This document shows, in pieces, positions 1-64,000 of a stretch of DNA of 64,000 nucleotides. This stretch comes from Lachnospiraceae bacterium 10-1 (GTDB lineage: Bacteria > Bacillota > Clostridia > Lachnospirales > Lachnospiraceae): assembly GCA_000403495.2 (NCBI GenBank), contig KE159821.1:124001-188000 (forward strand). The letters run 5' to 3'. Position 1 is the first letter of the stretch. Every line of letters begins with the position of its first letter. A program made the translations under genes and the position numbers. Under the pieces are notes generated by a model that did no database searches, was not told the DNA's origin, and worked only from the letters and a program-made list of their open reading frames with translations.

Positions 1-716
1 TTGCCTAAAACAGTGTCTTCCTCATCATACTTACGAATTGCACTTCTGGTATCAAGTCCGGCAAACCTTGGAATATTTGCATAACCCGGCACATCCGTAA
101 TTTCATAATTCCATACCCAGTAAATTGTGGCCGGAACCTCCTTATTAAATTTAAGGGCCCCCTTTGCCTCCTCCACATCATCCGAAACCTTATCATAATA
201 AGTAAGAGGATACCTGAATTTTACAATTCCATTTTCCATATACATTTCCTGATAAACGGTAATATGATCTTTGATGATTTCTTCTATTTTTTGTTTTTGC
301 ACTACAGAAATACCTGCTGAAGGTTTATATTCCAGCTGCACCTTAATAGAATAAGACCTGATACTTTCCGACAGAGATGTAATATAAAAAGTCATAGGAT
401 TATAGGCCCCCGGTGCAATCATCTGTTCCTGTATATTCTCAAAATTATTTAATTGAATGGGAATAATGGCATATTCCTTGTCATCCACCGCAACCTTCTG
501 AAGATAACCGGCAGTCATGATATCCTCACCATCAGGCTCAATTGCCACCTTAATCCCTCCGGTTCCTCCTGTCTTAAGATCAATTCCGTAAGCTTTTGAA
601 GAATTGTTCATTGCATACCAGCCATAGGTTGCCGATACCAGCACCACTGCAAGAAGAACGCACATGGTAAAACTTAATATAATTTTTTCCTGAAAGAATT
701 GTGTGAATTTTTTCAT
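1..716 (-). CDS. SipW-type signal peptide surface protein (3' end outside window)
   Basis: An open frame of 238 codons starts at the ATG at 714-716 and runs off the window edge, so the C-terminus is missing. The N-terminus has a basic start, a hydrophobic stretch (about residues 12-30) and then the sequence SATYGWYAMNN. This resembles the ATYAWF-type box of SipW-dependent signal peptides in TasA/camelysin-like matrix proteins. The rest looks like an extracellular beta-rich domain with no cysteine cluster. The ATG overlaps the stop of the signal peptidase gene (ATGA), which suggests translational coupling and that this is a substrate of that peptidase. The exact family is not recognised. Confidence 0.75.
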   Translation of the reverse strand, partial: MKKFTQFFQEKIILSFTMCVLLAVVLVSATYGWYAMNNSSKAYGIDLKTGGTGGIKVAIEPDGEDIMTAGYLQKVAVDDKEYAIIPIQLNNFENIQEQMIAPGAYNPMTFYITSLSESIRSYSIKVQLEYKPSAGISVVQKQKIEEIIKDHITVYQEMYMENGIVKFRYPLTYYDKVSDDVEEAKGALKFNKEVPATIYWVWNYEITDVPGYANIPRFAGLDTRSAIRKYDEEDTVLG

Positions 717-1258
717 TTTAATTTTTTCCTAACATCCCCCGCCAATTGTATTACACAGGAAAGGAAACAAAGGAGAACCGGAATAATAACAATTACAAAA
801 TAAAACTCCCGATTGGACAACTTCTCAAGGAAAGAAGAAAATTTCTTTCCAAAGGGAAGCTTATATGTATATTTCCCTACAATATCCTCATAGCAGGTGG
901 TATAGTCATCCACCCAGCTATTATTATCTCCTTTTGTATAAAAAATTGTTTCCTTTGTAATCCGGTCCTCAGCAATATCTACGATTCTATGTGTGTTCAG
1001 GCTTCCCAAAAGCGCAGGATCAGCGGAAGAAAACGTAATAATATCGCCAACTTTTATCTCATCAAAAGGCAGTTCTTTTACAATGATGCAGTCTCCGCTT
1101 CCAAAAACCGGCTCCATACTATCTGACATCACCCGAAGCATTCTGTATCCAAATACATCCGGCGACTGGTTCTGTGCCGCTTGAATGATAAAATAGCACA
1201 AATACAACACCACAGCTACAAATATAATATTTCCTGCAAATGATAATACTCTCTTCAT
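713..1258 (-). CDS. sipW: SipW-type signal peptidase I (S26B family)
   Basis: 181 residues. It should cleave signal peptides of exported surface proteins at the outer membrane face. A TM helix lies at about 8-27 and a second at about 152-174. Between them are the catalytic serine in SDSMEP (Ser47), the box NTHRIV with His90 in place of the bacterial lysine (the Ser/His dyad of the ER/archaeal/SipW type), and the GDNN box near 110. The ATG shares one base with the upstream stop (TAATG) and the gene ends in an ATGA overlap with the next. Flanking genes carry SipW-like signal peptides, so substrate and enzyme sit in one operon. Confidence in the subfamily is high; the symbol is by analogy with Bacillus. 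Confidence 0.9.
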   Translation of the reverse strand: MKRVLSFAGNIIFVAVVLYLCYFIIQAAQNQSPDVFGYRMLRVMSDSMEPVFGSGDCIIVKELPFDEIKVGDIITFSSADPALLGSLNTHRIVDIAEDRITKETIFYTKGDNNSWVDDYTTCYEDIVGKYTYKLPFGKKFSSFLEKLSNREFYFVIVIIPVLLCFLSCVIQLAGDVRKKLK

Positions 1259-2571
1259 TATTTTTTCTTCGCTTTTCGTTCTGCAAGCTTATCCCGACGT
1301 TTCTGCCGCATCAGCCTGCCTCTCTCGCTTATGCTCTTATTACCTTCTTTTGCTTTCCCGTCTGCCCTGCCTGGTTTCAATGTTGCAAGCGCGCCCCCTT
1401 CATCAGAAGACTTTAACTGATTTTTTTGTATTTCCCGTCTCTTTTGCCGGTTAAGCCGCTCCTGCTCTGCCAGTTCCGCCTTTCTTCTGGTTTGAATATC
1501 TGTCAGTTCTTTTACCAAAAGCTTTCTTAAGTTAGTATCACTAAGCTCCGTATTTCTTACAATTTCGTCCAAAAGCTGCCTGATTTGCTTTACATCCATT
1601 TTCTTTTCTTTAAGAGGGCGGTCCACATTGATTTCATTGTGAAACTCCATATTATTGTGAAGCATGACATAATCGCGGATCAGTGTATTATAAATATCCC
1701 TTTCAAACTGACGGGAAATAATAGGGTCCTGCTTTACAATATTTACTTTATATCCCACTCTGCTGTAGGAATGAATAAAATTCCACAGCTTATGGCATGC
1801 TTTATAATCCTTGTTTTTACCAATGGCATTGGTTTTTACAATCGGATGGGCTACCGCCGGATAGCGACGCATCATTCCAATAAACTCTGTTGCCGCCAGC
1901 ATATTGATCTGCTGATGGATTTTAATGATTCTGTTGAAAATATTTGCATTTTCCGTCTCATTATTTACATCTGTCTGCTTTTCCTTAATGTTCACAGAAA
2001 GTTTATAGTCGATTACTTCCGTATAATTATCTACACGCGACTGCATTTCAAAAAAAGTGCCAATTTCATCCTTACTTGCTTCAAAGATCATATTAAACCG
2101 TTTGTTTACAAAATACTGAAGTTCTGCTATTAACGTACAGACAAAGCGGTTTTCATAAATATTAATACTTTCTTCCTTGTAAACATTCAAAATACGGTTT
2201 GGAATGACTGTGCCATCCTCTTTATACTCGTCAATCAAATTGCTGTGCTGCAAAAGATGCCTGATGGATTCTGTTGTAATATTCCGGGCCATTGCCACAT
2301 TAACTACTTCCCGGTCTTCCTCAATGAATTTTCTGGGATTAACAATTACATAGTGAAGTGAAGGCAGTGCTGCTTCAATTTCCGACACCCATTCTTCATC
2401 AACGGTTTTTACCAGTCTGGCATTGGAAAATTTGCAGTAATTGCTGCCTGTTTCAAGCAGATTATAAAAATAATTATAAAACCTGTCTTCCTTAAGGCCT
2501 TCCTGCACTTCTTCTTTATTCATATTTAGATATGTTTCATGAACATAATCTGTGTTTTCCATCTTTGTCAT
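1258..2571 (-). CDS. DUF2357-like partner of the AAA ATPase
   Basis: About 437 residues, no signal peptide or TM helix. The middle contains the segment ENRFVCTLIAEL (around residue 150), which resembles DUF2357 proteins that partner McrB/MoxR-like ATPases; I treat that family call as tentative. The C-terminal 80 residues are strongly basic and coiled-coil-like (repeated RRK, QKRR, AERKAKKK), suggesting contact with nucleic acid, membrane or a partner. No PD-(D/E)XK nuclease core of McrC type is evident. The first in-frame codon is TTG at 2583; the ATG at 2571 is a more likely start because of the preceding GGAGAAGG. The ATPase gene ends 14 bases upstream. Confidence 0.6.
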   Translation of the reverse strand: MTKMENTDYVHETYLNMNKEEVQEGLKEDRFYNYFYNLLETGSNYCKFSNARLVKTVDEEWVSEIEAALPSLHYVIVNPRKFIEEDREVVNVAMARNITTESIRHLLQHSNLIDEYKEDGTVIPNRILNVYKEESINIYENRFVCTLIAELQYFVNKRFNMIFEASKDEIGTFFEMQSRVDNYTEVIDYKLSVNIKEKQTDVNNETENANIFNRIIKIHQQINMLAATEFIGMMRRYPAVAHPIVKTNAIGKNKDYKACHKLWNFIHSYSRVGYKVNIVKQDPIISRQFERDIYNTLIRDYVMLHNNMEFHNEINVDRPLKEKKMDVKQIRQLLDEIVRNTELSDTNLRKLLVKELTDIQTRRKAELAEQERLNRQKRREIQKNQLKSSDEGGALATLKPGRADGKAKEGNKSISERGRLMRQKRRDKLAERKAKKK

Positions 2572-2585
2572 TGCCTTCTCCAAGC

Positions 2586-4199
2586 CTAACTTGTACTCAT
2601 TCTCTTAAGCCGCGCCAGATATGCTTTGCTGATGCCCATATTTTCACTTCCAAATTCATGATCCAAGTAAATCACAAGACCATCCAGCTCATCTCTGATA
2701 AATCCAAGTCCTAAAGATTCAAATTTACGCAGAATCTTTTTTGCAAACATAAAGTCTATGCCATCTATTTCCGTCCCTCCACAAGCCACATAACAGGGAA
2801 CAAAATCTTTCATCTGGCGCATAATACGATTGCCAAAGGTAAGTCTGAAATGTTCAATCAAATATTTGTCCAGCTTATCCAGCAGCATCAGATTTTCTTC
2901 CGATACCGGATATTTCTCTTTTGCCTCCTCATAAAGTCTGTCCATATGCTTATAGCTAAGGCGCATGGGCGGTGTATCAGGCGCTTCAAAATATTCGGCA
3001 CGGTCATCCAAATCAATAGGAATCGCACGGTCATAAACCTTATCCGCCACTGCAAAGGTGGAATCGTCATTATTGATAGTTCCCACATACCAAATATTAT
3101 TAGGAATCCAAATCTTACCTTCCTTCATAAGTTCAGGATCGCTGGCCGCAGTATTTGACACCACTGAAACAAACCTCTCTTCTTCCCTTGGAAGTTCTAA
3201 GATGGAAAGCATTTCGGCAAAATAATATTCTACTCTTGCTATATTCATTTCATCCAGTATTACAATTCTGGGATCTTCGTAATAATGAGCCTCATAAAGA
3301 GTTTTTAGAAAATCCGTTTCCGTATACTTTTTAGTAAAATCATTATAATATCCAAAAAGCTCTGTACGATCCCTCCAGGAAGGCTGCACAGAACAGATCA
3401 CGCTTGGATTTTGAATAAACTGTCCGAACGCATAAGGCAGTGATGTTTTTCCGGTACCGGAAATTCCCTGCAGAATCAGCATTTTTGCGGCTCCAAAGGA
3501 TGCAAATGCCTGTTTCATAACTTCCAGGTCATAATAAAGCCCCAGCCTGCTTGCAGCAAAGTTTCTGAAATTAATACAGACTTCTTCTAATGTAATGGTA
3601 TAATCATACTCCGGCGGCTGATACCCGGGATCTTTATAAATAAGATCCACACCGGACAGCCTGGGGAACCGTCTTTCTTTTGTTTCAACTACCTCTACCT
3701 TATTATCATCCTCAAGTTCTTCCATTTCATCAGCATTTTTTTCATCCATGTCGCCATCAAAAACATCACCTGCTTTAAAAAGCTCTTTAGGCGTATCTAA
3801 AAGATCGGCATTTAATTCCATTCCCAGTTCTGAGATCTTCATTGCAAGAATCTTATCCTTTTGATAATTTGCTTTCATGATCTCACGCTTTAAAGTTACC
3901 ACTTCATCTTTCATTTTTTCATATTCCGCTACCGGAACTTTAAACCGGAATACAATTTTAAGTCCTTTCCAGATTAGATAAACAAACAATGCCAAAAGGG
4001 TAATCATTAAAATATGTACGATAATCGCCGCAATCCAGCCAAATACAGACAAATCGTCTTTATAAGTGTTAAACAACTCCATATAATATCGGATATCAAA
4101 TATCCCGATAATTGCATCCTTAATGGCAACCAGTACGTTCCAGATATGACCGAAAAATGTCCTCATAAAGTTGTAAAAGTAGTAAAAAAATGCATTCAT
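2586..4199 (-). CDS. Membrane-anchored McrB/MoxR-like AAA+ ATPase
   Basis: 537 residues. A TM helix at about 53-78 (a weaker hydrophobic stretch precedes it), a coiled-coil/acidic linker at about 92-175, then an AAA+ module: Walker A GISGTGKT (245-252), Walker B ILDEMN (314-319), a sensor-like GTINND, and a WRDR segment typical of MoxR/McrB-like ATPases. It probably remodels or assembles a protein complex at the membrane. The next gene encodes a DUF2357-like protein and the upstream genes encode exported surface proteins, so the likely job is secretion or assembly of surface polymers rather than restriction. SD GAGAGGA precedes the ATG. The ATPase call is firm; the role is inference. Confidence 0.8.
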   Translation of the reverse strand: MNAFFYYFYNFMRTFFGHIWNVLVAIKDAIIGIFDIRYYMELFNTYKDDLSVFGWIAAIIVHILMITLLALFVYLIWKGLKIVFRFKVPVAEYEKMKDEVVTLKREIMKANYQKDKILAMKISELGMELNADLLDTPKELFKAGDVFDGDMDEKNADEMEELEDDNKVEVVETKERRFPRLSGVDLIYKDPGYQPPEYDYTITLEEVCINFRNFAASRLGLYYDLEVMKQAFASFGAAKMLILQGISGTGKTSLPYAFGQFIQNPSVICSVQPSWRDRTELFGYYNDFTKKYTETDFLKTLYEAHYYEDPRIVILDEMNIARVEYYFAEMLSILELPREEERFVSVVSNTAASDPELMKEGKIWIPNNIWYVGTINNDDSTFAVADKVYDRAIPIDLDDRAEYFEAPDTPPMRLSYKHMDRLYEEAKEKYPVSEENLMLLDKLDKYLIEHFRLTFGNRIMRQMKDFVPCYVACGGTEIDGIDFMFAKKILRKFESLGLGFIRDELDGLVIYLDHEFGSENMGISKAYLARLKRMSTS

Positions 4200-4214
4200 T
4201 TCTGCTTATCCTCT

Positions 4215-5120
4215 CTATCGTACGGCCGCCTGCGCATCTCTTGAAATAAATTGTATATTACCTATGATCTCATCCATTTGGATGGAGTTGGTACAGTCAT
4301 CATCCGTTCCTTCAATCCATACAAGCATGGTAACCAGCACATCTTCGTCTTCCTTTATGGTAAAAAGCTTTTCCGAATTGCCTCCCTCACCACCCTCAAA
4401 CTCACCACCGTCCAAGGGCTGCTTCATTGTAGCATATCCCCCATACTGGCTGGGAATTGAGTTGACTGCATGATCCCCACCATTATGCTGGCTGCTGTTA
4501 GGTTCATACACGACAATATCCTGTCCCTCAACAATAAATGCAATACGGATGGAATTAGCCGCAGTAGCTCCTCCCTCTGCGGAGGTTCCGGCTGCCTGCT
4601 TAATCACACATCCTGTATTTTCCTCTCCCTGTTCAGGCCCAAGAAGCAAAATGTCATAAGACTTTACATTGGTGCCTGTCTTTTTACCGCCGCTGGTTTT
4701 TAAACTCCCTGCTTTCAGATAAAAGGTTTTCTGATACACATAGCTTTCATTTAATATTTTCTCATCCGTAATTTCCTTTGTATTGGTTACGCTGTCTCCT
4801 TCATAAACCGGCTCATAAAAAGTTTTCATATCGGCAGTGGTAACCGGATTCAATTCCATGTCATCCATAGCAACCGGGCTTTGCCTTGCCGCCTTTAAAT
4901 CAAGGAAATCTCCATATTCCCCGGGACCTCCTCCCAAATCATCAGCAATCAAAAGATCGGCTGCTCCGCCCGCCGTAAGCGATAAGTTGTATACTTTGGG
5001 TTTATTATTTAATGTAAACCATGCATAGGTAGCTGTGGACAAAACTGCCACATACAAAAGGCACACCAGCAGCTTAGACTTCAAATGCCCCTCTTTCCTT
5101 TTTTCCTTCTTATTTTCCAT
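4215..5120 (-). CDS. SipW-dependent-type surface protein (TasA/camelysin-like)
   Basis: About 301 residues. The N-terminus is a basic stretch, a hydrophobic segment and the box STATYAWFTLNN, a close match to SipW-dependent signal peptides. The mature part is acidic, rich in Gly, Asp and Asn, with no TM helix at the C-terminus, as expected for a secreted fibre or matrix subunit. The in-frame ATG at 5120 is preferred over the one at 5141 because the signal peptide then has a normal length; SD support for either is weak. It lies 23 bases after the stop of the previous surface gene and 15 bases before the ATPase gene. Confidence 0.75.
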   Translation of the reverse strand: MENKKEKRKEGHLKSKLLVCLLYVAVLSTATYAWFTLNNKPKVYNLSLTAGGAADLLIADDLGGGPGEYGDFLDLKAARQSPVAMDDMELNPVTTADMKTFYEPVYEGDSVTNTKEITDEKILNESYVYQKTFYLKAGSLKTSGGKKTGTNVKSYDILLLGPEQGEENTGCVIKQAAGTSAEGGATAANSIRIAFIVEGQDIVVYEPNSSQHNGGDHAVNSIPSQYGGYATMKQPLDGGEFEGGEGGNSEKLFTIKEDEDVLVTMLVWIEGTDDDCTNSIQMDEIIGNIQFISRDAQAAVR

Positions 5121-5143
5121 AATAAAACTTATCCCCCTCATTT

Positions 5144-6091
5144 CTAATATGTAAAGCTCATGGCAAGCTCCAGCTCGCCTCCAATGATTTTATCAATACA
5201 TTCGGGATCTTCTCCTTCTAACCAGATCACAACGGTAAACTTATCCATCCCCTCATGTTCAAAATCCTCCCGCAGGCCTGTACATATGGTTCTGCCTGAT
5301 GCAAAAGGCACCGTATTTAGCTGATAAACCCCTTTAAGGCCTTTCAGCCCCAGCCTGTCAACCGCATCCTGGGGAATCTTATTTAACTCTGATCCAGTTA
5401 ACAGCGTCTGCTGCCCCTCCGGATCTTTCGCATATTCCAAAAAGGGAAACTCATAATCCGAATATTGTACTTCCGGTTCACCGCCTGCACTTTCTTTGGC
5501 AAAGATCTCCTGTTCCCCGTTATGGAACAGCATAATCCACGACGCATCCTCTATCCCTTTCGTCTGGTGCCTGATAAAAAGCGTGTAACGATAGTCCTTT
5601 GTCTCCCCTGTCAGGTTTTTAACGTAAAAAGTATATGCAAAATAATCTGTGCCATGATGAACCCCGTCAATGTTCATCACATCCTCTTCTATATTGTAAA
5701 TACTGATATTGGTCACATCTTCTTTGGCCACTGCATGTAAGGTAATCAGCCGCTCATCAAAATTAGGTATCTCTGACAGGTAAAAACCGTCTCTTGCCAT
5801 TTCCCTGTCAACCTTTACCACAAATTCACCTGCATTGGTATAAAATGCCGCCATAATAAAACAGACAGACAAAGCCCCCATAATAAGGAGAATTGTCTGT
5901 TTTGCAGCATGTATGCGAAAAAGGCTACGGAAGAGGCTGATTCCGCCTAAATACCAGTGCCTGAAACGATTTAACAGATCAAATCTGCTAAGCAGTGTAC
6001 GTCTTATTTTTCTGTCTTTCTTATTTAACGCCTCTGTATTTTTATTCCTATTATGTAGTTTATTATCTTGAAAACGTTTTCGACCTCTCAT
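5144..6091 (-). CDS. Membrane-anchored surface protein of the SipW operon
   Basis: About 315 residues. A long basic cytoplasmic N-terminus (about 70 residues, rich in Arg/Lys/Asn) precedes one TM helix (about 72-90), then an extracellular domain of some 220 residues with alternating polar/hydrophobic strands. The segment following the TM helix (FYTNAGEFVVKVDREM) resembles TasA-like proteins, but the classic ATYAWF box is absent, so it may stay anchored and nucleate the fibre. The ATG at 6091 follows AAAGGTGA; a GTG at 6136 has no good ribosome site. First structural gene after the HD-GYP gene. Family not firmly recognised. Confidence 0.65.
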   Translation of the reverse strand: MRGRKRFQDNKLHNRNKNTEALNKKDRKIRRTLLSRFDLLNRFRHWYLGGISLFRSLFRIHAAKQTILLIMGALSVCFIMAAFYTNAGEFVVKVDREMARDGFYLSEIPNFDERLITLHAVAKEDVTNISIYNIEEDVMNIDGVHHGTDYFAYTFYVKNLTGETKDYRYTLFIRHQTKGIEDASWIMLFHNGEQEIFAKESAGGEPEVQYSDYEFPFLEYAKDPEGQQTLLTGSELNKIPQDAVDRLGLKGLKGVYQLNTVPFASGRTICTGLREDFEHEGMDKFTVVIWLEGEDPECIDKIIGGELELAMSFTY

Positions 6092-6160
6092 TAAAACAAC
6101 ATCACCTTTTTTATAACCCTTACGTGAAATCCTCACATACTTTTTCTAAAAAAAGGGCAG

Positions 6161-6802
6161 TTAAACCCTTACAATACACCGCTTAAAAATATCTACCAGT
6201 TCGGGCTGAAACTGCCCCCCGGCTTCTTCCCCTATGATCTTAAGAGCTTCTTCCCTTGTAGTCTGTTTCTTTTTATAAGGCTTCCAGCTTGTAATCCCAT
6301 CATAGGTGTCTGCAATTGCACAAATCCTTGCCACAAGAGGAATCTCCACGCCTGTAAGCTGATAAGGGTATCCTTTGCCATCGAACCTTTCATGATGAAA
6401 TACTGCAGTATCCTCCCATATTTTCATAATCTCATCCGAAAATGGCTGTTTATAAATGCTTTTTATTGCACGTTTGGCATTTACCGTGTGATCCTTGATT
6501 AACTGTAATTCTTCTCTGGTCAAATCTTCCACTTTATTCAATAACTCAAATGGAATATAATGCCTGCCTATGTCATGAAGCATAAAAACCTGCCGGCTTA
6601 CCGGCCGGAATGCCTCTCCTAAACTGTCATTTATATTTTCCAGATCTGCATCGGCCATATATTGATACATTGCATCAGCATATTTTCCAACCCGTTCCAT
6701 ATGAAGTCTGGTACTTCTGGGAAATGTGCTCCAAAGTGCATCCAGATCAGGAAAACATCCTACCTCAGAAGGACTTATTTCATTTTTATCTACAACAATC
6801 AT
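6161..6802 (-). CDS. HD-GYP domain protein (probable c-di-GMP phosphodiesterase)
   Basis: 213 residues, almost entirely an HD-GYP domain. Seen: the HD pair in MLHDIGRHYIP (His76, Asp77; the usual HDIGK lysine is Arg), the double histidine in FHHERFDGKGYP (136-146) and a later DTYDG metal/turn motif. Proteins of this family hydrolyse cyclic di-GMP. No receiver or sensor domain precedes it. The ATG at 6802 follows TGGGGA at 7 bases; the longer frame would need TTG at 6826. It is the first gene of the surface-protein operon, with a consensus promoter about 60 bases upstream, so second-messenger turnover may be tied to fibre production. Confidence 0.85.
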   Translation of the reverse strand: MIVVDKNEISPSEVGCFPDLDALWSTFPRSTRLHMERVGKYADAMYQYMADADLENINDSLGEAFRPVSRQVFMLHDIGRHYIPFELLNKVEDLTREELQLIKDHTVNAKRAIKSIYKQPFSDEIMKIWEDTAVFHHERFDGKGYPYQLTGVEIPLVARICAIADTYDGITSWKPYKKKQTTREEALKIIGEEAGGQFQPELVDIFKRCIVRV

Positions 6803-6857
6803 TTTATTTCCCCATATTGACTTCAAATGGCTGTTTTTATAATATTTTTACAATATA

Positions 6858-6886
6858 ATTTTATTATTTTATATAATTTATGTCAA
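6858..6886 (-). promoter_or_regulatory. Sigma70-type promoter of the HD-GYP/surface operon
   Basis: On the minus strand TTGACA (6881-6886) is followed after exactly 17 bases by TAAAAT (6858-6863), within a very AT-rich stretch. Transcription would start near 6850, about 50 bases before the ATG at 6802. This is the only intergenic gap of note upstream of the operon. Confidence 0.8.
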
Positions 6887-6951
6887 CAATTCTGAACAAA
6901 ATCACTTAATTTTTTCTGAAAACAGCTCATAAATTTGTTCAAATTATCACT

Positions 6952-7473
6952 TTATCCCAAATACCATTTCATCACTTTTTCACCATACAACATAGAAATA
7001 AAAATTCCCAATGATAAATAAGGTCCTAATGCCATAATTTTGCTTTTCCCATTTAATATCATCCGGATGGGATGAACCACTGCGCCAAACACTGCCCCAA
7101 TAAAAAAAGCCAGCAGTATCTTCTGCCAGCCTAAAAAAAGACCGGCGGCGGCCATCAGTTTCACATCACCGCCTCCGATCCCTTTTCCTTTTGTAACATA
7201 ATAAAGCAGTAAAAGGAAGCCGCTTACAGTACACATCCCGATTACATACTCCTTCCAATTGGAAAGATTTAAAATCAGATGCACCACCCCTAAACTCCCT
7301 ATTGCAAGATTGTATCTAAGAGGAATTTCAAAGGTTCTTTCGTCAACAATTCCTATCATTATAAGCAGACCTGCACAAACTCCCATAAAAAAGCTCTCCC
7401 ATGTCCACCCTGCTTCTAAAACCACCCACCCAAAAGCAACTCCGCTTGTAAGCAGAAAACCCGCCTTCTTCAT
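6952..7473 (-). CDS. Prepilin peptidase (type IV, A24 family)
   Basis: 173 residues, several TM helices. Aspartyl membrane protease that cleaves type IV prepilin leaders. The two catalytic aspartates are visible: Asp44 in VDERTFEIP and Asp103 in the GxGD motif GIGGGDVK. The N-terminal methyltransferase domain of full-length PilD is missing, as in the short TadV/CpaA/ComC-like type. It lies 15 bases after a 57-residue gene and close to dprA and comM, so it may serve competence or Tad-like pili. The next gene downstream has its own promoter. Confidence 0.9.
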   Translation of the reverse strand: MKKAGFLLTSGVAFGWVVLEAGWTWESFFMGVCAGLLIMIGIVDERTFEIPLRYNLAIGSLGVVHLILNLSNWKEYVIGMCTVSGFLLLLYYVTKGKGIGGGDVKLMAAAGLFLGWQKILLAFFIGAVFGAVVHPIRMILNGKSKIMALGPYLSLGIFISMLYGEKVMKWYLG

Positions 7474-7488
7474 CCTTCACCAGCCTTT

Positions 7489-7662
7489 TCATGAAATCAT
7501 TTCATATTGCATTAACTCATATTTCAGTTTCGCTCCTTCTGTGATTTCTGCCGGAAGCAAAGCCCTCGCCACCAGCTTCAACTCTTCGCTTTCCACATCC
7601 GTACGTTTTAAATTTGCATAATCTCCATCAATACTTGCCACTTCATAATAAAATGTATTCAT
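7489..7662 (-). CDS. Small conserved protein, 57 residues
   Basis: Short frame with start ATG at 7660-7662 preceded by AAAGGAG. The protein begins MNTFYYEVASIDGDYANLKR and contains LVARALLPAEI; it looks like a compact beta-rich domain with no TM helix or cysteines. It sits between dprA (20 bases upstream) and the prepilin peptidase (15 bases downstream) in the same direction, so is probably co-transcribed. Small acidic proteins of this shape occur next to dprA in Lachnospiraceae; the function is not known to me. Confidence 0.75.
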   Translation of the reverse strand: MNTFYYEVASIDGDYANLKRTDVESEELKLVARALLPAEITEGAKLKYELMQYEMIS

Positions 7663-7682
7663 ATCTGACTCCTTTTAAATAT

Positions 7683-8828
7683 TTATTGTTTGATATACTC
7701 TATTGTATCACTGACACATATTTTCGAAAAGTAACTGCCCCCTGTCTGTTTTGCTTTTTTCTCTATGCACAGATGAATCAACCGCTCCAAAAGTTCTGAA
7801 AGCTCTATTTGACTTCCCCTAATTTTCATTGCCTCGAAAATTTCGTCCACAGCTTTCGGATACGTATCCAAAAGCTTTAAAATCTGCATTTGCACTTTAT
7901 CTCCGCTTTCCTTATTCTCACATTTTATGCTTTTTCTTTCCATTCCCTTTCTATTTTGAAGAATGTCAAATTCCGCCAGAATATCCTCAGGAGTAAGCGC
8001 AATTTCCGCTCCCTGGCGGATCAGAAAATTACATCCATCGCTTAATCTGTCCGTAAGCCTTCCCGGAACTGCATATACGCTCTTTCCCTGCTCCAAAGCC
8101 ATGTCCACGGTAATCCACGTACCGCTCTTTAATCTGGCTTCCACCACAAGAAGTAAATCTGATAAACCTGCCACAATTCTGTTTCGCTCCGGAAACTGCC
8201 GCTTAATGGGCTGTGTTCCCGGTGGAAAAGTAGATAAGATACCTCCGCCTGTTTCAATAATTTCCTGATAGAGCTTTCTATTTGATTTTGGATAGCAAAT
8301 GTCCACACCGCTTCCTAAAACTGCATAGGTTTTTCCTCCTGCTTCAAGAGCTGTCTGCTGGGCAATTCCATCAATCCCTCTGGCCATCCCGCTTATCACA
8401 CTAACCCCCGCCTTTGCAAGCTTTCCTGCAAAAGCTCTGGCCATACTGCTTCCATATTCCGAACATTCTCTTGCGCCTATTACTGCTGCTGAAGGCATCT
8501 GCTCTTTTGGCAGATTTCCAAGACAGTATAATGCATAAGGAGGAGATTCCAGTTTTCTTAATTTTAAAGGATAATGGTCATCTTCCCTGGAAATGAATTG
8601 TATCTTTTTCTGGTTTAGCTCTTCATATTTCTTTTTAATATCCCAGTTCTTTATAAAACCCTCTATTTTTTCCTTTCCTTTTCCCCTGATCATCGGCCGG
8701 AGTGCATCCGCTCCTGCAAAGTAAGCCTGCCTGGCACTTCCAAATTCCTTTAATATCTTCTCTATGGTTCTGTCTCCTGCTTCCGGAATATTATGGAGCC
8801 AATACTGATAGGATTTTTCTTCACTCAT
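7683..8828 (-). CDS. dprA: DNA processing protein DprA/Smf
   Basis: 381 residues. DprA binds incoming single-stranded DNA and loads RecA during transformation. Seen: an N-terminal helix-hairpin-helix/SAM-like region, the Rossmann-like core with SGMARGIDGIAQ, the loop GGGILSTFPPGT and the PERNRIVAGLSD segment, and a C-terminal winged-helix-like domain (about 300-381). The ATG at 8828 follows GGGGAGGTGA; upstream in-frame codons would overlap comM. The gene starts 4 bases after the comM stop, the usual comM-dprA order. Confidence 0.95.
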   Translation of the reverse strand: MSEEKSYQYWLHNIPEAGDRTIEKILKEFGSARQAYFAGADALRPMIRGKGKEKIEGFIKNWDIKKKYEELNQKKIQFISREDDHYPLKLRKLESPPYALYCLGNLPKEQMPSAAVIGARECSEYGSSMARAFAGKLAKAGVSVISGMARGIDGIAQQTALEAGGKTYAVLGSGVDICYPKSNRKLYQEIIETGGGILSTFPPGTQPIKRQFPERNRIVAGLSDLLLVVEARLKSGTWITVDMALEQGKSVYAVPGRLTDRLSDGCNFLIRQGAEIALTPEDILAEFDILQNRKGMERKSIKCENKESGDKVQMQILKLLDTYPKAVDEIFEAMKIRGSQIELSELLERLIHLCIEKKAKQTGGSYFSKICVSDTIEYIKQ

Positions 8829-8832
8829 CTGC

Positions 8833-9330
8833 TCACCTCCCCAGCTTGTCCGCTGCCCGATAACATACAGCCTCTGCAAGATGCCTTGTATGGATTTCTC
8901 CGCTTTCTTCCAAATCTGCTATGGTTCTTGCCACCACCACTAATTTATTGCAGGCTCTTGCGCTTAAATCAAGGGCAACATATAATTTTTCCAGCATTTC
9001 ACTTTCCTTTTTTCCCAAATAGCAATATTTTTCCAGATCAGGGCCCTTAAGTTCAGAATTGAAACGAATATTTGTCCCCTTGTATCTGTCTTCCTGCTGT
9101 TTTCTTGCAGCAAGAACCTTTTCTCTTAAACTTTTACTATCCATTCTTTTTTGTACCTGCCTGGCACTTTTTCCATAAAGACTGTCAAGGGCTGTCTTTG
9201 GAGCTTCAACGCATAAATCAATACGGTCCAAAATCGGGCCTGATATATGGCTTAAATAATGATGCACCTGACTGGGCGTACAGCGGCATTTGTTCAAGTC
9301 CGGATAATATCCGCAGGGGCAGGGATTCAT
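8833..9330 (-). pseudogene. comM: comM (YifB-like Mg-chelatase ATPase), 3' part only
   Basis: 165 residues matching the end of ComM/YifB: MNPCPCGYYPDLNKCRC, ISGPILDRIDLCVE and the C-terminal LARAC/NKLVVVARTIADLE region. Intact ComM is about 500 residues with a Walker A motif before this part; that part is missing. Immediately upstream of the MNPCPCG codons the frame changes to unrelated sequence that belongs to the integrated element. ComM is a branch-migration helicase used in transformation, so it is likely inactive while the element is in place. A GTG at 9423 opens a chimeric frame through the junction, but no evidence suggests it is used. Confidence 0.9.
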
Positions 9331-9345
9331 CGGTACGCTGATTTT
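9310..9345. other. Left attachment junction of the integrated element (within comM)
   Basis: ComM similarity starts at the ATG at 9328-9330 (codons for MNPCPCG); sequence to the right codes for nothing ComM-like. The recombination core must lie within or beside the 20 bases coding for these residues. The partner junction with the 5' half of comM is not in the window, so the exact core cannot be read. Confidence 0.75.
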
Positions 9346-9415
9346 GATACAATTCAACGATGCACCCCCAATGCACCCCCCGCAAATGATTAAAGTCGCT
9401 CTTTCTTCATAATAA

Positions 9416-9439
9416 ATGCACACTCTTCCGAGTGTGCAT
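9416..9439. terminator. Hairpin at the element end, possible terminator
   Basis: A perfect 10-bp stem (ATGCACACTC / GAGTGTGCAT) with a TTCC loop, 55 bases downstream of the TIR gene stop. There is no clear T-run on either side, so it could end TIR transcription inefficiently or be a protein-binding palindrome near the attachment site. Confidence 0.5.
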
Positions 9440-9493
9440 CAATAAATACCTATGTCATTGAATCCGAAATTATTTAGGAACTTTTCCCACTAA

Positions 9494-10864
9494 TTACGCT
9501 TCCCAAGGATGGCCATCAAGATCATAATACGCTTCTCCATCAAACGATTGCAATTTCAGACTTTGAACCATATTATGTCCTTCTTCATCTTGATAGCATA
9601 TATTAAACCAATTTGGAAGTCCCTTTGTATCCTCATATTCTGAATGCAAGATTTTTTTCACTTTTGAGGGCCATTTTATCACATCCTCCGAGTCCTCATA
9701 TGCGACAGCCATTCTGCATTTTTCCCCCGGTTTTAGAATTACGGTAAGCAGTTTATCAAATACGATAAGATTTCTGGCCACCTTACCATTTACAATCTCA
9801 ATAGAAATTTGAAGATTTCGATAACGGGTTCCTCCAGTAAAATCGGAATTAAGTATTTCAGAGACTCCAGGCAACCTTTTGTTAATACCTTCTATAGTAA
9901 CCGAAAACGAAGGCTGGTTTTTGCGTACTCTGCTATTTTCTTTCTCCACTTGGATTTCTTTTACTGCATCTATAAAGGTACTTCTAAACCGTTCCCACCT
10001 TACATCAACAATCTTAGTAAGCCCAAACTTTTCTGTCAAATCGTCTTTCAACTCATTCAGTCTTTGCCTAAGTTCTTCTTCATCAGAATCTAACTTAATG
10101 GCTATTTGATCAGCACTAATCGCACCTCTTATCTGAGAAAAATCGAACCCTGGAAGCAATATTGATGTATACTCTTTTTTGGTGACCCAAGCTGCCCCCA
10201 TTTCATTTAAACTCGCTGGACTCGAATAGTATCCGTCCGATAAAACAAATATAACATATAAGTCCAAATCCCAATCTGTAAATTTATTTGCAAGCCACTC
10301 ATAAACCCTCTTATTCAACGGTATCCCATATCCTGGCACTGATGAACAGATCATCTGTGTTTGATCCAATCCTATATTCTCAAAAAGAGTAACCAAATGC
10401 TCTGCATAGTTCTTATCAGTGGTTGCATGGCTAATCAGCAACATAGGCATCTTATTTTCTGTCATTTTAATGTTCTCCCCTTCAATAGCTTTTTTCTTAT
10501 CCTTAAAATATGTTTTTCCCAAATTTGACAGCGTAAGCATAACGCTTTTAGCATAAATCATATATCGGGACAGCATACCATATATCAATAATTTCTCCGC
10601 TTCAAGCGGTAAAGAATTACTCAGATGTTTCGGGACAGCATCATCAGAAACTGTAACAAAGTTACTGTCATTCCCATTATACTGTTCTAATGCAATTTCT
10701 AAAATCTTCTCCGCATCTGGGTCCATAACACGAAAATCACCTATGTACTTTGCAGCATTAACAATCCCGGATGCCCGTTCACGCCTTGCATTGTCCCGTT
10801 CCATCCTTTGATTTTCTTTCATCTGCTTTTCAATTGCTTTCTGTTCTGATGATTTCGCAGACAT
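9494..10864 (-). CDS. TIR-domain protein, probable anti-phage defence gene
   Basis: 456 residues. An N-terminal charged helix (1-35), a helical domain (about 36-125), a TIR domain (about 139-260) and a C-terminal beta-rich domain (about 310-456). In the TIR domain MLLISHATTDK is the first strand/loop and LNEMGAAW carries the probable NAD-hydrolysing glutamate, Glu221. Bacterial TIR proteins usually degrade NAD+ or make cyclic ADP-ribose signals after phage sensing. The gene is AT-rich beside GC-rich recombinase genes and lies between them and the attachment site, the classic position of prophage cargo. SD GGGGGATAGG precedes the ATG. No partner gene is adjacent, so it may be a one-gene system. 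Domain call firm, role inferred. Confidence 0.8.
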   Translation of the reverse strand: MSAKSSEQKAIEKQMKENQRMERDNARRERASGIVNAAKYIGDFRVMDPDAEKILEIALEQYNGNDSNFVTVSDDAVPKHLSNSLPLEAEKLLIYGMLSRYMIYAKSVMLTLSNLGKTYFKDKKKAIEGENIKMTENKMPMLLISHATTDKNYAEHLVTLFENIGLDQTQMICSSVPGYGIPLNKRVYEWLANKFTDWDLDLYVIFVLSDGYYSSPASLNEMGAAWVTKKEYTSILLPGFDFSQIRGAISADQIAIKLDSDEEELRQRLNELKDDLTEKFGLTKIVDVRWERFRSTFIDAVKEIQVEKENSRVRKNQPSFSVTIEGINKRLPGVSEILNSDFTGGTRYRNLQISIEIVNGKVARNLIVFDKLLTVILKPGEKCRMAVAYEDSEDVIKWPSKVKKILHSEYEDTKGLPNWFNICYQDEEGHNMVQSLKLQSFDGEAYYDLDGHPWEA

Positions 10865-10948
10865 AACCTATCCCCCATCTCTATTAACTCGTATTTTGTA
10901 CTTGAACTTAATCATATCATATTTATCGTCAAATTCCCACAAGAAAAC

Positions 10949-10977
10949 AAGCCGAAGAACCCCAAAGTTCTCGGCTT
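10949..10977 (-). terminator. Terminator after the recombinase genes
   Basis: On the minus strand an 11-bp stem with one bulge (AAGCCG-AGAAC / GTTCT-CGGCTT) is followed by GTTTTCTTG. It lies 50 bases past the stop of the second recombinase and separates it from the TIR gene. Confidence 0.7.
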
Positions 10978-11026
10978 ATCAAAAATTTTCTTTCTATTAT
11001 AAATAGCGAAATTTACACATTTTTAC

Positions 11027-12610
11027 CTATCCATCAACTTTCACTTCGTTCCCCGCCTTGAAAGTGAATCGGATGTCGTCTCTGGCATAAACCGTGGCGT
11101 AGTCAAGGAGCGCCGTCCAAAGTTCCTCATCAAACTTTCCGCAGAAGCCATCCAGCTTTTGCAGCCCGCCGATAAACCGCATATAGGTTTTCCTCTTCCC
11201 CTGTCTGTCTGAAATCTCCCCGGATGCTTTTTCGTACCCGTCCCTGGCCGCCTCATACCGGGCGACCAGTTCATTGCGGCGTCTCTGGTATTCCTCCTGG
11301 TCCATGGGCGCGGCCTTGTTTTCCGCCACAATCCTTTTTACCATTTCCGCCACCGTCCTCGTCTCAGTCTGAAACCGGCTCTGCTCCACCTCCAGCTCCG
11401 TGGTGTCACACAGCGTCCGCATCATCACCTTGGTGTTCGCTATCAGCTCATCCTTTTCCGGGATGACCGCATTGACGGCTTTCACGAAGGCATCCTTTAT
11501 CTCGTCCTCGGTAAGGTGCGGCGTCCGGCATTTCTTATCGTTTTTAAACTTGCGGTTGCACTGGAATATCACCCTGCGGTATTTGTCCTGCGAGTGCCAC
11601 ACCTTGGAGCCGTACCAGTTCCCGCACTCGGAACACTTGATTTTCGAGGAAAATATGCTCGCGCTGCTGTACCTTGCGTCCATGCTTTTGCGCCGCTCCA
11701 TTTCCTCCTGCACCAGCTCCCATGTTTCGGGAGGGATGATTGCCTCGTGGTTCCCCTCCACATAATACTGCGGTATCTCCCCCTGGTTCTTCTTCCGCTT
11801 TTTGGTGAGGAAGTCCGCCGTGTACTGCTTCTGCAGGAGCGCGTCCCCTTTGTACTTCTCGTTGGTGAGGATGCTCTTGACGGAACTCTGGTGCCAGGTG
11901 TCCTTCCCTGCGGGGCTCTTGATGCCCAGCCCCGTCAGCTTTTTGCCGATGGCATACGGGCTCAGTCCCTGCAGGAAAAGCTGGTATATCAGCTTTACCG
12001 TTTCCGCCTGCTCCGGGTTCACTCTCAGGCTGCCGTCCTCGCCCTTCTCGTATCCAAGGAAAGTGCTGTAGGCAAGGCTGCCTTTGCCGTCCGCGAACTG
12101 CTTCCGCTTGCCCCATGTGGTGTTCTCCGAAATGCTCCGTGATTCCTCCTGCGCAAGGGAGCTCATGATGGTGATGAGCAGCTCCCCCTTGGAATCCAGC
12201 GTGTAGATGTTCTCCTTTTCAAAATAAACCTCGATGCCCTTCTCCTTCAGCTTCCTTACTGTCGTTAAGGAATCCACCGTGTTCCTTGCGAACCGGCTGA
12301 CCGATTTTGTGATGATGAGGTCAATCTTCCCCGCCAGGGCATCCTCAATCATCTGGTTAAAACCGTCGCGCTTTTTTGTGTTCGTTGCAGAGATGCCTTC
12401 GTCCGTATACACCCCGGCAAATTCCCAATCCTCCCGGCCGTTTATGTACCGGGTGTAATAATCGACCTGCGCCTCATAGCTTGTCGCCTGTTCCTCGGAA
12501 TCCGTGGATACCCTCGCATACCCCGCCGTCTTCCGCTTTTTCGCCGCCGCAATCGGCCTGGAGTCAAACCGGTTCAGCGTGGCGGGTATGGTCGTTACTT
12601 TCTTTGCCAT
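11027..12610 (-). CDS. Large serine recombinase (second of pair)
   Basis: 527 residues. The N-terminal resolvase domain shows the catalytic serine in GYARVSTD (Ser35) and the KSVSRFARNTVD helix with catalytic arginines. A recombinase domain follows (about 170-300), then a zinc beta-ribbon with IKCSECG and FQCNRK plus a C-terminal coiled coil. Such enzymes integrate or excise mobile elements at short att sites with a 2-bp core. It overlaps the end of the preceding recombinase gene by 16 bases and has SD AAGGTGG. Being nearest to the attachment site, it is a good candidate for integrase. Confidence 0.92.
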   Translation of the reverse strand: MAKKVTTIPATLNRFDSRPIAAAKKRKTAGYARVSTDSEEQATSYEAQVDYYTRYINGREDWEFAGVYTDEGISATNTKKRDGFNQMIEDALAGKIDLIITKSVSRFARNTVDSLTTVRKLKEKGIEVYFEKENIYTLDSKGELLITIMSSLAQEESRSISENTTWGKRKQFADGKGSLAYSTFLGYEKGEDGSLRVNPEQAETVKLIYQLFLQGLSPYAIGKKLTGLGIKSPAGKDTWHQSSVKSILTNEKYKGDALLQKQYTADFLTKKRKKNQGEIPQYYVEGNHEAIIPPETWELVQEEMERRKSMDARYSSASIFSSKIKCSECGNWYGSKVWHSQDKYRRVIFQCNRKFKNDKKCRTPHLTEDEIKDAFVKAVNAVIPEKDELIANTKVMMRTLCDTTELEVEQSRFQTETRTVAEMVKRIVAENKAAPMDQEEYQRRRNELVARYEAARDGYEKASGEISDRQGKRKTYMRFIGGLQKLDGFCGKFDEELWTALLDYATVYARDDIRFTFKAGNEVKVDG

Positions 12611-14106
12611 TCTGCCACCTTCCCATCCGTAAAGTGAAATTCAAACCTGTCCCCGTATGCCGTCACTCCCGCAATCTCCTTTACAAAGCGGGGTTCGTAA
12701 TCCTCCCGCCCCAGGACTTCCGCCGCTGCCTTTCGGAATTCATCATCCAGCAGCCTGCGGAAGGAACACCCCCGGCACACCCAAACCTTATATTTTTCCT
12801 TCTGCCCATTCGGGCCCATCTTCCAGTAATCGCATTCCAGTTTCCTGCCGCAGCACCCGCAGGTGATTTTCTGCGAAAATGCGCTGCGGCCTCTTTGGTA
12901 TGCCCGCATGACCTCTCTTGCCTTCCCGCTTTTCATGCGGAACTCAATGCGGTCTGCATTTATGACAATCTGCTTGACTTCCCTCCGGACTGCCGCCCCG
13001 TCAAAGGCGGCAAGCTCCAGTGCGGCGGCCGCCGCCTGCTCCAGCTCCGTTTCATAGACCGGCCGGAGCCCGCACATATCTTTCCCTTTGCGCTCCCTGG
13101 TATTGCAGTTCCATTTCTTGCCGTACTTCGTGGTGCGCCTGCTCACCGAACGGCCGCATTCCCCGCATTTCACCAGTCCGGAAAAAGCCGTGAGCGTGGG
13201 GTTTTTATTGGCGGCGGCATCCGCCCGCTGCTCCCGTATGAGCTGCGCCTTTTCAAAATCTGCCTGCGGGATGAGAGGCTCGAACATACCCTCCACCATG
13301 TACATGGGCAGCTCGCCCTTATTCCTTTTCCTCGTATGCCCCTCGGAAATAAAATTCTTCTGCAGGAGCATGGAGCCCGTATAGGACGGGTTCGTGAGGA
13401 TGAACTTGATGGTGGAGTCGTCCATCGGCACGCCTTTCTGCCCCGTGATGCCCCTCTTTGAAAGTTCCTTTGCAATCCCATAGGCAGATGTGCCGGAAAG
13501 GTACTTTGCAAAAATCTCCTTTATGACCTCCCCCTGCTCCGGTATGACGCGGTACATTTCCCCGTCCCACTCATATCCGTATGGCGCTTTATGCCCGTTC
13601 GGGATGCCCTGTTCAAACCGTTTCCGGATGCTCCACTTCACATTCTCTGAAATACTGCGCGATTCCTCCTGTGCGAAGGACGCAAGCAGGGTGAGCAGCA
13701 GCTCCCCCTCGTCGGAAATGGAGTGGATGTTTTCCCTTTCAAAATAAACATCGATTCCAAGCTCCTTCAGGTGCCTCGTCACCGTCAGGGTGTCCACGGT
13801 ATCCCTTGCAAAACGGCTGACGGACTTTACCAGCACCATGTCAATCTTCCCGGCATCGCAGTCTGCAAGCAGCCTGTTGAAGTCGTCGCGGTGGCTTGTG
13901 TCCCTTCCGCTGATGCCCTCATCCGCATATATGCCCGCAAACTCCCAATCAGGATTTTTTTGTATCAATCCGTTGTAATGGCTGACCTGCGCGGAAAGGG
14001 AATGGAGGAGCATTTCCGTCTCCATCGACACCCTGGCATAAGCCGCCACCCTCTTCCTCTTTTTCAGTTCCGGCAGAATCTGCCCGATTACGCTGATTCT
14101 CGGCAT
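12595..14106 (-). CDS. Large serine recombinase (first of pair)
   Basis: 503 residues. Catalytic serine in AYARVSMET (Ser27), KSVSRFARDTVD helix, recombinase domain, and two cysteine clusters: VKCGECGRSVS...WNC and a second one, ITCGCCGRKLE...VCRGC, near residue 420. SD CAAGGAGGG lies 5 bases before the ATG. The gene is preceded by a SHOCT-like small gene and followed by the second recombinase with overlap. In some elements two serine recombinases act together; in others one is dispensable. Which of the two does the integration cannot be decided from sequence. Confidence 0.92.
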   Translation of the reverse strand: MPRISVIGQILPELKKRKRVAAYARVSMETEMLLHSLSAQVSHYNGLIQKNPDWEFAGIYADEGISGRDTSHRDDFNRLLADCDAGKIDMVLVKSVSRFARDTVDTLTVTRHLKELGIDVYFERENIHSISDEGELLLTLLASFAQEESRSISENVKWSIRKRFEQGIPNGHKAPYGYEWDGEMYRVIPEQGEVIKEIFAKYLSGTSAYGIAKELSKRGITGQKGVPMDDSTIKFILTNPSYTGSMLLQKNFISEGHTRKRNKGELPMYMVEGMFEPLIPQADFEKAQLIREQRADAAANKNPTLTAFSGLVKCGECGRSVSRRTTKYGKKWNCNTRERKGKDMCGLRPVYETELEQAAAAALELAAFDGAAVRREVKQIVINADRIEFRMKSGKAREVMRAYQRGRSAFSQKITCGCCGRKLECDYWKMGPNGQKEKYKVWVCRGCSFRRLLDDEFRKAAAEVLGREDYEPRFVKEIAGVTAYGDRFEFHFTDGKVAEWQRK

Positions 14107-14107
14107 A

Positions 14108-14326
14108 TCATCCCTCCTTGTCAGTGTCACATGATGCCATAGAATCGGCTTTATATCCACTCATTTCGGTCTGTAAACTAACCAAAATCGGGCGGTATTT
14201 TCCCCGGAAAATTGTATCAATCTGACCGTACTCCTCTGCCGTCATTGCCCCCTGTTCCATGAGGGATTTCGCTATGTTCATGGTGGCGTGGTACATCTTC
14301 TCATTCCGGAACTGCTCCTCACTCAT
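14108..14326 (-). CDS. SHOCT-like small protein of the recombinase module
   Basis: 72 residues beginning MSEEQFRNEKMYHATM, with the helical motif TAEEYGQIDTIFRGKY typical of SHOCT-like small proteins that precede serine recombinase genes in Firmicutes elements. Start chosen at 14326 because of SD GGAGGTGG. It overlaps the upstream gene by 8 bases and ends 1 base before the recombinase ATG, so the three are one transcription unit. It may act as a directionality or accessory factor (inference). Confidence 0.8.
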   Translation of the reverse strand: MSEEQFRNEKMYHATMNIAKSLMEQGAMTAEEYGQIDTIFRGKYRPILVSLQTEMSGYKADSMASCDTDKEG

Positions 14327-14741
14327 CTGCGCCACCTCCGAATCTGTCAGCCACATAACACGCATGGCAGCAGTATTTCCTGCCGGCATTGCCGTAGGCC
14401 GTGAACGGCTTTTTGCAGTAAGCGCACACGAATTCATAACGTGCCTTCCGTTCTATCTGGTACGGGTGGCTGTTCCACCACTTATTGCGGCATTTATCGG
14501 AACAGAACTTCTTGGCTTTCCGTCCCGGATTCTGTTTTACCTCTGCCCCGCAGCATGGGCAGATACCCTTATCCCCATCCGCAGACGGCACTGCTGCTTT
14601 TATTTTCCCCGCACTCAGTCCCTTCCTCCGGCAAAATGATTTTACTGTGTTCTCTGAAATGCCAAGTTCCTGCGCAATCTTCATATATCCATAGCCAGCG
14701 GCCCTCATCTGCCGTATCCGGTCTTTTTGCCTGTCAGTCAT
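14319..14741 (-). CDS. HTH and zinc-finger protein of the recombinase module
   Basis: 140 residues. A sigma-region-4-like helix-turn-helix at the N-terminus (IAQELGISENTVKSFCRR, about 22-40) is followed by two zinc-binding pieces: CPCCGAEVK...FCSDKCRNKWW and CAYCKKPF...YCCHACY. It is likely a DNA-binding regulator of excision/integration. The ATG at 14741 follows GAGGAGG. Its 5' side is the first copy of a 41-bp element shared with the region after the sigma-like gene, so it may be under element-specific control. It is translationally coupled with the SHOCT-like gene. Confidence 0.8.
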   Translation of the reverse strand: MTDRQKDRIRQMRAAGYGYMKIAQELGISENTVKSFCRRKGLSAGKIKAAVPSADGDKGICPCCGAEVKQNPGRKAKKFCSDKCRNKWWNSHPYQIERKARYEFVCAYCKKPFTAYGNAGRKYCCHACYVADRFGGGADE

Positions 14742-14754
14742 AAAAACGCCTCCT

Positions 14755-14795
14755 CACTATACGGAGATTTGAACCGCAGTTCGGCGGGGTGTTTT
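14755..14795 (-). promoter_or_regulatory. 41-bp duplicated cis element, copy A (promoter-like)
   Basis: Shares 16 bp (14755-14770) and 17 bp (14779-14795) of identity with 55613-55653, with 8 variable bases between in both copies. Read on the minus strand it has GAAC, 15 bases, then CGTATA, directly upstream of the SD of the HTH/zinc-finger gene. The geometry resembles an alternative sigma-factor promoter. Confidence 0.6.
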
Positions 14796-14798
14796 CAC

Positions 14799-14847
14799 AA
14801 AAAAAAATAACGCCTGCAGGAATCCCAAAAGGAACTCCTGCAGGCGT
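14799..14847 (-). terminator. Rho-independent terminator after the lysis gene
   Basis: A 12-bp perfect stem (14810-14821 pairing with 14836-14847, arms ACGCCTGCAGGA and complement) followed on the minus strand by TTATTTTTTTTT. It lies 9 bases past the amidase stop and ends the late transcription unit. Confidence 0.95.
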
Positions 14848-14855
14848 AAGACCAT

Positions 14856-16367
14856 TTATACCCTCTTTGCGTAATCCAGCGAAATCCATCCGTCTCTCTT
14901 TTCCTGGTAGGATTTCAGCAATCCCCACCTGGATGCGCCTTCACCGTCTGCCTCCTCCACTATCGTGAAAGTGCCGGCTCCGGTATATTTCCCGGTCTTG
15001 CCGTGGTCAGTGCCAGGGCCTTTCCGGATGTTAAGGTTTGGGATGGATACCTGCACCAGATACGGCTTGAACGCTGCCGTACTGGAATACACTGCCTTCC
15101 CCGACTCATCAAACACGGAGCAGCCCGGATTCTCATCCGCACATTTCTTTGCGTTCTCCAGCGACTTGAACGCCCCTTTCTGCGAGGATGCGTCTGCCCA
15201 GGTCTTCCGGACGCGGTACCAGATTTCCGTTTCTATAGGAGCCGGGGAAGATGCCTCTCCTTCCGTTCCAAGGATGCCTTTCAGGATCGTGAGTATCTTC
15301 TCCCCATAGCCGGCGCCTGTCGCCCATCCCTTTCCGGCAGGGTTTTCCTTCTGCCCAAGCCACTCCACATATTCCGCACAGCCCCTTGTGACATATTTGA
15401 ACCGCGGGTCAATGCAGGTGTTCTTGAGTGCGTCCGTGGAAGCATAGGCTTTCAAGTGCTGCACCTGCGCCCGGATGCCGAGCTGCGGCGTGTCAAAGGA
15501 ATTCCCCTTTACACCGTTAGAAGTCACGCCCATGCCGCAGAAGTTGTTCTGTGAAAGCGTGACCGCAGAGCCGGAAAAGGTGAAGTTCCCGGTCTCAAGG
15601 CAGGACTGCGCAAAGGCAATGTCGCCACGGACTCCTTCTGCTTTTCCTTCCGAAAGGTACAGCGGAACCATGTCGAGGACGGACTGCGCCACGGACGGGT
15701 TCTTCGCTTTCAGATATGCTTTCATCTGCTCCGCCGTTGCCGTGGCATTCCCCATGATCTTGGTGTATCTGTCTGTGCCAGAAGCAGTGCCGCCCATTGC
15801 CGCTTTGACCGCCTTGCGGAATCCGTCCATCGTGTACCCCATCCCAAGCTGCGCCCACAAATGCTCCGGGTCGCCGTGGTTGCTGGCAATGCCCCTCGCA
15901 CAGCCTTCCTTGTGGCTGATGATGACACCGTCCGCAAGCGGGTCAAGGCTGTACTTTTCACAGAGCATGGCGAACAGCTCCACCGCCGTCTCATAAGTCC
16001 TTTTCGCCACCGCCTTTGCCGCAGCCGTGTCGGAGCAGGTGAAATTGCTGCCCGATGTGTACTTGATACACGCCGGTTCGCACATTTCCACCCCGATATG
16101 GGTATTGTTGCCGCTGCCCTTGCTGCCGGAGCCGCAGTGCCACCCCCTGTGATTCCACGGTAATGTCTGGTAAGCCGTGCCATCGTTCCCGTCAATGAAT
16201 CCGTGGACGCAGGATGTGTCATGCGCAGGGCTGTTCCATGAGTTGATGAATACGGACGCCTTCGGCTGCGGGCAGCCCACGGAATGGAGCATCAGCCCCT
16301 TTACCGTGATCTTCCTCCCTGCCGTGTAGCAGGGGTTTTTCGTCAGAATGCTTTCTACCAGTTTCAT
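14856..16367 (-). CDS. Endolysin: amidase, glucosaminidase and SH3 domains
   Basis: 503 residues. Zn-dependent N-acetylmuramoyl-L-alanine amidase (Amidase_2 type) at about 20-190, with zinc ligands in LMLHSVG (His28) and NHGDPEH. A glucosaminidase domain (about 205-370; SCLETGNF holds its acidic residue), a SPOR-like segment starting WYRVRKTW and a C-terminal bacterial SH3 domain (about 434-503; NLNIRKGPG). It degrades host peptidoglycan at lysis. It follows the holin gene with no gap (stop and start adjacent) and ends at a strong terminator. Two catalytic domains in one endolysin are known in clostridial phages. Confidence 0.93.
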   Translation of the reverse strand: MKLVESILTKNPCYTAGRKITVKGLMLHSVGCPQPKASVFINSWNSPAHDTSCVHGFIDGNDGTAYQTLPWNHRGWHCGSGSKGSGNNTHIGVEMCEPACIKYTSGSNFTCSDTAAAKAVAKRTYETAVELFAMLCEKYSLDPLADGVIISHKEGCARGIASNHGDPEHLWAQLGMGYTMDGFRKAVKAAMGGTASGTDRYTKIMGNATATAEQMKAYLKAKNPSVAQSVLDMVPLYLSEGKAEGVRGDIAFAQSCLETGNFTFSGSAVTLSQNNFCGMGVTSNGVKGNSFDTPQLGIRAQVQHLKAYASTDALKNTCIDPRFKYVTRGCAEYVEWLGQKENPAGKGWATGAGYGEKILTILKGILGTEGEASSPAPIETEIWYRVRKTWADASSQKGAFKSLENAKKCADENPGCSVFDESGKAVYSSTAAFKPYLVQVSIPNLNIRKGPGTDHGKTGKYTGAGTFTIVEEADGEGASRWGLLKSYQEKRDGWISLDYAKRV

Positions 16368-16781
16368 TTACTCGTCCCCCTTTTCTGCTTTGTCATGGAG
16401 CTGTGCCAGGATATCCTTCAGCTTCTCCGGGATGGGCAGCCCCAGGTGTCCGGCGTTCTCCAGGAGGCTCACGCCCTCGTTGGAGATATAGAAAAAGATG
16501 ACCGCCGTCCGCAAAACGCTGCCTGTGCCGATGACCTGCACATCGAGGATGTTGGCAATCCCCACGAGCAGGAAGATCAGCACCTTCTTGGCAATGCCCC
16601 GGAACCCTACCTCGCTGGACAGCTTCTTATCCGCCGCGGCGCACATCACGCCAGTGATATAGTCCACCACGACAAAAGCGACCAGCGCATACAGCAGGCC
16701 GTCACAGCCGCCGAGGAAGTAACCGAGCCATCCCCCGACACCCGCAAAAATGAGTTGAATTGTGTTCCAGAATTCCTTCAT
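16368..16781 (-). CDS. Phage holin (Cph1/toxin-secretion holin type)
   Basis: 137 residues with an amphipathic start (MKEFWNTIQLIFAGVGGWLG), TM segments at about 8-25, 30-50 and 65-100, and the family motif YALVAFVVVDYITGV. Holins form membrane lesions that release or activate the endolysin. SD AGGAGGG lies 8 bases before the ATG at 16781. It precedes the endolysin gene directly. Confidence 0.92.
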   Translation of the reverse strand: MKEFWNTIQLIFAGVGGWLGYFLGGCDGLLYALVAFVVVDYITGVMCAAADKKLSSEVGFRGIAKKVLIFLLVGIANILDVQVIGTGSVLRTAVIFFYISNEGVSLLENAGHLGLPIPEKLKDILAQLHDKAEKGDE

Positions 16782-16863
16782 AGTGAAACCCTCCTTAAAA
16801 AGATTTTTTGTATGATAAAAGGCCGCCCGCCAATCGGCGGACAGCCCTGTATCCATGGAAATA

Positions 16864-19335
16864 TTAAATTTGTTTCGGCAGCCACTCCCAAATCCTCATG
16901 TCCTCCTGCCCAAGCGACCACATACACATCCCCCGCAGCTTCCAGCGGTACGCCGCCTGGTTCGCCCAATAGACGAGGGAGTCCACGTCCTGGTAATAGA
17001 GGATGGAGAAGCCGTCCGCATCCCCAAGAAACAGCCGGGAAATCCAGATATTGATATCCCTCGGAGTGACCTCAGCCGTGTAGTTGTTCCCGCAGGATAT
17101 CTCCATCAAATCTGAATGGAAAAAATCATAATCCATCGAAATGTCCTCGCTGCGGGTGGCGCTCTCCTCCACATCGGCAGTCAGCGTGAACACCTGGAAT
17201 TCTTCATCCCACGCCACATTGCTCCTGCTGATCCGTCCGAAGGATTTAAAACTTCCGTCCGGCATCCGCACATCGAACCGCTCGTAAGGCTCATATGTCC
17301 ATGAGTCCCCAAGTCTCATCAGTTCACAGACGGTACGGTTATCGGAGCGGTATCCTGCATACCCGCCACTGAATCCGGATATGGAGGCCGTGAAACGCAG
17401 CGCATAAGATGCGCCGGAATACACCCGCACCCTGTTTCCACGGATGCGCATCTCCACCGTGTACATGGCGGGATTCCCTCTGAGGTCTGCATTCGCCGTC
17501 CGGCTGATCGTCTGGCTGTAACTGCCAAGAAGGGTGGAACCCTTGTAAAGCTCCACCCTCTGTGTGTCATAATTTAAGCAGCAGAAAACATCCCCGCAGA
17601 ACACCCCCGCCTTCCCGCTGCCGCCTGCCGGGAATGCCAGCCTTGCCCGCAGATGGATATCGGAAAAGCCGCTGTACTTCCATGCAAGCTGCCCGCTCCC
17701 CTCAAGCTGGGAGTACGGCCGGTTCTCATAGCCCTCCCGCCACACCTCCCACTTGCCGGAGAGCGTCGTCCAGTAACTCTCCGGCAGAGGGTTCTCATCC
17801 CGGAAGTCCTCGTACCAGATGAGCGCCGAGTCCGGCTTCCTGCGGAGCATTTCCAGCGTCAGCTTGAAGCCCCTGTCCGGCTGCGCCATGTTGCCGTCCA
17901 CATCCTTGAATTTCCGTGGCGCAAGGGTATAGGTGGCGGAGCCGGCGCTCGGTTCTTCCGAAAAAGCCGAGCAGACACGGAAGCCGTAAAACTGCACCCC
18001 TTTCACATCCACCGAAACCGTGATGGTGTGCGTCCCTGCGGAGAGGGAAATCCCCTCTGCCAGCGCCGACCAGAAGGTAGTCCTCCAGTATGGCCACCAC
18101 AGGCGGCTTTCCGTGAAATGCTTCCTGCCCCCGTCAATGGAAATGTATATCCCGTTCTTATCCCAAAAGGGAAAGCACAAGCGCACCGCCACATCATAAG
18201 TTCCTGCTGTGGATACAGAAAAACGGTAAACAGCGGAGCCGTTATCCCCCATCGTCACCATGCCCTCCGAAACAGACACGATGCCGGAATAACTGTCCGG
18301 GTTCCCGCCGTTACGGTCGACCACAATGCCGTCAAATTCCGTCTTCTGCTCTTTGCCGTAGGCGGTAAGGTAATGCCTGCGGTTGTATGTGCCGGAAAGC
18401 AGCGGGTAATCATAGGAAACCGCATCCCGCCCCTCCATGTAGTCGTACACATGGGGAAGCGCCCACGGCACCTTGTCGTAGTCGTCCCAATAAGCCACGA
18501 TGGGAATAAACGGCTGCGGCGGCTTGTCATCCGTGAAGTTGTAGCCGCCCGTCATCCATAGCTGCGCAGCATAGTAGGTGTTGGAAGTCCCCCGGTAGGT
18601 GACTCCCATGTTCTTTGGCGTATCGTGTATCCGCCAGTTCCACCCGTAGGCAGGCATCCCCAGGAACACTTTATCCGGATTCATCACTTTCACGGCGTAA
18701 TTATAGATGCCCTCCAGCCAGGAACGCGGGGAAACCGGCCCCGGTGCGCTGCCCGCCCACGCCATGCCGTAGCTCATAATGGATGCCGTGTCGCAGTAAT
18801 TGTCGAGGTCGCCGTAGACGCACCAGTTCTCCCCGCCGACAGAGCCGTTAATGCTGTCCATCCCTGGCAGGCAGATGTTCATCAGCTTTGCGGGATTGTA
18901 GGATTTCACCGTATTGTAAATATTTCGGAACATAGCGGTTGACTTCGCCGCTGTGGAGTAATCATCCCCTTTCTCCAAATCGATGTCCACGCCGTCACAC
19001 CACGGGTATTTCTCCATGATCCACACAAGCTCCGAAAGGAACATATCCTGCGCCCCGTCCGTGTTCTCCCGCAGCGCCTTAAAAATGCTGTTCGTGCCGT
19101 CATTGGCGACCGTCAGCAGCCACCTGATGTGCGGCCACTTCCTGATATACGTCCGCATGGTGGAGCCTTCCGCAATGGAAACGCCGCTCTCGTAGATTTC
19201 CCCGGTCGCCCTGACCTTAAAAGAAAAAAGCCCAATCTGGCTGATGCGGTCGCCGTAATCCCGGAGCGCCTGGTACATCCTCGTATTGCCCATGAACGTC
19301 CATACCATGATCTGCTTTCCTTTGAGTGTATCCAT
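16864..19335 (-). CDS. Tail-associated GH18 glycoside hydrolase
   Basis: 823 residues. A GH18 (chitinase/endo-beta-N-acetylglucosaminidase) barrel occupies about 1-330; the catalytic DGVDIDLE motif is at 114-121 with Glu121 as acid. Then a carbohydrate-binding-like beta domain (about 335-440), a LamG/concanavalin-like segment (about 490-640) and a C-terminal region ending WANQAAYRWKLRGMCMWSLG, which looks like a second barrel edge. It lies in the tail-fibre position between minor tail proteins and the holin, so it may cut a host surface glycan during adsorption. It overlaps the stop of the upstream gene (TGATG). Confidence 0.85.
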   Translation of the reverse strand: MDTLKGKQIMVWTFMGNTRMYQALRDYGDRISQIGLFSFKVRATGEIYESGVSIAEGSTMRTYIRKWPHIRWLLTVANDGTNSIFKALRENTDGAQDMFLSELVWIMEKYPWCDGVDIDLEKGDDYSTAAKSTAMFRNIYNTVKSYNPAKLMNICLPGMDSINGSVGGENWCVYGDLDNYCDTASIMSYGMAWAGSAPGPVSPRSWLEGIYNYAVKVMNPDKVFLGMPAYGWNWRIHDTPKNMGVTYRGTSNTYYAAQLWMTGGYNFTDDKPPQPFIPIVAYWDDYDKVPWALPHVYDYMEGRDAVSYDYPLLSGTYNRRHYLTAYGKEQKTEFDGIVVDRNGGNPDSYSGIVSVSEGMVTMGDNGSAVYRFSVSTAGTYDVAVRLCFPFWDKNGIYISIDGGRKHFTESRLWWPYWRTTFWSALAEGISLSAGTHTITVSVDVKGVQFYGFRVCSAFSEEPSAGSATYTLAPRKFKDVDGNMAQPDRGFKLTLEMLRRKPDSALIWYEDFRDENPLPESYWTTLSGKWEVWREGYENRPYSQLEGSGQLAWKYSGFSDIHLRARLAFPAGGSGKAGVFCGDVFCCLNYDTQRVELYKGSTLLGSYSQTISRTANADLRGNPAMYTVEMRIRGNRVRVYSGASYALRFTASISGFSGGYAGYRSDNRTVCELMRLGDSWTYEPYERFDVRMPDGSFKSFGRISRSNVAWDEEFQVFTLTADVEESATRSEDISMDYDFFHSDLMEISCGNNYTAEVTPRDINIWISRLFLGDADGFSILYYQDVDSLVYWANQAAYRWKLRGMCMWSLGQEDMRIWEWLPKQI

Positions 19336-19913
19336 CAGAATGTCCCGCCCCCTTCCTGCATCTCCTGCATTGTAAATAATAATCTCGCCGTTTTCCCGCT
19401 TTCCAATGCCACCTTATGTTTGGAATCCCATGCGGCGCTGTACTGGTAGAATCCCTCTTTCTGAAATGCTGCGCCGTTGCGTGTACACTCCCTGCTTTCA
19501 GCAAGCAGCGCAATATCATCCTCCGCTTTCACGGCACCGGGAAAAGACACCCTCTGGCCGCCCACGCCCTGGGCAAGCCGCACCGTCCCCGCCGCCATAT
19601 CGGATTTCGGGTAGATGTGGATATCCAGAGGAGCGGAGGTCTTCCCCAGGTTAAAGAGGATGACCGTTTCCTCCGAGCGCACCACGCCGTTGAACCACGT
19701 GGGAGCCTTTATCCCGCCATCCTCCCGGAGCTTCTGCAGGCAGGTCTCCGTGTGCGGTGCATATCCCGCAAGGCCCGGCCCTTCCTGCAGTTGGAGGTCG
19801 GTAAACCAGATGCGCCCGGAGCAGTCGGCAATGGTGGGGACCACCGTCACGCTCACGACGCGCATATCCTTCTTTTTATTGACCACTTCCGCAAGCCTTA
19901 CAAACTCAGCCAT
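19335..19913 (-). CDS. Minor tail protein
   Basis: 192 residues, no TM helix. Residues 21-55 (VSVTVVPTIADCSGRIWFTD and following) resemble residues 24-58 of the next small protein upstream, suggesting a shared tail-tip motif. The rest is beta-rich and unassigned. It overlaps the upstream gene by 8 bases and the GH18 gene by one TGATG junction. Position between Tal and the GH18 gene supports a tail-tip or host-recognition role. Confidence 0.65.
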   Translation of the reverse strand: MAEFVRLAEVVNKKKDMRVVSVTVVPTIADCSGRIWFTDLQLQEGPGLAGYAPHTETCLQKLREDGGIKAPTWFNGVVRSEETVILFNLGKTSAPLDIHIYPKSDMAAGTVRLAQGVGGQRVSFPGAVKAEDDIALLAESRECTRNGAAFQKEGFYQYSAAWDSKHKVALESGKTARLLFTMQEMQEGGGTF

Positions 19914-20106
19914 CCAGCGTCCACCTCAGTTCCGAGGGATGCCCCACCCATCCCATTGCCACCGGCCCGCCCTGCAGGAGGATGTCCGTGATGTAGAAGT
20001 CACCCGTGCAGTCCGTGATGCAGACGCGGACGGTGACGGATTTCAGCCTCTCGGATGAGAAGTTTTCCGGGGTAATCTTTGCTGTTGTCCTTGAAAAATA
20101 TGCCAT
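19906..20106 (-). CDS. Small minor tail protein
   Basis: 66 residues with the motif SVTVRVCITDCTGDFYITD, matching a stretch of the following protein. It begins 12 bases after the Tal gene stop and overlaps the next gene by 8 bases. It may be a separate subunit, or the remnant of a split of one larger tail protein. Function unknown. Confidence 0.6.
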   Translation of the reverse strand: MAYFSRTTAKITPENFSSERLKSVTVRVCITDCTGDFYITDILLQGGPVAMGWVGHPSELRWTLDG

Positions 20107-20118
20107 GCTGACCTCCCA

Positions 20119-22647
20119 TCAATACAGGTCGATAAACCTTGACTCCGTGCTGCCGTCCTCATACTCCAGCACAATCTCAATGCCGACCTGCGAGTTGCCG
20201 CTCAGTTTCTTCAAATTTTCAGACGCAATCTGCGCCGAAATCGTATAGCTGTCACGGTTAGCAGGATACACCGTCTGCGACAGGCTTTTGGTCATGCCAG
20301 CCACGCCCTCCGCCTTGAAGGAAGCCGTTCCGCTTGCGCCGTTTTCCCCATCCGCCTCAAAGCCGGAGGACACCCAATAGGCAAGCCCGTCATCGGCGCG
20401 GGAATTGCGGAGCAGATTGAACGGCACCAGCTCCGCGATGTCCTCGCTGGACACCACGCTGACGCCCTCTAAGGAATCGGCGGCATTGTCCCACTTGCTC
20501 GTGGAGCTGCCCAGGTTCTTTAACACCGTGGAAAGCTCCAGCACCGTGTTCCACGGCTCCTGCAGGTTGTATTCCCTGCGGACAATCCTCGTGGTGACCG
20601 AAAGCCCCAGGTCCTTATCCTCCACCCGCACATAATCCCCAAGCTCCCATGCCTCATGCTCATATCCCGTCAGCACAGACAAATCCATGGCGTTCAGCAC
20701 ATAAGAAACCGTCGGCTTGCAGTAATCGGCAAGCCTCATGCGGGTAAATTCAAGCATCTGGTAAGGGTTCGTGAACGCCGAACAGTCCAGGGAAGATACA
20801 CGGATTTCTTTGGAATAGGTGAAATCCTCCACATAGGGCTTCCCGCCGTTGATGCTGGCAAAGGTCATGCCGTCTGCACCGACGGCATACAGCCTCGTCA
20901 CAAGCCCCGTGGTGTCCACCGTCCGCTCGATATCCTTCATGTTCTTCCCGTACATGAACAGCGCGCCGCTGTCCTTCCCGTTTAAGGTCAGCAGATGCAC
21001 CAGCCGGTTCGGGCAGTCAAAGACCAGGTCGCCGCCGTGGAGGTCAGCCACCGCCCTTAAAATAGACAGTGCATTTTTCTCCGTGGATGTCCATGTGCGT
21101 TTGGTCGTGACCGTGACCGTCCCGACATTCCATTCCGTGCCGGAAAGGGCATAGGCCATGGCCGCATCCGCCGTCTCCGCGTCAAAGGCTTTCTCCTCCT
21201 TCCGGACGGAATAGGCAAGGTTGTAAAACTCCGCCTCGGCGTACACTTCTGTCACGGCGCTGCCGGAGGCATCCTTGCTGTCCGTGACCGTGCGGATAAT
21301 ATACACGTCATCCACGATCTGAATTTTCTTCTCGTTGTCGATATATTTCCGCTTGGCATCGGCAAAGGGAATGGAGAAGGAAAGTGTATCTTCGCCGTTG
21401 ACCTCGCCCGTCACGATAATGCCGTAGGCATTCTCCAGCACCGCCTCCCATGCGCCGTTTGAGTCCAGCACCACCGGGCGGGCATAGCCGATTTTCTCGT
21501 AGGGGGACTTCGGTATGTCATAAATCTGGATGTCCGTCAGTTTCGGCGTCCTTGCCGTGTCATTTGTAGTGAGAGTCACCCGGAAACGGATGTATGTGCG
21601 GGCAGGGGACGGCATCTTCCCGTCCGCGCCCACCGCCGCCCAATCGCTCCAGCTAATGAGGTCATTGCTCGTGGAGGTCTCCACAAGGGGAATGTCCGTC
21701 ACGCCGGGGATGCACTCACTGGAAACGGACACCTTGCCCGCGCCAGAAATGCCATACTCTACGGCACGGGTATAAAGCACGCCGCTTTCCGGGTACGCGC
21801 CATTACTTCCTTTTCGCAGCGTCACACACCCCGGCTCTGCCAGGGCATCCACCGGCCCCGCAATATCGCCTCCGTTGGCAAAGGCCGTGGCACGGAAATA
21901 ATCCGCCAAATCCTCTGCCGTAAGCTGCGAATCGCAGTCTAAAAACCAGTCGTCAAAGCCGCCCGCAAACCAGTAGGAGCCGGCGTGCATCCCCATGATG
22001 AGGTCTGCCGTGCAGGAGCGGTTCAGCTCCCCGGTAAAGGGGAGCGCCGCAGAAACCCACACCGCCCCGCTTTCCCGGTCTCCTATGACATACCACGCCT
22101 TCTTATTCCCCGGCTCTATCACGCAGGCAATGAAATACCACCCGTTGTTCACAAAGGAAAAAGGCGGCGTCACCGACTCATCCAGTATCAGGGAGCCTGC
22201 GGAATTATACAGCATGATCCTCGGCTTTCCCCGGATGAGGGAAAGGTAGAAAATCGGCTGCCCCGGCCCCTGCCTGGTGTTAAAAATCGGGCAGTAGGTA
22301 TTTCCGATGGAATAGGTGGTAGGGTTCATCCAGCCGCCCACAATGATCCGTTCCCCAAGGCTCTGGAAAACGGAGCCGTCATTCGTCACTTTCAGATAGG
22401 TTTTCTCCGAAGTGGGGTTCGTGATGTTCATGCGGAAATGCCGCCCCTTCTGCCCGCCCCGGAAGCCGGCGCTCGTTCCCGACCAGCCGGAAACAAACAT
22501 CTTCCTGCCTTTCCCGGAGGAATCGGCGAGCATGGTATCCGCATCCGGGGCATTCTCATTGAACCGCCATAGTCCGTCCTTTGCATACTCAGCAGGGAAC
22601 TCCCCCGTGAAATCCGTCTGTGTATTTAAAACTGCCTGCAATCCCAT
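20119..22647 (-). CDS. Tail tip protein with LamG and Prophage_tail (Tal) domains
   Basis: 842 residues. A concanavalin/LamG-like domain (about 20-245), a beta domain (about 250-345), the Prophage_tail/Gp37-like baseplate core (about 360-720; ELGDYVRVEDKDLGL and VTTRIVRREYN near its end) and a C-terminal carbohydrate-binding-like domain. Homologues form the tail tip hub and often carry peptidoglycan-cutting or receptor-binding modules. It lies directly after Dit, as in siphophages of Firmicutes. Confidence 0.85.
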   Translation of the reverse strand: MGLQAVLNTQTDFTGEFPAEYAKDGLWRFNENAPDADTMLADSSGKGRKMFVSGWSGTSAGFRGGQKGRHFRMNITNPTSEKTYLKVTNDGSVFQSLGERIIVGGWMNPTTYSIGNTYCPIFNTRQGPGQPIFYLSLIRGKPRIMLYNSAGSLILDESVTPPFSFVNNGWYFIACVIEPGNKKAWYVIGDRESGAVWVSAALPFTGELNRSCTADLIMGMHAGSYWFAGGFDDWFLDCDSQLTAEDLADYFRATAFANGGDIAGPVDALAEPGCVTLRKGSNGAYPESGVLYTRAVEYGISGAGKVSVSSECIPGVTDIPLVETSTSNDLISWSDWAAVGADGKMPSPARTYIRFRVTLTTNDTARTPKLTDIQIYDIPKSPYEKIGYARPVVLDSNGAWEAVLENAYGIIVTGEVNGEDTLSFSIPFADAKRKYIDNEKKIQIVDDVYIIRTVTDSKDASGSAVTEVYAEAEFYNLAYSVRKEEKAFDAETADAAMAYALSGTEWNVGTVTVTTKRTWTSTEKNALSILRAVADLHGGDLVFDCPNRLVHLLTLNGKDSGALFMYGKNMKDIERTVDTTGLVTRLYAVGADGMTFASINGGKPYVEDFTYSKEIRVSSLDCSAFTNPYQMLEFTRMRLADYCKPTVSYVLNAMDLSVLTGYEHEAWELGDYVRVEDKDLGLSVTTRIVRREYNLQEPWNTVLELSTVLKNLGSSTSKWDNAADSLEGVSVVSSEDIAELVPFNLLRNSRADDGLAYWVSSGFEADGENGASGTASFKAEGVAGMTKSLSQTVYPANRDSYTISAQIASENLKKLSGNSQVGIEIVLEYEDGSTESRFIDLY

Positions 22648-22653
22648 AAAAAA

Positions 22654-23430
22654 TCACCTCCAGCGGCTCTTTGCCTGTATTTCAAGTTCCGTGAACGCGG
22701 CATTCGATGCCGCCACCTCTACCGTGTTCAGCCCCGCCCCAAGCGTGGGGAAGTTCAGCTCGCCGATATACGGCAGGGCGTTGCGGAGCGTGTTCCCCTC
22801 CGCGTCCTCCACCCATGCCGTCATTTTCGCCGTATCAATTACCAGCGTTTCCCCTTCCGAAAGCGTGGCGTTTGCTATTTTCAGCTCCGCCCCGTTTGTA
22901 GAAATGCTGATATGCCTTCCCGCCCCGGATGCCAGGACGCCTTTCAGCCGGTACACGGGATTGGAGTATAAGTTTCCAAGCCTCCGCCTCACCGTGTGGT
23001 TTCCTGCTTCCGTGATGGTAAAGACCTCATCCTCCGCAGCGTAGCCGAAGGGGTCAGGGCAGAAAAAAGCGAGGTCGAAGGTCGCCGCAAGCCGCACCAC
23101 CCGCTCAAAGGTTACGCCCTCCTGAAGCCTTGCGTAATACACCCGCCCCGGTTCCGTGTCAAGCATAAGCGCACATACGCCTTTGTCCGGACTCAGCCAG
23201 CTTACGATTTCATCCTTGCACTCAAGCAGCTCCGCCGCCGTCCGCTTTGGAGGGATGAAGCAGGATATCTCTATCACCCGCTCGGAAAGGGACGCGCCCA
23301 GGTCAATGAGGCCGTCCCTGCCCGCCATGGAAATGGTGCGGTTTTTCAGCTCCGGCACCCGGTTCTCCGTTGTCATGCGGCTTGCGATACCCATGCTTTT
23401 TGATGTGATGCCGTCAAAAGAAAATCCCAT
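22654..23430 (-). CDS. Distal tail protein (Dit)
   Basis: 258 residues, Sipho_tail type. It begins MGFSFDGITSKSMGI and contains GRDGLIDLG and FFCPDPFGY, typical of the Dit N-terminal ring-forming domain; a galectin-like C-terminal domain follows. It joins the tail tube to the tip. The next gene starts 6 bases after its stop. Confidence 0.9.
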   Translation of the reverse strand: MGFSFDGITSKSMGIASRMTTENRVPELKNRTISMAGRDGLIDLGASLSERVIEISCFIPPKRTAAELLECKDEIVSWLSPDKGVCALMLDTEPGRVYYARLQEGVTFERVVRLAATFDLAFFCPDPFGYAAEDEVFTITEAGNHTVRRRLGNLYSNPVYRLKGVLASGAGRHISISTNGAELKIANATLSEGETLVIDTAKMTAWVEDAEGNTLRNALPYIGELNFPTLGAGLNTVEVAASNAAFTELEIQAKSRWR

Positions 23431-23445
23431 CTGTCCGCCCCCTTC

Positions 23446-26283
23446 CTACGAATAGCCGTTTGCCCGCCGCCCCTGCTGGAGCTGCCGGTAAAGCTGCTGT
23501 GAGATTTTGCGGATGTCCTCCTCGCTCCTCACGTTCATTTCCTTCACTTCAATCAACGGACCATTTATGGAGCTTCCCTGCGACGCTCCGTCCCCGCCGT
23601 TTCCTGATACGGAAATTTCCTGCAAGGATGCAGAAGGGTTCAGGACCATATCTGCCGCCACGCCGTCCATTGCCTTTGCCACCATGCTCTTACTGTCCTC
23701 AATGCCTTTTGCCAGCCCCTTCATGAAGTCCGGCATCCAGCTCTCGTAATCGGTCAGCGGCCCTTCGTCCGGCACGGAGAAGTGCAGGAAGGACTTGATC
23801 TTGTTCGCCACGCTGCTCACAGCGTCACCCACAGCTCCGATACAGCTTTTGATGCCGTTCACGATGCCCATGATCATGTCCTTGCCCCACTGCAGGGCTT
23901 TTGACGGCAGGCTCGTTATGAAGGAAATCGCCTGGTTGAATCCTTCCTTGATGGAGGACACAATTTTTCCCATGGTCCCCTTAATGCCGCTCCAGATGTT
24001 ATTGAACACTGTGGTGACCGTACTTTTAATGCTGTTCACGACACTCGTAACCACGGATTTGATGCTGTTCCACACCGTGGAAATGGTGGACTTGATGCCG
24101 TTTACCACTGTCGTGACCGCAGTCTTTATTGCATTCCATACCGTGGTTATTACCGTCTTTATCGCATTCAGCACCGTAGTGACTGTATTTTTGATGGCGT
24201 TCCATGCCGTGGTGATAAAAGTCTGGATTGCCGTCACCACCGTGGTGACCACGGTCTTTATCCCGTTCCAAATGGTTGTGAATACCGTCTTTATCGCATT
24301 TAAGACCGTAGTGATAATGGTCTTGTAAATATTGAAATAAGTGGTGATGATGGTTTTTATCACTTCCACCACTGTACTGAAGATGGTCTTTATCCCTTCC
24401 CACAGCCCGGAAAAGAAATCCTTGATCCCGTTCCACACAGCCTGCGCTGTAGAGGAAATGGCCTCCCATGCCGCCGCAAAGAAGTTTTTGATTGCCTCCC
24501 ATACGGCAATGGCTACCTCCTTCACATTCTCCCAGAGGTTGATCCAGAACTGCCGGAAATCCTCATTCGTATTCCACAGATAAATAAATGCCGCCACCAA
24601 AGCTGTAATTGCTGCAATAATCAGGAATATCGGGTTGGCAAGCATGGTGGTGTTTAAGGCGGCAAAAGCGGTCTTGACTGTGTTAATCACTCCCGCCACC
24701 TTCGGCACTATGGTCATGATAGTGCCGACCGCAGACACCACTTTCCCAACGACGATCAGCACGGGTCCCAGAGCAGCCGCCAGCAATGCGACCGTGGTGA
24801 TGACTTTCTTCGTCCCCTCGTCCATGCCGTTCAGCCAGTCCACGAACTTCTGCACCCATCCGACAATCATTTTGATGGCGGGCAGCAGAAGCTCCCCAAA
24901 AGAAATAGCCAGCCCCTCTAAGGCTGACTTTAGAATGGTGATCTGCCCCTGCAGGTTATCAAGCTGTGTGTCCGCCATCTGCTGCGCTGCGCCGCCGCTG
25001 TCAATGATGGACTGCTGCAGCTCATCCCATGTGCTTCCCGTGTTGGCAAGCAGGGCATTCACGGAGGACAGGTCGGTCTTGTTGAAAATCTGCCCGATGA
25101 TGTTGGACTTCTCCGCCGCCGTCATGCCGTCCATGCTCGTGTTCAGGTCTCCGAGGATGTCATTGAGGGAGCGCATATTCCCCTCGGAATCGTAAACATC
25201 CAGACCAAGCTGCTCCATGCAGGCGGCCGCCTTGTCGGTAGGGTTCTGCAGGGAAAGGATGACGTTCCTTAAGTGTGTACCGCCCTCCGCGCCCTTGATG
25301 CCGTTGTTGGCGAGGATGCCGAGGGCCGTGTTCAGCTCCGCCGTGCCGCCTTTCACGGTCTTGGCAGTCGCACCGATGGTGAGGATGCCCTCGCCAAGCT
25401 GCGCCACAGATGTGTTGGTGGTGGAGGCGGTCTTCGCCATCTGGTCAACCATCGTCCCCGCCTCATCCACGCCCATGCCCAGGGCGGACATGGCGTCCGT
25501 CACCATGTCCGATGCCGCTGCAAGGTCGATGCCGCCGGCCGCCGCAAGGTTTAAGACAGTGGGCAGCGTGTCGCACATCTGCTGCGTGTCGTACCCGGCA
25601 AGGGCGAGGTAGTTCAAAGCCTCCGCACACTCGCTTGCGGAGAATGCTGTCTCGCTGCCCATCTTCTTTGCCAGTGCGGAAAGCGTATCCATCGTGTTGA
25701 CGCTCTCGCCGTTGACCGTGGACATGGCATCCTTCGTGATTCCCATCGTTGCCTGCACCTGCGACATGGAGCTTTCAAAGTTTGCCGCCGTGCTGACCGC
25801 CGCCGTGCCGAGGGCAGTCACGCCTGCCGTGACGGGGAGCAGCTTCTGCCCGGCGGAGGAAATGTTATCCCCGACAGTCTTCAGCTTTTCACCCGTGGCG
25901 GCGATTTTCTGTAATGCCACAGCGGACTGCCCTGCCTGCCGCTCCAGGTCACGCAGATTGTTTTCCGTTTCGATGATCTCCCTCTGGAGGGCATCGTACT
26001 GGTCCTGTGAGATTTCCCCATTGGCAAGGGCCGTGTTTGCCTGCTCTGCGGCGGTCTTTAGGGTCTCCAGCTTTTCCTTCGTCCCCGCCACTGCCTCGCC
26101 CAAAAGCCGGTGCTTCTGTGCCAGCAGCTCCGTGTTGCCGGGGTCCAATTTTAAGAGCTTCTCCACATCCCGCAACTGTCCCTGCGTATCCCGGATGGAG
26201 GAATTGACTCCCTTTAATGCGGTCTGTAGTTTGGTGGTATCCCCGCCGATCTCAACAGTGATACCCTTGATTCTGTTCGCCAC
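23446..26283 (-). CDS. Tail tape measure protein
   Basis: 945 residues. N-terminal coiled coil (about 10-130), a TP901-type core (about 150-480; GSETAFSASECAEALNYLA), TM-like hydrophobic helices (about 480-590) and a repeat-rich segment (about 630-765) with units of the type TVLNAIKTVITTVWNAIK. Its length sets tail length: 945 residues suggests roughly 140 nm by the usual 0.15 nm per residue rule (estimate). GTG at 26283 follows AAGGGG at 8 bases; an upstream GTG at 26292 is less likely. Confidence 0.93.
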   Translation of the reverse strand: MANRIKGITVEIGGDTTKLQTALKGVNSSIRDTQGQLRDVEKLLKLDPGNTELLAQKHRLLGEAVAGTKEKLETLKTAAEQANTALANGEISQDQYDALQREIIETENNLRDLERQAGQSAVALQKIAATGEKLKTVGDNISSAGQKLLPVTAGVTALGTAAVSTAANFESSMSQVQATMGITKDAMSTVNGESVNTMDTLSALAKKMGSETAFSASECAEALNYLALAGYDTQQMCDTLPTVLNLAAAGGIDLAAASDMVTDAMSALGMGVDEAGTMVDQMAKTASTTNTSVAQLGEGILTIGATAKTVKGGTAELNTALGILANNGIKGAEGGTHLRNVILSLQNPTDKAAACMEQLGLDVYDSEGNMRSLNDILGDLNTSMDGMTAAEKSNIIGQIFNKTDLSSVNALLANTGSTWDELQQSIIDSGGAAQQMADTQLDNLQGQITILKSALEGLAISFGELLLPAIKMIVGWVQKFVDWLNGMDEGTKKVITTVALLAAALGPVLIVVGKVVSAVGTIMTIVPKVAGVINTVKTAFAALNTTMLANPIFLIIAAITALVAAFIYLWNTNEDFRQFWINLWENVKEVAIAVWEAIKNFFAAAWEAISSTAQAVWNGIKDFFSGLWEGIKTIFSTVVEVIKTIITTYFNIYKTIITTVLNAIKTVFTTIWNGIKTVVTTVVTAIQTFITTAWNAIKNTVTTVLNAIKTVITTVWNAIKTAVTTVVNGIKSTISTVWNSIKSVVTSVVNSIKSTVTTVFNNIWSGIKGTMGKIVSSIKEGFNQAISFITSLPSKALQWGKDMIMGIVNGIKSCIGAVGDAVSSVANKIKSFLHFSVPDEGPLTDYESWMPDFMKGLAKGIEDSKSMVAKAMDGVAADMVLNPSASLQEISVSGNGGDGASQGSSINGPLIEVKEMNVRSEEDIRKISQQLYRQLQQGRRANGYS

Positions 26284-26335
26284 GGCGGACACCCCTTCCT
26301 GTTAAAATGCCAAAATAAACCCAGGGGGACGCCGC

Positions 26336-26503
26336 CTAAAAGCGGTCAAAATCCTCCTGGGTAGCGATTTCCTTATAGCCCTTGTATTCGTCATTCCTGC
26401 TCTCTGCGAACATATCGTTGACCATCCCGATGGTAAGCAGGTCAAGGTCGCGGATGGAAAGCCCAAGCTGTACGCACCGGAGCAGGAACAGCGGCGTTGT
26501 CAT
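26336..26503 (-). CDS. Tail assembly chaperone C-terminal frame (gpT part of gpGT)
   Basis: 55 residues from an ATG at 26503 that overlaps the gpG stop (ATGA), or, more likely, the -1 extension of gpG. The frame upstream is open back to the slippery site, and a -1 shift gives the seven residues LRPTDRE before the ATG, then MTTPLFLLRCVQL. The fused product would have 180 residues. It directly precedes the tape measure gene, as gpGT does in lambdoid and Firmicute siphophages. Confidence 0.8.
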   Translation of the reverse strand: MTTPLFLLRCVQLGLSIRDLDLLTIGMVNDMFAESRNDEYKGYKEIATQEDFDRF

Positions 26504-26877
26504 TTCCCGGTCAGTCGGGCGAAGTTTTTTTTAGACTGGACATCCGTCTGCACGTTCAGCCCCCAAAGCTGTATCAGCTTGGGCAGCACCTGGTAGATGG
26601 AGAAGGTGTTGAATTCATCCAGCCATTCCTCCGGGCTGTCCGGGATTTTGGGGTCTGCGTGTTTCGCCATCACATAGGCGATGTTCTCGAACATCTCCAA
26701 CGAAAACAAATCTAAGTTGGAACTCTCCTCGTCCCCGTCACCGATGGATTTCTCCAAGGAACGCAGGTCTTTATAAATATCCCGGTGGAACTTCATCCGG
26801 TAAATACGCGGGATAGCCGCGGACGCCTTGAAAGGCACCTGCTTCCCGTCAATCTCGATATTCTGTTTCATGCTCAT
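26500..26877 (-). CDS. Tail assembly chaperone (gpG)
   Basis: 125 residues, acidic, no membrane segment. Ends VQSKKNFARLTGK, with the slippery heptamer at residues 117-118. Chaperones of this type coat the tape measure and recruit tail tube protein. It begins 3 bases after the major tail protein stop and sits before the tape measure gene. Confidence 0.85.
   Translation of the reverse strand: MSMKQNIEIDGKQVPFKASAAIPRIYRMKFHRDIYKDLRSLEKSIGDGDEESSNLDLFSLEMFENIAYVMAKHADPKIPDSPEEWLDEFNTFSIYQVLPKLIQLWGLNVQTDVQSKKNFARLTGK
26524..26530 (-). promoter_or_regulatory. Programmed -1 frameshift heptamer A AAA AAC
   Basis: On the minus strand codons 116-118 of gpG read AAA AAA AAC inside a run of eight A. 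The heptamer A AAA AAC is in the correct phase for -1 slippage, and the -1 frame is open through the downstream gpT frame. This is the standard arrangement for tail assembly chaperones. Confidence 0.8.
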
Positions 26878-26880
26878 AGG

Positions 26881-27510
26881 TTATCCCTCCCCTTCTGTAT
26901 CAGTCGTGCCGCCATTTTCTGTATCACCGCCGGAAGTGCCTCCTGATGCCGCATCCGGCAGGTACACGCTCTTGTACCAGTTCTGGTAGACCTCGTCCGT
27001 GGTGCTGTCCCCGGTCTTTGCCTTTACATAGCCGCTCGCCAGCGGAGCCGCCGTGATGGACAGCGTCTCGGTCTGCACCTCGATCTCCTCCTCGTTGGTC
27101 TGGGACTCAATGGTCGGCCGCGCCGCCGAGCAGTTGTACAGCACATGGCGGATTTTGCGCACATCGCCGTCAAACTCGAACAGCAGGGCAAAGTTTTCCG
27201 TCTCCGCGTTGGCGTTCTCTAAAAGCACCTTATTCTCATCCAGGGCCTCCTTCAGCACGTCGGTGCGGAAGCTCTCCGGCACCATGGCAAGCTCCAGATC
27301 CCCCTCGTAGCCCATGTTGTTGCTGACGGTATAATAAGCGTACCCGTCTGCATAAAAATTGCTCGGCTCGCCGTTGGGGTCCAGGGAAAGGGAAACGGCA
27401 CCGGGCATCGCAACAGGCGTGCCAAAGGACACCACCCCGTCCGTTTCCAGCGTCAGCAGTGCATAATGCACGTTGCAGATGTTGAATTTCACTTTATTCT
27501 TCTTCGGCAT
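26881..27510 (-). CDS. Major tail tube protein
   Basis: 209 residues, beginning MPKKNKVKFNICNVHYALL, with tube-type beta strands and a Gly/Thr/Glu-rich C-terminal tail. This matches the phi13-type major tail protein family. The ATG at 27510 lies inside the end of the preceding gene (17-base overlap). Position between tail terminator-like and chaperone genes supports the call. Confidence 0.85.
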   Translation of the reverse strand: MPKKNKVKFNICNVHYALLTLETDGVVSFGTPVAMPGAVSLSLDPNGEPSNFYADGYAYYTVSNNMGYEGDLELAMVPESFRTDVLKEALDENKVLLENANAETENFALLFEFDGDVRKIRHVLYNCSAARPTIESQTNEEEIEVQTETLSITAAPLASGYVKAKTGDSTTDEVYQNWYKSVYLPDAASGGTSGGDTENGGTTDTEGEG

Positions 27511-27832
27511 CGTAAACCACCTCCATGTCAAACTGGTAGAGGACCTCGTACAGCTTCTCGCTGGCAATCCAGACCTCCGACTTGTTGTAGAAGATGCGCC
27601 GCTTATCCAGCGCGTCCTCCAGTTTCTTCTCCACCGACGGGTCCTTGGTGTCGGTGTACAGCTCTATCTTCACGCCGCTCGCCTTGAAGTACACCATGCC
27701 GTCAGCGGCGAAATTGTCGCTCTGCGGCAGGAGGTAGCAGACAAACGGCGGCTCCGGCGATTCACCCTCCGCAAAATGGTCATAGGCGAAGGGGATGCCG
27801 GTTTCTTTTAAAAGTGCCAGTAATGTTTTCAA
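27494..27832 (-). CDS. Tail terminator/completion protein
   Basis: 112 residues from a TTG start at 27832 with SD GGAGGG at 8 bases. Contains PEPPFVCYLLPQSDNF and a C-terminal FDMEVVYDAEEE, like the small phage proteins that close the tail top. It overlaps the major tail gene by 17 bases. Family assignment rests on position and general resemblance. Confidence 0.75.
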   Translation of the reverse strand: MKTLLALLKETGIPFAYDHFAEGESPEPPFVCYLLPQSDNFAADGMVYFKASGVKIELYTDTKDPSVEKKLEDALDKRRIFYNKSEVWIASEKLYEVLYQFDMEVVYDAEEE

Positions 27833-27835
27833 ACC

Positions 27836-28216
27836 CTATCCCTCCAATGCTTTCTGTATCTCTTTTTCAAGCTGCCGGGTGCCGGCCTGCTCCGCCGCCG
27901 CGATATGCGGCTTTGCCGGGACGCGCCCGCCGCCCCTCTTGGCGTGGCCGTGTTCCAGAAGGTGCGTCAGTTGGTAGCGGTTCCTGGAATGCACCGTCAC
28001 TTCCAGCGAATTGGACGTTTCCTTCGTGGTCTTCACCGCCCATGACTTTGCATACTTCCCGGTGTCCTTCGGCGCGTTGGCTTCGATATCCTTCCGCACC
28101 GCTGTCCCGGCTTTCTTCACCGCTTTTTTCACATCCTCCGTGGCAAGGTCCGCATATTCGGTCAGCCCCTTCATGATCTCCTCCGCCATCCGGTCGATAG
28201 ATACGCCGCTCGCCAT
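27836..28216 (-). CDS. HK97 gp10-like tail/connector protein
   Basis: 126 residues starting MASGVSIDRMAEEIMKGL; KKAGTAVRKDIEANAPKDTG and the later LEHGHAKRGGG are typical of the gp10/minor tail component family. SD GGTGAGG precedes the ATG at 28216. The preceding gene ends 2 bases upstream. Confidence 0.85.
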   Translation of the reverse strand: MASGVSIDRMAEEIMKGLTEYADLATEDVKKAVKKAGTAVRKDIEANAPKDTGKYAKSWAVKTTKETSNSLEVTVHSRNRYQLTHLLEHGHAKRGGGRVPAKPHIAAAEQAGTRQLEKEIQKALEG

Positions 28217-28218
28217 CC

Positions 28219-28560
28219 TCACCGCCTCGCTTTCCTGCATTTGAATTTGATGCATTTCTTTTTATAATTCATGTGGTCGATGGCGAGGATGTCGTACAGC
28301 TCCCCGCCAAAAACCACCCGGTACCCCGTGGAATCAACCGCGGACGCTTTCCTGCACCAGCGGACAGTAAACGAAACCTCCGATTCATCCGCCACGGTTC
28401 CGGCCACATCTGTCTCACTGGTCTGCTTCCCGGCCTCACCGCTTACTGTAGCATGGCAGGAATAATAATCTGCCCATGTGTTTTTGTGGTTGCCGATGCT
28501 GTCCACCTCCACGGCATTCTTCTGAAAGGTGATGCGGACATTCAAAAGGGAAACCTCCAT
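28219..28560 (-). CDS. Phage head closure (head-tail adaptor) protein
   Basis: 113 residues, beta-rich, including GYRVVFGGELYDILAIDHMN, the signature of SPP1 gp16-like head-tail adaptors. Its ATG overlaps the stop of the connector gene. It stops DNA leaking from the filled head and joins it to the tail. Confidence 0.85.
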   Translation of the reverse strand: MEVSLLNVRITFQKNAVEVDSIGNHKNTWADYYSCHATVSGEAGKQTSETDVAGTVADESEVSFTVRWCRKASAVDSTGYRVVFGGELYDILAIDHMNYKKKCIKFKCRKARR

Positions 28561-28835
28561 CAGAACGCCTCCTTCCGGCTGCCGGAAAGAAGCGCACGGA
28601 GCGTCAGCATCATGGCATGGTGGTCGGCATCCTCCCGGTGTTCATACAGATAGGCGGCCGTATACTGTACTGCTATCTCTGCATTTTCCACTGCGTAAAA
28701 TTCCTGCGTGTCATCCATCCTCGCCACATCCATGCAGATTTTTTCCGATGCCCTGACCATGCTTTCAATCAGGACATCATCATCGTCATAATCCACACGG
28801 AGGTAGTTCTTCATTTCTTCCAGCGTCACCGCCAT
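28560..28835 (-). CDS. Head-tail connector protein (gp6-like)
   Basis: 91 residues, beginning MAVTLEEMKNYLRVDYDDDD, the standard start of gp6-like/gp15-like connectors (DNA packaging proteins that bind the portal ring). AAAGGGGG precedes the ATG at 28835; another ATG at 28856 touches the capsid stop but has poor ribosome-site support. Confidence 0.88.
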   Translation of the reverse strand: MAVTLEEMKNYLRVDYDDDDVLIESMVRASEKICMDVARMDDTQEFYAVENAEIAVQYTAAYLYEHREDADHHAMMLTLRALLSGSRKEAF

Positions 28836-28855
28836 GCCTGCAGCGCCCCCTTTCA

Positions 28856-30076
28856 TTAACCTGCGGATGCGGCCTTCTGCACCAGCACCTTCACTGCCTC
28901 CGCAAGGATCATCTTCCCGTCCACACGCTGTGAAGCGAGGAATCCCACCTGCCCGGTGGCTGCAAACAGCTCATTCAGGCGCTTGAAGCTGCGCCCCTGC
29001 CTGTCAGCAATCCAATAGTAGCTGAAATCACCGAAAGCGATGGTCTTCGCTCCCGCGGCAATGGCCGGCATATATGCAGAAGTCTTGATGGGGCGGCCTA
29101 AGATCATGTCCGGAGCCCCGGCTGTCAGGGACGGCTGCCACAGGTACTGCCCGTTATTGTCCTTCAGCTTGCGGATGGCCTTGATGGTAGAGTCGTTCAG
29201 CACCCACACGGATTTCTTGCGGTACGGGGATTTCAGCGAATAATACAGATCCATCAGCTCATCCGCCGTCACTGCCGTGGCAGATGCCGCGGTCACGCCC
29301 GTTTCCGCGCCGCCAGTGGCCGCAAGCACCCCTAACGGCTTGCCCTTGCCGTCCCCCGTGAAGAACGCCTCCTCTTCCTTCGCCCCGATGCGGCGGGCAA
29401 ACTCGCGGGAGATATAGGACTGCAGGTCAAACACGCTGTCGTTTAACAGCTCCTCGGAAACCTTAATCATGGTGCCCAGCTTGTAAGCCCCGATGGAAAC
29501 CTGCCCGAAGGAATCGTCGCTCTCCGGGTATGCGCCCTCCTCGTCAATCCATGACGCCGTACCCTTGGAAGCCACCACGGGAATCTTGCGGTCCCCGCTG
29601 GAGGTCTTGATGACCTTCGCCATCTGCCGGAAGATGTTCTCCTCCTCCAGTGCTTCCACCAATGTGCGCTCGTATTCATCCGGTACCAGATAGCCGCCCT
29701 CGGAGTCCGTGCCGACCTGCAGGGCATTGGTGACTGCGGGCATCGGTGCCTTGGAGCGCATGGCGTTCCAGAAGTTCTTCCGGTAATCGTCGGAGGCGCG
29801 CCCGGTCTTATCCTCCCCATCGTCCGCATCTGCCCTGCCGCCCGGCTTCCCTGTAAGGGGCCTGTTCACCGGGCGGTTCAGTTCCGCATCCAGGGCCTCC
29901 TGCCGCTCCAGCCTTGCGATCTCTTTCCCAAGGTCTGTGATCTCCTGCTCCATCTTCGTGTATGCGGCGTCATCCTCTGCGGAAAGGACTCCGTTTTCCT
30001 TCCTGTGGGAATCTAAGAATGCCTTTGCCGCCTCCCATGCTTTTGCGCGCTTCTCGCGCAGTTCAAGAATCGTCAT
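28856..30076 (-). CDS. HK97-fold major capsid protein
   Basis: 406 residues. An N-terminal coiled-coil scaffold (delta domain, about 1-70), a cleavable linker rich in Gly/Asp (about 75-95) and the HK97 fold (about 110-400; GGYLVPDEY, EELLNDS, FFTGDGKGKPLG). The protease just upstream probably removes the delta domain during maturation. It begins 16 bases after the protease stop. Confidence 0.95.
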   Translation of the reverse strand: MTILELREKRAKAWEAAKAFLDSHRKENGVLSAEDDAAYTKMEQEITDLGKEIARLERQEALDAELNRPVNRPLTGKPGGRADADDGEDKTGRASDDYRKNFWNAMRSKAPMPAVTNALQVGTDSEGGYLVPDEYERTLVEALEEENIFRQMAKVIKTSSGDRKIPVVASKGTASWIDEEGAYPESDDSFGQVSIGAYKLGTMIKVSEELLNDSVFDLQSYISREFARRIGAKEEEAFFTGDGKGKPLGVLAATGGAETGVTAASATAVTADELMDLYYSLKSPYRKKSVWVLNDSTIKAIRKLKDNNGQYLWQPSLTAGAPDMILGRPIKTSAYMPAIAAGAKTIAFGDFSYYWIADRQGRSFKRLNELFAATGQVGFLASQRVDGKMILAEAVKVLVQKAASAG

Positions 30077-30092
30077 AATGAAATCCTCCTTC

Positions 30093-30926
30093 TTATCGTT
30101 TCAATAAATTAAGCCGCTCCATGAGTGCGTCCACGGAACGGCCGGTTTCTGCATCCGGCGCAGGGATTTCTGCCTGCGCCTGGATATCTGCTTTCGGTTT
30201 TTCCCCGCCATATTTGGCGGCCAGTTTATTCAAAAGGGCGTTGTTTGCCGCCCTGCGGGAAAACAGCATGGAGCTTGAAGCCGGAGGGAATTTCTTTTCA
30301 TCTTCCTCATCCTCTTCGGAACTGTCCCCTTCGCCCTCCTCCGGCTCCTTTTCCGGCTCCGCCTTTGCCCGCGCCATGATCTCATCCGCAAAGCCAAGCT
30401 CTACTGCCTTATTTGCATCCATCCACGTTTCCGCATCCATCAGATGCGACAGCTTCGGGCGGGAAAGCCCCGTCTTTAACACATAAGCATTGATGATGGA
30501 CTCCTTCACTTCGGCAAGCATATCAATGGCCTTCTGCATCTCGGCATGGTCGCCCCAGGCGATGGTGGCGGGATTGTGAATCATAAGCATGGATACCGGG
30601 GACACCAGGACGGTGTCGCCTGCCATGGCAATGACGGATGCCGCCGAAGCAGCGATGCCATCAATCTTTACGGTTACCTTGCCTTTGTAGTTGGAGAGCA
30701 TATTGTAAATCTGTGCCGCCGCCACGCAGTCGCCGCCCGGCGAATTGATCCACACGGTAATATCACCGCTCCCGGCATTCAGCTCATCCTTGAAAAGCTG
30801 CGGCGTGACGTCATCATCAAACCAGCTTTCCTCTGCGATGGTGCCGTTCAGAAACAGAGTCCTCTCCTCCGGAGCCGTCCCCGCCTCCGCCTGATTCCTC
30901 CACTTCCAGAACTTCTTCGTTTTCAT
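30093..30926 (-). CDS. Head maturation protease, ClpP-like
   Basis: 277 residues. ClpP-fold serine protease (about 20-190): INSPGGD oxyanion loop, catalytic Ser in GIAASAAS (about Ser94), His117 in MLMIHNPAT, with an acidic C-terminal linker (about 195-235). It cleaves the capsid delta domain. ATG 30926 has SD GAGGAGG. The first 110 bases lie inside the 3' end of the portal gene in another frame. Confidence 0.92.
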   Translation of the reverse strand: MKTKKFWKWRNQAEAGTAPEERTLFLNGTIAEESWFDDDVTPQLFKDELNAGSGDITVWINSPGGDCVAAAQIYNMLSNYKGKVTVKIDGIAASAASVIAMAGDTVLVSPVSMLMIHNPATIAWGDHAEMQKAIDMLAEVKESIINAYVLKTGLSRPKLSHLMDAETWMDANKAVELGFADEIMARAKAEPEKEPEEGEGDSSEEDEEDEKKFPPASSSMLFSRRAANNALLNKLAAKYGGEKPKADIQAQAEIPAPDAETGRSVDALMERLNLLKR

Positions 30927-32175
30927 TGGATTCCTCCTCTCTGTCCTTTTTGCCGAACAGACCGGCATCGGACAATTTTGTCATGTTCCCGTTTATCAAA
31001 TACAAATCACCTCCCAATTCCTCCGGGATACGGTCAAGGTTCTCCAGCTCCCGGATGTCATTTGCGGACATCCACCCGTTCTGCCGCCCCACGGCGTACC
31101 CGTTCATGCGGCTCTGGTAATCCCCGCGGAGCAGGCCGTCCACATTGAACTTCATGAAATACTGCTTCTTTTCCTCTGGGGTCAGCAAAGACCGCGCCAT
31201 GGACTGCTCCCATCTTGACACCCATGGGTCAAGTGTATATTTCACGAACTCAAGGCTCTGCTGCTCGATGTTGGAGAAGCTGCTCTTTTCCAGATCGCCC
31301 ACCATGTGCGGAGGCACACGGAAAATCCTCGCAATCTCATTGATCTGGAATTTCCTCGTTTCCAAAAACTGCGCCTGTTCCGGGGAAATGGAAATAGGCG
31401 TATACTTCATGCCCTCCTCTAAAACTGCCACCTTGTTTGCGTTGTGGCTGCCGCCGAAGGTGGACTGCCAGCTCTCCCTTACCCTTGAAGGGTCTTTCAG
31501 CGTCCCCGGATGCTCCAGCACACCACTCGGCTGTGCGCCGTTGGCGAAGAACTTCGCCCCGTATTCCTCGCAGGCAATCGCCATGCCGATGGCGTTCTTT
31601 GCCATGGCGATGGGGGAATAGCCAACCAGACCGTCAAAGCCGAGTCCGGGGATATGCAGCACCTCCGACGGCGGCAGGATGACCGTGCTGCCCTTCACGG
31701 TCGGCGCGTCATCCATGCTCACCGTGTATTCATAATAGAGCTGCCCTTTGCTGTCACGCTCCACGCCCATCCGGTCCGGCATCAGCGGGTACAGCCCCAA
31801 GACCTCCCCCTTGCCGTTGCGGATGATCTGTGCGTAGGCATTGCCCCAAAGGAGCAGGTGCGTCATCAGCGTTTCCCGGAACACGAAGGAAGTCATCTCC
31901 GGGTTTGGCTCATCATGGAGTAAAAAATACAGCGGGTGTTCCGCCGCTTTCTCCTTCCCGCCGTTATCCGTATAGCGGTACATATGCAGCGGCAGCCCCG
32001 CCACCGCCTCGGACAGAATCCGGACGCAGGAATACACTGCCGTCATCTGCATGGAAGAACGCTCATTGACACGTTTCCCGCTCGTGCTGCCGCCCATGAA
32101 AAAGCTGTAGGCGCTGCCGGAAGTCCTGTTCTGTGGTGCGTCCCTCGCCCTGAACAATCCACTGAATAATCCCAT
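30817..32175 (-). CDS. HK97-family portal protein
   Basis: 452 residues. Portal ring subunit through which DNA enters the head. Seen: SMQMTAVYSCVRILSEAVAGL near the start, LLWGNAYAQIIRN, and NEIARIFRVPPHMVGDL. The tail (about 415-452) is acidic, Gly-rich and low complexity, and overlaps the protease gene by 110 bases. Start at 32175 (MGLFSGLF) fits portals better than the longer frame. Confidence 0.93.
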   Translation of the reverse strand: MGLFSGLFRARDAPQNRTSGSAYSFFMGGSTSGKRVNERSSMQMTAVYSCVRILSEAVAGLPLHMYRYTDNGGKEKAAEHPLYFLLHDEPNPEMTSFVFRETLMTHLLLWGNAYAQIIRNGKGEVLGLYPLMPDRMGVERDSKGQLYYEYTVSMDDAPTVKGSTVILPPSEVLHIPGLGFDGLVGYSPIAMAKNAIGMAIACEEYGAKFFANGAQPSGVLEHPGTLKDPSRVRESWQSTFGGSHNANKVAVLEEGMKYTPISISPEQAQFLETRKFQINEIARIFRVPPHMVGDLEKSSFSNIEQQSLEFVKYTLDPWVSRWEQSMARSLLTPEEKKQYFMKFNVDGLLRGDYQSRMNGYAVGRQNGWMSANDIRELENLDRIPEELGGDLYLINGNMTKLSDAGLFGKKDREEESNENEEVLEVEESGGGGDGSGGEDSVSERHHRRGKLV

Positions 32176-32259
32176 AGGAACCACGCTCCCTTCCAAAAGA
32201 CAGACAGCAGAAAGGCACCGCCAAAGCGATGCCTTTCTGCTGCCCGTGTTATGTGTTTT

Positions 32260-32559
32260 TTATTTATTATCTTCCCTGATCTGCTTTATCAGCCTGTCAA
32301 GGCTCACCCCGTCCCGGAATCCTGCACGGTAGTAGTATTCGTTTTCCCGCGTGGCTTCCGAATTTGCCACATCCTCGCACAGCTCCATCATTTCCCGCTG
32401 CTCCGCGCTTAACTGCTCAAACAGCAGCTCGTGTGCCTGGTCTGCTTTTTCCGCTTCCGCCGCCTGCTCCTCCGTAAGGGGATATTCCTTTTTAAAGGCG
32501 TCATGGTGCATCCCCATCCGTTCCGAAATGATAAGCTCAAGTAAATCCTTCTCATCCAT
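32260..32559 (-). CDS. Small phage protein of unknown function
   Basis: 99 residues, acidic, helical, with EYYYRAGFRDGVSLDRL at the end, weakly like DUF6809 family proteins also present at 38984. Its ribosome site AGGAGGTGG lies right at the left end of the IS110 element, which replaced the bases upstream. It may now be read only from within or through the insertion sequence. Confidence 0.7.
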   Translation of the reverse strand: MDEKDLLELIISERMGMHHDAFKKEYPLTEEQAAEAEKADQAHELLFEQLSAEQREMMELCEDVANSEATRENEYYYRAGFRDGVSLDRLIKQIREDNK

Positions 32560-32628
32560 CTTTCCACCTCCTAGTATAATAATGATGTAGCCAAGAATGA
32601 CTACTTGTTAATCAGTTTCTATACACCA

Positions 32629-32900
32629 GATAACAAAAGAAGGTGTTCTTCCTTCATCAGATGTTATCCCTAAATAATGATCATGTCTGACGGTTCCTGA
32701 TAGACACCAGATAATACATAAGGTATCATCCTTTAGGATAGGGCAAAGAATGTCCACCTCCTTGGGAAGCTGGTTCTTACCAGCCTATACCTATCGTGAA
32801 GTCAATTAGTCCATTCGACAGGATTTTATGTTTTAGCTGGTTGGGAGCCGGAAGGCTATACCTGTATAACACGCTAGGTTGTGTACCTGTCAGACTGGAA
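32629..32900 (+). ncRNA. Predicted bridge RNA of the IS110 element
   Basis: Ends are approximate. Nested hairpin 32629-32668, stem GCTGG/CCAGC (32770-32785), GCC-GGAA-GGC and TATA-CCTG-TATA. Candidate target guides: TCCACCTCCT at 32753-32762 equals the left target plus core at 32563-32572, and GTGAAG at 32796-32801 can pair with CTTCGC right of the core (one wobble). Candidate donor guides: TTAGCTGG at 32833-32840 equals the right element end (34360-34367), and GCTAG at 32873-32877 can pair with CTAGT at the left end (one wobble). Confidence 0.6.
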
Positions 32901-32931
32901 ATGGAACCCTATCAGAAAGGAGCCACCACCC

Positions 32932-34248
32932 ATGGCAAACAATGTTATTTTTAATGTTGATGAACTATTCATTTCTGTTGGTATTGATGTCGGCGCTGAC
33001 TTCTCCTGGATGTCTATTGCACTCCCGAACCAGCAGTTTGTGGGAAAGCCTTATAAAATCCTGCATAACAGCATGGATTCCCTTACAGCCGCTGTTTCTA
33101 AAATAAAAGAAGCAGAAGAGCTGTATTCCATGAAAAGCCGCATTTTTCTGGAATCCACGGGAATTTATCATTACCCACTCTTCTGCTATCTTCGTGATAA
33201 AGGTTTTAACTGCTCCGTTATCAATCCTATCATCACTAAGAATAGCACAAATATTAACATACGAAAAGTACATAATGACCGTTTTGATTCAAAAAAGGCT
33301 GCATTAGTTGGCCTGAAGCCTGATTTAAAGGTTTCCCTCATGCCATCCGACCTTGCCCTTAACTGCCGGAATCTCTGTCGTGAATACTACGATTTGATGG
33401 ATAACCGCAGCGCTTACGTGAACAAACTCCAAGGTGAACTGCGCATGGCATTTCCCCAATACCTTGGCATTTTTTCCAAGGTTACAGTCAATACATCGCT
33501 TACACTGTTGGAAACTTATACATCTCCATCTGCCTTTATTGAAGCAGACAGAAAGGAGATTATTGAAACCATCCGATCAACAGCGCGTTTTGGACTTACC
33601 TATGCCCAGAACAAGTATGACGCCATCATCCGGGCTGCAAAGGAGGCAAAGGAGTTTGGCTACATCATTGACAGCAATGTCAAACGTATCCGTCTTTATG
33701 TCAATTTCATACGCAAATATGATGAAGAGATCAGCTGTCTTCTGAATGCCATACATGAACTCGTTGATGCCAACCAGGATACTGATTTTGTGAAGCAAAT
33801 ACATTTGGTCGAGACGTATAAAGGTGCAGGTTTCCTGTCTGCCGTATCCCTCATGGGAGAGATTGGTGATTTCTCGGCTTTTTCAAAACCAAAACAGCTC
33901 TTTGCTTACTTTGGTCTTGATCCGGCAGTAAAACAATCCGGCAAATTTGAAGGAACAAAAATCCAAATGTCCAAAAGAGGTTCAGCTATAGCCAGACGTG
34001 TGATCCATACGCTGGCTTTGCAAAGCATCAGCGTTTCCTGTACAGGTGAAGCCAAAAATCCAGTTCTCCGGGATTACTACCTGAGAAAATGTGAATCAAA
34101 ACCGAAGCTTGTGGCAATGGGGGCTGTTTCACACAAGGTATGCAACATAATATTTGCAATGCTGCGAGATAACAAGCCTTTTGAAATCATCCCTCCACAG
34201 GAGCATATCAAACAATACAATGCTGCTAAATGCAACATAGCCGCATAA
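32932..34248 (+). CDS. IS110-family transposase (RuvC-like DEDD recombinase)
   Basis: 438 residues. N-terminal RuvC-like DEDD domain (about 12-175; Asp19 in GIDVGAD, Glu74 in IFLESTG) and a C-terminal Tnp domain (about 290-400; TYKGAGFLSAVSLMGEIGD, then KIQMSKRGSAIARR holding the catalytic serine). Enzymes of this family use a bridge RNA to join donor and target. The ATG at 32932 follows AAAGGAG; the in-frame extension to 32881 lies in the structured region. No frameshift is seen, so it could be active. Confidence 0.93.
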   Translation: MANNVIFNVDELFISVGIDVGADFSWMSIALPNQQFVGKPYKILHNSMDSLTAAVSKIKEAEELYSMKSRIFLESTGIYHYPLFCYLRDKGFNCSVINPIITKNSTNINIRKVHNDRFDSKKAALVGLKPDLKVSLMPSDLALNCRNLCREYYDLMDNRSAYVNKLQGELRMAFPQYLGIFSKVTVNTSLTLLETYTSPSAFIEADRKEIIETIRSTARFGLTYAQNKYDAIIRAAKEAKEFGYIIDSNVKRIRLYVNFIRKYDEEISCLLNAIHELVDANQDTDFVKQIHLVETYKGAGFLSAVSLMGEIGDFSAFSKPKQLFAYFGLDPAVKQSGKFEGTKIQMSKRGSAIARRVIHTLALQSISVSCTGEAKNPVLRDYYLRKCESKPKLVAMGAVSHKVCNIIFAMLRDNKPFEIIPPQEHIKQYNAAKCNIAA

Positions 34249-34451
34249 AATAATGCAGATTTAACAAATCCGTATCTTTTGAAAAATGATATTTTCACCA
34301 AGGGGTAAGTGCGCCCTTTTTTAAGAAGTAAAAATTTTTTATTTACCTCTTGACATTTATTAGCTGGACTTCGCCAGACAGCATAAAGGAATATGTGGAA
34401 AATAGCCATATAAGGAACCGACAAAGATAATGTGTACAGACTGGTGAAAAA

Positions 34452-36059
34452 TCAAAAAACAAGCAGCCCCCGGCTGTCATAGACGGAAGCCCCCGCATCA
34501 TTCCCGCAGCGGATGGCACGGTCAAGCCCCATGATCGTGGCCACCGCACCGTCAATCTTCTCCGTGGATTTCTCCTTGTCCGCCTTGATGTTCCCCGCAG
34601 GGTCGGTGCGGATGAAGATGTTATCCATCATCCACCGGAGTACCGGATGCCCGCCGTGGGCAATGCTCTGCTCCAGCACCAGCTTCATCAGCTCCTTGGT
34701 GGGCGGGGACATATCCTTAAAGCCCTGCCCGAACGGAACCACCGTGAAGCCCATGCCCTCAAGGTTCTGCACCATCTGTACTGCGCCCCACCGGTCAAAG
34801 GCGATCTCCCGGATGTTGAACCGCTCACCGAGCCGTTCAATGTATTTCTCGATAAAGCCGTAATGCACCACGTTCCCCTCCGTGGTCATCAGCTTCCCCT
34901 GCCGCTCCCACACATCGTAAGGTACATGGTCGCGCCGCACACGCAGCTCCAGCGTTTCCTCCGGCACCCAGAAGTACGGCAGGATACAGTATTTATCCTC
35001 CTCATCCAGCGGCGGGAACACCAGCACGAACGCCGTGATGTCCGTGGTGGAGGACAAGTCCAGCCCGCCGTAGCAGACGCGCCCCTCCAGACCATCCTCC
35101 GAAACCGGGAAGGCGCAGGCGTCCCATTTATCCATGGGCATCCACCGCACCGCCTGTTTCACCCACTGGTTTAAGCGGAGCTGCCGGAAACTGTTCTCCT
35201 CCCCCGGATTCTGCTTTGCCGACTCGCAGGCGGCCTCCACCTTGTCAATCCCCACCGTGATATTCAAAGAGGGGTTCGCTTTCTTCCACACCTTCGGGTC
35301 CGTCCAGTCGTCCGCCTCATCCGCGCCGTAGATCACCGGGTAAAATGTAGGGTCAATCTTCCGCCCCTCTAAGATATCCTTTGCCTTCTGGTGCGTTTCG
35401 TAGCAGATGGAATGGGTATCCGTCCCCGCCGTGGTGATGAGGAAATACAGCGGCTGCATCCTGGCATCCCCGGAGCCCTTGGTCATGACATCGAACAGTT
35501 TCCGGTTCGGCTGCGTGTGCAGCTCGTCAAACACCACGCCGTGGATGTTGAAGCCGTGCTTGGAATACGCCTCCGCCGAAAGCACCTGGTAGAAGGAGTT
35601 GGTGGGCGTGTAGATGATCCGTTTCTGCGATGCGAGTATCTTCACCCGCTTGGAAAGGGCAGGGCACATCCGCACCATATCCGCCGCCACATCAAAAACG
35701 ATAGTGGCCTGCTGCCGGTCGGCGGCGCACCCGTACACTTCCGCGCGTTCCTCCCCGTCCCCGCAGGTCAAAAGCAGCGCCACGGCCGCCGCAAGCTCCG
35801 ACTTTCCCTGTTTCTTCGGAATCTCAACGTATGCCGTGTTGAACTGGCGGTAGCCATTGGGCTTCAGCGTTCCGAAAATATCCCGGATGATCTGCTCCTG
35901 CCAGTCGATCAGTTCAAAGGGCTTCCCCGCCCACGTTCCCTTAGTGTGGCAGAGGCTCTCGATGAACATCACGGCAAAATCGGCGGCATCCTTGTCATAG
36001 CGGCTGTCCTTCGCTTTGAATTTTGTCGGCTTATATTTTTTCAGTTTCCGCATTGCCAT
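34452..36059 (-). CDS. Terminase large subunit
   Basis: 535 residues. ATPase domain (about 55-240): Walker A-like PKKQGKS (81-87), Walker B VVFDELHTQ. Nuclease domain (about 300-500): YGGLDLSSTTDI with the first metal-binding aspartates. It cuts and pumps phage DNA into the portal. ATG 36059 follows GGGAGGTGA. The stop is followed by the IS110 right flank (34371-34451), so the insertion lies between terminase and portal genes. Confidence 0.95.
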   Translation of the reverse strand: MAMRKLKKYKPTKFKAKDSRYDKDAADFAVMFIESLCHTKGTWAGKPFELIDWQEQIIRDIFGTLKPNGYRQFNTAYVEIPKKQGKSELAAAVALLLTCGDGEERAEVYGCAADRQQATIVFDVAADMVRMCPALSKRVKILASQKRIIYTPTNSFYQVLSAEAYSKHGFNIHGVVFDELHTQPNRKLFDVMTKGSGDARMQPLYFLITTAGTDTHSICYETHQKAKDILEGRKIDPTFYPVIYGADEADDWTDPKVWKKANPSLNITVGIDKVEAACESAKQNPGEENSFRQLRLNQWVKQAVRWMPMDKWDACAFPVSEDGLEGRVCYGGLDLSSTTDITAFVLVFPPLDEEDKYCILPYFWVPEETLELRVRRDHVPYDVWERQGKLMTTEGNVVHYGFIEKYIERLGERFNIREIAFDRWGAVQMVQNLEGMGFTVVPFGQGFKDMSPPTKELMKLVLEQSIAHGGHPVLRWMMDNIFIRTDPAGNIKADKEKSTEKIDGAVATIMGLDRAIRCGNDAGASVYDSRGLLVF

Positions 36060-36174
36060 TCCGGTCACCTCCCCAAAGACGGCATCAAAAATGGCCTGCC
36101 AGCAGCAAGCCGTAATCTATCAGTACAAGACACAGAGCCTTGCGGCTCCGCTCTTGGAATGTCCAGTTTTAATT

Positions 36175-36369
36175 TCAGAAAAGTGCGTCAATCTTATCGT
36201 ACTCGGCCTTAAGCCTCGTGTATTCCTGCGCTATGCACTGCCTCCTGAATCCGTTTTTGCAGGCTTTCCCCTCTTTCCAAAGGCGGTCAAGCTCCGCTTT
36301 CCGTTTCGTCAGTACCTCAATTCCGTTTCCTTTCTGTGCATCTCTCAAATCCCTTTCAAATCTTGTCAT
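36175..36369 (-). CDS. Small helical phage protein
   Basis: 64 residues starting MTRFERDLRDAQKGNGIEVL, all helix, basic, unknown family. SD AGAAAGGC precedes the ATG. It follows the first copy of the three-copy regulatory element (36390-36443), which spaces it from the amidoligase-island genes. Confidence 0.6.
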   Translation of the reverse strand: MTRFERDLRDAQKGNGIEVLTKRKAELDRLWKEGKACKNGFRRQCIAQEYTRLKAEYDKIDALF

Positions 36370-36389
36370 GCCTTTCTCCTCCGCTTTCT

Positions 36390-36443
36390 GTGTTTTCCCT
36401 TTCGGTAGTACACATATTCGCTCTTTCTGCGGATAATAGCAAG
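36390..36443 (-). repeat. Three-copy regulatory element, copy 1
   Basis: On the minus strand it reads CTTGCTATTATCC, a spacer, then AGAGCGAATATGTGTACTAC and CGAAAGGGAAAACAC. It is near identical to 38880-38933 and partly kept at 40252-40298. TTGCTA and GAATAT lie 17 bases apart, promoter-like geometry, before the 36369 gene. Confidence 0.75.
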
Positions 36444-36495
36444 CGGATTTTGAACATATACTGTGCAAATATCTGCAGGAGAAATTGTGTAGTTT

Positions 36496-36876
36496 TCAAT
36501 GGTTAGGGATGTGTTTCCCGTCCTCTATCCAGTCAACCAGGACGATGATCTCCCCTTCGGTTTCCATCCGTTCAAGCTCCGCCACATCGTCCATGTCCCA
36601 ATTGACCGGGTACACCCCGCAGAATTCCACAATGCAGTCGATCTCGCCCGTCTCAATCCAGTCCCGGTTCAGGTTCCATGCGCCGCAGACCGTATCCACA
36701 TGGCCGTGGCTGACATGGTTCTTATCAAGGATGCCCTCGATTTTCTTGATGGTTTCATCCTTGTAAAGGTCGGTGTCTTTCGGGACGGTGATGTAAAACA
36801 TACATTTTGTTGCAGCCTCGCCCCGTTCCCTTCTTGCGTCAATCCACTCCTGGATGACCTCTGTCCTTTTTTCCAT
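36496..36876 (-). CDS. Unknown protein of the amidoligase island
   Basis: 126 residues. Start at 36876 chosen for AAGGAG at 8 bases. Contains CMFYITVPKDTDLYKDETI and two Trp-containing acidic segments near the end. No family recognised. It follows the zinc-ribbon gene 30 bases downstream and precedes element copy 1. Confidence 0.65.
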   Translation of the reverse strand: MEKRTEVIQEWIDARRERGEAATKCMFYITVPKDTDLYKDETIKKIEGILDKNHVSHGHVDTVCGAWNLNRDWIETGEIDCIVEFCGVYPVNWDMDDVAELERMETEGEIIVLVDWIEDGKHIPNH

Positions 36877-36905
36877 AGCTGTACGCTCCTTTGCCTTTAT
36901 AATTT

Positions 36906-37115
36906 TCATCCCCTGCCGTAGCACCTGTGGATGGCTTCCAGAATCTGTTCCTGCTCCTTCCCGTCCACCCCGATGCTCTCCAGAGCCTCCCTGGTGCCGC
37001 AGTCCGGGCAGAGCGGCGTTCTGCCGTCCGCCCGCGAAACTGCCGGCCTCCCGTGGTAGGTCTGCCCGCATCGTGGGCAGACCGAAATCCTCGCAATATT
37101 ATCTGTTTCTTTCAT
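36906..37115 (-). CDS. Zinc-ribbon protein
   Basis: 69 residues with ISVCPRCGQTYHGRP and LCPDCGTREAL, a four-cysteine zinc ribbon, then a helix. It overlaps the GGCT gene by 17 bases. Might bind DNA, RNA or act as an adaptor; role unknown. Confidence 0.75.
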   Translation of the reverse strand: MKETDNIARISVCPRCGQTYHGRPAVSRADGRTPLCPDCGTREALESIGVDGKEQEQILEAIHRCYGRG

Positions 37116-37791
37116 CGCTGTTTCCTCCTAAGTCCATATTCTCCTGCCGTGGGGCAAGCGCCTCCACCTTGCTGCGGAACATCCGGCCTGCGGATGCGCG
37201 GTAACGGCTGCCCCTGCTGTTCTGGAGCCAGAAATATTTCCCATCGAATCCCAGCACGGTGTAGTTGCCCGTGCAGCCGTTCTTCCGGTTGGTCACCATG
37301 AAGCAGGCGTCCCCGGTCTTCCACCCGCCCGGAAATTTCTCCCTGCTGTCGGCATACGCCCGTTCCAGAAATGCCTCGTCGAATCCGAAACTCTGGTAGC
37401 CCTGCCTGCAGGTCTCCATATAGAACCCGCTCGGAACCCCAAGCGGGCGGTCCTCATGCATGATGTAGACGAAAACCTTCCGCAGCCGCACCTTTCCGGT
37501 CTTAATCCCTTTAAGGGGCAGCTCCATCTCCTTTTTGTAGTAAAAGTGGGGGAAGCCCTCGTAGCGGTCAAGCGCCGCCTCATCCTCCTCCGTCACCGCC
37601 CATGCCGCCACGGGGACGCTTGCGCCCTCCTGTGGCTCGATGGTGAGGTAGGAGCCGGTCCTGCTGCCCTTGAACAGCAGACGGTAGCCCTCAATCACCG
37701 AAGTGCCGATAATCCTCGCCCCGGGGCAGCGCATCCGCATCTGCCGGATGTTTAAGTTTGAGCCGTAAGCAATGTAGTATCTTTTTTCCAT
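37099..37791 (-). CDS. Gamma-glutamylcyclotransferase-like (GGCT/AIG2 fold) protein
   Basis: 230 residues. GGCT fold at about 3-140: YIAYGSNLN at the start forms the substrate loop and DRYEGFPHFYYKKEM carries the probable catalytic Glu. The C-terminal part (about 145-230) is an extra module present in phage versions: CRQGYQSFGFDE, then KNGCTGNYTVLGFD. GGCT enzymes release pyroglutamate from gamma-glutamyl amides. Phage GGCTs are known neighbours of ATP-grasp-like or amidoligase enzymes, as here. The start is 37791 or 37803. It overlaps the zinc-ribbon gene. Confidence 0.82.
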   Translation of the reverse strand: MEKRYYIAYGSNLNIRQMRMRCPGARIIGTSVIEGYRLLFKGSRTGSYLTIEPQEGASVPVAAWAVTEEDEAALDRYEGFPHFYYKKEMELPLKGIKTGKVRLRKVFVYIMHEDRPLGVPSGFYMETCRQGYQSFGFDEAFLERAYADSREKFPGGWKTGDACFMVTNRKNGCTGNYTVLGFDGKYFWLQNSRGSRYRASAGRMFRSKVEALAPRQENMDLGGNSDERNR

Positions 37792-37907
37792 CTTGAAATC
37801 CATCCTTTCCGAAGGGGGCACCCTTCTACCACCTTAAGACCGCCGGAGCGGTCCACTGCCGTTTCCGCGGCAGGCAAGGTGGCAGGAGGCTACCTCCCGC
37901 GTTCCCT

Positions 37908-38855
37908 TCAAGCGGCCCTTCCGTTTCGGAAGGATGCGTCCCCTGCAAGCCTCCTTGTGAGGATGTCCCTTGCGGTCTTGAATTCGTCCCCGATGAAGCC
38001 GAGCCGGAGGAGCCATGTCCGCATGGCGTATTTCGGGTTCTCGCTCTGCTGCGGCTTCGGGCTTGCCGTCTTTACTTCCTTCGCCATCTGGCTGAGTGCG
38101 AGGCAGAGCTGGATGTAGCTTTTAAGCTGCCCTGCGTGGAGGCCGCCCCTGCGCCCGTCGCCCGGTTCGTCGAACTGGAAGAGCCGGAACTCGACCGTGC
38201 CTTTGGTGAAGGTTGCGTGGTAATTGAGCATATGGTAGCGGCTGTCGTTGTAGTGCTGGTCCCTGCCGTAGCTTGCGCCGTGGCTTGTGTACCAGATGTC
38301 CGCAAGGGCCGCCATCGTGGAAGGTTTCTTTCTGTTGACCTGCTCCAAAAACCGTGGGTCAACCGTGCGGCAGTAGCGGTTCATCCTCCAGCGGTCAAGG
38401 TTTAAGGCATCCGCTATCAGGCTTTCATGGCCTGCCATGATGTTGGCGAGGTTTCTGAGGCTCTGCGGCGTGTGGCCTTTCGCCCCGATGTGGATGTGTA
38501 CCCCGCAGCCCCTTCCCGCGTCGCTCTTCGCTCCAGCGTGCCGTAGCTGCCGGATAAGCTCCTGCAGGGTTTCCATGTCCCCGTAGGTAAGGATGGGCGT
38601 CACCAGCTCGCACTTTTCGCTGTCAGGCCCCGCGATGCTCACGTCCTTCTGGAATTTCCACTCCCTGCCCTGCGCGTCCCATGCGGAGTAGGTTTCGTAG
38701 CCGTTCCTGCGTGCCGTGTATTCATGCCTGCCTGTTCCGAAGAAGTCCGCTGCAATTTTCGCCGCCCTGCTCCTTGCGATGCTGTTCATCTCCACCTCAA
38801 CCCCGATGGTCTGCTTTTTCATTTCCTCAACCTGCCTTGCTAACTTTGCGTTCAT
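37908..38855 (-). CDS. Amidoligase-family enzyme (COOH-NH2 ligase)
   Basis: 315 residues. Glutamine synthetase-like amidoligase fold: IGVEVEMNSI near residue 20 (metal/ATP-binding glutamates), EYTARRNGYETYSAWDAQGREW, and the signature GCGVHIHIGAKGHTP. Such enzymes join an amine to a carboxylate with ATP. The C-terminal 45 residues (KYAMRTWLLRLGFIGDEFKT) match the end of the protein at 39480-40235. ATG 38855 follows GGAGGAAAA. Upstream is element copy 2; downstream is a GGCT enzyme, so ligation and gamma-glutamyl removal may be paired. Confidence 0.85.
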   Translation of the reverse strand: MNAKLARQVEEMKKQTIGVEVEMNSIARSRAAKIAADFFGTGRHEYTARRNGYETYSAWDAQGREWKFQKDVSIAGPDSEKCELVTPILTYGDMETLQELIRQLRHAGAKSDAGRGCGVHIHIGAKGHTPQSLRNLANIMAGHESLIADALNLDRWRMNRYCRTVDPRFLEQVNRKKPSTMAALADIWYTSHGASYGRDQHYNDSRYHMLNYHATFTKGTVEFRLFQFDEPGDGRRGGLHAGQLKSYIQLCLALSQMAKEVKTASPKPQQSENPKYAMRTWLLRLGFIGDEFKTARDILTRRLAGDASFRNGRAA

Positions 38856-38879
38856 GCTGTTTTCCTCCGTTTTCTTTGT

Positions 38880-38933
38880 GTGTTTTCCCTTTCGGTAGTA
38901 CACATATTCGCTCTAAAAGGGGATAATAGCAAG
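38880..38933 (-). repeat. Three-copy regulatory element, copy 2
   Basis: Same core as copy 1 (positions 36390-36443) with small differences in the 17-base spacer. It lies 24 bases upstream of the amidoligase ATG, which keeps AAAACACAC before the SD. Confidence 0.75.
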
Positions 38934-38983
38934 TCAATTCGAGGCATATATTACACAATGTTTTCCGCAGTTTTTTGTGTATT

Positions 38984-39265
38984 TTATGGCTTTTTCAGGC
39001 CCTCCATGGAGGCTGCCGTGATCTGTGCGCCAAGCCGGAATCCGTCCTTAAAGCCTTCGCAGATGGTCTTGCACTCAAGGTCGGAGGCATCGTCCAGAAG
39101 TTTCTCCAGCAGTGCCTTCCCCTCACTGTCCAACAGCCCTTTTAGGCGTTCAATCTCCCCGTCGATGCGCTCCGCAAGCTCTGCCATCTCCGGCGTCTTG
39201 TCGTTCCGGTTCTCCCACGGCACGATCTCACCAAAATAAAGCTGTTTCAGAATGTCCTGCTCCAT
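38984..39265 (-). CDS. DUF6809-like small protein
   Basis: 93 residues, helical, acidic. Begins MEQDILKQLYFGEIVPWENR and ends GFRLGAQITAASMEGLKK, the pattern of the DUF6809 family seen in Lachnospiraceae prophages. SD AAAGGAGG precedes the ATG. The upstream DUF4314 gene ends right at the start codon. Confidence 0.75.
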   Translation of the reverse strand: MEQDILKQLYFGEIVPWENRNDKTPEMAELAERIDGEIERLKGLLDSEGKALLEKLLDDASDLECKTICEGFKDGFRLGAQITAASMEGLKKP

Positions 39266-39496
39266 CTATTCATCCTCCTTTATCCTGCGCACCACATCCT
39301 CGCCGTAAATTGCATGGAGGCTGCTGCCGTTGTCCCATGCGACCATGACGCTCGCCGTGTCATCCACACCTTCGACTGTTCCCCGCGTCCCGATGGGCGG
39401 GGCCTGCACATCGTCCATCCGTACAAGCTCCACCCGTGTGCCTGCAGGGTACTCCCTGCGGACACGCTCCACAATCTCCCTATTCGGAAAGTTCAC
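39266..39496 (-). CDS. DUF4314-like protein
   Basis: 76 residues, GTG start at 39496 with SD GAAGGAGG. Contains PIGTRGTVEGVDDTASVMVAWDNG in shortened form: a small beta-barrel (SH3-like) domain, DUF4314. Often found with C5 methyltransferases and amidoligases in phages of Firmicutes. It overlaps the preceding gene by 17 bases. Confidence 0.8.
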   Translation of the reverse strand: MNFPNREIVERVRREYPAGTRVELVRMDDVQAPPIGTRGTVEGVDDTASVMVAWDNGSSLHAIYGEDVVRRIKEDE

Positions 39497-40235
39497 TGCT
39501 GACCGCCTCCTTCCTTTCGCCGTTTTTGAATGCCGAGCTGCCGGAGAGGTTCTTCAGCAGGATTTTCCGCTCGCCCTTGTATTCCGCCCCGATGAATCCG
39601 AGCCGGAGCAGGAAGCACCGGAATGCGTATTTTTCATTGTCCGCAGGCTTTTCCTTCGCCGTGATGCGCTTCTGGTTCCTTGCCATGTCGCAGATGGCGG
39701 CAATGAAATGGGTGTAGGCTTTCACCGATTCGCTGTCCTGCCCCTCCGCAAACCATGGGAAGGAAACCTTCTCCCCGTCCGTTTCAATCGGGAGGCTGTC
39801 AACCGCCAGCGCCTTTTTAATCAGGCTCCCTTTGGCATCCACCAGCTTCCGCAGGTTCTCCAGCGCGGCATCCGTGAAGGAATCCCTCGGCATTGCCACC
39901 GTAAGCCCCAGATCTGCCCCCTGTGCCTCCGTTTCCGGCTCCTCCGCTTTGTTTTCCGCATCCGCGCTTTCTTCTGCCGTGCCGCCTTCCTGCGCCGTTT
40001 CTGCCGGGACTGCGACAATCCCTCTTTCCGCAAGCCGCTCCAGCAGGTTCTCTATTTCCTCACTGTCCGCCCGGTCGTCAAACTCCACCGCGCCGGTCTT
40101 GTCGATGTGGAAGTAATCCACCTGGTAAGCCGCTGTCGGCATTCCGAGGTATTTCGGCTTTACCTCTAAAATCTCCCCCATTGCCTGCACCAGCGCCTTC
40201 CGCTCTGCCCCTGTCCTGTTGAATTCAAACCTCAT
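39480..40235 (-). CDS. Phage protein sharing a C-terminal module with the amidoligase
   Basis: 251 residues. N-terminal part MRFEFNRTGAERKALVQAMG, an acidic Ala/Glu linker (about 78-118), then a domain ending KYAFRCFLLRLGFIGAEYKG. This end is like that of the amidoligase at 37908-38855. Related phage proteins are often annotated as virulence-related. Copy 3 of the regulatory element lies right upstream. Function unknown; it may act with the amidoligase. Confidence 0.7.
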   Translation of the reverse strand: MRFEFNRTGAERKALVQAMGEILEVKPKYLGMPTAAYQVDYFHIDKTGAVEFDDRADSEEIENLLERLAERGIVAVPAETAQEGGTAEESADAENKAEEPETEAQGADLGLTVAMPRDSFTDAALENLRKLVDAKGSLIKKALAVDSLPIETDGEKVSFPWFAEGQDSESVKAYTHFIAAICDMARNQKRITAKEKPADNEKYAFRCFLLRLGFIGAEYKGERKILLKNLSGSSAFKNGERKEAVSSELSE

Positions 40236-40251
40236 TTTTTTGTACCTCCTT

Positions 40252-40298
40252 CGTTTTTCGGTACTACATTAATCACTCTGAACGGCAGGAATAGCAAG
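40252..40298 (-). repeat. Three-copy regulatory element, copy 3 (diverged)
   Basis: Keeps CTTGCTATT, a 17-base spacer, then GATTAATGTAGTACCGAAAAACG. Less conserved than copies 1 and 2 but with the same spacing, 17 bases upstream of the ATG at 40235. Confidence 0.65.
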
Positions 40299-40317
40299 CA
40301 GTATGTGAGAAAAAATG

Positions 40318-42459
40318 TCACAATAAAAAGTCCGGGAACTGTGCATAGTACACGATCCCCGAAAGCACGAAATATACGTTCGGCAGTGCGACGCCGTTGC
40401 CCCACATTTTATACTCGGCACTATCCGAATGAGGGTCTTTCAGCCACTTGATGATCTGCCTATCCGTCTTGGGCTTCGTGGAAGTCCCTGCAATCTTCCG
40501 ATGGGTCTCAAAGACCTCCCTCCAGAACACTAAATCTTCCTCGGTAGGTTCCTCCGTGCCAAGCCCGCCGCACCACCAGTCCGGGAAGCCCTGCAGCCTC
40601 GCACACTCGGTGGGCGTCAGCCTGCGGACAATATACTCCGGCTCCACGATATGGTAATCCCCGCTGAACGCCTCCTGGTTGCCGAGCCACTGCTTGGAGC
40701 CCATGCTTGCCGAGAGTGTGCCGAACACCTCCTTGCCGGATGCGGTCTGCACATCGTTGATGACGGGAGGGTCCTTATAATCCGTAGCCACCAGCGTGTT
40801 CGCCAGTTCCTTTTCTGCCCGTGTGAAATGAGAATTCTTGCTCGTGCAGTAGGTCGGGTATGCAACAGCGTGTCTGTCCACGGCGTCAAGCGTAAAGGAC
40901 ACATCCTCATTCACGCCACTCCCCTGCGGCCCGTTCTCATCCTTCCTGCCAATCATGGAGCCCTGCACCGCCACCACGGCAATGCCGCCCTGGTTGCAGC
41001 CGGGATTCCCGCCGTTCCCGTCCAGAGTCCGGGAGGTATCCGCCTCATAAAATCCGCTGTGCGGGTTATCCGATTTCATGGCATTGCTGTCCTTGGAGCA
41101 GATACCGTATGCCTGCACCACCAGCTCATTGCAGCGGCTCTCCCCGACATCAAAGGTGTTCAGCGTGTTTGCCACCTTCCCGTCCTTCCAGGTCGGCGCA
41201 TCCCCTTTGTAGTGGGCGCGGTACCCCTTGCAGAAAGGCACGAACACCGTCTGGTCATTGCTGCAGGAGAGAGTTGCGGATTTGTCATCCTGTATGATCG
41301 CCCCTTTGCCGCCTCCCTCACAGCCGGAGCGGATTTTCAGCGTCTTTGGCGTTTCCACCACGAACGGTTGGTTATTGCCGCCCATGCCGTAGGTGGAGCT
41401 GACCGTAGGCGCCGTTTCCAAAGGCCCCGTATATCTCGTATCCTGTGAATGGTTCTCATAGAGCGCCACCGCAGCCGGGACCGTCCCTGCACGGAGCGTG
41501 GGCGAGGTTTCCTCCTCATACCCAATCCCACGCGCCTTTGCGGAATGCTCCGTGCAGAAACCGGCCGATTCCAATACGCACGGGGGATGGTGCGCCTCTG
41601 CCCGCAGGGTGCAGGTCACGTCATCCGTCACGTCCATCCTCTGCCCGCCCTGGTCGTTCAGGCAGATGCCGCCTGCCGCTCCAATGCAATCCGCAGCACC
41701 TCCGGCAGTTCCTTGCCACGCACGGAAGCCCTCCGCAGAATACCCAGACACGCCTTCGGACTCAAATAATACCTTTCCGGCACTCCCGCCTGCAAAATCT
41801 GCGACAAGGTAGATGCGTTTCCTTCGTTGGGGGATTCCCCAAAACTGGGAGTCAAACACCCGCCATGCGAGGGAAAAGCCGTCTGCCACGATGCTTCCGG
41901 CATTCGCCCACCTCCCCTTTGGAGGTCCAGGTACAGAAATACTTTCGTCTTTGACGGAGCAGACCGCTTCGAGGACTGCCTTAAAGTCTTCCCCTTTATT
42001 GGATGAGAAGGCTCCGGGGACGTTCTCCCACACGATAAACCTTGGATATTTTCCATCTGTTGCACACCTCATTTCCTTTACGATTCTGATTGCCTGATAG
42101 AACAGGCAGGACTGCTGCCCGCCAAGCCCCGCCCGCTTGCCGGCCACCGACATATCCGTGCAGGGCGAGCCGAAGGTGATGATGTCCACCGGGGCAATCT
42201 CTGCGCCATCCACCGCAGAAATATCGCCCAAGTGCTTCACGGAGGGCAGCCGCTTTGTGGTCACACGGATGGGGAACGGCTCAATCTCCGAAGCCCATAG
42301 AGGGGTGATGCCTGCAAGCAGCCCGCCCAAAGGAAAACCCCCGGAGCCGTCAAACAGGCTGCCGAGGGTCAGGCAGGCATCCGCAGACTGCGGATTTGGT
42401 GTGTCTCCGCCGCCAGTGCTGGACTCCCTGCTATGGATATATATAGCGTCTGCATTCAT
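40318..42459 (-). CDS. DNA (cytosine-5)-methyltransferase
   Basis: 713 residues. Ordered C5 motifs: I LFDGSGGFPLGG (near 33), IV GSPCTDMSVAGKRAG (PC catalytic cysteine), VI VWENVPG, VIII QRRKRIYLV, then a very large target-recognition region (about 240-590) and IX/X (RRLTPTECARLQGFPDWW, MWGNGVALPNVY). It probably modifies phage DNA to evade host restriction. The ATG overlaps the upstream methyltransferase stop (ATGA). Confidence 0.95.
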   Translation of the reverse strand: MNADAIYIHSRESSTGGGDTPNPQSADACLTLGSLFDGSGGFPLGGLLAGITPLWASEIEPFPIRVTTKRLPSVKHLGDISAVDGAEIAPVDIITFGSPCTDMSVAGKRAGLGGQQSCLFYQAIRIVKEMRCATDGKYPRFIVWENVPGAFSSNKGEDFKAVLEAVCSVKDESISVPGPPKGRWANAGSIVADGFSLAWRVFDSQFWGIPQRRKRIYLVADFAGGSAGKVLFESEGVSGYSAEGFRAWQGTAGGAADCIGAAGGICLNDQGGQRMDVTDDVTCTLRAEAHHPPCVLESAGFCTEHSAKARGIGYEEETSPTLRAGTVPAAVALYENHSQDTRYTGPLETAPTVSSTYGMGGNNQPFVVETPKTLKIRSGCEGGGKGAIIQDDKSATLSCSNDQTVFVPFCKGYRAHYKGDAPTWKDGKVANTLNTFDVGESRCNELVVQAYGICSKDSNAMKSDNPHSGFYEADTSRTLDGNGGNPGCNQGGIAVVAVQGSMIGRKDENGPQGSGVNEDVSFTLDAVDRHAVAYPTYCTSKNSHFTRAEKELANTLVATDYKDPPVINDVQTASGKEVFGTLSASMGSKQWLGNQEAFSGDYHIVEPEYIVRRLTPTECARLQGFPDWWCGGLGTEEPTEEDLVFWREVFETHRKIAGTSTKPKTDRQIIKWLKDPHSDSAEYKMWGNGVALPNVYFVLSGIVYYAQFPDFLL

Positions 42460-43712
42460 TCCATCTCCACCTCCTTCACCAGCGCGGAGTATGGGATTTT
42501 TTCCCCACCGCGCACCACATACACATTTTCCGAATCCCCGGTATCCTCCACATACCTCCGCAGGATGACGGATGCGTACTTTTCATCCAGCTCCATCATA
42601 TGGCAGATACGGTTTGTCTGCTCACATGCCATCATCGTGGAGCCGCTCCCTCCGAAAGTGTCCAGAACGATGGCGTTTTCCTGGGAGGAATTGCAGATTG
42701 GGTATCCGAGCAGGTCAAGCGGCTTCGATGTCGGGTGGTTCTTATTCCGCTTCGGCTTGTCGTAGTTCCAGATGGTGGTCTGCTTCCGGTCGGAATACCA
42801 CGGGTGTTTTCCGTTCTTAAGGAAACCGTACAGCACAGGCTCATGCTGCCACTGGTAATCCGAGCGCCCAAGCACCAGCGAATTCTTTACCCATATGCAC
42901 ACCCCGGCAAGGTGGAACCCCGCATCCACAAAGGCTTTCCTGAAATTAAGCCCCTCCGTGTCCGCATGGAACACATAAGCTGCACCGCCGCTTTCCAGAT
43001 GCTCCACCATGTTCTGGAAGGAATTGTACAGAAAAGTGTAAAACTCCCCGTTCTCCATGCTGTCGTTCTGGATGGAAAGCCCACTTCCGCTCTTGAATGC
43101 GACGTTATACGGCGGGTCCGTCACGATAAGGTTTGCCTTTTTCCCGTCCATGAGCGCCGCCACGTCCTCCGCACTGGTAGCGTCACCGCACATCAGCCTG
43201 TGCCTGCCCACCGTCCAGATATCTCCCTTTTCCACGAACGCCGCTTTCTCCAACGCTGCGGAAAGGTCGAAATCATCATCTTTCACATCTTTTTCACCGT
43301 CCCCGGAGAAAAGGTCTGCAATCTCATCCTCACCGAAGCCTGTCAAAGATACATCAAAATCCGCACCCTGCAAACTTTCAATCTCAATGCGGAGCAGCTC
43401 CTCATCCCATCCGGCATCCAGAGCCATGCGGTTGTCCGCAAGGATGTAGGCTTTCTTCTGCGCCTCTGTCAGATAGTCCACAAATACACACGGAACCTCT
43501 GTAATCCCTTCCTCCTTCGCCGCTGCGATCCTGCCATGCCCTGCGATGACATTGAAATCCCGGTCGATGATGACCGGGTTGATGAAGCCGAACTCCCGCA
43601 GGGATGAGCGGAGCTTCGCAAGCTGCTCCGGCGAGTGCGTCCGCGCATTATTCACATACGGCACTAATTTTGAGAGCGGCACAAGCTGCATCTCCGTTGT
43701 CGTCTTACCCAT
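42456..43712 (-). CDS. ParB-like domain fused to a DNA adenine/N4-cytosine methyltransferase
   Basis: 418 residues. ParB/sulfiredoxin-like N-terminal domain (about 10-115; NVIAGHGRIAAAKEEG) followed by a beta-class methyltransferase (about 170-400): motif IV VTDPPYNVAF comes before motif I DTFGGSGSTMMA, as in that class. It methylates exocyclic amines (N6-adenine or N4-cytosine). It is coupled to the C5 methyltransferase and begins 6 bases after the terminase small subunit stop. Confidence 0.92.
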   Translation of the reverse strand: MGKTTTEMQLVPLSKLVPYVNNARTHSPEQLAKLRSSLREFGFINPVIIDRDFNVIAGHGRIAAAKEEGITEVPCVFVDYLTEAQKKAYILADNRMALDAGWDEELLRIEIESLQGADFDVSLTGFGEDEIADLFSGDGEKDVKDDDFDLSAALEKAAFVEKGDIWTVGRHRLMCGDATSAEDVAALMDGKKANLIVTDPPYNVAFKSGSGLSIQNDSMENGEFYTFLYNSFQNMVEHLESGGAAYVFHADTEGLNFRKAFVDAGFHLAGVCIWVKNSLVLGRSDYQWQHEPVLYGFLKNGKHPWYSDRKQTTIWNYDKPKRNKNHPTSKPLDLLGYPICNSSQENAIVLDTFGGSGSTMMACEQTNRICHMMELDEKYASVILRRYVEDTGDSENVYVVRGGEKIPYSALVKEVEME

Positions 43713-43718
43713 TTTTAT

Positions 43719-44261
43719 CTACACTCCTTTCCTTGCACGGAGCAGCCGCTCCATCACATCATCCTGCGGCGTGTTCCCCTGGAACTCCACCGAGCAGTTC
43801 TCCTTCACGATCTGGTATATCTGCATCCAGCAGTAATTGGTCTGCTTCATGTAGGACTGGCTCATGGTGACATAAGGGGAGGCAATGGCGGCTCCTGTAG
43901 TCGGGTGCTTCGCCAGAAATCCAGTGGACGAAACAATCTCCTCGCACTGAATCCACCGGGACACGCTCATGGCGTACTGCTCCACCATCTGCACCGTGAC
44001 CAGCTTTTCACATCCCCTTGCTTTCAGCCAGGCATACGTTTCGTTGTAGACTTCCTCCGCCACCAGCTCCCGCCCGCTTTTCTGCGGGGATTTCAGGAAG
44101 TCCTTCACGGGCGGCACATCCACGCCCTCCAGCTCGGCCGGCTCCATCATGACTTCCGCCGGCCGGCCTTCGGCAATCTTCTCCGTGAGTGCCTTGGGCT
44201 TGCGTCCCGCCCCCGGCCTTGCGCCGCCCCGCCCGCTGCCGTCTTTTGCCACTGTTTTCAC
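43719..44261 (-). CDS. Terminase small subunit (P27 family)
   Basis: 180 residues. GARPGAGRKPKAL at the N-terminus (basic DNA-binding arm), central helices with TYAWLKARGCEKLVTV and the C-terminal NTPQDDVMERLLRARKG, typical of P27 family. It recognises the packaging start. Start GTG at 44261 has weak ribosome-site support, so the N-terminus may differ by a few residues. Separated from the large subunit by 7.7 kb of methyltransferase and amidoligase genes. Confidence 0.85.
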   Translation of the reverse strand: MKTVAKDGSGRGGARPGAGRKPKALTEKIAEGRPAEVMMEPAELEGVDVPPVKDFLKSPQKSGRELVAEEVYNETYAWLKARGCEKLVTVQMVEQYAMSVSRWIQCEEIVSSTGFLAKHPTTGAAIASPYVTMSQSYMKQTNYCWMQIYQIVKENCSVEFQGNTPQDDVMERLLRARKGV

Positions 44262-44471
44262 CCCGTTTCTTTGATTTTCTTTGAAAAAATGCTGCGGAAA
44301 TCAAACGCCGCAGCACCTTGAAAGCCTTTATTTTACGGAAATCTCCGAGGGGTTAATCCCCCGTTTGATTTCCGGTTTTTATGCGTGTGACCCCACGCCC
44401 GTTCCCCGGCACACAGGCTGTAGAGATTGATAGGGCCCTGGCGGGTCCACAGGGAACCCGCACACAATGAC

Positions 44472-44831
44472 CTAACGCTTATTCCACCTGTCGCCGCGCT
44501 CCGCATGAATCCTTGCATGGCAGGGCTGGCACAGCGACACGAGGTTCTCCTCGTCATGCGTCCCGCCCTCTGCCAATGGCAGCTTATGGTGTACTTCCTC
44601 CACCGGCCGCAGCAGTCCTTTCTTCTGGCACTCCTCACAGAACGGATGCTTGGCTGCATAGCGGTCACGGATACGCTTCCATGCCCTCCCATACCTACGG
44701 CGTACAGCCGGGTCGCGGTCGTACTTCTCGTAGCGGCGGTTCTCCTGCCGCTCATGCTCCTCACAGAACCTCCCTTCCGTCAGCTTCGGGCATCCGGGGA
44801 AGGAACACGGCCTCTTCGGTTTCCTTGGCAT
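44472..44831 (-). CDS. HNH endonuclease
   Basis: 119 residues, Cys-rich N-terminal (FPGCPKLTEGRFCEEH) and an HNH motif VHHKLPLAEGGTHDEENLV followed by CQPCHARIHAE. In HK97-like phages it aids terminase nuclease function. SD AGGAGGTGA lies 6 bases before the ATG at 44831. Placed before the terminase small subunit as usual. Confidence 0.92.
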   Translation of the reverse strand: MPRKPKRPCSFPGCPKLTEGRFCEEHERQENRRYEKYDRDPAVRRRYGRAWKRIRDRYAAKHPFCEECQKKGLLRPVEEVHHKLPLAEGGTHDEENLVSLCQPCHARIHAERGDRWNKR

Positions 44832-44967
44832 CTGCCTCACCTCCTTATAGGCATAAAGAAAGCCCCCGCAGGATTCTTTTGCTCCTGCGAAGTCCCTCTT
44901 GACATTTTCTCATGCTATCAGCATACCACGTCCAAAACCAAATGTCATGCCCGCAAAGTGGACACTT

Positions 44968-45417
44968 TTATTTCCCGTACAGCATGACGGACAATTTTGA
45001 CAGCGCCCGGTTCTTCCTGCGGTATGCCGAATTCCTCTCAATCTGGAAACGCTCGCAGACGGCGTTGACTGCCGGTCCGTTCCCGCCCATGTAGAAACAT
45101 TCCAGAACGTAACGGTCATCTTCTGTAAGCTGCTCCCATGCCGGCCCAAACCATGCCATGAATTCCACCGCCTCCCGGTACCGCTCTTTCAGCACATCGA
45201 TCTCCTCAATGCCCTTGACTATCCTGTCCTCCGCCGCATGGGGATTGTGCGTGTGTGGCATACCGTCAGGCCGCGGGCTGCTGATGCCTCCCATCTTCTG
45301 GTATGCCGCCTTGATCTCATCGTCCGTGTGGCTGATGATGAATTCCATCCTCCCGTAATCCCTCAGTGCATTGGCGGTCGCGCCCCTTTTGTCTAAATAC
45401 TGCCATATGATTCCCAT
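44968..45417 (-). CDS. Late-gene regulator, sigma region 4-like (DUF1492/ArpU type)
   Basis: 149 residues. Coiled region (about 20-90) and a C-terminal HTH with LECFYMGGNGPAVNAVCERF and ERNSAYRRKNRALSKL. Proteins of this type activate late phage genes. It lies between replication genes and the packaging block, which fits. Exact family by resemblance. Confidence 0.75.
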   Translation of the reverse strand: MGIIWQYLDKRGATANALRDYGRMEFIISHTDDEIKAAYQKMGGISSPRPDGMPHTHNPHAAEDRIVKGIEEIDVLKERYREAVEFMAWFGPAWEQLTEDDRYVLECFYMGGNGPAVNAVCERFQIERNSAYRRKNRALSKLSVMLYGK

Positions 45418-45491
45418 AGCTGATGCCTCCTGTTAAATATTTTTATTTCTCCCGGATTGGCATGGATTGTCATTGATTTTCATGGATTGGC

Positions 45492-46863
45492 TTATAAATC
45501 TAAATCTGCCTTCACCGCATCGATCAGTGCGGCCTGCGTGGTGTCCTTTTCGGAAAGAGCTTTCATGATCCGCTCGTCTATGGTGCCTTTCGTGATGATG
45601 TGCTGCACCACCACGGTTTCTGATTGCTGCCCCTGCCGCCACAGCCTCGCCACCGTCTGCTGGTATAATTCCAGTGACCAGGTAAGGCCGAACCACACCA
45701 GCGTGTTCCCTCCGCCCTGGAGGTTGAGGCCGTGTCCTGCGGATGCCGGGTGGATCAGCGCCACCGGGATTTCCCCGGCGTTCCATTTCCGGATGCTGCC
45801 GTCCGTATCCAGCCTGGAACATGGTATTTTCAGCTTGTGGAGCCGTTCCGTGATGCGTTCCAGGTCATGCCGGAACCAGTAAGCCACAAGCACCGGCTTT
45901 CCGTTCGCCGCCTCGATGATGTCCTCCAGTGCGTCCAGCTTCCGCTCATGGATGGCGACCGTCTCCCCGGCATCCGTGTAGATTGCGCCGTTCGCCATCT
46001 GCGACAGCTTCCCGGAAAGGGATGCGGCATTGGCGGCTGTGATCTCACCGTCCGGAAGCTGAAGGACGAGGTCTTTCTTCAAATCCGCATAATGCGAATC
46101 CTCCTTCTCGGAGAGATACACGGTGTATCTGGAATTTATCAGCTCCGGCATCTGCAGGTGGTCGTCAGACTTCATGGAAATGGTGATGTCGGAGATTTTG
46201 CCGTATATCTGCTTCTCCGCCCCAGGCAGCGGCTTGTAGGAAAATACCACCTGCCCGTTCTGCTTATCCGGCCGGAAGTAAGAAGTGCGGTACTGCCCGA
46301 TGAACCTGCCAAGCCGCTCCCCCATGTCCAGCAGCCGGAACTCCGCCCATAAATCCATGAGGCCGTTGCTGCTCGGCGTCCCTGTCAGCCCCACGATGCG
46401 CTTTACCTTCGGCCGGACTTTCATCAGCGCCCTGAACCGCTTCGTCTGGTGGTTTTTGAAGGATGATAACTCATCAATCACCACCATGTCGAAGTCAAAC
46501 GGTATTCCGCTTTCAGAAATCAGCCACTGCACGTTCTCCCGGTTGATGACGTAAATGTCCGCCTGTTTCTGGAGTGCCGACAGCCTTTCACTTTCCGTCC
46601 CGACCGCCACGCTGTATTTCAGTCCCTTCAGATGATCCCATTTTTCAATTTCCGCAGGCCATGTATGCCTTGACACCCTTAATGGGCCAATAACGATAAT
46701 CTTATGGACTTCAAAGCTATCAAACAAAAGGTCGTTGAGTGCGGTCAGCGTTATCCCTGTCTTGCCCTCAGCCCAAGCCCATATCCAACAGGACAGCCGC
46801 TATCGGATGGCTTTTGATATATTCGATTGCGAAACTCTGATAGCTGTGTGGTACGAACTTCAT
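45492..46863 (-). pseudogene. SNF2/DEAD-type helicase, broken in Walker A by a frameshift
   Basis: The frame from the ATG at 46863 reads to LLDMGLG and then meets TGA at 46768-46770. The rest continues in another frame from KTGITLTALNDLL. Joined, the Walker A reads DMGLGKT, so about 7 bases (TGAGGGC on the minus strand) appear inserted. Downstream motifs are intact: VVIDELSSFKN (DExx), GLTGTPSSNGLMDLW, VQHIITKGTIDERI. The long fragment alone is 411 residues from a TTG at 46727 and lacks the ATP-binding P-loop. Probably inactive, unless this is a sequencing error or recoding. Confidence 0.85.
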
Positions 46864-47147
46864 AAGGCATCACCCCCAATCTCTGATATTATTTTTTCAA
46901 TCTGCCCCTCGTCATCCAGTACATATACCCTGAACCCAAGTCCCCGCAGCAGCCTGTGGCGTGCCGCCTGGAGCGGCCTCGGTTTCTGCCCCGGCGCTTT
47001 CAGTTCCACGAATGCCATCCTGCCATGCGGCAGGAGCAGCAGTCTGTCCGGCATCCCGGCAAAGCCAGGAGACGTAAACTTGGGGCAGATGCCGCCGCTT
47101 TTCCTGGATTCCTGCACCAGCTTCTGTTCAATCTGTTTTTCCCGCAT
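46860..47147 (-). CDS. VRR-NUC domain nuclease
   Basis: 95 residues. VRR-NUC core: KFTSPGFAGMPDRLLLLPHG and AFVELKAPGQKP (PD-(D/E)XK-type residues). Phage versions act as structure-specific nucleases in replication or recombination. ATG 47147 with SD AAAGGAATACGGA at 8 bases. Its stop overlaps the helicase ATG (ATGA), so the pair was once co-translated. Confidence 0.9.
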   Translation of the reverse strand: MREKQIEQKLVQESRKSGGICPKFTSPGFAGMPDRLLLLPHGRMAFVELKAPGQKPRPLQAARHRLLRGLGFRVYVLDDEGQIEKIISEIGGDAL

Positions 47148-47377
47148 TCCGTATTCCTTTCTGGACAAAAGGATGGACAACAGCCCGATTTTTTCTATAC
47201 GCGCGTATATACACATATACACACGCCCATTTCTATATTTTCTTTTATTTTTTCTCAATAGGTTTTGTCTTGTCCTCTTGTCCCAATGTTGTTATTTTCC
47301 TTGATATACCGCCGCCCCTTTACAGGACGGGCGGCAGGACACTTATTCGGACGGCTGCCGCCTGTGCCATGGTGTGT

Positions 47378-49711
47378 TCAGGACAGCTTCCGCTTGTACC
47401 CCCGCTGCCGTCCATAGAGCGGGTACGTTGTCCGCTCCGCTTTCTCCCACCCCTCGATCTTGCGCATGATGGCGGCAATGGCGTAGGAATCCGCAGGCTT
47501 CATGGAGGAGCCGTCCCTGCCGAAGCACTCGCACCATATCTCCATGTTGCAGGCATACATACGCTGTACCGTGCCGTCTTTCCTGCTGACGCCGAAGTCG
47601 GAATCACTGAGGTAGCTCCGCCGTTCGAACAGGGACATCTCCGCCCACTTCTCCGGGAGCAGGGTGTCCAGGTACTCCCGCACCAGCCCCTCGCGCTCAT
47701 CCGTTTCCAGGGCGTCCGCCTGTTCCGCCACGGCGATCTCAGCATCCTGGCCTTCCAGGTAGAGCTTCTCCCCTTTCTGGTACAGCACGAGCGTTTCCGC
47801 CCATATCTGCGCCACATCCTCTTTCGTGAGCTGCCACGGCTTCTTCCTGGAGCTGCCGGACACGCGCACCGGCCAGAAGCGGCGGTTGCCCGTGATGTCG
47901 CGCAGGAAGCCCGTCTCCGCATTCGTGGTGCCTACAATGACGCACTGCCTCGGATGGCTCTCCACATTGACGCCATAGGACGCGCGGTACTTGTCGTCCA
48001 CACGGCTGATAAAGGACTTCACAGTCTCGATGTCCGCCTTCCTCATGCCCGCCAGCTCGCCCAGCTCCAGTATCCAGTAGCCCTGCAGTTTCTCCGGGCC
48101 GGACTTGTCTCGCATATCCGTGAGCGTCAGGCTGTCGGAGAACCATTCCCCGGCGAGCTTCGCATAAAAGGTGGACTTCCCGATGCCCTGCGGGCCATTC
48201 AGGATCGGGACGCTGTCAAACTTCGTCCCTGGACGGTATACCCTTGCGATGGCCGCCGCCATCGACTTTCGGCTGACCGCCCTTGTGTAGCTGTTATCCG
48301 CGGCGCCGAAATAATCAACCAGCAGGGTGTCCACGCGGGGGATGCCGTCCCATTCCGGCAGTCCCTCCAGATAATCCCGGATGGGATGGTATGCCCGCTC
48401 CGCCGCCACCGCCACCACGGCGTCCTTCGTCTTGGTCGGGGAATAGATGCCGTAGTTCCTGGAGAGGTACACCTTGAGCGCCGCCGCATCAGAATCACTC
48501 CAGCCGCCCTTGATCTGCTCCCATGGCAGTCCCTCCCTTGCGTCGATCCCGTCCCGGTGGCAGTTAAAGGCAATGCCCTTCAGTTCCTCATCGTTCTGGA
48601 TGATCAGGACAATGTTATCCAGCGTGTCTTTTATGCCGCCTTTCCGGTCAAGCTCCAGGCTTTTCCTCCAGTCCTCCCCGTCTGCGAATTCCTCTCCGGC
48701 CTGCCTGCGCCGCTCCTCCAGGGCCTCTACCTTCACGCTGTCAATCGTCAGCGCAAAATCGCACATTGCCTTGAAGGATGCTTTGTCATCAAGTTCACCG
48801 AATTTGTGGATGCGTACAAGGTCAAAGGCATTGCAGAGTTTCAGATAGGCAGGGTCTTTTGCATGGTGGCTGTAGGCGAATTTCCCGCCCTCCTTGATTT
48901 CCACGCCCGCCATGCTGCTGGACTCGGTCAGGTGGTAGCGGTCTTCCTTGTCCGTAGGCTCATATACATCCTGCAGGAAAGCGTCCATGGCAAGGCTTAT
49001 AGGGAAGAACACCCTGTTGAACAATCCCACCACGCCCTCTTTTTCAAGCGGGTCCTGCACCTTCTGTATGCTGATGGAATTTGCCCGGCTCTCCCTTGAG
49101 GATGTGGGCAGCCTTGTCGGGTCCCGCCATTCCGGATGCGCCGACAGGACGTCATCCGGGTCAAGCCATGCACCGCCCACCTCTTTATAGACGAACTCAC
49201 CGTTGGAAGGCGTACTCGGCCAGTACATGAGCTGGTTAGGCTGGTAGGAGCATTCGTCAAAATAATCCATGCCAAGCCCCTGCGCAAGATACCTCGCCAC
49301 CGCCACATATTCTTCTGGGGACACGTCCCTTGCCAGCGGGAACACAAGGCGTACCCTCGGTTCTTCCGCCGTATGGCTGTGGGTGCTGTAAAGCACGGAG
49401 GCATACGGCACGGCCTTTTCATAACCCGCCAGGAACTCCGGGTCGATGCGGTCGCCGTCCAGCGCCACCATGGAACGGGACTCCACCGTGTCGATCTTCC
49501 GCCTGCCGCCCTTTAACACTCCTGCAACAAAGCCGCCATGGTCTTTTGCCGCATCCTTTTTCGATTTCGGGAAACGGGCATATTCCTCCGCTGATTCCGG
49601 TGTGCGGATTGTCGTTTTCAGGCGTTCTTTCAATTCCCCAAACCGTATGGTCTTGTTCGACCACTGCTTTGCGCTGCGGCTGTTCCCATATGCAATACTC
49701 AACTCACGCAT
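47378..49711 (-). CDS. Primase-helicase, VapE/VirE family
   Basis: 777 residues. N-terminal primase-like (AEP fold) domain (about 20-215; SMVALDGDRID), a helical linker (about 300-420) and a superfamily 3-like helicase (about 490-650): Walker A NGPQGIGKST near 507, GYWILELGEL, GTTNAETGFLRDITGNRRFW. It unwinds and primes phage DNA. It overlaps the upstream nuclease-like gene by 8 bases. No breaks seen. Confidence 0.9.
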   Translation of the reverse strand: MRELSIAYGNSRSAKQWSNKTIRFGELKERLKTTIRTPESAEEYARFPKSKKDAAKDHGGFVAGVLKGGRRKIDTVESRSMVALDGDRIDPEFLAGYEKAVPYASVLYSTHSHTAEEPRVRLVFPLARDVSPEEYVAVARYLAQGLGMDYFDECSYQPNQLMYWPSTPSNGEFVYKEVGGAWLDPDDVLSAHPEWRDPTRLPTSSRESRANSISIQKVQDPLEKEGVVGLFNRVFFPISLAMDAFLQDVYEPTDKEDRYHLTESSSMAGVEIKEGGKFAYSHHAKDPAYLKLCNAFDLVRIHKFGELDDKASFKAMCDFALTIDSVKVEALEERRRQAGEEFADGEDWRKSLELDRKGGIKDTLDNIVLIIQNDEELKGIAFNCHRDGIDAREGLPWEQIKGGWSDSDAAALKVYLSRNYGIYSPTKTKDAVVAVAAERAYHPIRDYLEGLPEWDGIPRVDTLLVDYFGAADNSYTRAVSRKSMAAAIARVYRPGTKFDSVPILNGPQGIGKSTFYAKLAGEWFSDSLTLTDMRDKSGPEKLQGYWILELGELAGMRKADIETVKSFISRVDDKYRASYGVNVESHPRQCVIVGTTNAETGFLRDITGNRRFWPVRVSGSSRKKPWQLTKEDVAQIWAETLVLYQKGEKLYLEGQDAEIAVAEQADALETDEREGLVREYLDTLLPEKWAEMSLFERRSYLSDSDFGVSRKDGTVQRMYACNMEIWCECFGRDGSSMKPADSYAIAAIMRKIEGWEKAERTTYPLYGRQRGYKRKLS

Positions 49712-50345
49712 AGCGCGCCCTCCTTACTTTTGGCGTTTCCCCATGTTCAAACCGCGCCTGCCTTGCAAGGCGGTATGCCCGCTCCGTTGCCCTGCGGTCT
49801 ATGAAACGCCGGTTGTATTCTTCCGCCTGTCCGAACAGCTCCAGATATCCCTCACGGTTGACGCAGGGGAAAGCCGTGCAGTCCATACCGTCAACCGTGC
49901 CGGAATGGAACGCCCGCGCTCCCCACGGAAACGGCCTGCCGCTTTCCGCATCTACCCATGACCTCATCCTGTCCAGCGTTGTCCCTGGCGGGATGTCCCC
50001 CAGAACTAAAACAGGCGTATCCGATATGGCAGGCAGCCCATCCGCAAGCCCGGCTTTATAGAATGCCAGTATCTTTTCAGAATCTGCCTGCGTCATCTGC
50101 CCCTTCACTTCAACATAAAGGCTGCGTATTTCCGAAAACTCACTGCCGGAGCCATAGCCGCCAAGCTGCACCCTTTTGAGCAGGAAATCCGGCAGGTAAT
50201 GAATCCCGTTCCCAAGGTCATACCCTTCCGGCTCATATTCCCAATCCACACCGCAGGCATCAAAGAACACCGCCCACCTTGCCTCCAGCCGGGACCGGAA
50301 TAAATACCCCTTGTATTCTGTCTGTATAGCTTTCATTTCCCCCAT
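49704..50345 (-). CDS. PD-(D/E)XK nuclease-like protein
   Basis: 213 residues. Contains YKGYLFRSRLEARWAVFFDA, then YLPDFLL and LYVEVKG, a PD-(D/E)XK core (RLEARW, PDF, EVK). Probably a phage DNA-processing nuclease. The ATG at 50345 overlaps the upstream stop; a second ATG at 50336 is possible. Confidence 0.75.
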   Translation of the reverse strand: MGEMKAIQTEYKGYLFRSRLEARWAVFFDACGVDWEYEPEGYDLGNGIHYLPDFLLKRVQLGGYGSGSEFSEIRSLYVEVKGQMTQADSEKILAFYKAGLADGLPAISDTPVLVLGDIPPGTTLDRMRSWVDAESGRPFPWGARAFHSGTVDGMDCTAFPCVNREGYLELFGQAEEYNRRFIDRRATERAYRLARQARFEHGETPKVRRARYA

Positions 50346-50773
50346 CAGCCTCCAACCTCCTCGCAGTTTTCTGTGAAATAGCGGATTGGCATACCCCGCT
50401 TTTCCGCTTTCTCAATCTCCGCCGCCATCCCCGTGGATATGGTGCCGCCGAACACCCACAACTGCTCACACTTCCCCAAAAGCACCAGCCCCATGAACAT
50501 CCCGATTGCCCGCTCCGCAGGCTTCCCGTCATCCAGGAACTGCGGAAACAAAAGGTGCGGGGCGAGCGGTATCACGCCGTTCTCCACCGCAAACCTGCTG
50601 TACCGCCTCGCCTTCTGCGTGTTCCCTGACCTGTCCCCGGCAAACGGGGAGCATATATAGACAAGCGGCCGGTATGCCCGCTTCGCCGCCTTTTCCTCCT
50701 TCTGGATTCCCGATAACGCCGCATGGCTCGTCGGGTCGCTGTATCCCTCGCTGTTATATCTGCTGATTCCCAT
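50345..50773 (-). CDS. DUF4406/nucleoside deoxyribosyltransferase-like protein
   Basis: 142 residues, start MGISRYN at 50773 with SD GGAGG at 8 bases. YICSPFAGDRSGN, VIPLAPHLLFPQF and CEQLWVFGGTISTGM fit the small Rossmann-like DUF4406/DUF7768 group. May salvage or modify nucleotides during replication (inference). Confidence 0.8.
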   Translation of the reverse strand: MGISRYNSEGYSDPTSHAALSGIQKEEKAAKRAYRPLVYICSPFAGDRSGNTQKARRYSRFAVENGVIPLAPHLLFPQFLDDGKPAERAIGMFMGLVLLGKCEQLWVFGGTISTGMAAEIEKAEKRGMPIRYFTENCEEVGG

Positions 50774-50942
50774 CAACCATACCTCCATTCTGCCTGCGCC
50801 GGCCTTCCCGGACTGTGTCCGCAGGCTTGTAAAACGGGCAGTCCCTCCCGCCAAAGTCATTGTCCTTTAAGCAGGTGCAGACGCCGCCCCTGTTTGCGAA
50901 ACAGTCGCCGTGTGTCCTGCATTCCGGCATCACATCAGTCAT
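50754..50942 (-). CDS. Small cysteine-rich protein
   Basis: 62 residues with six Cys in the first 40 (PECRTHGDCFANRGGVCTC, DCPFY). Likely metal-binding. ATG at 50942 overlaps the upstream gene by 8 bases; it overlaps the next by 20 bases. Unknown function. Confidence 0.7.
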   Translation of the reverse strand: MTDVMPECRTHGDCFANRGGVCTCLKDNDFGGRDCPFYKPADTVREGRRRQNGGMVDGNQQI

Positions 50943-51270
50943 CTTTTATCCCTCCTGAAATCAATCTGATATTCCCCGCCATCCTTCTGCGGAGGGTTTC
51001 CGTTTTGTTGAACTGCGCCCTCCAGCGCCTCCGCTCCGGGGTATCCGCAGGAAGCGCCTCCTCTATTTCTTTGTACATTTTGCATAGTGCCGCATACCCG
51101 TCTGCCAGCTCCCACAGCTCCGAAAGCAGCTCCGCCCTCGTTTCATCAGAGCAGTATGAATTGATGAGCCTCGCGGCTTTCCTTGCCGCCGGCATCTTGC
51201 AGGGGAAGAACGCCTCAATGTTCAGCTCCATATATCCCATCCCGTATTCAATCCGCAGCCGTTCCATCAT
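50935..51270 (-). CDS. Small phage replication-region protein
   Basis: 111 residues, start at 51270. FFPCKMPAARKAARLINSYC is followed by helices, with a basic end (RRRMAGNIRLISGGIKDD). No family recognised. Starts 11 bases after the polymerase stop. Confidence 0.65.
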   Translation of the reverse strand: MMERLRIEYGMGYMELNIEAFFPCKMPAARKAARLINSYCSDETRAELLSELWELADGYAALCKMYKEIEEALPADTPERRRWRAQFNKTETLRRRMAGNIRLISGGIKDD

Positions 51271-51281
51271 GCACCCCCTGC

Positions 51282-53210
51282 CTAATCCTTCTGGTAAAAA
51301 TCGCATTCATAGCCATCTGCCCGGAGCAGCAGCCCTTTCGCCCAGGGCGGCGTCCTTCCCATCTGTTCACATACGGCAGAAAGAGACATCCTCCTGTCCG
51401 CTTCAATTATGATCTCATCATGCACCGTAGCCACGATTGCACAGTTCCGTAAAGTCCGCATGGCATAGCAGAGAATATCCCGGCTGACCGCCTGCACAAT
51501 GTTCTCCACAAACTTGGGGCCATAGCTTTCCAGCCTCTCCCATTTCTTCGTGCCGCTCACGCCCATGTAAGTGACGGACTCCCCGCCAAACCGGTTCTCG
51601 CCAATCCTCGGCTTCACATACGCAAGCCGCCGCCCGGAAAAAAGCGTGATGAACAGCATCCCGCTCTGGTAATCAAAGCGGATGCCGTGTGTTTCCGTTG
51701 GCACTCTCTTTTTGATGCATTCCTTCACGGCACGGTCTGCTGCCCACCAGAACTCCGTAATGCTTGGGTTGGAATCCCGCCATGCTGACACAAGCGGCTG
51801 CAGCTCTTCCTCCGCAATCCCCATCTCCAATGCGCCCATGGATTTCAATGCCCCGACTGATCCGCCATAGCCGAGTGCTAATTCGGCTATTTTACCTTTC
51901 TGACGCAGATGCCCGTTCACGCCGTGCTTTTCCACCGGCACATGGAACATCTGGCTTGCCGAGGCGCAGTAAATATCACCGCCGCCTTCGAACACTTTAA
52001 TCCGCCACCGCTCCCCGGCGATCCATGCGAGCACCCTCGCCTCGATTGCGGAAAAGTCCGCCACGATGAACTTCCTTCCGTCCTGCGGCACGAAAGCCGT
52101 GCGGATGAGCTGTGAGAGCGTATCCGGGATGTCCTCATAGAGCATAGCAAGGGCATCGTAATCCCCGGCTTTCACAAGTTCCCGCGCCTGTGCCAGATCC
52201 GGGATATGGTTCTGGGGCAGATTCTGCAACTGTATAATGCGGCCGCTATACCGGCCGGTCCTGTTAGCTCCGTAAAACTGGAACATCCCGTGCGCACGTC
52301 TGTCCGCGCACACCGCATTCTCCATCGCCTGGTATTTCTTCACCGAGGACTTTGCAAGCTGCTGCCGCAGGGCAAGTGCCTCCCCCAAAGGCTCCGGCGC
52401 AGTCTTTAACAGTTCCGCCACCGCCTTTTTATCAAGGGAATCCGTCTCCATCCCGTTCTCCGAAAGCCACTGCTTCATCTGCTGCACGGAATTGGGGTTC
52501 TCCAGTTCCGTCAGTTTCTGCATGGCGGCTGACAGCTCCGACTTGGAACGGCCATCCATGGCGATTGCCTGCGCGACCATCTCCATATCCACCCCGATGC
52601 CCCGGTCGTTGATCTCCTGGTCCTGCCAGTATTCCTCCCACACAAAATCCGGAACCGGGAACTTTGAAAGCCTCTGCTGTATCTGCATTTCTGCCTCCAC
52701 ATCGCGCAGGTTATAGGCTTTGAACCGCCCCCACTTCTCCCTGTCATGCTCCGGCAGGTTCCGTGTCCGGCCGCCGTTCGCCTTGGTCGGCTTGCAGGGG
52801 ACACAGAAATACCGGATCAGGTCTTTCCCTTCCGACAGCTTCTGCTTTTCCAGCCCAAGCACCGCGCCCACATTTTCCAAAGACAGCGGAAGGCCAAGCG
52901 TGGCAGACCAGACCATGGAGCATTTCCACGATTCCGGCTCCAGCCATTCCCCAAGGTAATTTGACAGGCACACCCTCTCGAACATGGCATTAAATGCCCA
53001 CTTGGTGACAGACTCATCTGAGATCGCCGCCAGGATTTCCACAGGGATGTTTTCTCCCTGGCATAAATCAACCACCCGCACTTCCCCGCCATCCACGCTA
53101 TACCCAAACAGCAGAATCTCAAAATTAGGCGAGGAAGAATATCTGTAAACGCCACATTTGGACAAATCCACATCGCTGTACGTCTCAATGTCAATTTCTA
53201 TAGACTTCAA
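51282..53210 (-). CDS. Phage family A DNA polymerase
   Basis: 642 residues. N-terminal 3'-5' exonuclease-like domain (IDIETYSDVDL) and the pol A domain: motif A FIVADFSAIEARVLAW, motif B region RQKGKIAELALGYGG, motif C ATVHDEIIIE. It replicates phage DNA. The start is TTG at 53210 with SD AAAGGAG at 9 bases; no ATG fits. An unusual but supported start codon. Confidence 0.95.
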   Translation of the reverse strand: MKSIEIDIETYSDVDLSKCGVYRYSSSPNFEILLFGYSVDGGEVRVVDLCQGENIPVEILAAISDESVTKWAFNAMFERVCLSNYLGEWLEPESWKCSMVWSATLGLPLSLENVGAVLGLEKQKLSEGKDLIRYFCVPCKPTKANGGRTRNLPEHDREKWGRFKAYNLRDVEAEMQIQQRLSKFPVPDFVWEEYWQDQEINDRGIGVDMEMVAQAIAMDGRSKSELSAAMQKLTELENPNSVQQMKQWLSENGMETDSLDKKAVAELLKTAPEPLGEALALRQQLAKSSVKKYQAMENAVCADRRAHGMFQFYGANRTGRYSGRIIQLQNLPQNHIPDLAQARELVKAGDYDALAMLYEDIPDTLSQLIRTAFVPQDGRKFIVADFSAIEARVLAWIAGERWRIKVFEGGGDIYCASASQMFHVPVEKHGVNGHLRQKGKIAELALGYGGSVGALKSMGALEMGIAEEELQPLVSAWRDSNPSITEFWWAADRAVKECIKKRVPTETHGIRFDYQSGMLFITLFSGRRLAYVKPRIGENRFGGESVTYMGVSGTKKWERLESYGPKFVENIVQAVSRDILCYAMRTLRNCAIVATVHDEIIIEADRRMSLSAVCEQMGRTPPWAKGLLLRADGYECDFYQKD

Positions 53211-53302
53211 TCCTACCAGCTCCTTTCACCGCCTTAAGGGCGGCAGGGAAAAGGCAGACGCCCGTTCCCCGCCACCCGGCGGCTGTGCTTTTCTCTATCT
53301 GG

Positions 53303-53869
53303 TTATGACAGGAAATCCTCCTCGTCCTCATCCGCAAAGTCATCCTCCGCACGGGACCTGCCGCCCAGCGGCTCCCCGTCACGGATCTTCTGTAAATTGT
53401 TCAGCCCGCAGGCGATACCCTTATTCCCGTTGGAATTGAAAGCATAGAAATTGATGCTCGCCCTGCCGTACACGCCGCTGTACACCTCGGAATGGTCAAG
53501 GATCGGCTGGCGGTCCGCATCCACGATTCCCGGAGCCGTGGAGCTGTTGGCATTGACGAAATAGGAATCCGCATAAGCCTCATCATCCGGGCGCTCCACA
53601 TCCCCGTCACGCAACGGGGTCTTCAGTACGGAAAGCGCAGGGACGCTCCTGCCGTTCCCCTTCAGCTTCGCCTCGCCCTCGCGATACGCCGCCTTGATCG
53701 CTTCCTCAATCTTTGCAATGGTCTTCTTATCCGACTTCGGGATGATGAGCGACACGGAGAACTTCGGCGTTCCCCCGTTAATTGCCTTCGCTTCCCATGC
53801 GTTGCAGTAGCTCCACCGGGTGTTGGGGCCGGTGATCACTTTCGTTGGATTATTGGCTGTGTTTGACAT
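53303..53869 (-). CDS. DUF2815 (single-strand DNA-binding-like) protein
   Basis: 188 residues. Begins MSNTANNPTKVITGPNTRWS, contains KFSVSLIIPKSDKKTI and ends with an acidic tail (EDDFADEDEEDFLS) typical of SSB-like proteins. It lies between DNA polymerase and DUF2800, a usual phage replication order. Confidence 0.9.
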   Translation of the reverse strand: MSNTANNPTKVITGPNTRWSYCNAWEAKAINGGTPKFSVSLIIPKSDKKTIAKIEEAIKAAYREGEAKLKGNGRSVPALSVLKTPLRDGDVERPDDEAYADSYFVNANSSTAPGIVDADRQPILDHSEVYSGVYGRASINFYAFNSNGNKGIACGLNNLQKIRDGEPLGGRSRAEDDFADEDEEDFLS

Positions 53870-53885
53870 ATGATTTTCCTCCTGA

Positions 53886-55007
53886 CTAATCTTCCTTGAA
53901 ATCTTCCTGCGCCGTGTTCATCTCCGGCCGCTTGTCGCTCTCCGGGACTAACGCAGGCTTGCCCTGCGGCTTCTCCACAAGGCCCTTTAAAATCTCCGCA
54001 AACTTCTTCTTGCCGAGCAGTTTCTCCATGGCTGTGATTCCGAGCAGTTTTGGCTCATACGGGTCAAAGCCCGCCTTCTTCACGGTATCCGCAACGGCAT
54101 CCTCATCCGTGTACTTCCGGTTGGACCTTCCGGCCACAACCTTGAACCCGGCATACTTCACACCGCTTAACGCCTGCTGCAATGCAAACTCTTTCACATC
54201 CGCCGCCCATGCCGCCAGCTCATCCGCTTTCACAAGGATCGCCGCAATCTCGTCATCCTCCAGCGTGGCGGGCATCTCGAAGTCATACTTCGCAAGCTCC
54301 AGGTTGTATTCCGCCCGTTTCCTGCAGACCGCCTTCGCCTTGCAGAATTTGCAGTGTTCCCCCGCACAGAACTCACCCTCCCCGGCATAGGCCAGCTTTG
54401 CCTTTTCGGAAAGCTCTCCTTCCGCCCACTGGAGAAGGTCATCCTTCGCCATGGCATACACGCTGACATTCTCACGGCGCGGCTGGTAGATCGCCATGCG
54501 GACGGCGTCAATGTCATAGATGCCGTCAAACAGCTCCAATGCGCCCAGGGCATACAGCATCATCTGCGGGTTTCCTTCTGCGGAAACCTCCACGCCCTTG
54601 CCGTGCTTGTAGTCGATGATATACAGCGTCCCGTCTGCGATGATGACGCAGTCACCTGTGCCGAAGCCCTCTTCCACATACCGGGAAAAGTCCAGCCGCT
54701 GCTCGATCAGCACCACAGGGTCTTTGCAGATTTTCTTGGCCTCCTCCACCAGCGAGAGGACATACTCCGCATACCCGCAGGCGCATTCCTCCATCTCCTC
54801 ATCGTAAAAGGAAAGCTCCTCTGTCGGGTCTTCGGTTTCCATCCCAAGGGACAGCTTCAGCTTGTGTTCGCACAGGCTGTGGGCATCGGTGCCCTGCTGC
54901 GCGTATTCGCTGCCCGTATCCTCATAATTTTCACAGAGCCTTGCAGACGGCGGGCAGGCAAGCCACCGGTGGCTGGAGGATGCTGACAATAAAGCGTGTC
55001 TTCCCAT
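53886..55007 (-). CDS. DUF2800 (Cas4/RecB-like PD-(D/E)XK) nuclease
   Basis: 373 residues. HALLSASSSHRWLACPPSARL at the start, GTGDCVIIADGTLYIIDYKHGKG (PD-(D/E)XK core) and four Cys (FCAGEHCKFCKAKAVC) for an Fe-S or zinc site. Likely recombination exonuclease. ATG 55007 overlaps the upstream stop (ATGA) and follows GGAGGTG. Confidence 0.9.
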   Translation of the reverse strand: MGRHALLSASSSHRWLACPPSARLCENYEDTGSEYAQQGTDAHSLCEHKLKLSLGMETEDPTEELSFYDEEMEECACGYAEYVLSLVEEAKKICKDPVVLIEQRLDFSRYVEEGFGTGDCVIIADGTLYIIDYKHGKGVEVSAEGNPQMMLYALGALELFDGIYDIDAVRMAIYQPRRENVSVYAMAKDDLLQWAEGELSEKAKLAYAGEGEFCAGEHCKFCKAKAVCRKRAEYNLELAKYDFEMPATLEDDEIAAILVKADELAAWAADVKEFALQQALSGVKYAGFKVVAGRSNRKYTDEDAVADTVKKAGFDPYEPKLLGITAMEKLLGKKKFAEILKGLVEKPQGKPALVPESDKRPEMNTAQEDFKED

Positions 55008-55375
55008 CACAGCACCTCCGCTTCCGCCAGCAGTGCCGCATACTCCGCCGGGTCGATCTCCGACAGCTTATCCGCGCCGTGTTTATTCAGCAGTTCCCGC
55101 ACTTCCTCCGTGTGTCCGGAGCGGGACTTCTCCGCCAGCACTGCGCGGACTTCCTCCAGCGTCAGCGGCCTCTCCTCCGGCTCCTGCTTTGCCGCAGGCT
55201 TTTCCTCTTTCTTTGCCGCCTTCCCAGCCTTTCCCGCTTTTTCCGGCTCCTTTGTATCTGTCCTCCCTGCTTCCACGGCACCGTTGTCCGCCACTGCATC
55301 CGCAACAGCCTGTAAGTTGTCGGCAAGGGAACGCAGGTCCCCTATGACATCAAGCAGTAACTTCACTTTTCCCAT
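55007..55375 (-). CDS. Helical protein of the replication operon
   Basis: 122 residues, start MGKVKLLLDVIGDLRSLADN at 55375 (SD GGAAGGAGG). A Lys/Ala/Glu-rich linker in the middle and a C-terminal HeH/LEM-like helix pair (EEVRELLNKHGADKLSEIDP). Common before DUF2800 in such phages; role unknown. Confidence 0.75.
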   Translation of the reverse strand: MGKVKLLLDVIGDLRSLADNLQAVADAVADNGAVEAGRTDTKEPEKAGKAGKAAKKEEKPAAKQEPEERPLTLEEVRAVLAEKSRSGHTEEVRELLNKHGADKLSEIDPAEYAALLAEAEVL

Positions 55376-55568
55376 GTACGTTTCCTCCTTCCATGACTTC
55401 ACTGATTGCCAGTTCCCGGACAGAATCGCCCGGCACGATGATGGCCACCCTCCGCTTCTCCCCAAGGAGGAAGCGTAAGAAACGCTCCCTCACGGAGATA
55501 TGGCGGCAGCTCACGATCCCGCCGGATGCCGGCTCCTTTGAAACACTGATCCTCAATGTGTGTTCCAT
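55350..55568 (-). CDS. Small protein after the sigma-like gene
   Basis: 72 residues, start MEHTLRISVSKEPASGG at 55568 (GGAGG, 8 bases). RFLRFLLGEKRRVAIIVPG suggests a basic domain. It overlaps the next gene by 26 bases. It lies downstream of element copy B, so could be controlled by it. Confidence 0.7.
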   Translation of the reverse strand: MEHTLRISVSKEPASGGIVSCRHISVRERFLRFLLGEKRRVAIIVPGDSVRELAISEVMEGGNVHGKSEVTA

Positions 55569-55612
55569 TTCCATCTCCTCCATTTCCGAAGGGCGGCTGA
55601 TTTCATGCCCTT

Positions 55613-55653
55613 CACTATACGGAGATTTTGAGGGGTGTTCGGCGGGGTGTTTT
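55613..55653 (-). promoter_or_regulatory. 41-bp duplicated cis element, copy B (promoter-like)
   Basis: Same element as at 14755-14795. GAAC and CGTATA are 15 bases apart on the minus strand. It starts just at the sigma-like gene stop and points into the replication operon. Confidence 0.6.
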
Positions 55654-56039
55654 TAGAAAAACTTTTTAAATTTTTTCCGGGCCGCAGATATCGTTTCTGA
55701 GACCACGCTGTGATGCACGCCTTCCTTACGCGCAATCTCGTTGACGGACATACCGCCCGCCAGCATCAGAATCCGCCTGCGCTGCACTTCCGACAGCCCG
55801 TCCAATGCCTGGGCGATACGCTCCGTGTCCATTTCACGCTCCATCTTCGTTTCCGGCGTTTCCCCGTCAGAATACTCTGCACCTTCGAACTGAGCTGCAT
55901 CCAGCGAATAACAGTGGTAATGTTCCTTGCGGGAAAGGTTGTCTTCCAGCCGCCTGTCCTCAATGATGACGGCACCGATGGATTCCTCCACCTCAACCTC
56001 TGATACAGTCCCATCCGCAAATTCATATTTAATTTTCAT
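55653..56039 (-). CDS. Sigma factor-like regulator (region 4 HTH)
   Basis: 128 residues. C-terminal sigma-70 region 4: LSEVQRRRILMLAGGMSVNE then IARKEGVHHSVVSETISAARK. The N-terminus (beta-rich, KIKYEFADGTVSEVEVEE) is not a region 2. It may be a transcription regulator rather than a full sigma factor. ATG 56039 follows GGAGGAAAT. A palindrome lies 15 bases upstream and element copy B at its stop. Confidence 0.85.
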   Translation of the reverse strand: MKIKYEFADGTVSEVEVEESIGAVIIEDRRLEDNLSRKEHYHCYSLDAAQFEGAEYSDGETPETKMEREMDTERIAQALDGLSEVQRRRILMLAGGMSVNEIARKEGVHHSVVSETISAARKKFKKFF

Positions 56040-56053
56040 TCAGATTTCCTCCA

Positions 56054-56085
56054 GTCTTGAAATTTGGTTAAACAATTTTCAAGAC
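56054..56085 (-). promoter_or_regulatory. Palindrome before the sigma-like gene
   Basis: Arms GTCTTGAAA and TTTCAAGAC (9 bp), 14 bases between, ending 15 bases before the ATG at 56039. It fits an operator for autoregulation or an RNA hairpin over the leader; no T-run follows. Confidence 0.55.
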
Positions 56086-56439
56086 CGGAGGGGGCGCACG
56101 GCCCCTGAACGGCGGCTGATGCCTGCAGCCAAAAGCGCAAAAAAAGCGCACCCGAAGAATTCCAGGTGCGCCTGTCATAAAAACATTGTATCCTTTTGTA
56201 ATCTGTTGGGAAAAGAGATAGAAATGTGTCGAATAAAAAAATTCCGCAGTCCTCCTTGAGGCTGCTGTATATACAGAAAAAATATGATATCCGGCCATGG
56301 GTGCAGGGAGCCAGCTCCCTGCTCGTGCCATGCCCGCTTCCTCCGAGGCACTATCCTTCCACGCCTCATAGGACTCTTCTGTAACACTCATTGTGAATTT
56401 TTCGTTTCCTGACCTGATGCTGATGATTTTTTCAGACAT
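56068..56439 (-). CDS. Uncertain short protein, possibly decayed
   Basis: ATG at 56439 has a good ribosome site (AAAGGAAC, 8 bases). The first 35 residues (MSEKIISIRSGNEKFTMSVT, EESYEAWKDSASEEAG) look like a real small protein; the remainder is Arg/Phe/Pro-rich with no structure and reads like non-coding sequence. A frameshift soon after residue 35 is possible. Confidence 0.35.
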   Translation of the reverse strand: MSEKIISIRSGNEKFTMSVTEESYEAWKDSASEEAGMARAGSWLPAPMAGYHIFSVYTAASRRTAEFFYSTHFYLFSQQITKGYNVFMTGAPGILRVRFFCAFGCRHQPPFRGRAPPPVLKIV

Positions 56440-56440
56440 A

Positions 56441-56484
56441 AAAGCGTTCCTTTCTTTACGCCTTCGTAAAGCCAGAAACGCTTC
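56441..56484 (-). promoter_or_regulatory. Two-tier hairpin holding the ribosome site of the 56439 gene
   Basis: Outer stem AAGCGTT/AACGCTT, inner stem CTTTACG-AAGG-CGTAAAG. The SD AAAGG lies in the internal loop just before the ATG, so translation could be masked by this structure. Confidence 0.5.
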
Positions 56485-56520
56485 TATTTTTGATATGAAA
56501 TTGATTTAAAATGGAAAAAT

Positions 56521-56565
56521 GGCCGGAGTAAGCTAAGGCTCATTGTCTCTAGCTTCACTCCGGCC
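56521..56565 (-). terminator. Terminator between zinc-ribbon gene and following ORF
   Basis: 15-bp stem with one bulged base (GGCCGGAGT AAGCTA / TAGCTT ACTCCGGCC), 14-base loop, followed on the minus strand by ATTTTTCC. It would stop, or attenuate, transcription coming from the 56612 gene. Confidence 0.75.
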
Positions 56566-56611
56566 TTTCGTGACTCGATGTCCCATGGTCCCACTCGCTC
56601 GGTAGTAAGTT

Positions 56612-56764
56612 CTATTTACCTGTCTCCGTGACCTGTAGTAGCCATTCCAATTTGACTATCCTCCCGCATTCTGGGCACCTCACCTTTAAGACTACGCGCC
56701 CTCCCGCGGTGGCAATAATATCGCAGATCCGTCCTTTGCAAGCGGGACATCTGACCATACACAT
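56612..56764 (-). CDS. Com-like zinc-ribbon protein
   Basis: 50 residues, MCMVRCPACKGRICDII and VRCPECGRIVKLEW: two CxxC pairs form a zinc ribbon like Mu Com. ATG 56764 follows GGAGG at 8 bases. Resembles the protein at 56924; may be a paralogue. Possible translational regulator. Confidence 0.75.
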   Translation of the reverse strand: MCMVRCPACKGRICDIIATAGGRVVLKVRCPECGRIVKLEWLLQVTETGK

Positions 56765-56923
56765 ACCGTATACCTCCACAGCCTGTTTTGGATGACAAAG
56801 CCATGTTATGCATCCTGCATAAAATGTCCCATCGGTGGAAACTTCCAAAAATTTCCATTGCCTGTTATCAGTATTGGCCGGAAAACACTGTCTTAATCAC
56901 TTCTGCATAAAAAAACAGCAGAA

Positions 56924-57106
56924 TCACCTCCGCCGTTTTTTCCTCTCATATATGCCAGCCTCTATCCCTTCCGGGCCGAAGTGCAGCCTTACCAGTTTTC
57001 CGCAGTGCTGGCATTTGATCTCAAGGACCGTCCACTCCGTCTCTGTTCCCTCATCATCCAAAATGCGCCTCCTGCATTTGGGGTTGGGGCATCTGATCAC
57101 TTCCAT
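56924..57106 (-). CDS. Com-like zinc-ribbon protein, basic tail
   Basis: 60 residues, IRCPNPKCRRRI and IKCQHCGKLVRL zinc ribbon, basic end ERKKRRR. SD AAAGGAGGAGG precedes the ATG. Upstream region (57107-57361) holds no gene I can support. Confidence 0.78.
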   Translation of the reverse strand: MEVIRCPNPKCRRRILDDEGTETEWTVLEIKCQHCGKLVRLHFGPEGIEAGIYERKKRRR

Positions 57107-57361
57107 CTGCCGCCTCCTCCTTTACTCCACTCCGGCCAGTGACCGGCCTTATTTTCCGCCTCCCCGTACTAATATGTAACAAGGGAACCAGACAAATGAC
57201 AACTACGCTCTGCTCGGTTCCCTTTTATCGTTTGTATATTGTTAATTTTCTTCGTGTGGTGCTTCCCTCTACCCACTGTACCGTATTGCCAATTTGCATC
57301 TCAGGATTTATTTTGAAGTTAATGCTATAGAAACAGGGTAAGTATAGCTGACTTGATGGAT

Positions 57362-57610
57362 TCAAATCTCTTTCCCACAATGAGCGCAGTATTTGCCATT
57401 TGACAATCGTATTTTTCCACAATGCGGACACCTATTGCTAAATGCCCTATAGATATTGCATCCGCAACTAATCAAAAGAAAAATAAATGCTATGCAGCCT
57501 TCTGCCACAATGTCATAATTGCCATCAAATATTTTTATTCCCATGACACATATAGCAATGCAAAGAGCAATATATGATAAAACTAATCCCCAAGTCACAA
57601 CCTTTTTCAT
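57362..57610 (-). CDS. Small membrane protein with a zinc ribbon
   Basis: 82 residues. Two TM helices (about 5-25, 35-53), then NRCPHCGKIRLSNGKYCAHCG. SD GGAGAGG lies before the ATG at 57610. Function unknown; zinc_ribbon_2-like membrane proteins are frequent in Firmicutes accessory DNA. Confidence 0.75.
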   Translation of the reverse strand: MKKVVTWGLVLSYIALCIAICVMGIKIFDGNYDIVAEGCIAFIFLLISCGCNIYRAFSNRCPHCGKIRLSNGKYCAHCGKEI

Positions 57611-57684
57611 TTATAGCACCTCTCCATATTTTCTTCCTATTCTCCAATCTAACAAAAACTGGAGAAAACGACACACTGCTCCTA

Positions 57685-58175
57685 CTACGCCCCCGCATCA
57701 AAGCCGCCCTGCATTTCCACAGCCCCGGCATTTATCTCCTGCCTTGCTGCATAGTACGCATCATAGTAGGCAGCCTTCAAAGCACCGTGTACCTGCGTCT
57801 CCGCCTTCGCAGCCCACGCCTGCGGTATAGGTCAGTATCTCGTCACCATTCCCGTCATACACATGGACGGCCCCGGACTGGAACTCTGCTTCATACGGCT
57901 CCCCGAATAGGAGGCACAGCAACCGCCTGTCAGCCTCCCGTATCGTTTTCATGTCCGCCATTTCCTGACTGACCTTCTCCATCAGCGCCGCCCTGTCCGG
58001 CGCGACTTTGGCGACCTCGCTTTTGCGTAGGGCGAGGAACTTATTCCCCATATAGACGTTCTGCGCCGCATCCTGTTATCTTCTCCCGGAGGGAATCGGA
58101 CAGCTTCCAGTCCTTCTTGGATGATGGCTTTGGGATGCCCGCATGATGGCTTTTTGCTATTCCTGTTATATTCAT
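57685..58175 (-). pseudogene. Decayed gene with two 1-nt insertions
   Basis: The ATG at 58175 starts MNITGIAKSHHAGIPKPSSK. After LREKIT one extra G moves the frame; the next frame reads DAAQNVYMGNKFLALRKSEV and on to LTYTAGV, where a second extra G occurs; the third frame reads AAKAETQVHGALKAAYYDAY to a stop at 57685. Joined it is a helical protein of about 160 residues. Lies 12 bases after a small membrane-protein gene. Confidence 0.7.
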
Positions 58176-58187
58176 TTCAATCGCCTC

Positions 58188-58535
58188 TCACTTCTGCGTT
58201 TTCTTTCTGATAAGTATGGAAATCAGCATGGCTGCTATCCCCAAGGCAAGATAAACTGCCGCATACAGGATAAATGCTGTTTCCCCCATATCAAAGAATA
58301 TCCATGTACCTATGAGGAACAGCACTGCCGAAATAACCGGAAGGCTCCATAAATGCCGGATGTCCTTTCCCGCAAATGCTCCGATTAGCACGGAATATAA
58401 TGGATTGACTGCAAAAAACAGAAGAAAGCATACCGCCATTCCTGCATCGCCTTTTACGAAAGTAACCGCAAGCCACGGAAACGCCAGCATAACTACCGCC
58501 GAAGCCGCCATCCATAAAATAATGTTCTTTTTCAT
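58188..58535 (-). CDS. Small integral membrane protein
   Basis: 115 residues with four TM helices (about 5-25, 30-52, 60-80, 86-108) and a basic end RKKTQK. SD GAAGAGG. No family recognised; similar proteins are often called hypothetical in Lachnospiraceae. Confidence 0.75.
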   Translation of the reverse strand: MKKNIILWMAASAVVMLAFPWLAVTFVKGDAGMAVCFLLFFAVNPLYSVLIGAFAGKDIRHLWSLPVISAVLFLIGTWIFFDMGETAFILYAAVYLALGIAAMLISILIRKKTQK

Positions 58536-58650
58536 ATGATACCTCTTCCAAAATCTGTTTTTAATTCCCCAATCTGTCGGAACATAGGGGATACCTGCCT
58601 TGTCGGGCTGTGACCTTATTGGAAAATATATTCCAAATCTTGTTACTCTC

Positions 58651-59187
58651 TCAATCTTCTGGCACTATTCCATTAGGGCACTCAATTCCTAAAATATCAT
58701 AATACTCATTTGTAAATGAAATTTGCTCACAAGGGAATTTGCTTTGCAAATCTTTGATATACTCAAACGGGGTATCTATCAATGCTACATCCATCCCTTT
58801 GCGAATTGTATCCAAAACGCTTTTTACTTCGGGCCGAGCTTTATATTCCTGTTCTTCTGGACAATTAACAAAATCATCAAACATTTTCTTGTCCCACCAA
58901 ATAATCTGTTGCAGAGTATTTGTACCACCAGTGGCGAGTATCAGCCCTAAGAAATCGCAAAAATTACGGGCAATGGGATAGACAAAGTAATCGCAACAAG
59001 TTTCTGGATTAACGCAGAAAACCATATCTCCAAAACCTTCAATAAAGCAGTAGTGTATGCCATTATCCCAACCAATAATTTCAGCTCCAATAGGTGTGCA
59101 AAAACACGGCATTCCTCCTCCAAGTTCTAAACCAATCCAACTACCGTCTATCTTCAAATTTTTATATTTTTCATAAAGCATATTCAT
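58651..59187 (-). CDS. Possible SUKH-like (SMI1/KNR4) immunity protein
   Basis: 178 residues, acidic and Trp/Cys-containing, no signal. GFGDMVFCVNPETCCDYFVYP and LGLILATGGTNTLQQI resemble the SUKH fold of immunity proteins; this is by eye and uncertain. AT-rich compared with neighbours. SD GGAGGAAC. No cognate toxin is adjacent. Confidence 0.55.
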   Translation of the reverse strand: MNMLYEKYKNLKIDGSWIGLELGGGMPCFCTPIGAEIIGWDNGIHYCFIEGFGDMVFCVNPETCCDYFVYPIARNFCDFLGLILATGGTNTLQQIIWWDKKMFDDFVNCPEEQEYKARPEVKSVLDTIRKGMDVALIDTPFEYIKDLQSKFPCEQISFTNEYYDILGIECPNGIVPED

Positions 59188-59360
59188 TTAGGTTCCTCCA
59201 AAACAACACTTAATCTGCAAGAACGCTGGGGATAAATATACTGCCTAACTTCCCCTGCCACCCCTCCCTTCGCTGCTTTCCCATTCAGAGCCGCGCCCTC
59301 GCCTCCGGGCAGACCGTAGAGGCAAAGCATTATGCGCCTCTGCGGAATAAGGTGTATAGA

Positions 59361-59930
59361 TTATACCTGTATATCCAACCCTTCCACCGTGCCAGATTTC
59401 CCAGATACCATTGACGTAATGCTCTCATCTGCAAAAATCTCATCCAGCACATCAGACGGAATCGGCTTGCCATGCGTCCAGCCGGGTACCTTTTCTTTCA
59501 CGGCATTGGCTACTTTTCTTCCAATACTTATTTCCAACTGCCCTAAAGTCCATGCCGCAGCTACCCGGTCTTCCTTCTTTAATGTCTTATAATAATTGTT
59601 TTTTGCCTGAGCCATTTCTTCCCACTCTGCCTCATTGTCACCGGACATTCCATTGTATTTATAATACGCATCCTTCACGCTGTTAAAAACACGCTGCTTC
59701 ATCTCATCAGATACCTTGATGATCTTCCTCGCATTGGGATTGTTGGTAACGCACATCCCTTCCACGCCATAAGAATTTTTCCTATGTCCGGTAAGCTGGT
59801 CTTCCAGCGTATTCCTGCCGCCCGCACTGGAACGCCTTGCCCCGGCGAAAGGCATATTCGTGTTTCCTTTGCCGCCGTTCATCCTTGATAAAAGCTGCCA
59901 GATTCCCTGACTGTTATTTCCTATACGCAT
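59361..59930 (-). CDS. Unknown protein, linked to DUF6033-like cluster
   Basis: 189 residues starting MRIGNNSQGIWQLLSRMNGG; Gly/Asn-rich N-terminus, helical middle, no signal peptide or TM helix. NNPNARKIIKVSDEMKQRVF recalls domains in exported Lachnospiraceae proteins. SD AAGGAGG. Operon with the two following entries (in + order). Function unknown. Confidence 0.7.
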   Translation of the reverse strand: MRIGNNSQGIWQLLSRMNGGKGNTNMPFAGARRSSAGGRNTLEDQLTGHRKNSYGVEGMCVTNNPNARKIIKVSDEMKQRVFNSVKDAYYKYNGMSGDNEAEWEEMAQAKNNYYKTLKKEDRVAAAWTLGQLEISIGRKVANAVKEKVPGWTHGKPIPSDVLDEIFADESITSMVSGKSGTVEGLDIQV

Positions 59931-59946
59931 GATAAAATTCCTCCTT

Positions 59947-60570
59947 CTATATGGTCAAATCCAACTGTGCGCCTTTGCCTTCTTCCTGCAGTTTCACAGG
60001 CTGGCTTGTTCCCGCCTTTATCTGTTCCATCAGTTTTTCCACGGATTCAGCCTTTGCCAGCTTCTTCTCCTTTAAGGCTTCTTCCTCTTTCTTCTTCGCA
60101 CGTTTTTCCGCTATCTGTTTCTGTACCTTTTCCTTATAGACCGTACCGGGGTTCTCCATTGTGTCCTTGCTCCTGCCGACCATCCAGTAAGACACTTTCC
60201 CATTCTTGTCAATAAGGGCTCCTGCACTGAGTATCTCATCATTGTTCTCCCTTGCGAACTTCTCAATCCGCTCCGAATTGCCAGACATTTCTGCAAAAAC
60301 TTTCTCATACTTCGCCGCCGCTGCCGGGTCTTTCGCCATCTTCTCCACAATACTGGAGGAAACCGCTATGTTGTTATAACCCCTGCTCCCAAGCATATAG
60401 GCATCTTCCTGTTTTCCGTTCTTGAAATCCGCAACCGTTATGTTCACATCCGGGTATTTCTCTTTCAGACTATTCAGATAAGCCTGCGAATCCCCATTGA
60501 GGGAGCTGTTCCCATTTGTCCTGTCTGCTGCATATGTGTTCGTGTAATCCGTTACTCCTGAAATTGCCAT
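59947..60570 (-). CDS. DUF6033-like protein
   Basis: 207 residues. MAISGVTDYTNTYAADR start, KYPDVNITVADFKNGKQ, and a Lys/Glu-rich coiled coil (about 145-185). The ATG at 60570 has SD AAGGAGG at 9 bases; the nearer ATG at 60579 is too close. No signal peptide. DUF6033-like call by resemblance; function unknown. Confidence 0.7.
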   Translation of the reverse strand: MAISGVTDYTNTYAADRTNGNSSLNGDSQAYLNSLKEKYPDVNITVADFKNGKQEDAYMLGSRGYNNIAVSSSIVEKMAKDPAAAAKYEKVFAEMSGNSERIEKFARENNDEILSAGALIDKNGKVSYWMVGRSKDTMENPGTVYKEKVQKQIAEKRAKKKEEEALKEKKLAKAESVEKLMEQIKAGTSQPVKLQEEGKGAQLDLTI

Positions 60571-60687
60571 AATAATCATCCTCCTTCAAAAAATCTTACC
60601 TGCGGCCCCTCTGTCATTCAGGGCCGCCTATGCCCCCTTGCGGTAAGTCCGGGCATGATCTTCCTTACTTCAAAATGCCCGGAATGC

Positions 60688-61515
60688 TTATATTTTCTGA
60701 TTTCCAACCACGCTTTTGCTGAATGTGCTTATGTTTTCCTCATAGGCAGTTGCCGCAAGTGCGCTTACTCCTGCGGTCTGGAATGCCGCCGCATCGTCAC
60801 CGCTTTGCATTCCCCCTGCAAGAAATGCCTGTAACCTCTGCCTGCTTGCCATCTGACTTTTCAGGTAGTTCTCCTGTGCCGCCGCCTTCCTTGCCTGTGC
60901 TTTTTTGACCGCCTCCTTCTCCTGTTCCTCCATCAGTTCTTCCATCCTCTCATGGCGTTTTTCCCACCATGATTTTTCATTTCCGGCAAAATTAGAGCCG
61001 CTGCCTCCCACCGGTCCCGCATAACCGTAGCATTCTTCCGGGGATGCCCCGATAACATCATAACCAACATAGTTTGAACATCCGGTTATACCTTGAACCG
61101 AACATGCTGAACGTACCCGATTCAAAACATATTCCTCATACTCTGGATCAATTTTCATTCTTTCAAAAGCTTCTTCTTTAATTATAATTGCTCCCGATGA
61201 GTATGTAGAACGAGCCCACCCGCTAACGGGCATTTGGGATATTTCATTCATAACCCATTGCTTATACTCATCCAACGTCATTTCATCTTTGGATTTTCCA
61301 CCAACTGAACTATTTGAAACTTTAGCTAAATTCGGCGGATAATTAATTACCATGTCCCCCGCCCATGCTGATGAGCCGGATTTTTCCGCCGCATTCTTTC
61401 CTTCCGCGGCTTTCTGCACCTCCTCCGCAAAATTCCCGGTTCCTGCCGCCTTTTGGCTTCTGTTTGTGTAGGCATAGGGGTTTACTCCTGCGCCGCTTAC
61501 ATTACTGATACTCAT
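60688..61515 (-). CDS. Unknown protein coupled to the sensor kinase
   Basis: 275 residues. Ala/Asn/Ser-rich N-terminus (MSISNVSGAGVNPYAYTNRS), a Cys-containing Gly-rich middle and a long coiled coil (about 185-220). Its ATG overlaps the kinase stop by 4 bases (ATGA), so it is translated with the two-component system. No classical signal peptide. May be an effector, sensor partner or exported protein. Confidence 0.7.
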   Translation of the reverse strand: MSISNVSGAGVNPYAYTNRSQKAAGTGNFAEEVQKAAEGKNAAEKSGSSAWAGDMVINYPPNLAKVSNSSVGGKSKDEMTLDEYKQWVMNEISQMPVSGWARSTYSSGAIIIKEEAFERMKIDPEYEEYVLNRVRSACSVQGITGCSNYVGYDVIGASPEECYGYAGPVGGSGSNFAGNEKSWWEKRHERMEELMEEQEKEAVKKAQARKAAAQENYLKSQMASRQRLQAFLAGGMQSGDDAAAFQTAGVSALAATAYEENISTFSKSVVGNQKI

Positions 61516-62924
61516 ACCTGTCTCCTTTCCTGTAACATCACCGTTACACTGAACTCATTTTTCTTTACCCTGATATCCACATCCCCCATATATTTCTCCG
61601 CTTCCCTCTTTACATTGGAAAGCCCGATCCCATGCATGGAACCCTGCCTTCCGAAAGGCTCCTTTTCCTTTGTGGAGATTGGGAGGTTCGTATCCGCATC
61701 CATGATGATCTCCCCTTCAAACGGGTTTCTGACCTCGATCAGGAAGAACTTTCTCTTCTGCCTGCTGGAAATGAAAATGTACCTGTCGCCTTGCCGCATC
61801 TTCCCGCAGGCTTCCAGGGCGTTCTGCAGCAGGTTGTTTACAATGATGCCGATGTCATAGGCATCATACCTTTCCGATTCCGGGTAGGTAAATTCTGACC
61901 GGAACCGTATGCCCTGCTTTTCCGCTGCTTTCTGCCTGTCGTTCACGATCACGTCAGTAACGGCATTCCCTGTCTTTATGGAAAATTCAAAGGCATCCAT
62001 GCTCTCATCCATTCTGGAAATGTACTGCCCCATGCTGCCATAGTCCCCGCTTTCAAGCAGCCCCTTGATATTGGTCAGATGGTTTTTCATCTCATGCTTC
62101 ATCCGGCGGATGCCGTCATAGAACTGATCCACCTCCGCCATCCGCTCCTGTATTGCATGGACCTGCTGCTGTTCCACAAAATACCTTTCCTTTTCCTTCT
62201 GGAGTCCCACCATTTTCTGATAAGATATTATGGTCACCAGAATACCGGCATAAAACAGTGCGGCGGCCACAGGCACGATCCCTATCAGCACCGGGTACTG
62301 CTCATAAAGCTGTATGGACAGCTCCCCCGTGGTCACGATCAGAATCCGGAATAAAATATTGACAAACAGGATGCCCGTCACGGGCGTCAGCAGCAGATAG
62401 CACAATTCCCTTATGTGCAGTTCCATCCTGCATTTCCTGATCTGGCGTGCCACCATATACAGCAGTGCGGAAAAAAGCACAAGCTGCAGCAGTTCCACCA
62501 GACAGAAATTCAGGGCTGCATTCCGAAGTACCCGCTCTACTCCTTCCTCCCCTTTCACAAGATGCCTGCCCGTGTAGAAATTCACGCTTGCCACCGCCAG
62601 CGAACTCAGGTTTCTGATGCAGAAGAACACCACCCCCATGAACAGTGCGGTTTTCTTTTCCACCCCTAAATACTTTGCCGCCAGCGTCAGCAGGACTATT
62701 ACGGAAGCCATGCAGACCAGCGCCCCCATACTGACTGCCATGTTAAAAAAATAGATGATGGAATAGGATGCAAACACAGCCAACATCTTTATGATGTCTG
62801 CCGGATGCCCCCTTTTCCGCCCCGCCATATACGGATAGAAAAATGCCGTCAGACAGCAGGCATACAGAATGACTTCAATCCCTACCGCTGTATTTTGGAA
62901 CAGCGTAAAACTTGCCTCACTCAA
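61512..62924 (-). CDS. AgrC-like sensor histidine kinase (GHKL)
   Basis: 470 residues. Six to seven TM helices (about 10-225), a dimerisation/phosphoacceptor helix with IRRMKHEMKNHLTNIKGL, and an HATPase_c domain (NLLQNALEACGKM, then GIGLSNVKREAEKY). AgrC-like kinases sense peptides and phosphorylate LytTR regulators. TTG start at 62924 with SD AGGAGGG at 6-7 bases. Overlaps the downstream gene. Confidence 0.9.
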   Translation of the reverse strand: MSEASFTLFQNTAVGIEVILYACCLTAFFYPYMAGRKRGHPADIIKMLAVFASYSIIYFFNMAVSMGALVCMASVIVLLTLAAKYLGVEKKTALFMGVVFFCIRNLSSLAVASVNFYTGRHLVKGEEGVERVLRNAALNFCLVELLQLVLFSALLYMVARQIRKCRMELHIRELCYLLLTPVTGILFVNILFRILIVTTGELSIQLYEQYPVLIGIVPVAAALFYAGILVTIISYQKMVGLQKEKERYFVEQQQVHAIQERMAEVDQFYDGIRRMKHEMKNHLTNIKGLLESGDYGSMGQYISRMDESMDAFEFSIKTGNAVTDVIVNDRQKAAEKQGIRFRSEFTYPESERYDAYDIGIIVNNLLQNALEACGKMRQGDRYIFISSRQKRKFFLIEVRNPFEGEIIMDADTNLPISTKEKEPFGRQGSMHGIGLSNVKREAEKYMGDVDIRVKKNEFSVTVMLQERRQV

Positions 62925-62935
62925 TGGCAGCCCTC

Positions 62936-63640
62936 CTATTTCATAAACCGCAGGTACGCTTTTACAAAATCTTCATACTTATATTTTGAGATCAGGAGCT
63001 TCTCCCCATTTGTCAGCGTTACCTCTGTTTTGTTGTATTCATCCACATAGGACAGGTTGACCAGGTAGCCTTTGTGGACACGGCAGAACTGCCCCTGCAG
63101 TTCTTCTTCCAGATCACTCATTTTTGCATAGTATTCCAAAATCCCGTTCTTCATATGGACGGCTATTTTATGGTTCTGGCTTTCCATGTAATAGATGTCG
63201 CTTAACGGTATTGTTTTTCCCGTATTCCCATACTGGACCATCAGCACCCTTTTCCCCTGCCCGGCCTGCTGCGCCGCCCTCCTAAAAATCTCGGCAAACC
63301 GCCCTTCGTCAATGGGTTTCAGCAGGTACTGGAACGCCCCCACGTCAAAGGCATCATACACATATTTTTCATAGCCCGTGACAAATATGATGATGGGCTG
63401 TTTGATATCTTCCATGCCCCTGATCCGTTTTGCCATTTCCATACCATCCATTGATGAATCCGGGCCTTTCAGCTCAATGTCAAGAAACAGCAGGTCATGA
63501 TCAGCCCCCGCTAAAAAATAATCCTCCGCCGTGGCATATTCCGTGACCTCACACTCCACTCCCTGTTTCCGAACCAGCGAACAGATGTAGCTCCTTATAT
63601 TTTTTTCATCATCACAGACCGCTATTTTGATTGCCTCCAC
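62936..63640 (-). CDS. AgrA-like LytTR response regulator
   Basis: 234 residues. Receiver domain (about 5-120; CDDEKN acidic pocket, LLFLDIEL phospho-Asp, then the QYLLKP lysine) and LytTR DNA-binding domain (about 135-232; YYMESQNHKIAVHMKNG, RVHKGYLVNL). The annotated start is GTG at 63640, but AGGAGGTGG overlaps it, so the true start is unclear. Two 21-bp spaced repeats lie upstream. Confidence 0.92.
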   Translation of the reverse strand: MEAIKIAVCDDEKNIRSYICSLVRKQGVECEVTEYATAEDYFLAGADHDLLFLDIELKGPDSSMDGMEMAKRIRGMEDIKQPIIIFVTGYEKYVYDAFDVGAFQYLLKPIDEGRFAEIFRRAAQQAGQGKRVLMVQYGNTGKTIPLSDIYYMESQNHKIAVHMKNGILEYYAKMSDLEEELQGQFCRVHKGYLVNLSYVDEYNKTEVTLTNGEKLLISKYKYEDFVKAYLRFMK

Positions 63641-63692
63641 CTCCTTCTTTCCTCACTTCGTGTATCGGAAAAATAAGAATATTTTTAACTCC

Positions 63693-63721
63693 GACAGCGT
63701 GAATAGACGATTTGACAGCGT
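63693..63721. promoter_or_regulatory. Direct repeats upstream of the LytTR regulator
   Basis: GACAGCGT occurs at 63693-63700 and 63714-63721, 21 bases start to start (two helical turns). LytTR regulators bind such spaced direct repeats, so this may be the operon's own operator. Confidence 0.5.
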
Positions 63722-63878
63722 AACTGGATTGACGCTTTTTATCCTTAATATCCCCTCTGCCGCTCTCAATATCCCCCGCAAGGCGGCGCAAATGCAAACT
63801 ACCGTGTAAGCATATTAACTCTGATTCCCCCGCTTTCCAAGCGGTTTCTGCTGTCAGACTTGCCTGCGGAAAAGGCAG

Positions 63879-63917
63879 ACCGCCGCATATGGCGGATGAT
63901 GGCCATAGTGCGGCGGT
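63879..63917. terminator. Stem-loop, terminator-like
   Basis: ACCGCCGCA-TATGGC pairs with GCCATA-GTGCGGCGGT (one bulge). It is followed by TTGTCTTTTG on the plus strand and by CTGCCTTTTCC on the minus strand, so it could end transcription in either direction. Confidence 0.55.
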
Positions 63918-64000
63918 TTGTCTTTTGTAGGGTTCCTTTCTTACTATTTCTCTTTGTCATATACCCATATACTTTTAATCTGATTTTCAATCTCGCTGAA

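What the first reader, a model, noticed from the sequence alone, without database searches (positions are those of the whole stretch)
32563..32931. IS110 bridge RNA with guide segments that match its own insertion site
The non-coding 5' region holds, in the order expected for bridge RNA, a left target guide identical for 10 bases to the flank plus core (32753-32762 versus 32563-32572), a hairpin, a right target guide able to pair with CTTCGC, then donor guides matching the right end (8 bases) and the left end (5 pairs). The matched target is the ribosome site of a phage gene, so this IS may be programmed for SD-like sequences.
Basis: partly seen in the sequence, partly recalled or inferred. 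Interest (0 to 1): 0.82.

Follow-up and report, generated by a model that had tools for sequence, protein, structure and literature searches.

The report
Jumping element aimed at ribosome-binding sites
A small mobile DNA element inside a bacterial virus genome appears to carry its own RNA address label, which spells the sequence that marks where genes start being translated, and many of its relatives sit at just such gene starts.

Summary
Window 32573-34368 is an IS110-family element in a prophage, and its left end encodes a bridge-RNA-like structure. The left target guide (32753-32762) equals left flank plus core; the right guide (32796-32801) pairs with core plus right flank; the donor guides match the element's ends. 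Eight of nine viral contigs carrying the target gene hold the uninterrupted site, joined at the predicted CT core.

The programming reading is supported. [quoted passage not shown] random CT positions give 0.96% for the latter. Guides agree with their own targets better than in any of 10,000 shuffles. Insertion is at the upstream edge of the SD, so SD and start codon stay together. A few copies lie elsewhere.

Distant Bacillota IS110s show SD flanks too. Mycobacterial IS900 is a precedent for targeting translation starts. What I did not find in print is the bridge-RNA explanation, its breadth and the SD-sparing geometry. Transcription and recombination were not tested.

The parts
32563..32572 (+). 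Left target plus CT core (TCCACCTCCT); on the minus strand the AGGAGG of the target gene
32573..34368 (+). IS110-family element, 1796 bp between the two CT core copies (32571-32572 and 34369-34370)
   Evidence: ends from comparison with relatives and from empty sites
32575..32580 (+). TATAAT, -10 half of the promoter formed only when the ends are joined
   Evidence: with TTGACA at 34350-34355 and a 17-nt spacer
32734..32820 (+). Target-binding loop of the bridge RNA
   Evidence: model R1 (the window sequence is one of the 28 the model was built from) and pair counts
32753..32762 (+). Left target guide TCCACCTCCT, identical to left flank plus core
32796..32801 (+). Right target guide GTGAAG, pairs with core plus right flank CTTCGC
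32833..32840 (+). Left donor guide TTAGCTGG, equal to the right end at 34360-34367
32874..32877 (+). Right donor guide CTAG, pairs with core plus first two bases of the left end
   Evidence: covarying third base, 78 of 78 rows
32915..32923 (+). Recombinase ribosome site GAAAGGAGC (AGGAG followed by C, not AGGAGG)
32932..34248 (+). IS110 recombinase, 438 aa
   Evidence: Pfam, NCBIfam, solved IS621 and ISCro4
34350..34355 (+). TTGACA, -35 half of the promoter formed when the ends are joined
34369..34374 (+). CT core plus right target (CTTCGC)
32260..32559 (-). Target gene: 99-aa phage protein whose AGGAGG and ATG stay together at the left junction
   Evidence: only a sub-threshold Pfam match to DUF6809

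Best explanation
This is an IS110-family insertion sequence whose bridge RNA is programmed, by its sequence, for the Shine-Dalgarno region of genes. When the element circularises, the joined ends form a TTGACA-17-TATAAT promoter that would express the bridge RNA and then the recombinase (inferred from sequence). The left target guide is an anti-SD sequence of the CCTCC type, resembling the 3' end of 16S rRNA (16S sequence recalled); the short right guide reads about three bases upstream of the SD. The recombinase joins the circle to the chromosome or phage at the CT core, at the 5' edge of the SD and in the orientation opposite to the gene (site shown by empty sites; mechanism inferred from IS621). 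The gene keeps AGGAGG, spacing and start codon, while the element lands between these and the upstream leader. Because SDs recur through a genome, one guide has many addresses, mostly outside coding sequence, and each lineage varies the outer guide bases.
For: IS110 recombinase by three libraries. Empty site in 8 of 9 contigs. Of 68 flanks, 53 strict SD and 48 SD plus start, against 2.6% and 0.96% of 20,000 random CT positions. Left guide, outer eight positions: 397 matches against 332 +/- 7 in clade-stratified shuffles; right guide, positions 3-7: 218 against 158 +/- 7; 0 of 10,000 shuffles reach either. Donor guide covariation 63 A/T plus 15 T/A, no exception in 78 rows. Junction promoter with 17-nt spacer in 74 of 74 rows, exact consensus in 68. 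Target-loop structure. The model finds the loop in 7 of 38 other sources at E below 0.01, down to 39% recombinase identity.
Against: No RNA or recombination data. Three flanks unrelated, one poor, three only near-SD. Outer stem of the target loop hardly varies, so it gives little covariation evidence, and the count of further pair types does not exceed shuffles. The donor loop fold is unresolved. Single-sequence folding is only moderately stable (z about -2). Rfam has no matching family. Guide matches in the own genome are not more numerous than for a reversed control pattern.
Confidence: 0.9

Rival explanations
1. Survivorship: the element inserts widely, but only insertions in untranslated leaders persist, so SDs appear over-represented without being recognised.
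For: Leaders before genes are tolerant places; 60 of 68 flanks have a start codon and open frame nearby.
Against: The junction is in fixed register with the SD (an ATG at offset 12-14 in 44 of 68 against 6.7% of random CT positions), and guides agree with their own targets in the bases outside the common SD (156 against 104.5 +/- 6.4 in the four outermost positions).
Confidence: 0.04
2. The recombinase or an exposed, transcribed ribosome site attracts insertion; the guide similarity follows from shared base composition.
For: Host composition differs between the clades and affects both guides and targets.
Against: Shuffles within two clades still fall far below the observed agreement for both target guides. 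The right guide reads bases upstream of the SD that have no common motif, yet pairs at 94, 88 and 69% in positions 3-5.
Confidence: 0.03
3. The guide copy is a by-product: the element picked up a copy of its flank, or the anti-SD stretch mainly regulates recombinase translation by pairing with its own ribosome site.
For: The recombinase site GAAAGGAG (79 of 82 rows) could pair with CTCCTT, which many guides contain.
Against: One guide serves many different targets in one genome. The predicted fold of the leader does not pair guide and recombinase SD. It does not explain the agreement with targets.
Confidence: 0.02

Closest known systems
IS621 and its bridge RNA (IS110 group; PMC11208160, PMC11208158)
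   Same: Recombinase type, bridge RNA encoded upstream of the recombinase in the left end, two guide pairs, CT core, promoter rebuilt when the ends are joined.
   Different: IS621 targets REP elements in E. coli; here the guide spells an anti-SD and targets gene starts. Recombinase similarity is low (phmmer E 4e-10 over the C-terminal half).
IS900 of Mycobacterium avium subsp. paratuberculosis (IS110 family)
   Same: Targets translation initiation signals (title of Doran 1997 seen in a reference list); motif CATGNNNNNNTCTCCTT, start codon and SD on the opposite strand (PMC8141618, section read).
   Different: IS900 is recalled to insert between start codon and SD and carries a complementary-strand hed ORF spanning the element (ORF: passage). 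Here the SD stays with the gene, and minus-strand ORFs in the element reach at most 115 aa in the listing.
IS1111 group with seekRNA (PMC11187229)
   Same: DEDD recombinase and RNA-guided target choice.
   Different: IS1111 has its non-coding region downstream of the transposase gene and subterminal inverted repeats; here the guide RNA lies upstream.

Membership tests
IS110 family | DEDD_Tnp_IS110 and Transposase_20 domains | tested here: met
   E 1.5e-20 and 7.1e-19, over cut-off; NCBIfam IS110 RNA-guided transposase 171 bits against cut-off 140
IS110 family | Catalytic D, E, D, D and serine | tested here: met
   D19, E74, D116, D119 and S347 invariant in 7 of 7 aligned recombinases; E74, D116, D119 and S347 line up with the same residues of ISCro4. 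Equivalence to IS621 D11, E60, D102, D105, S241 is by motif, not by direct alignment
IS110 group with bridge RNA | Guide RNA in the left end upstream of the recombinase with two internal loops | tested here: inconclusive
   Target-binding loop well supported; donor loop not resolved as a fold, although its guide bases covary with the ends
IS110 group with bridge RNA | Target guides complementary to flank plus core and covarying with targets | tested here: met
IS110 group with bridge RNA | Donor guides match the element's own ends | tested here: met
   8-nt left donor guide; right donor guide base covaries in 78 of 78 rows
IS110 group with bridge RNA | Promoter rebuilt at the circle junction | tested here: met
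   sequence only: 17-nt spacer in 74 of 74 rows
IS110 family | Insertion without target duplication beyond the core | tested here: met
   empty sites
IS110 group with bridge RNA | RNA is made, binds the recombinase and directs recombination | not testable with these tools
   needs RNA sequencing and a recombination assay
IS1111 group | Guide RNA region downstream of the transposase gene | tested here: not met
   359 nt upstream carry the guides; 120 nt lie between stop codon and right core
IS1111 group | Subterminal inverted repeats | not tested
   no dedicated comparison of the ends was run
IS900-type targeting of translation start signals | Target holds an SD and a start codon on the opposite strand | tested here: met
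   window and 48 of 68 flanks of relatives under the strict definition
IS900-type targeting of translation start signals | Insertion between start codon and SD (recalled) and a spanning complementary-strand ORF | tested here: not met
   SD stays with the start codon; no spanning minus-strand ORF in the listing

The most novel reading that the evidence does not exclude
SD targeting is the prevailing, perhaps ancestral, programme of multi-copy IS110 elements in Bacillota, reached in two mirror geometries. In one the bridge RNA acts as an anti-SD mimic and the element inserts antisense at the 5' edge of the SD. In the other the element inserts in the sense direction and its right end carries GGGAG(G) in front of the gene. 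In both a usable SD is left next to the start codon, so the element has a universal, renewable and gentle address, and downstream genes may stay translatable from read-through transcripts.
Probability: 0.45. Interest if true: 0.76.

Novelty: new variant of a known kind. Interest (0 to 1): 0.64.

Why it matters
IS110 bridge RNAs are known to be programmable, but which addresses nature programmes, and why, is little described in what I read. Here a natural programme can be read directly: the guide spells one of the most general signals in bacterial genes. It suggests an RNA-level explanation for the older report that IS900 targets translation start signals. It predicts where such elements land in SD-rich genomes and supplies dozens of naturally varied guide/target pairs for learning guide tolerance. 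The SD-sparing geometry is a testable idea of how a mobile element limits damage to its host or phage.

Tried and rejected
Rfam: nothing above threshold in the window; the one permissive hit in the element was an irrelevant lncRNA below its cut-off. Phage collection: no close DNA match to the element and no tblastn match to the 99-aa product; terL matched 145 records, of which one region was opened; the empty site came from viral contigs instead. An outward promoter in the left end that might drive the target gene was considered by eye and and dropped: only weak candidates. Insertion at the 3' end of 16S rRNA genes, which resembles the guides, was considered: I saw no such flank, and the sequence was not found in the draft genome, so it stays open. 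No tree was built and no structure was predicted.

Literature: ten searches of open-licence papers listed no paper whose title or abstract start reports SD-programmed bridge RNAs. I looked at five papers beyond listings: PMC11208160 (section 6 and passages), PMC11187229 (section 13 and passages), PMC11208158 (passages), PMC8141618 (section 17 and passages), and PMC7823733 and PMC12892987 (passages), six in all. Subscription papers and preprints are not in that library. Doran 1997 was not read, only its title.

Rows left out: of 88 relatives fetched, seven were left out by hand as truncated or partial (L055, L065, L066, L087, L092, L097, L100). Of the 82 rows that remained with the window, four were dropped for a missing left end (L022, L036, L046, L047), seven as duplicates, and three had too little flank, which gives 68. 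Some of the 68 are still related sites (L016 and L017; L058 and L069). The loci and L102-L107 were not counted. Guides were cut at a fixed 10 nt, which puts a few longer guides out of register by one base.

Full report
What is there. Window 32573-34368 is an IS110-family insertion sequence inside a prophage. Its neighbours on the minus strand are terL, a 99-aa gene, portal, a ClpP-like head maturation protease and the capsid gene. The recombinase (32932-34248) has both IS110 Pfam domains, passes NCBIfam's cut-off for IS110 RNA-guided transposase and matches IS621 and ISCro4 among solved structures. The genome holds one copy, plus two copies of another IS110 at 25% identity.

Ends and empty site. 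Comparison with relatives places the core CT at 32571-32572 and 34369-34370. A search with the 99-aa protein gave nine viral contigs. One (L167) is the same phage with the element. In the other eight the site is uninterrupted: a query of the two joined flanks runs through the junction at 88-94% identity, in one piece over at least 680 bases in seven, and in a 364-base piece in the eighth, L172. Seven read GGCGAAGGAGGTGGAAGGATG on the gene strand; L172 differs by one base. Some of the eight are near-identical, so they are fewer than eight independent witnesses. Only CT is shared between the two junctions.

Anatomy of the guide RNA. RNAalifold on 28 relatives gives a target-binding loop with an outer stem, an inner stem and an apical hairpin. 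For that structure and a small hairpin in the donor part, 98.7% of cells pair (94.1% in shuffles), 53 cells change on both sides (15.7 in shuffles) and six pairs do so (3.1 in shuffles). The number of further pair types does not exceed shuffles (19 against 18.2). All five pairs of the apical hairpin have double changes; the outer stem has none. The left guide (32753-32762) lies on the 5' side and the right guide (32796-32801) on the 3' side of the internal loop, as described for IS621. The fold of the donor loop is not settled. But the base next to the core in the left end and the matching guide base go together as A/T in 63 and T/A in 15 of 78 rows, duplicates included, without exception. Joined ends give a -35 and a -10 box with a 17-nt spacer in 74 of 74 rows, TTGACA and TATAAT exactly in 68, which fits a promoter that exists only in the circle.

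Is the SD the target? I read the left flanks of 82 rows (window plus 81 loci) and scored 68 that were distinct and long enough. 53 have GGAGG or AGGAG at the junction on the opposite strand, 61 meet a looser definition, 60 have a start codon 6-23 nt in with at least 30 open codons, and 48 have strict SD and start together. Of 20,000 CT positions drawn from the surrounding DNA, 2.6% have the strict SD, 26% start and frame, and 0.96% both; an ATG at offset 12-14 occurs in 44 of 68 against 6.7%. Misses: L021, L048 and L056 are near-SD, L060 is poor, L068, L079 and L081 are unrelated. Eight flanks have no start by my definition.

Does the guide choose it? Left guide and flank agree at 88, 88, 85 and 93% in positions 5-8 and at 37-68% in positions 1-4; the right guide pairs at 94, 88 and 69% in positions 3-5 and at 28-46% beyond. 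Shuffling guides among elements within two clades gives 332 +/- 7 matches over the eight outer left positions against 397 observed, 104.5 +/- 6.4 over the four outermost against 156, and 158 +/- 7 for right positions 3-7 against 218. None of 10,000 shuffles reached any of these. The target sites are mostly separate places, so common descent of the elements does not by itself produce the agreement. Host composition is only partly controlled by the two strata.

In the window's own genome the left guide with core plus two right-flank bases occurs at four other places, against eight for the same pattern read backwards, so such sites are not enriched in number. Read by eye, three are AGGAGGTGG with an ATG close behind; the fourth heads a frame that resembles the first one's response-regulator start but lacks an evident ATG.

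How far it reaches. Flanks of IS110s in other Bacillota, mostly multi-copy, were taken from a protein search of the class and a domain search of the phylum. In 15 genomes, 50 copies have the SD on the strand opposite to the element: 43 strict SD and 44 with a start codon and open frame. The groups were sorted by eye before this count, and no background was computed for it. In five further groups (19 copies) the right end finishes in GGGAG(G) and points the same way as the gene: 12 have a start codon within 16 nt, but several had only 9-34 nt of flank, and group G800a has none in four. One group (G800b) and five single elements (L160, L162, L164-L166) were not resolved. Choosing multi-copy elements favours those with many targets. 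The target-loop model, built from close relatives only, was run on 38 other sources: 7 matched at E below 0.01 (L160, L161 and L008, which are the same place, L155, L156, L162, L163; 39-55% recombinase identity), ten more between 0.01 and 1, and 21 not at all, among them the groups found through the phylum search. For the latter, SD targeting rests on flanks alone.

Geometry. The core is the first AG of AGGAGG on the gene strand. After insertion the SD, its spacing and the start codon stay together at the left junction, and the element separates them from the upstream leader. In 30 of 64 loci with enough right flank a same-direction reading frame ends within 300 nt of the right junction, so the target is often inside an operon (no background computed); in the window that frame is terL. 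Whether such genes stay expressed is inference. The recombinase's own site is GAAAGGAG followed by C or T in 79 of 82 rows, and GAAAGGGGC or not found in three. Not being AGGAGG, it may reduce self-targeting; this too is inference.

What is known. The bridge RNA mechanism is established for IS621 (PMC11208160: section 6 and passages; PMC11208158: passages). PMC11208160 has no occurrence of 'Shine'. The seekRNA paper reports many different targets; its single hits for 'ribosome binding' and 'start codon' concern other matters (PMC11187229: section 13 and passages). IS900 was reported in 1997 to target translation initiation signals (title in a reference list), with motif CATGNNNNNNTCTCCTT (section read). 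So the habit has a precedent. What ten searches of open-licence papers did not list is the explanation by an SD-complementary guide, its spread over Bacillota, and the SD-sparing insertion point.

Verdict. The machinery is ordinary IS110; the programme is natural, legible and unusually general.

Noticed in passing
L002 and L003 (own genome, contigs C18 and C23): The second IS110 of this genome (25% identity, two copies) also lies next to start-codon-like CAT with SD-like flanks (CATTGCTGTTTCCTCC and CATAGCTGTTTCC).
   Followed up: partly
L189-L192, L197-L211: Five multi-copy IS110 groups show a sense-oriented arrangement: left flank often AAGGAG, right end GGGAG(G) followed in 12 of 19 copies by a start codon within 16 nt.
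   Followed up: partly
L172, about 2165-2930: In this phage relative the end of terL is interrupted by about 730 extra bases compared with the others (alignment pieces).
   Followed up: no
L046 and L047: The usual left end was not found upstream of an otherwise complete recombinase gene; the sequence changes to unrelated DNA part-way.
   Followed up: no
L079: A copy whose element is about 650 bases longer than the rest and whose flanks are not SD-like.
   Followed up: no
window 32617-32665: A conserved hairpin-like stretch lies in the left end upstream of the target-binding loop and is missing in the most distant relatives L096 and L099; role unknown.
   Followed up: no
window 34298-34323: By eye a terminator-like stretch (AAGGGG..GCGCCCTTTTTT) follows the recombinase gene on the plus strand; the scan did not list it.
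   Followed up: no
guides of L056 and similar elements: Some guide pairs nearly match the 3' end of 16S rRNA genes (9 of 10 left, 6 right bases for L056; 16S sequence recalled), yet no such insertion was seen among the flanks.
   Followed up: partly
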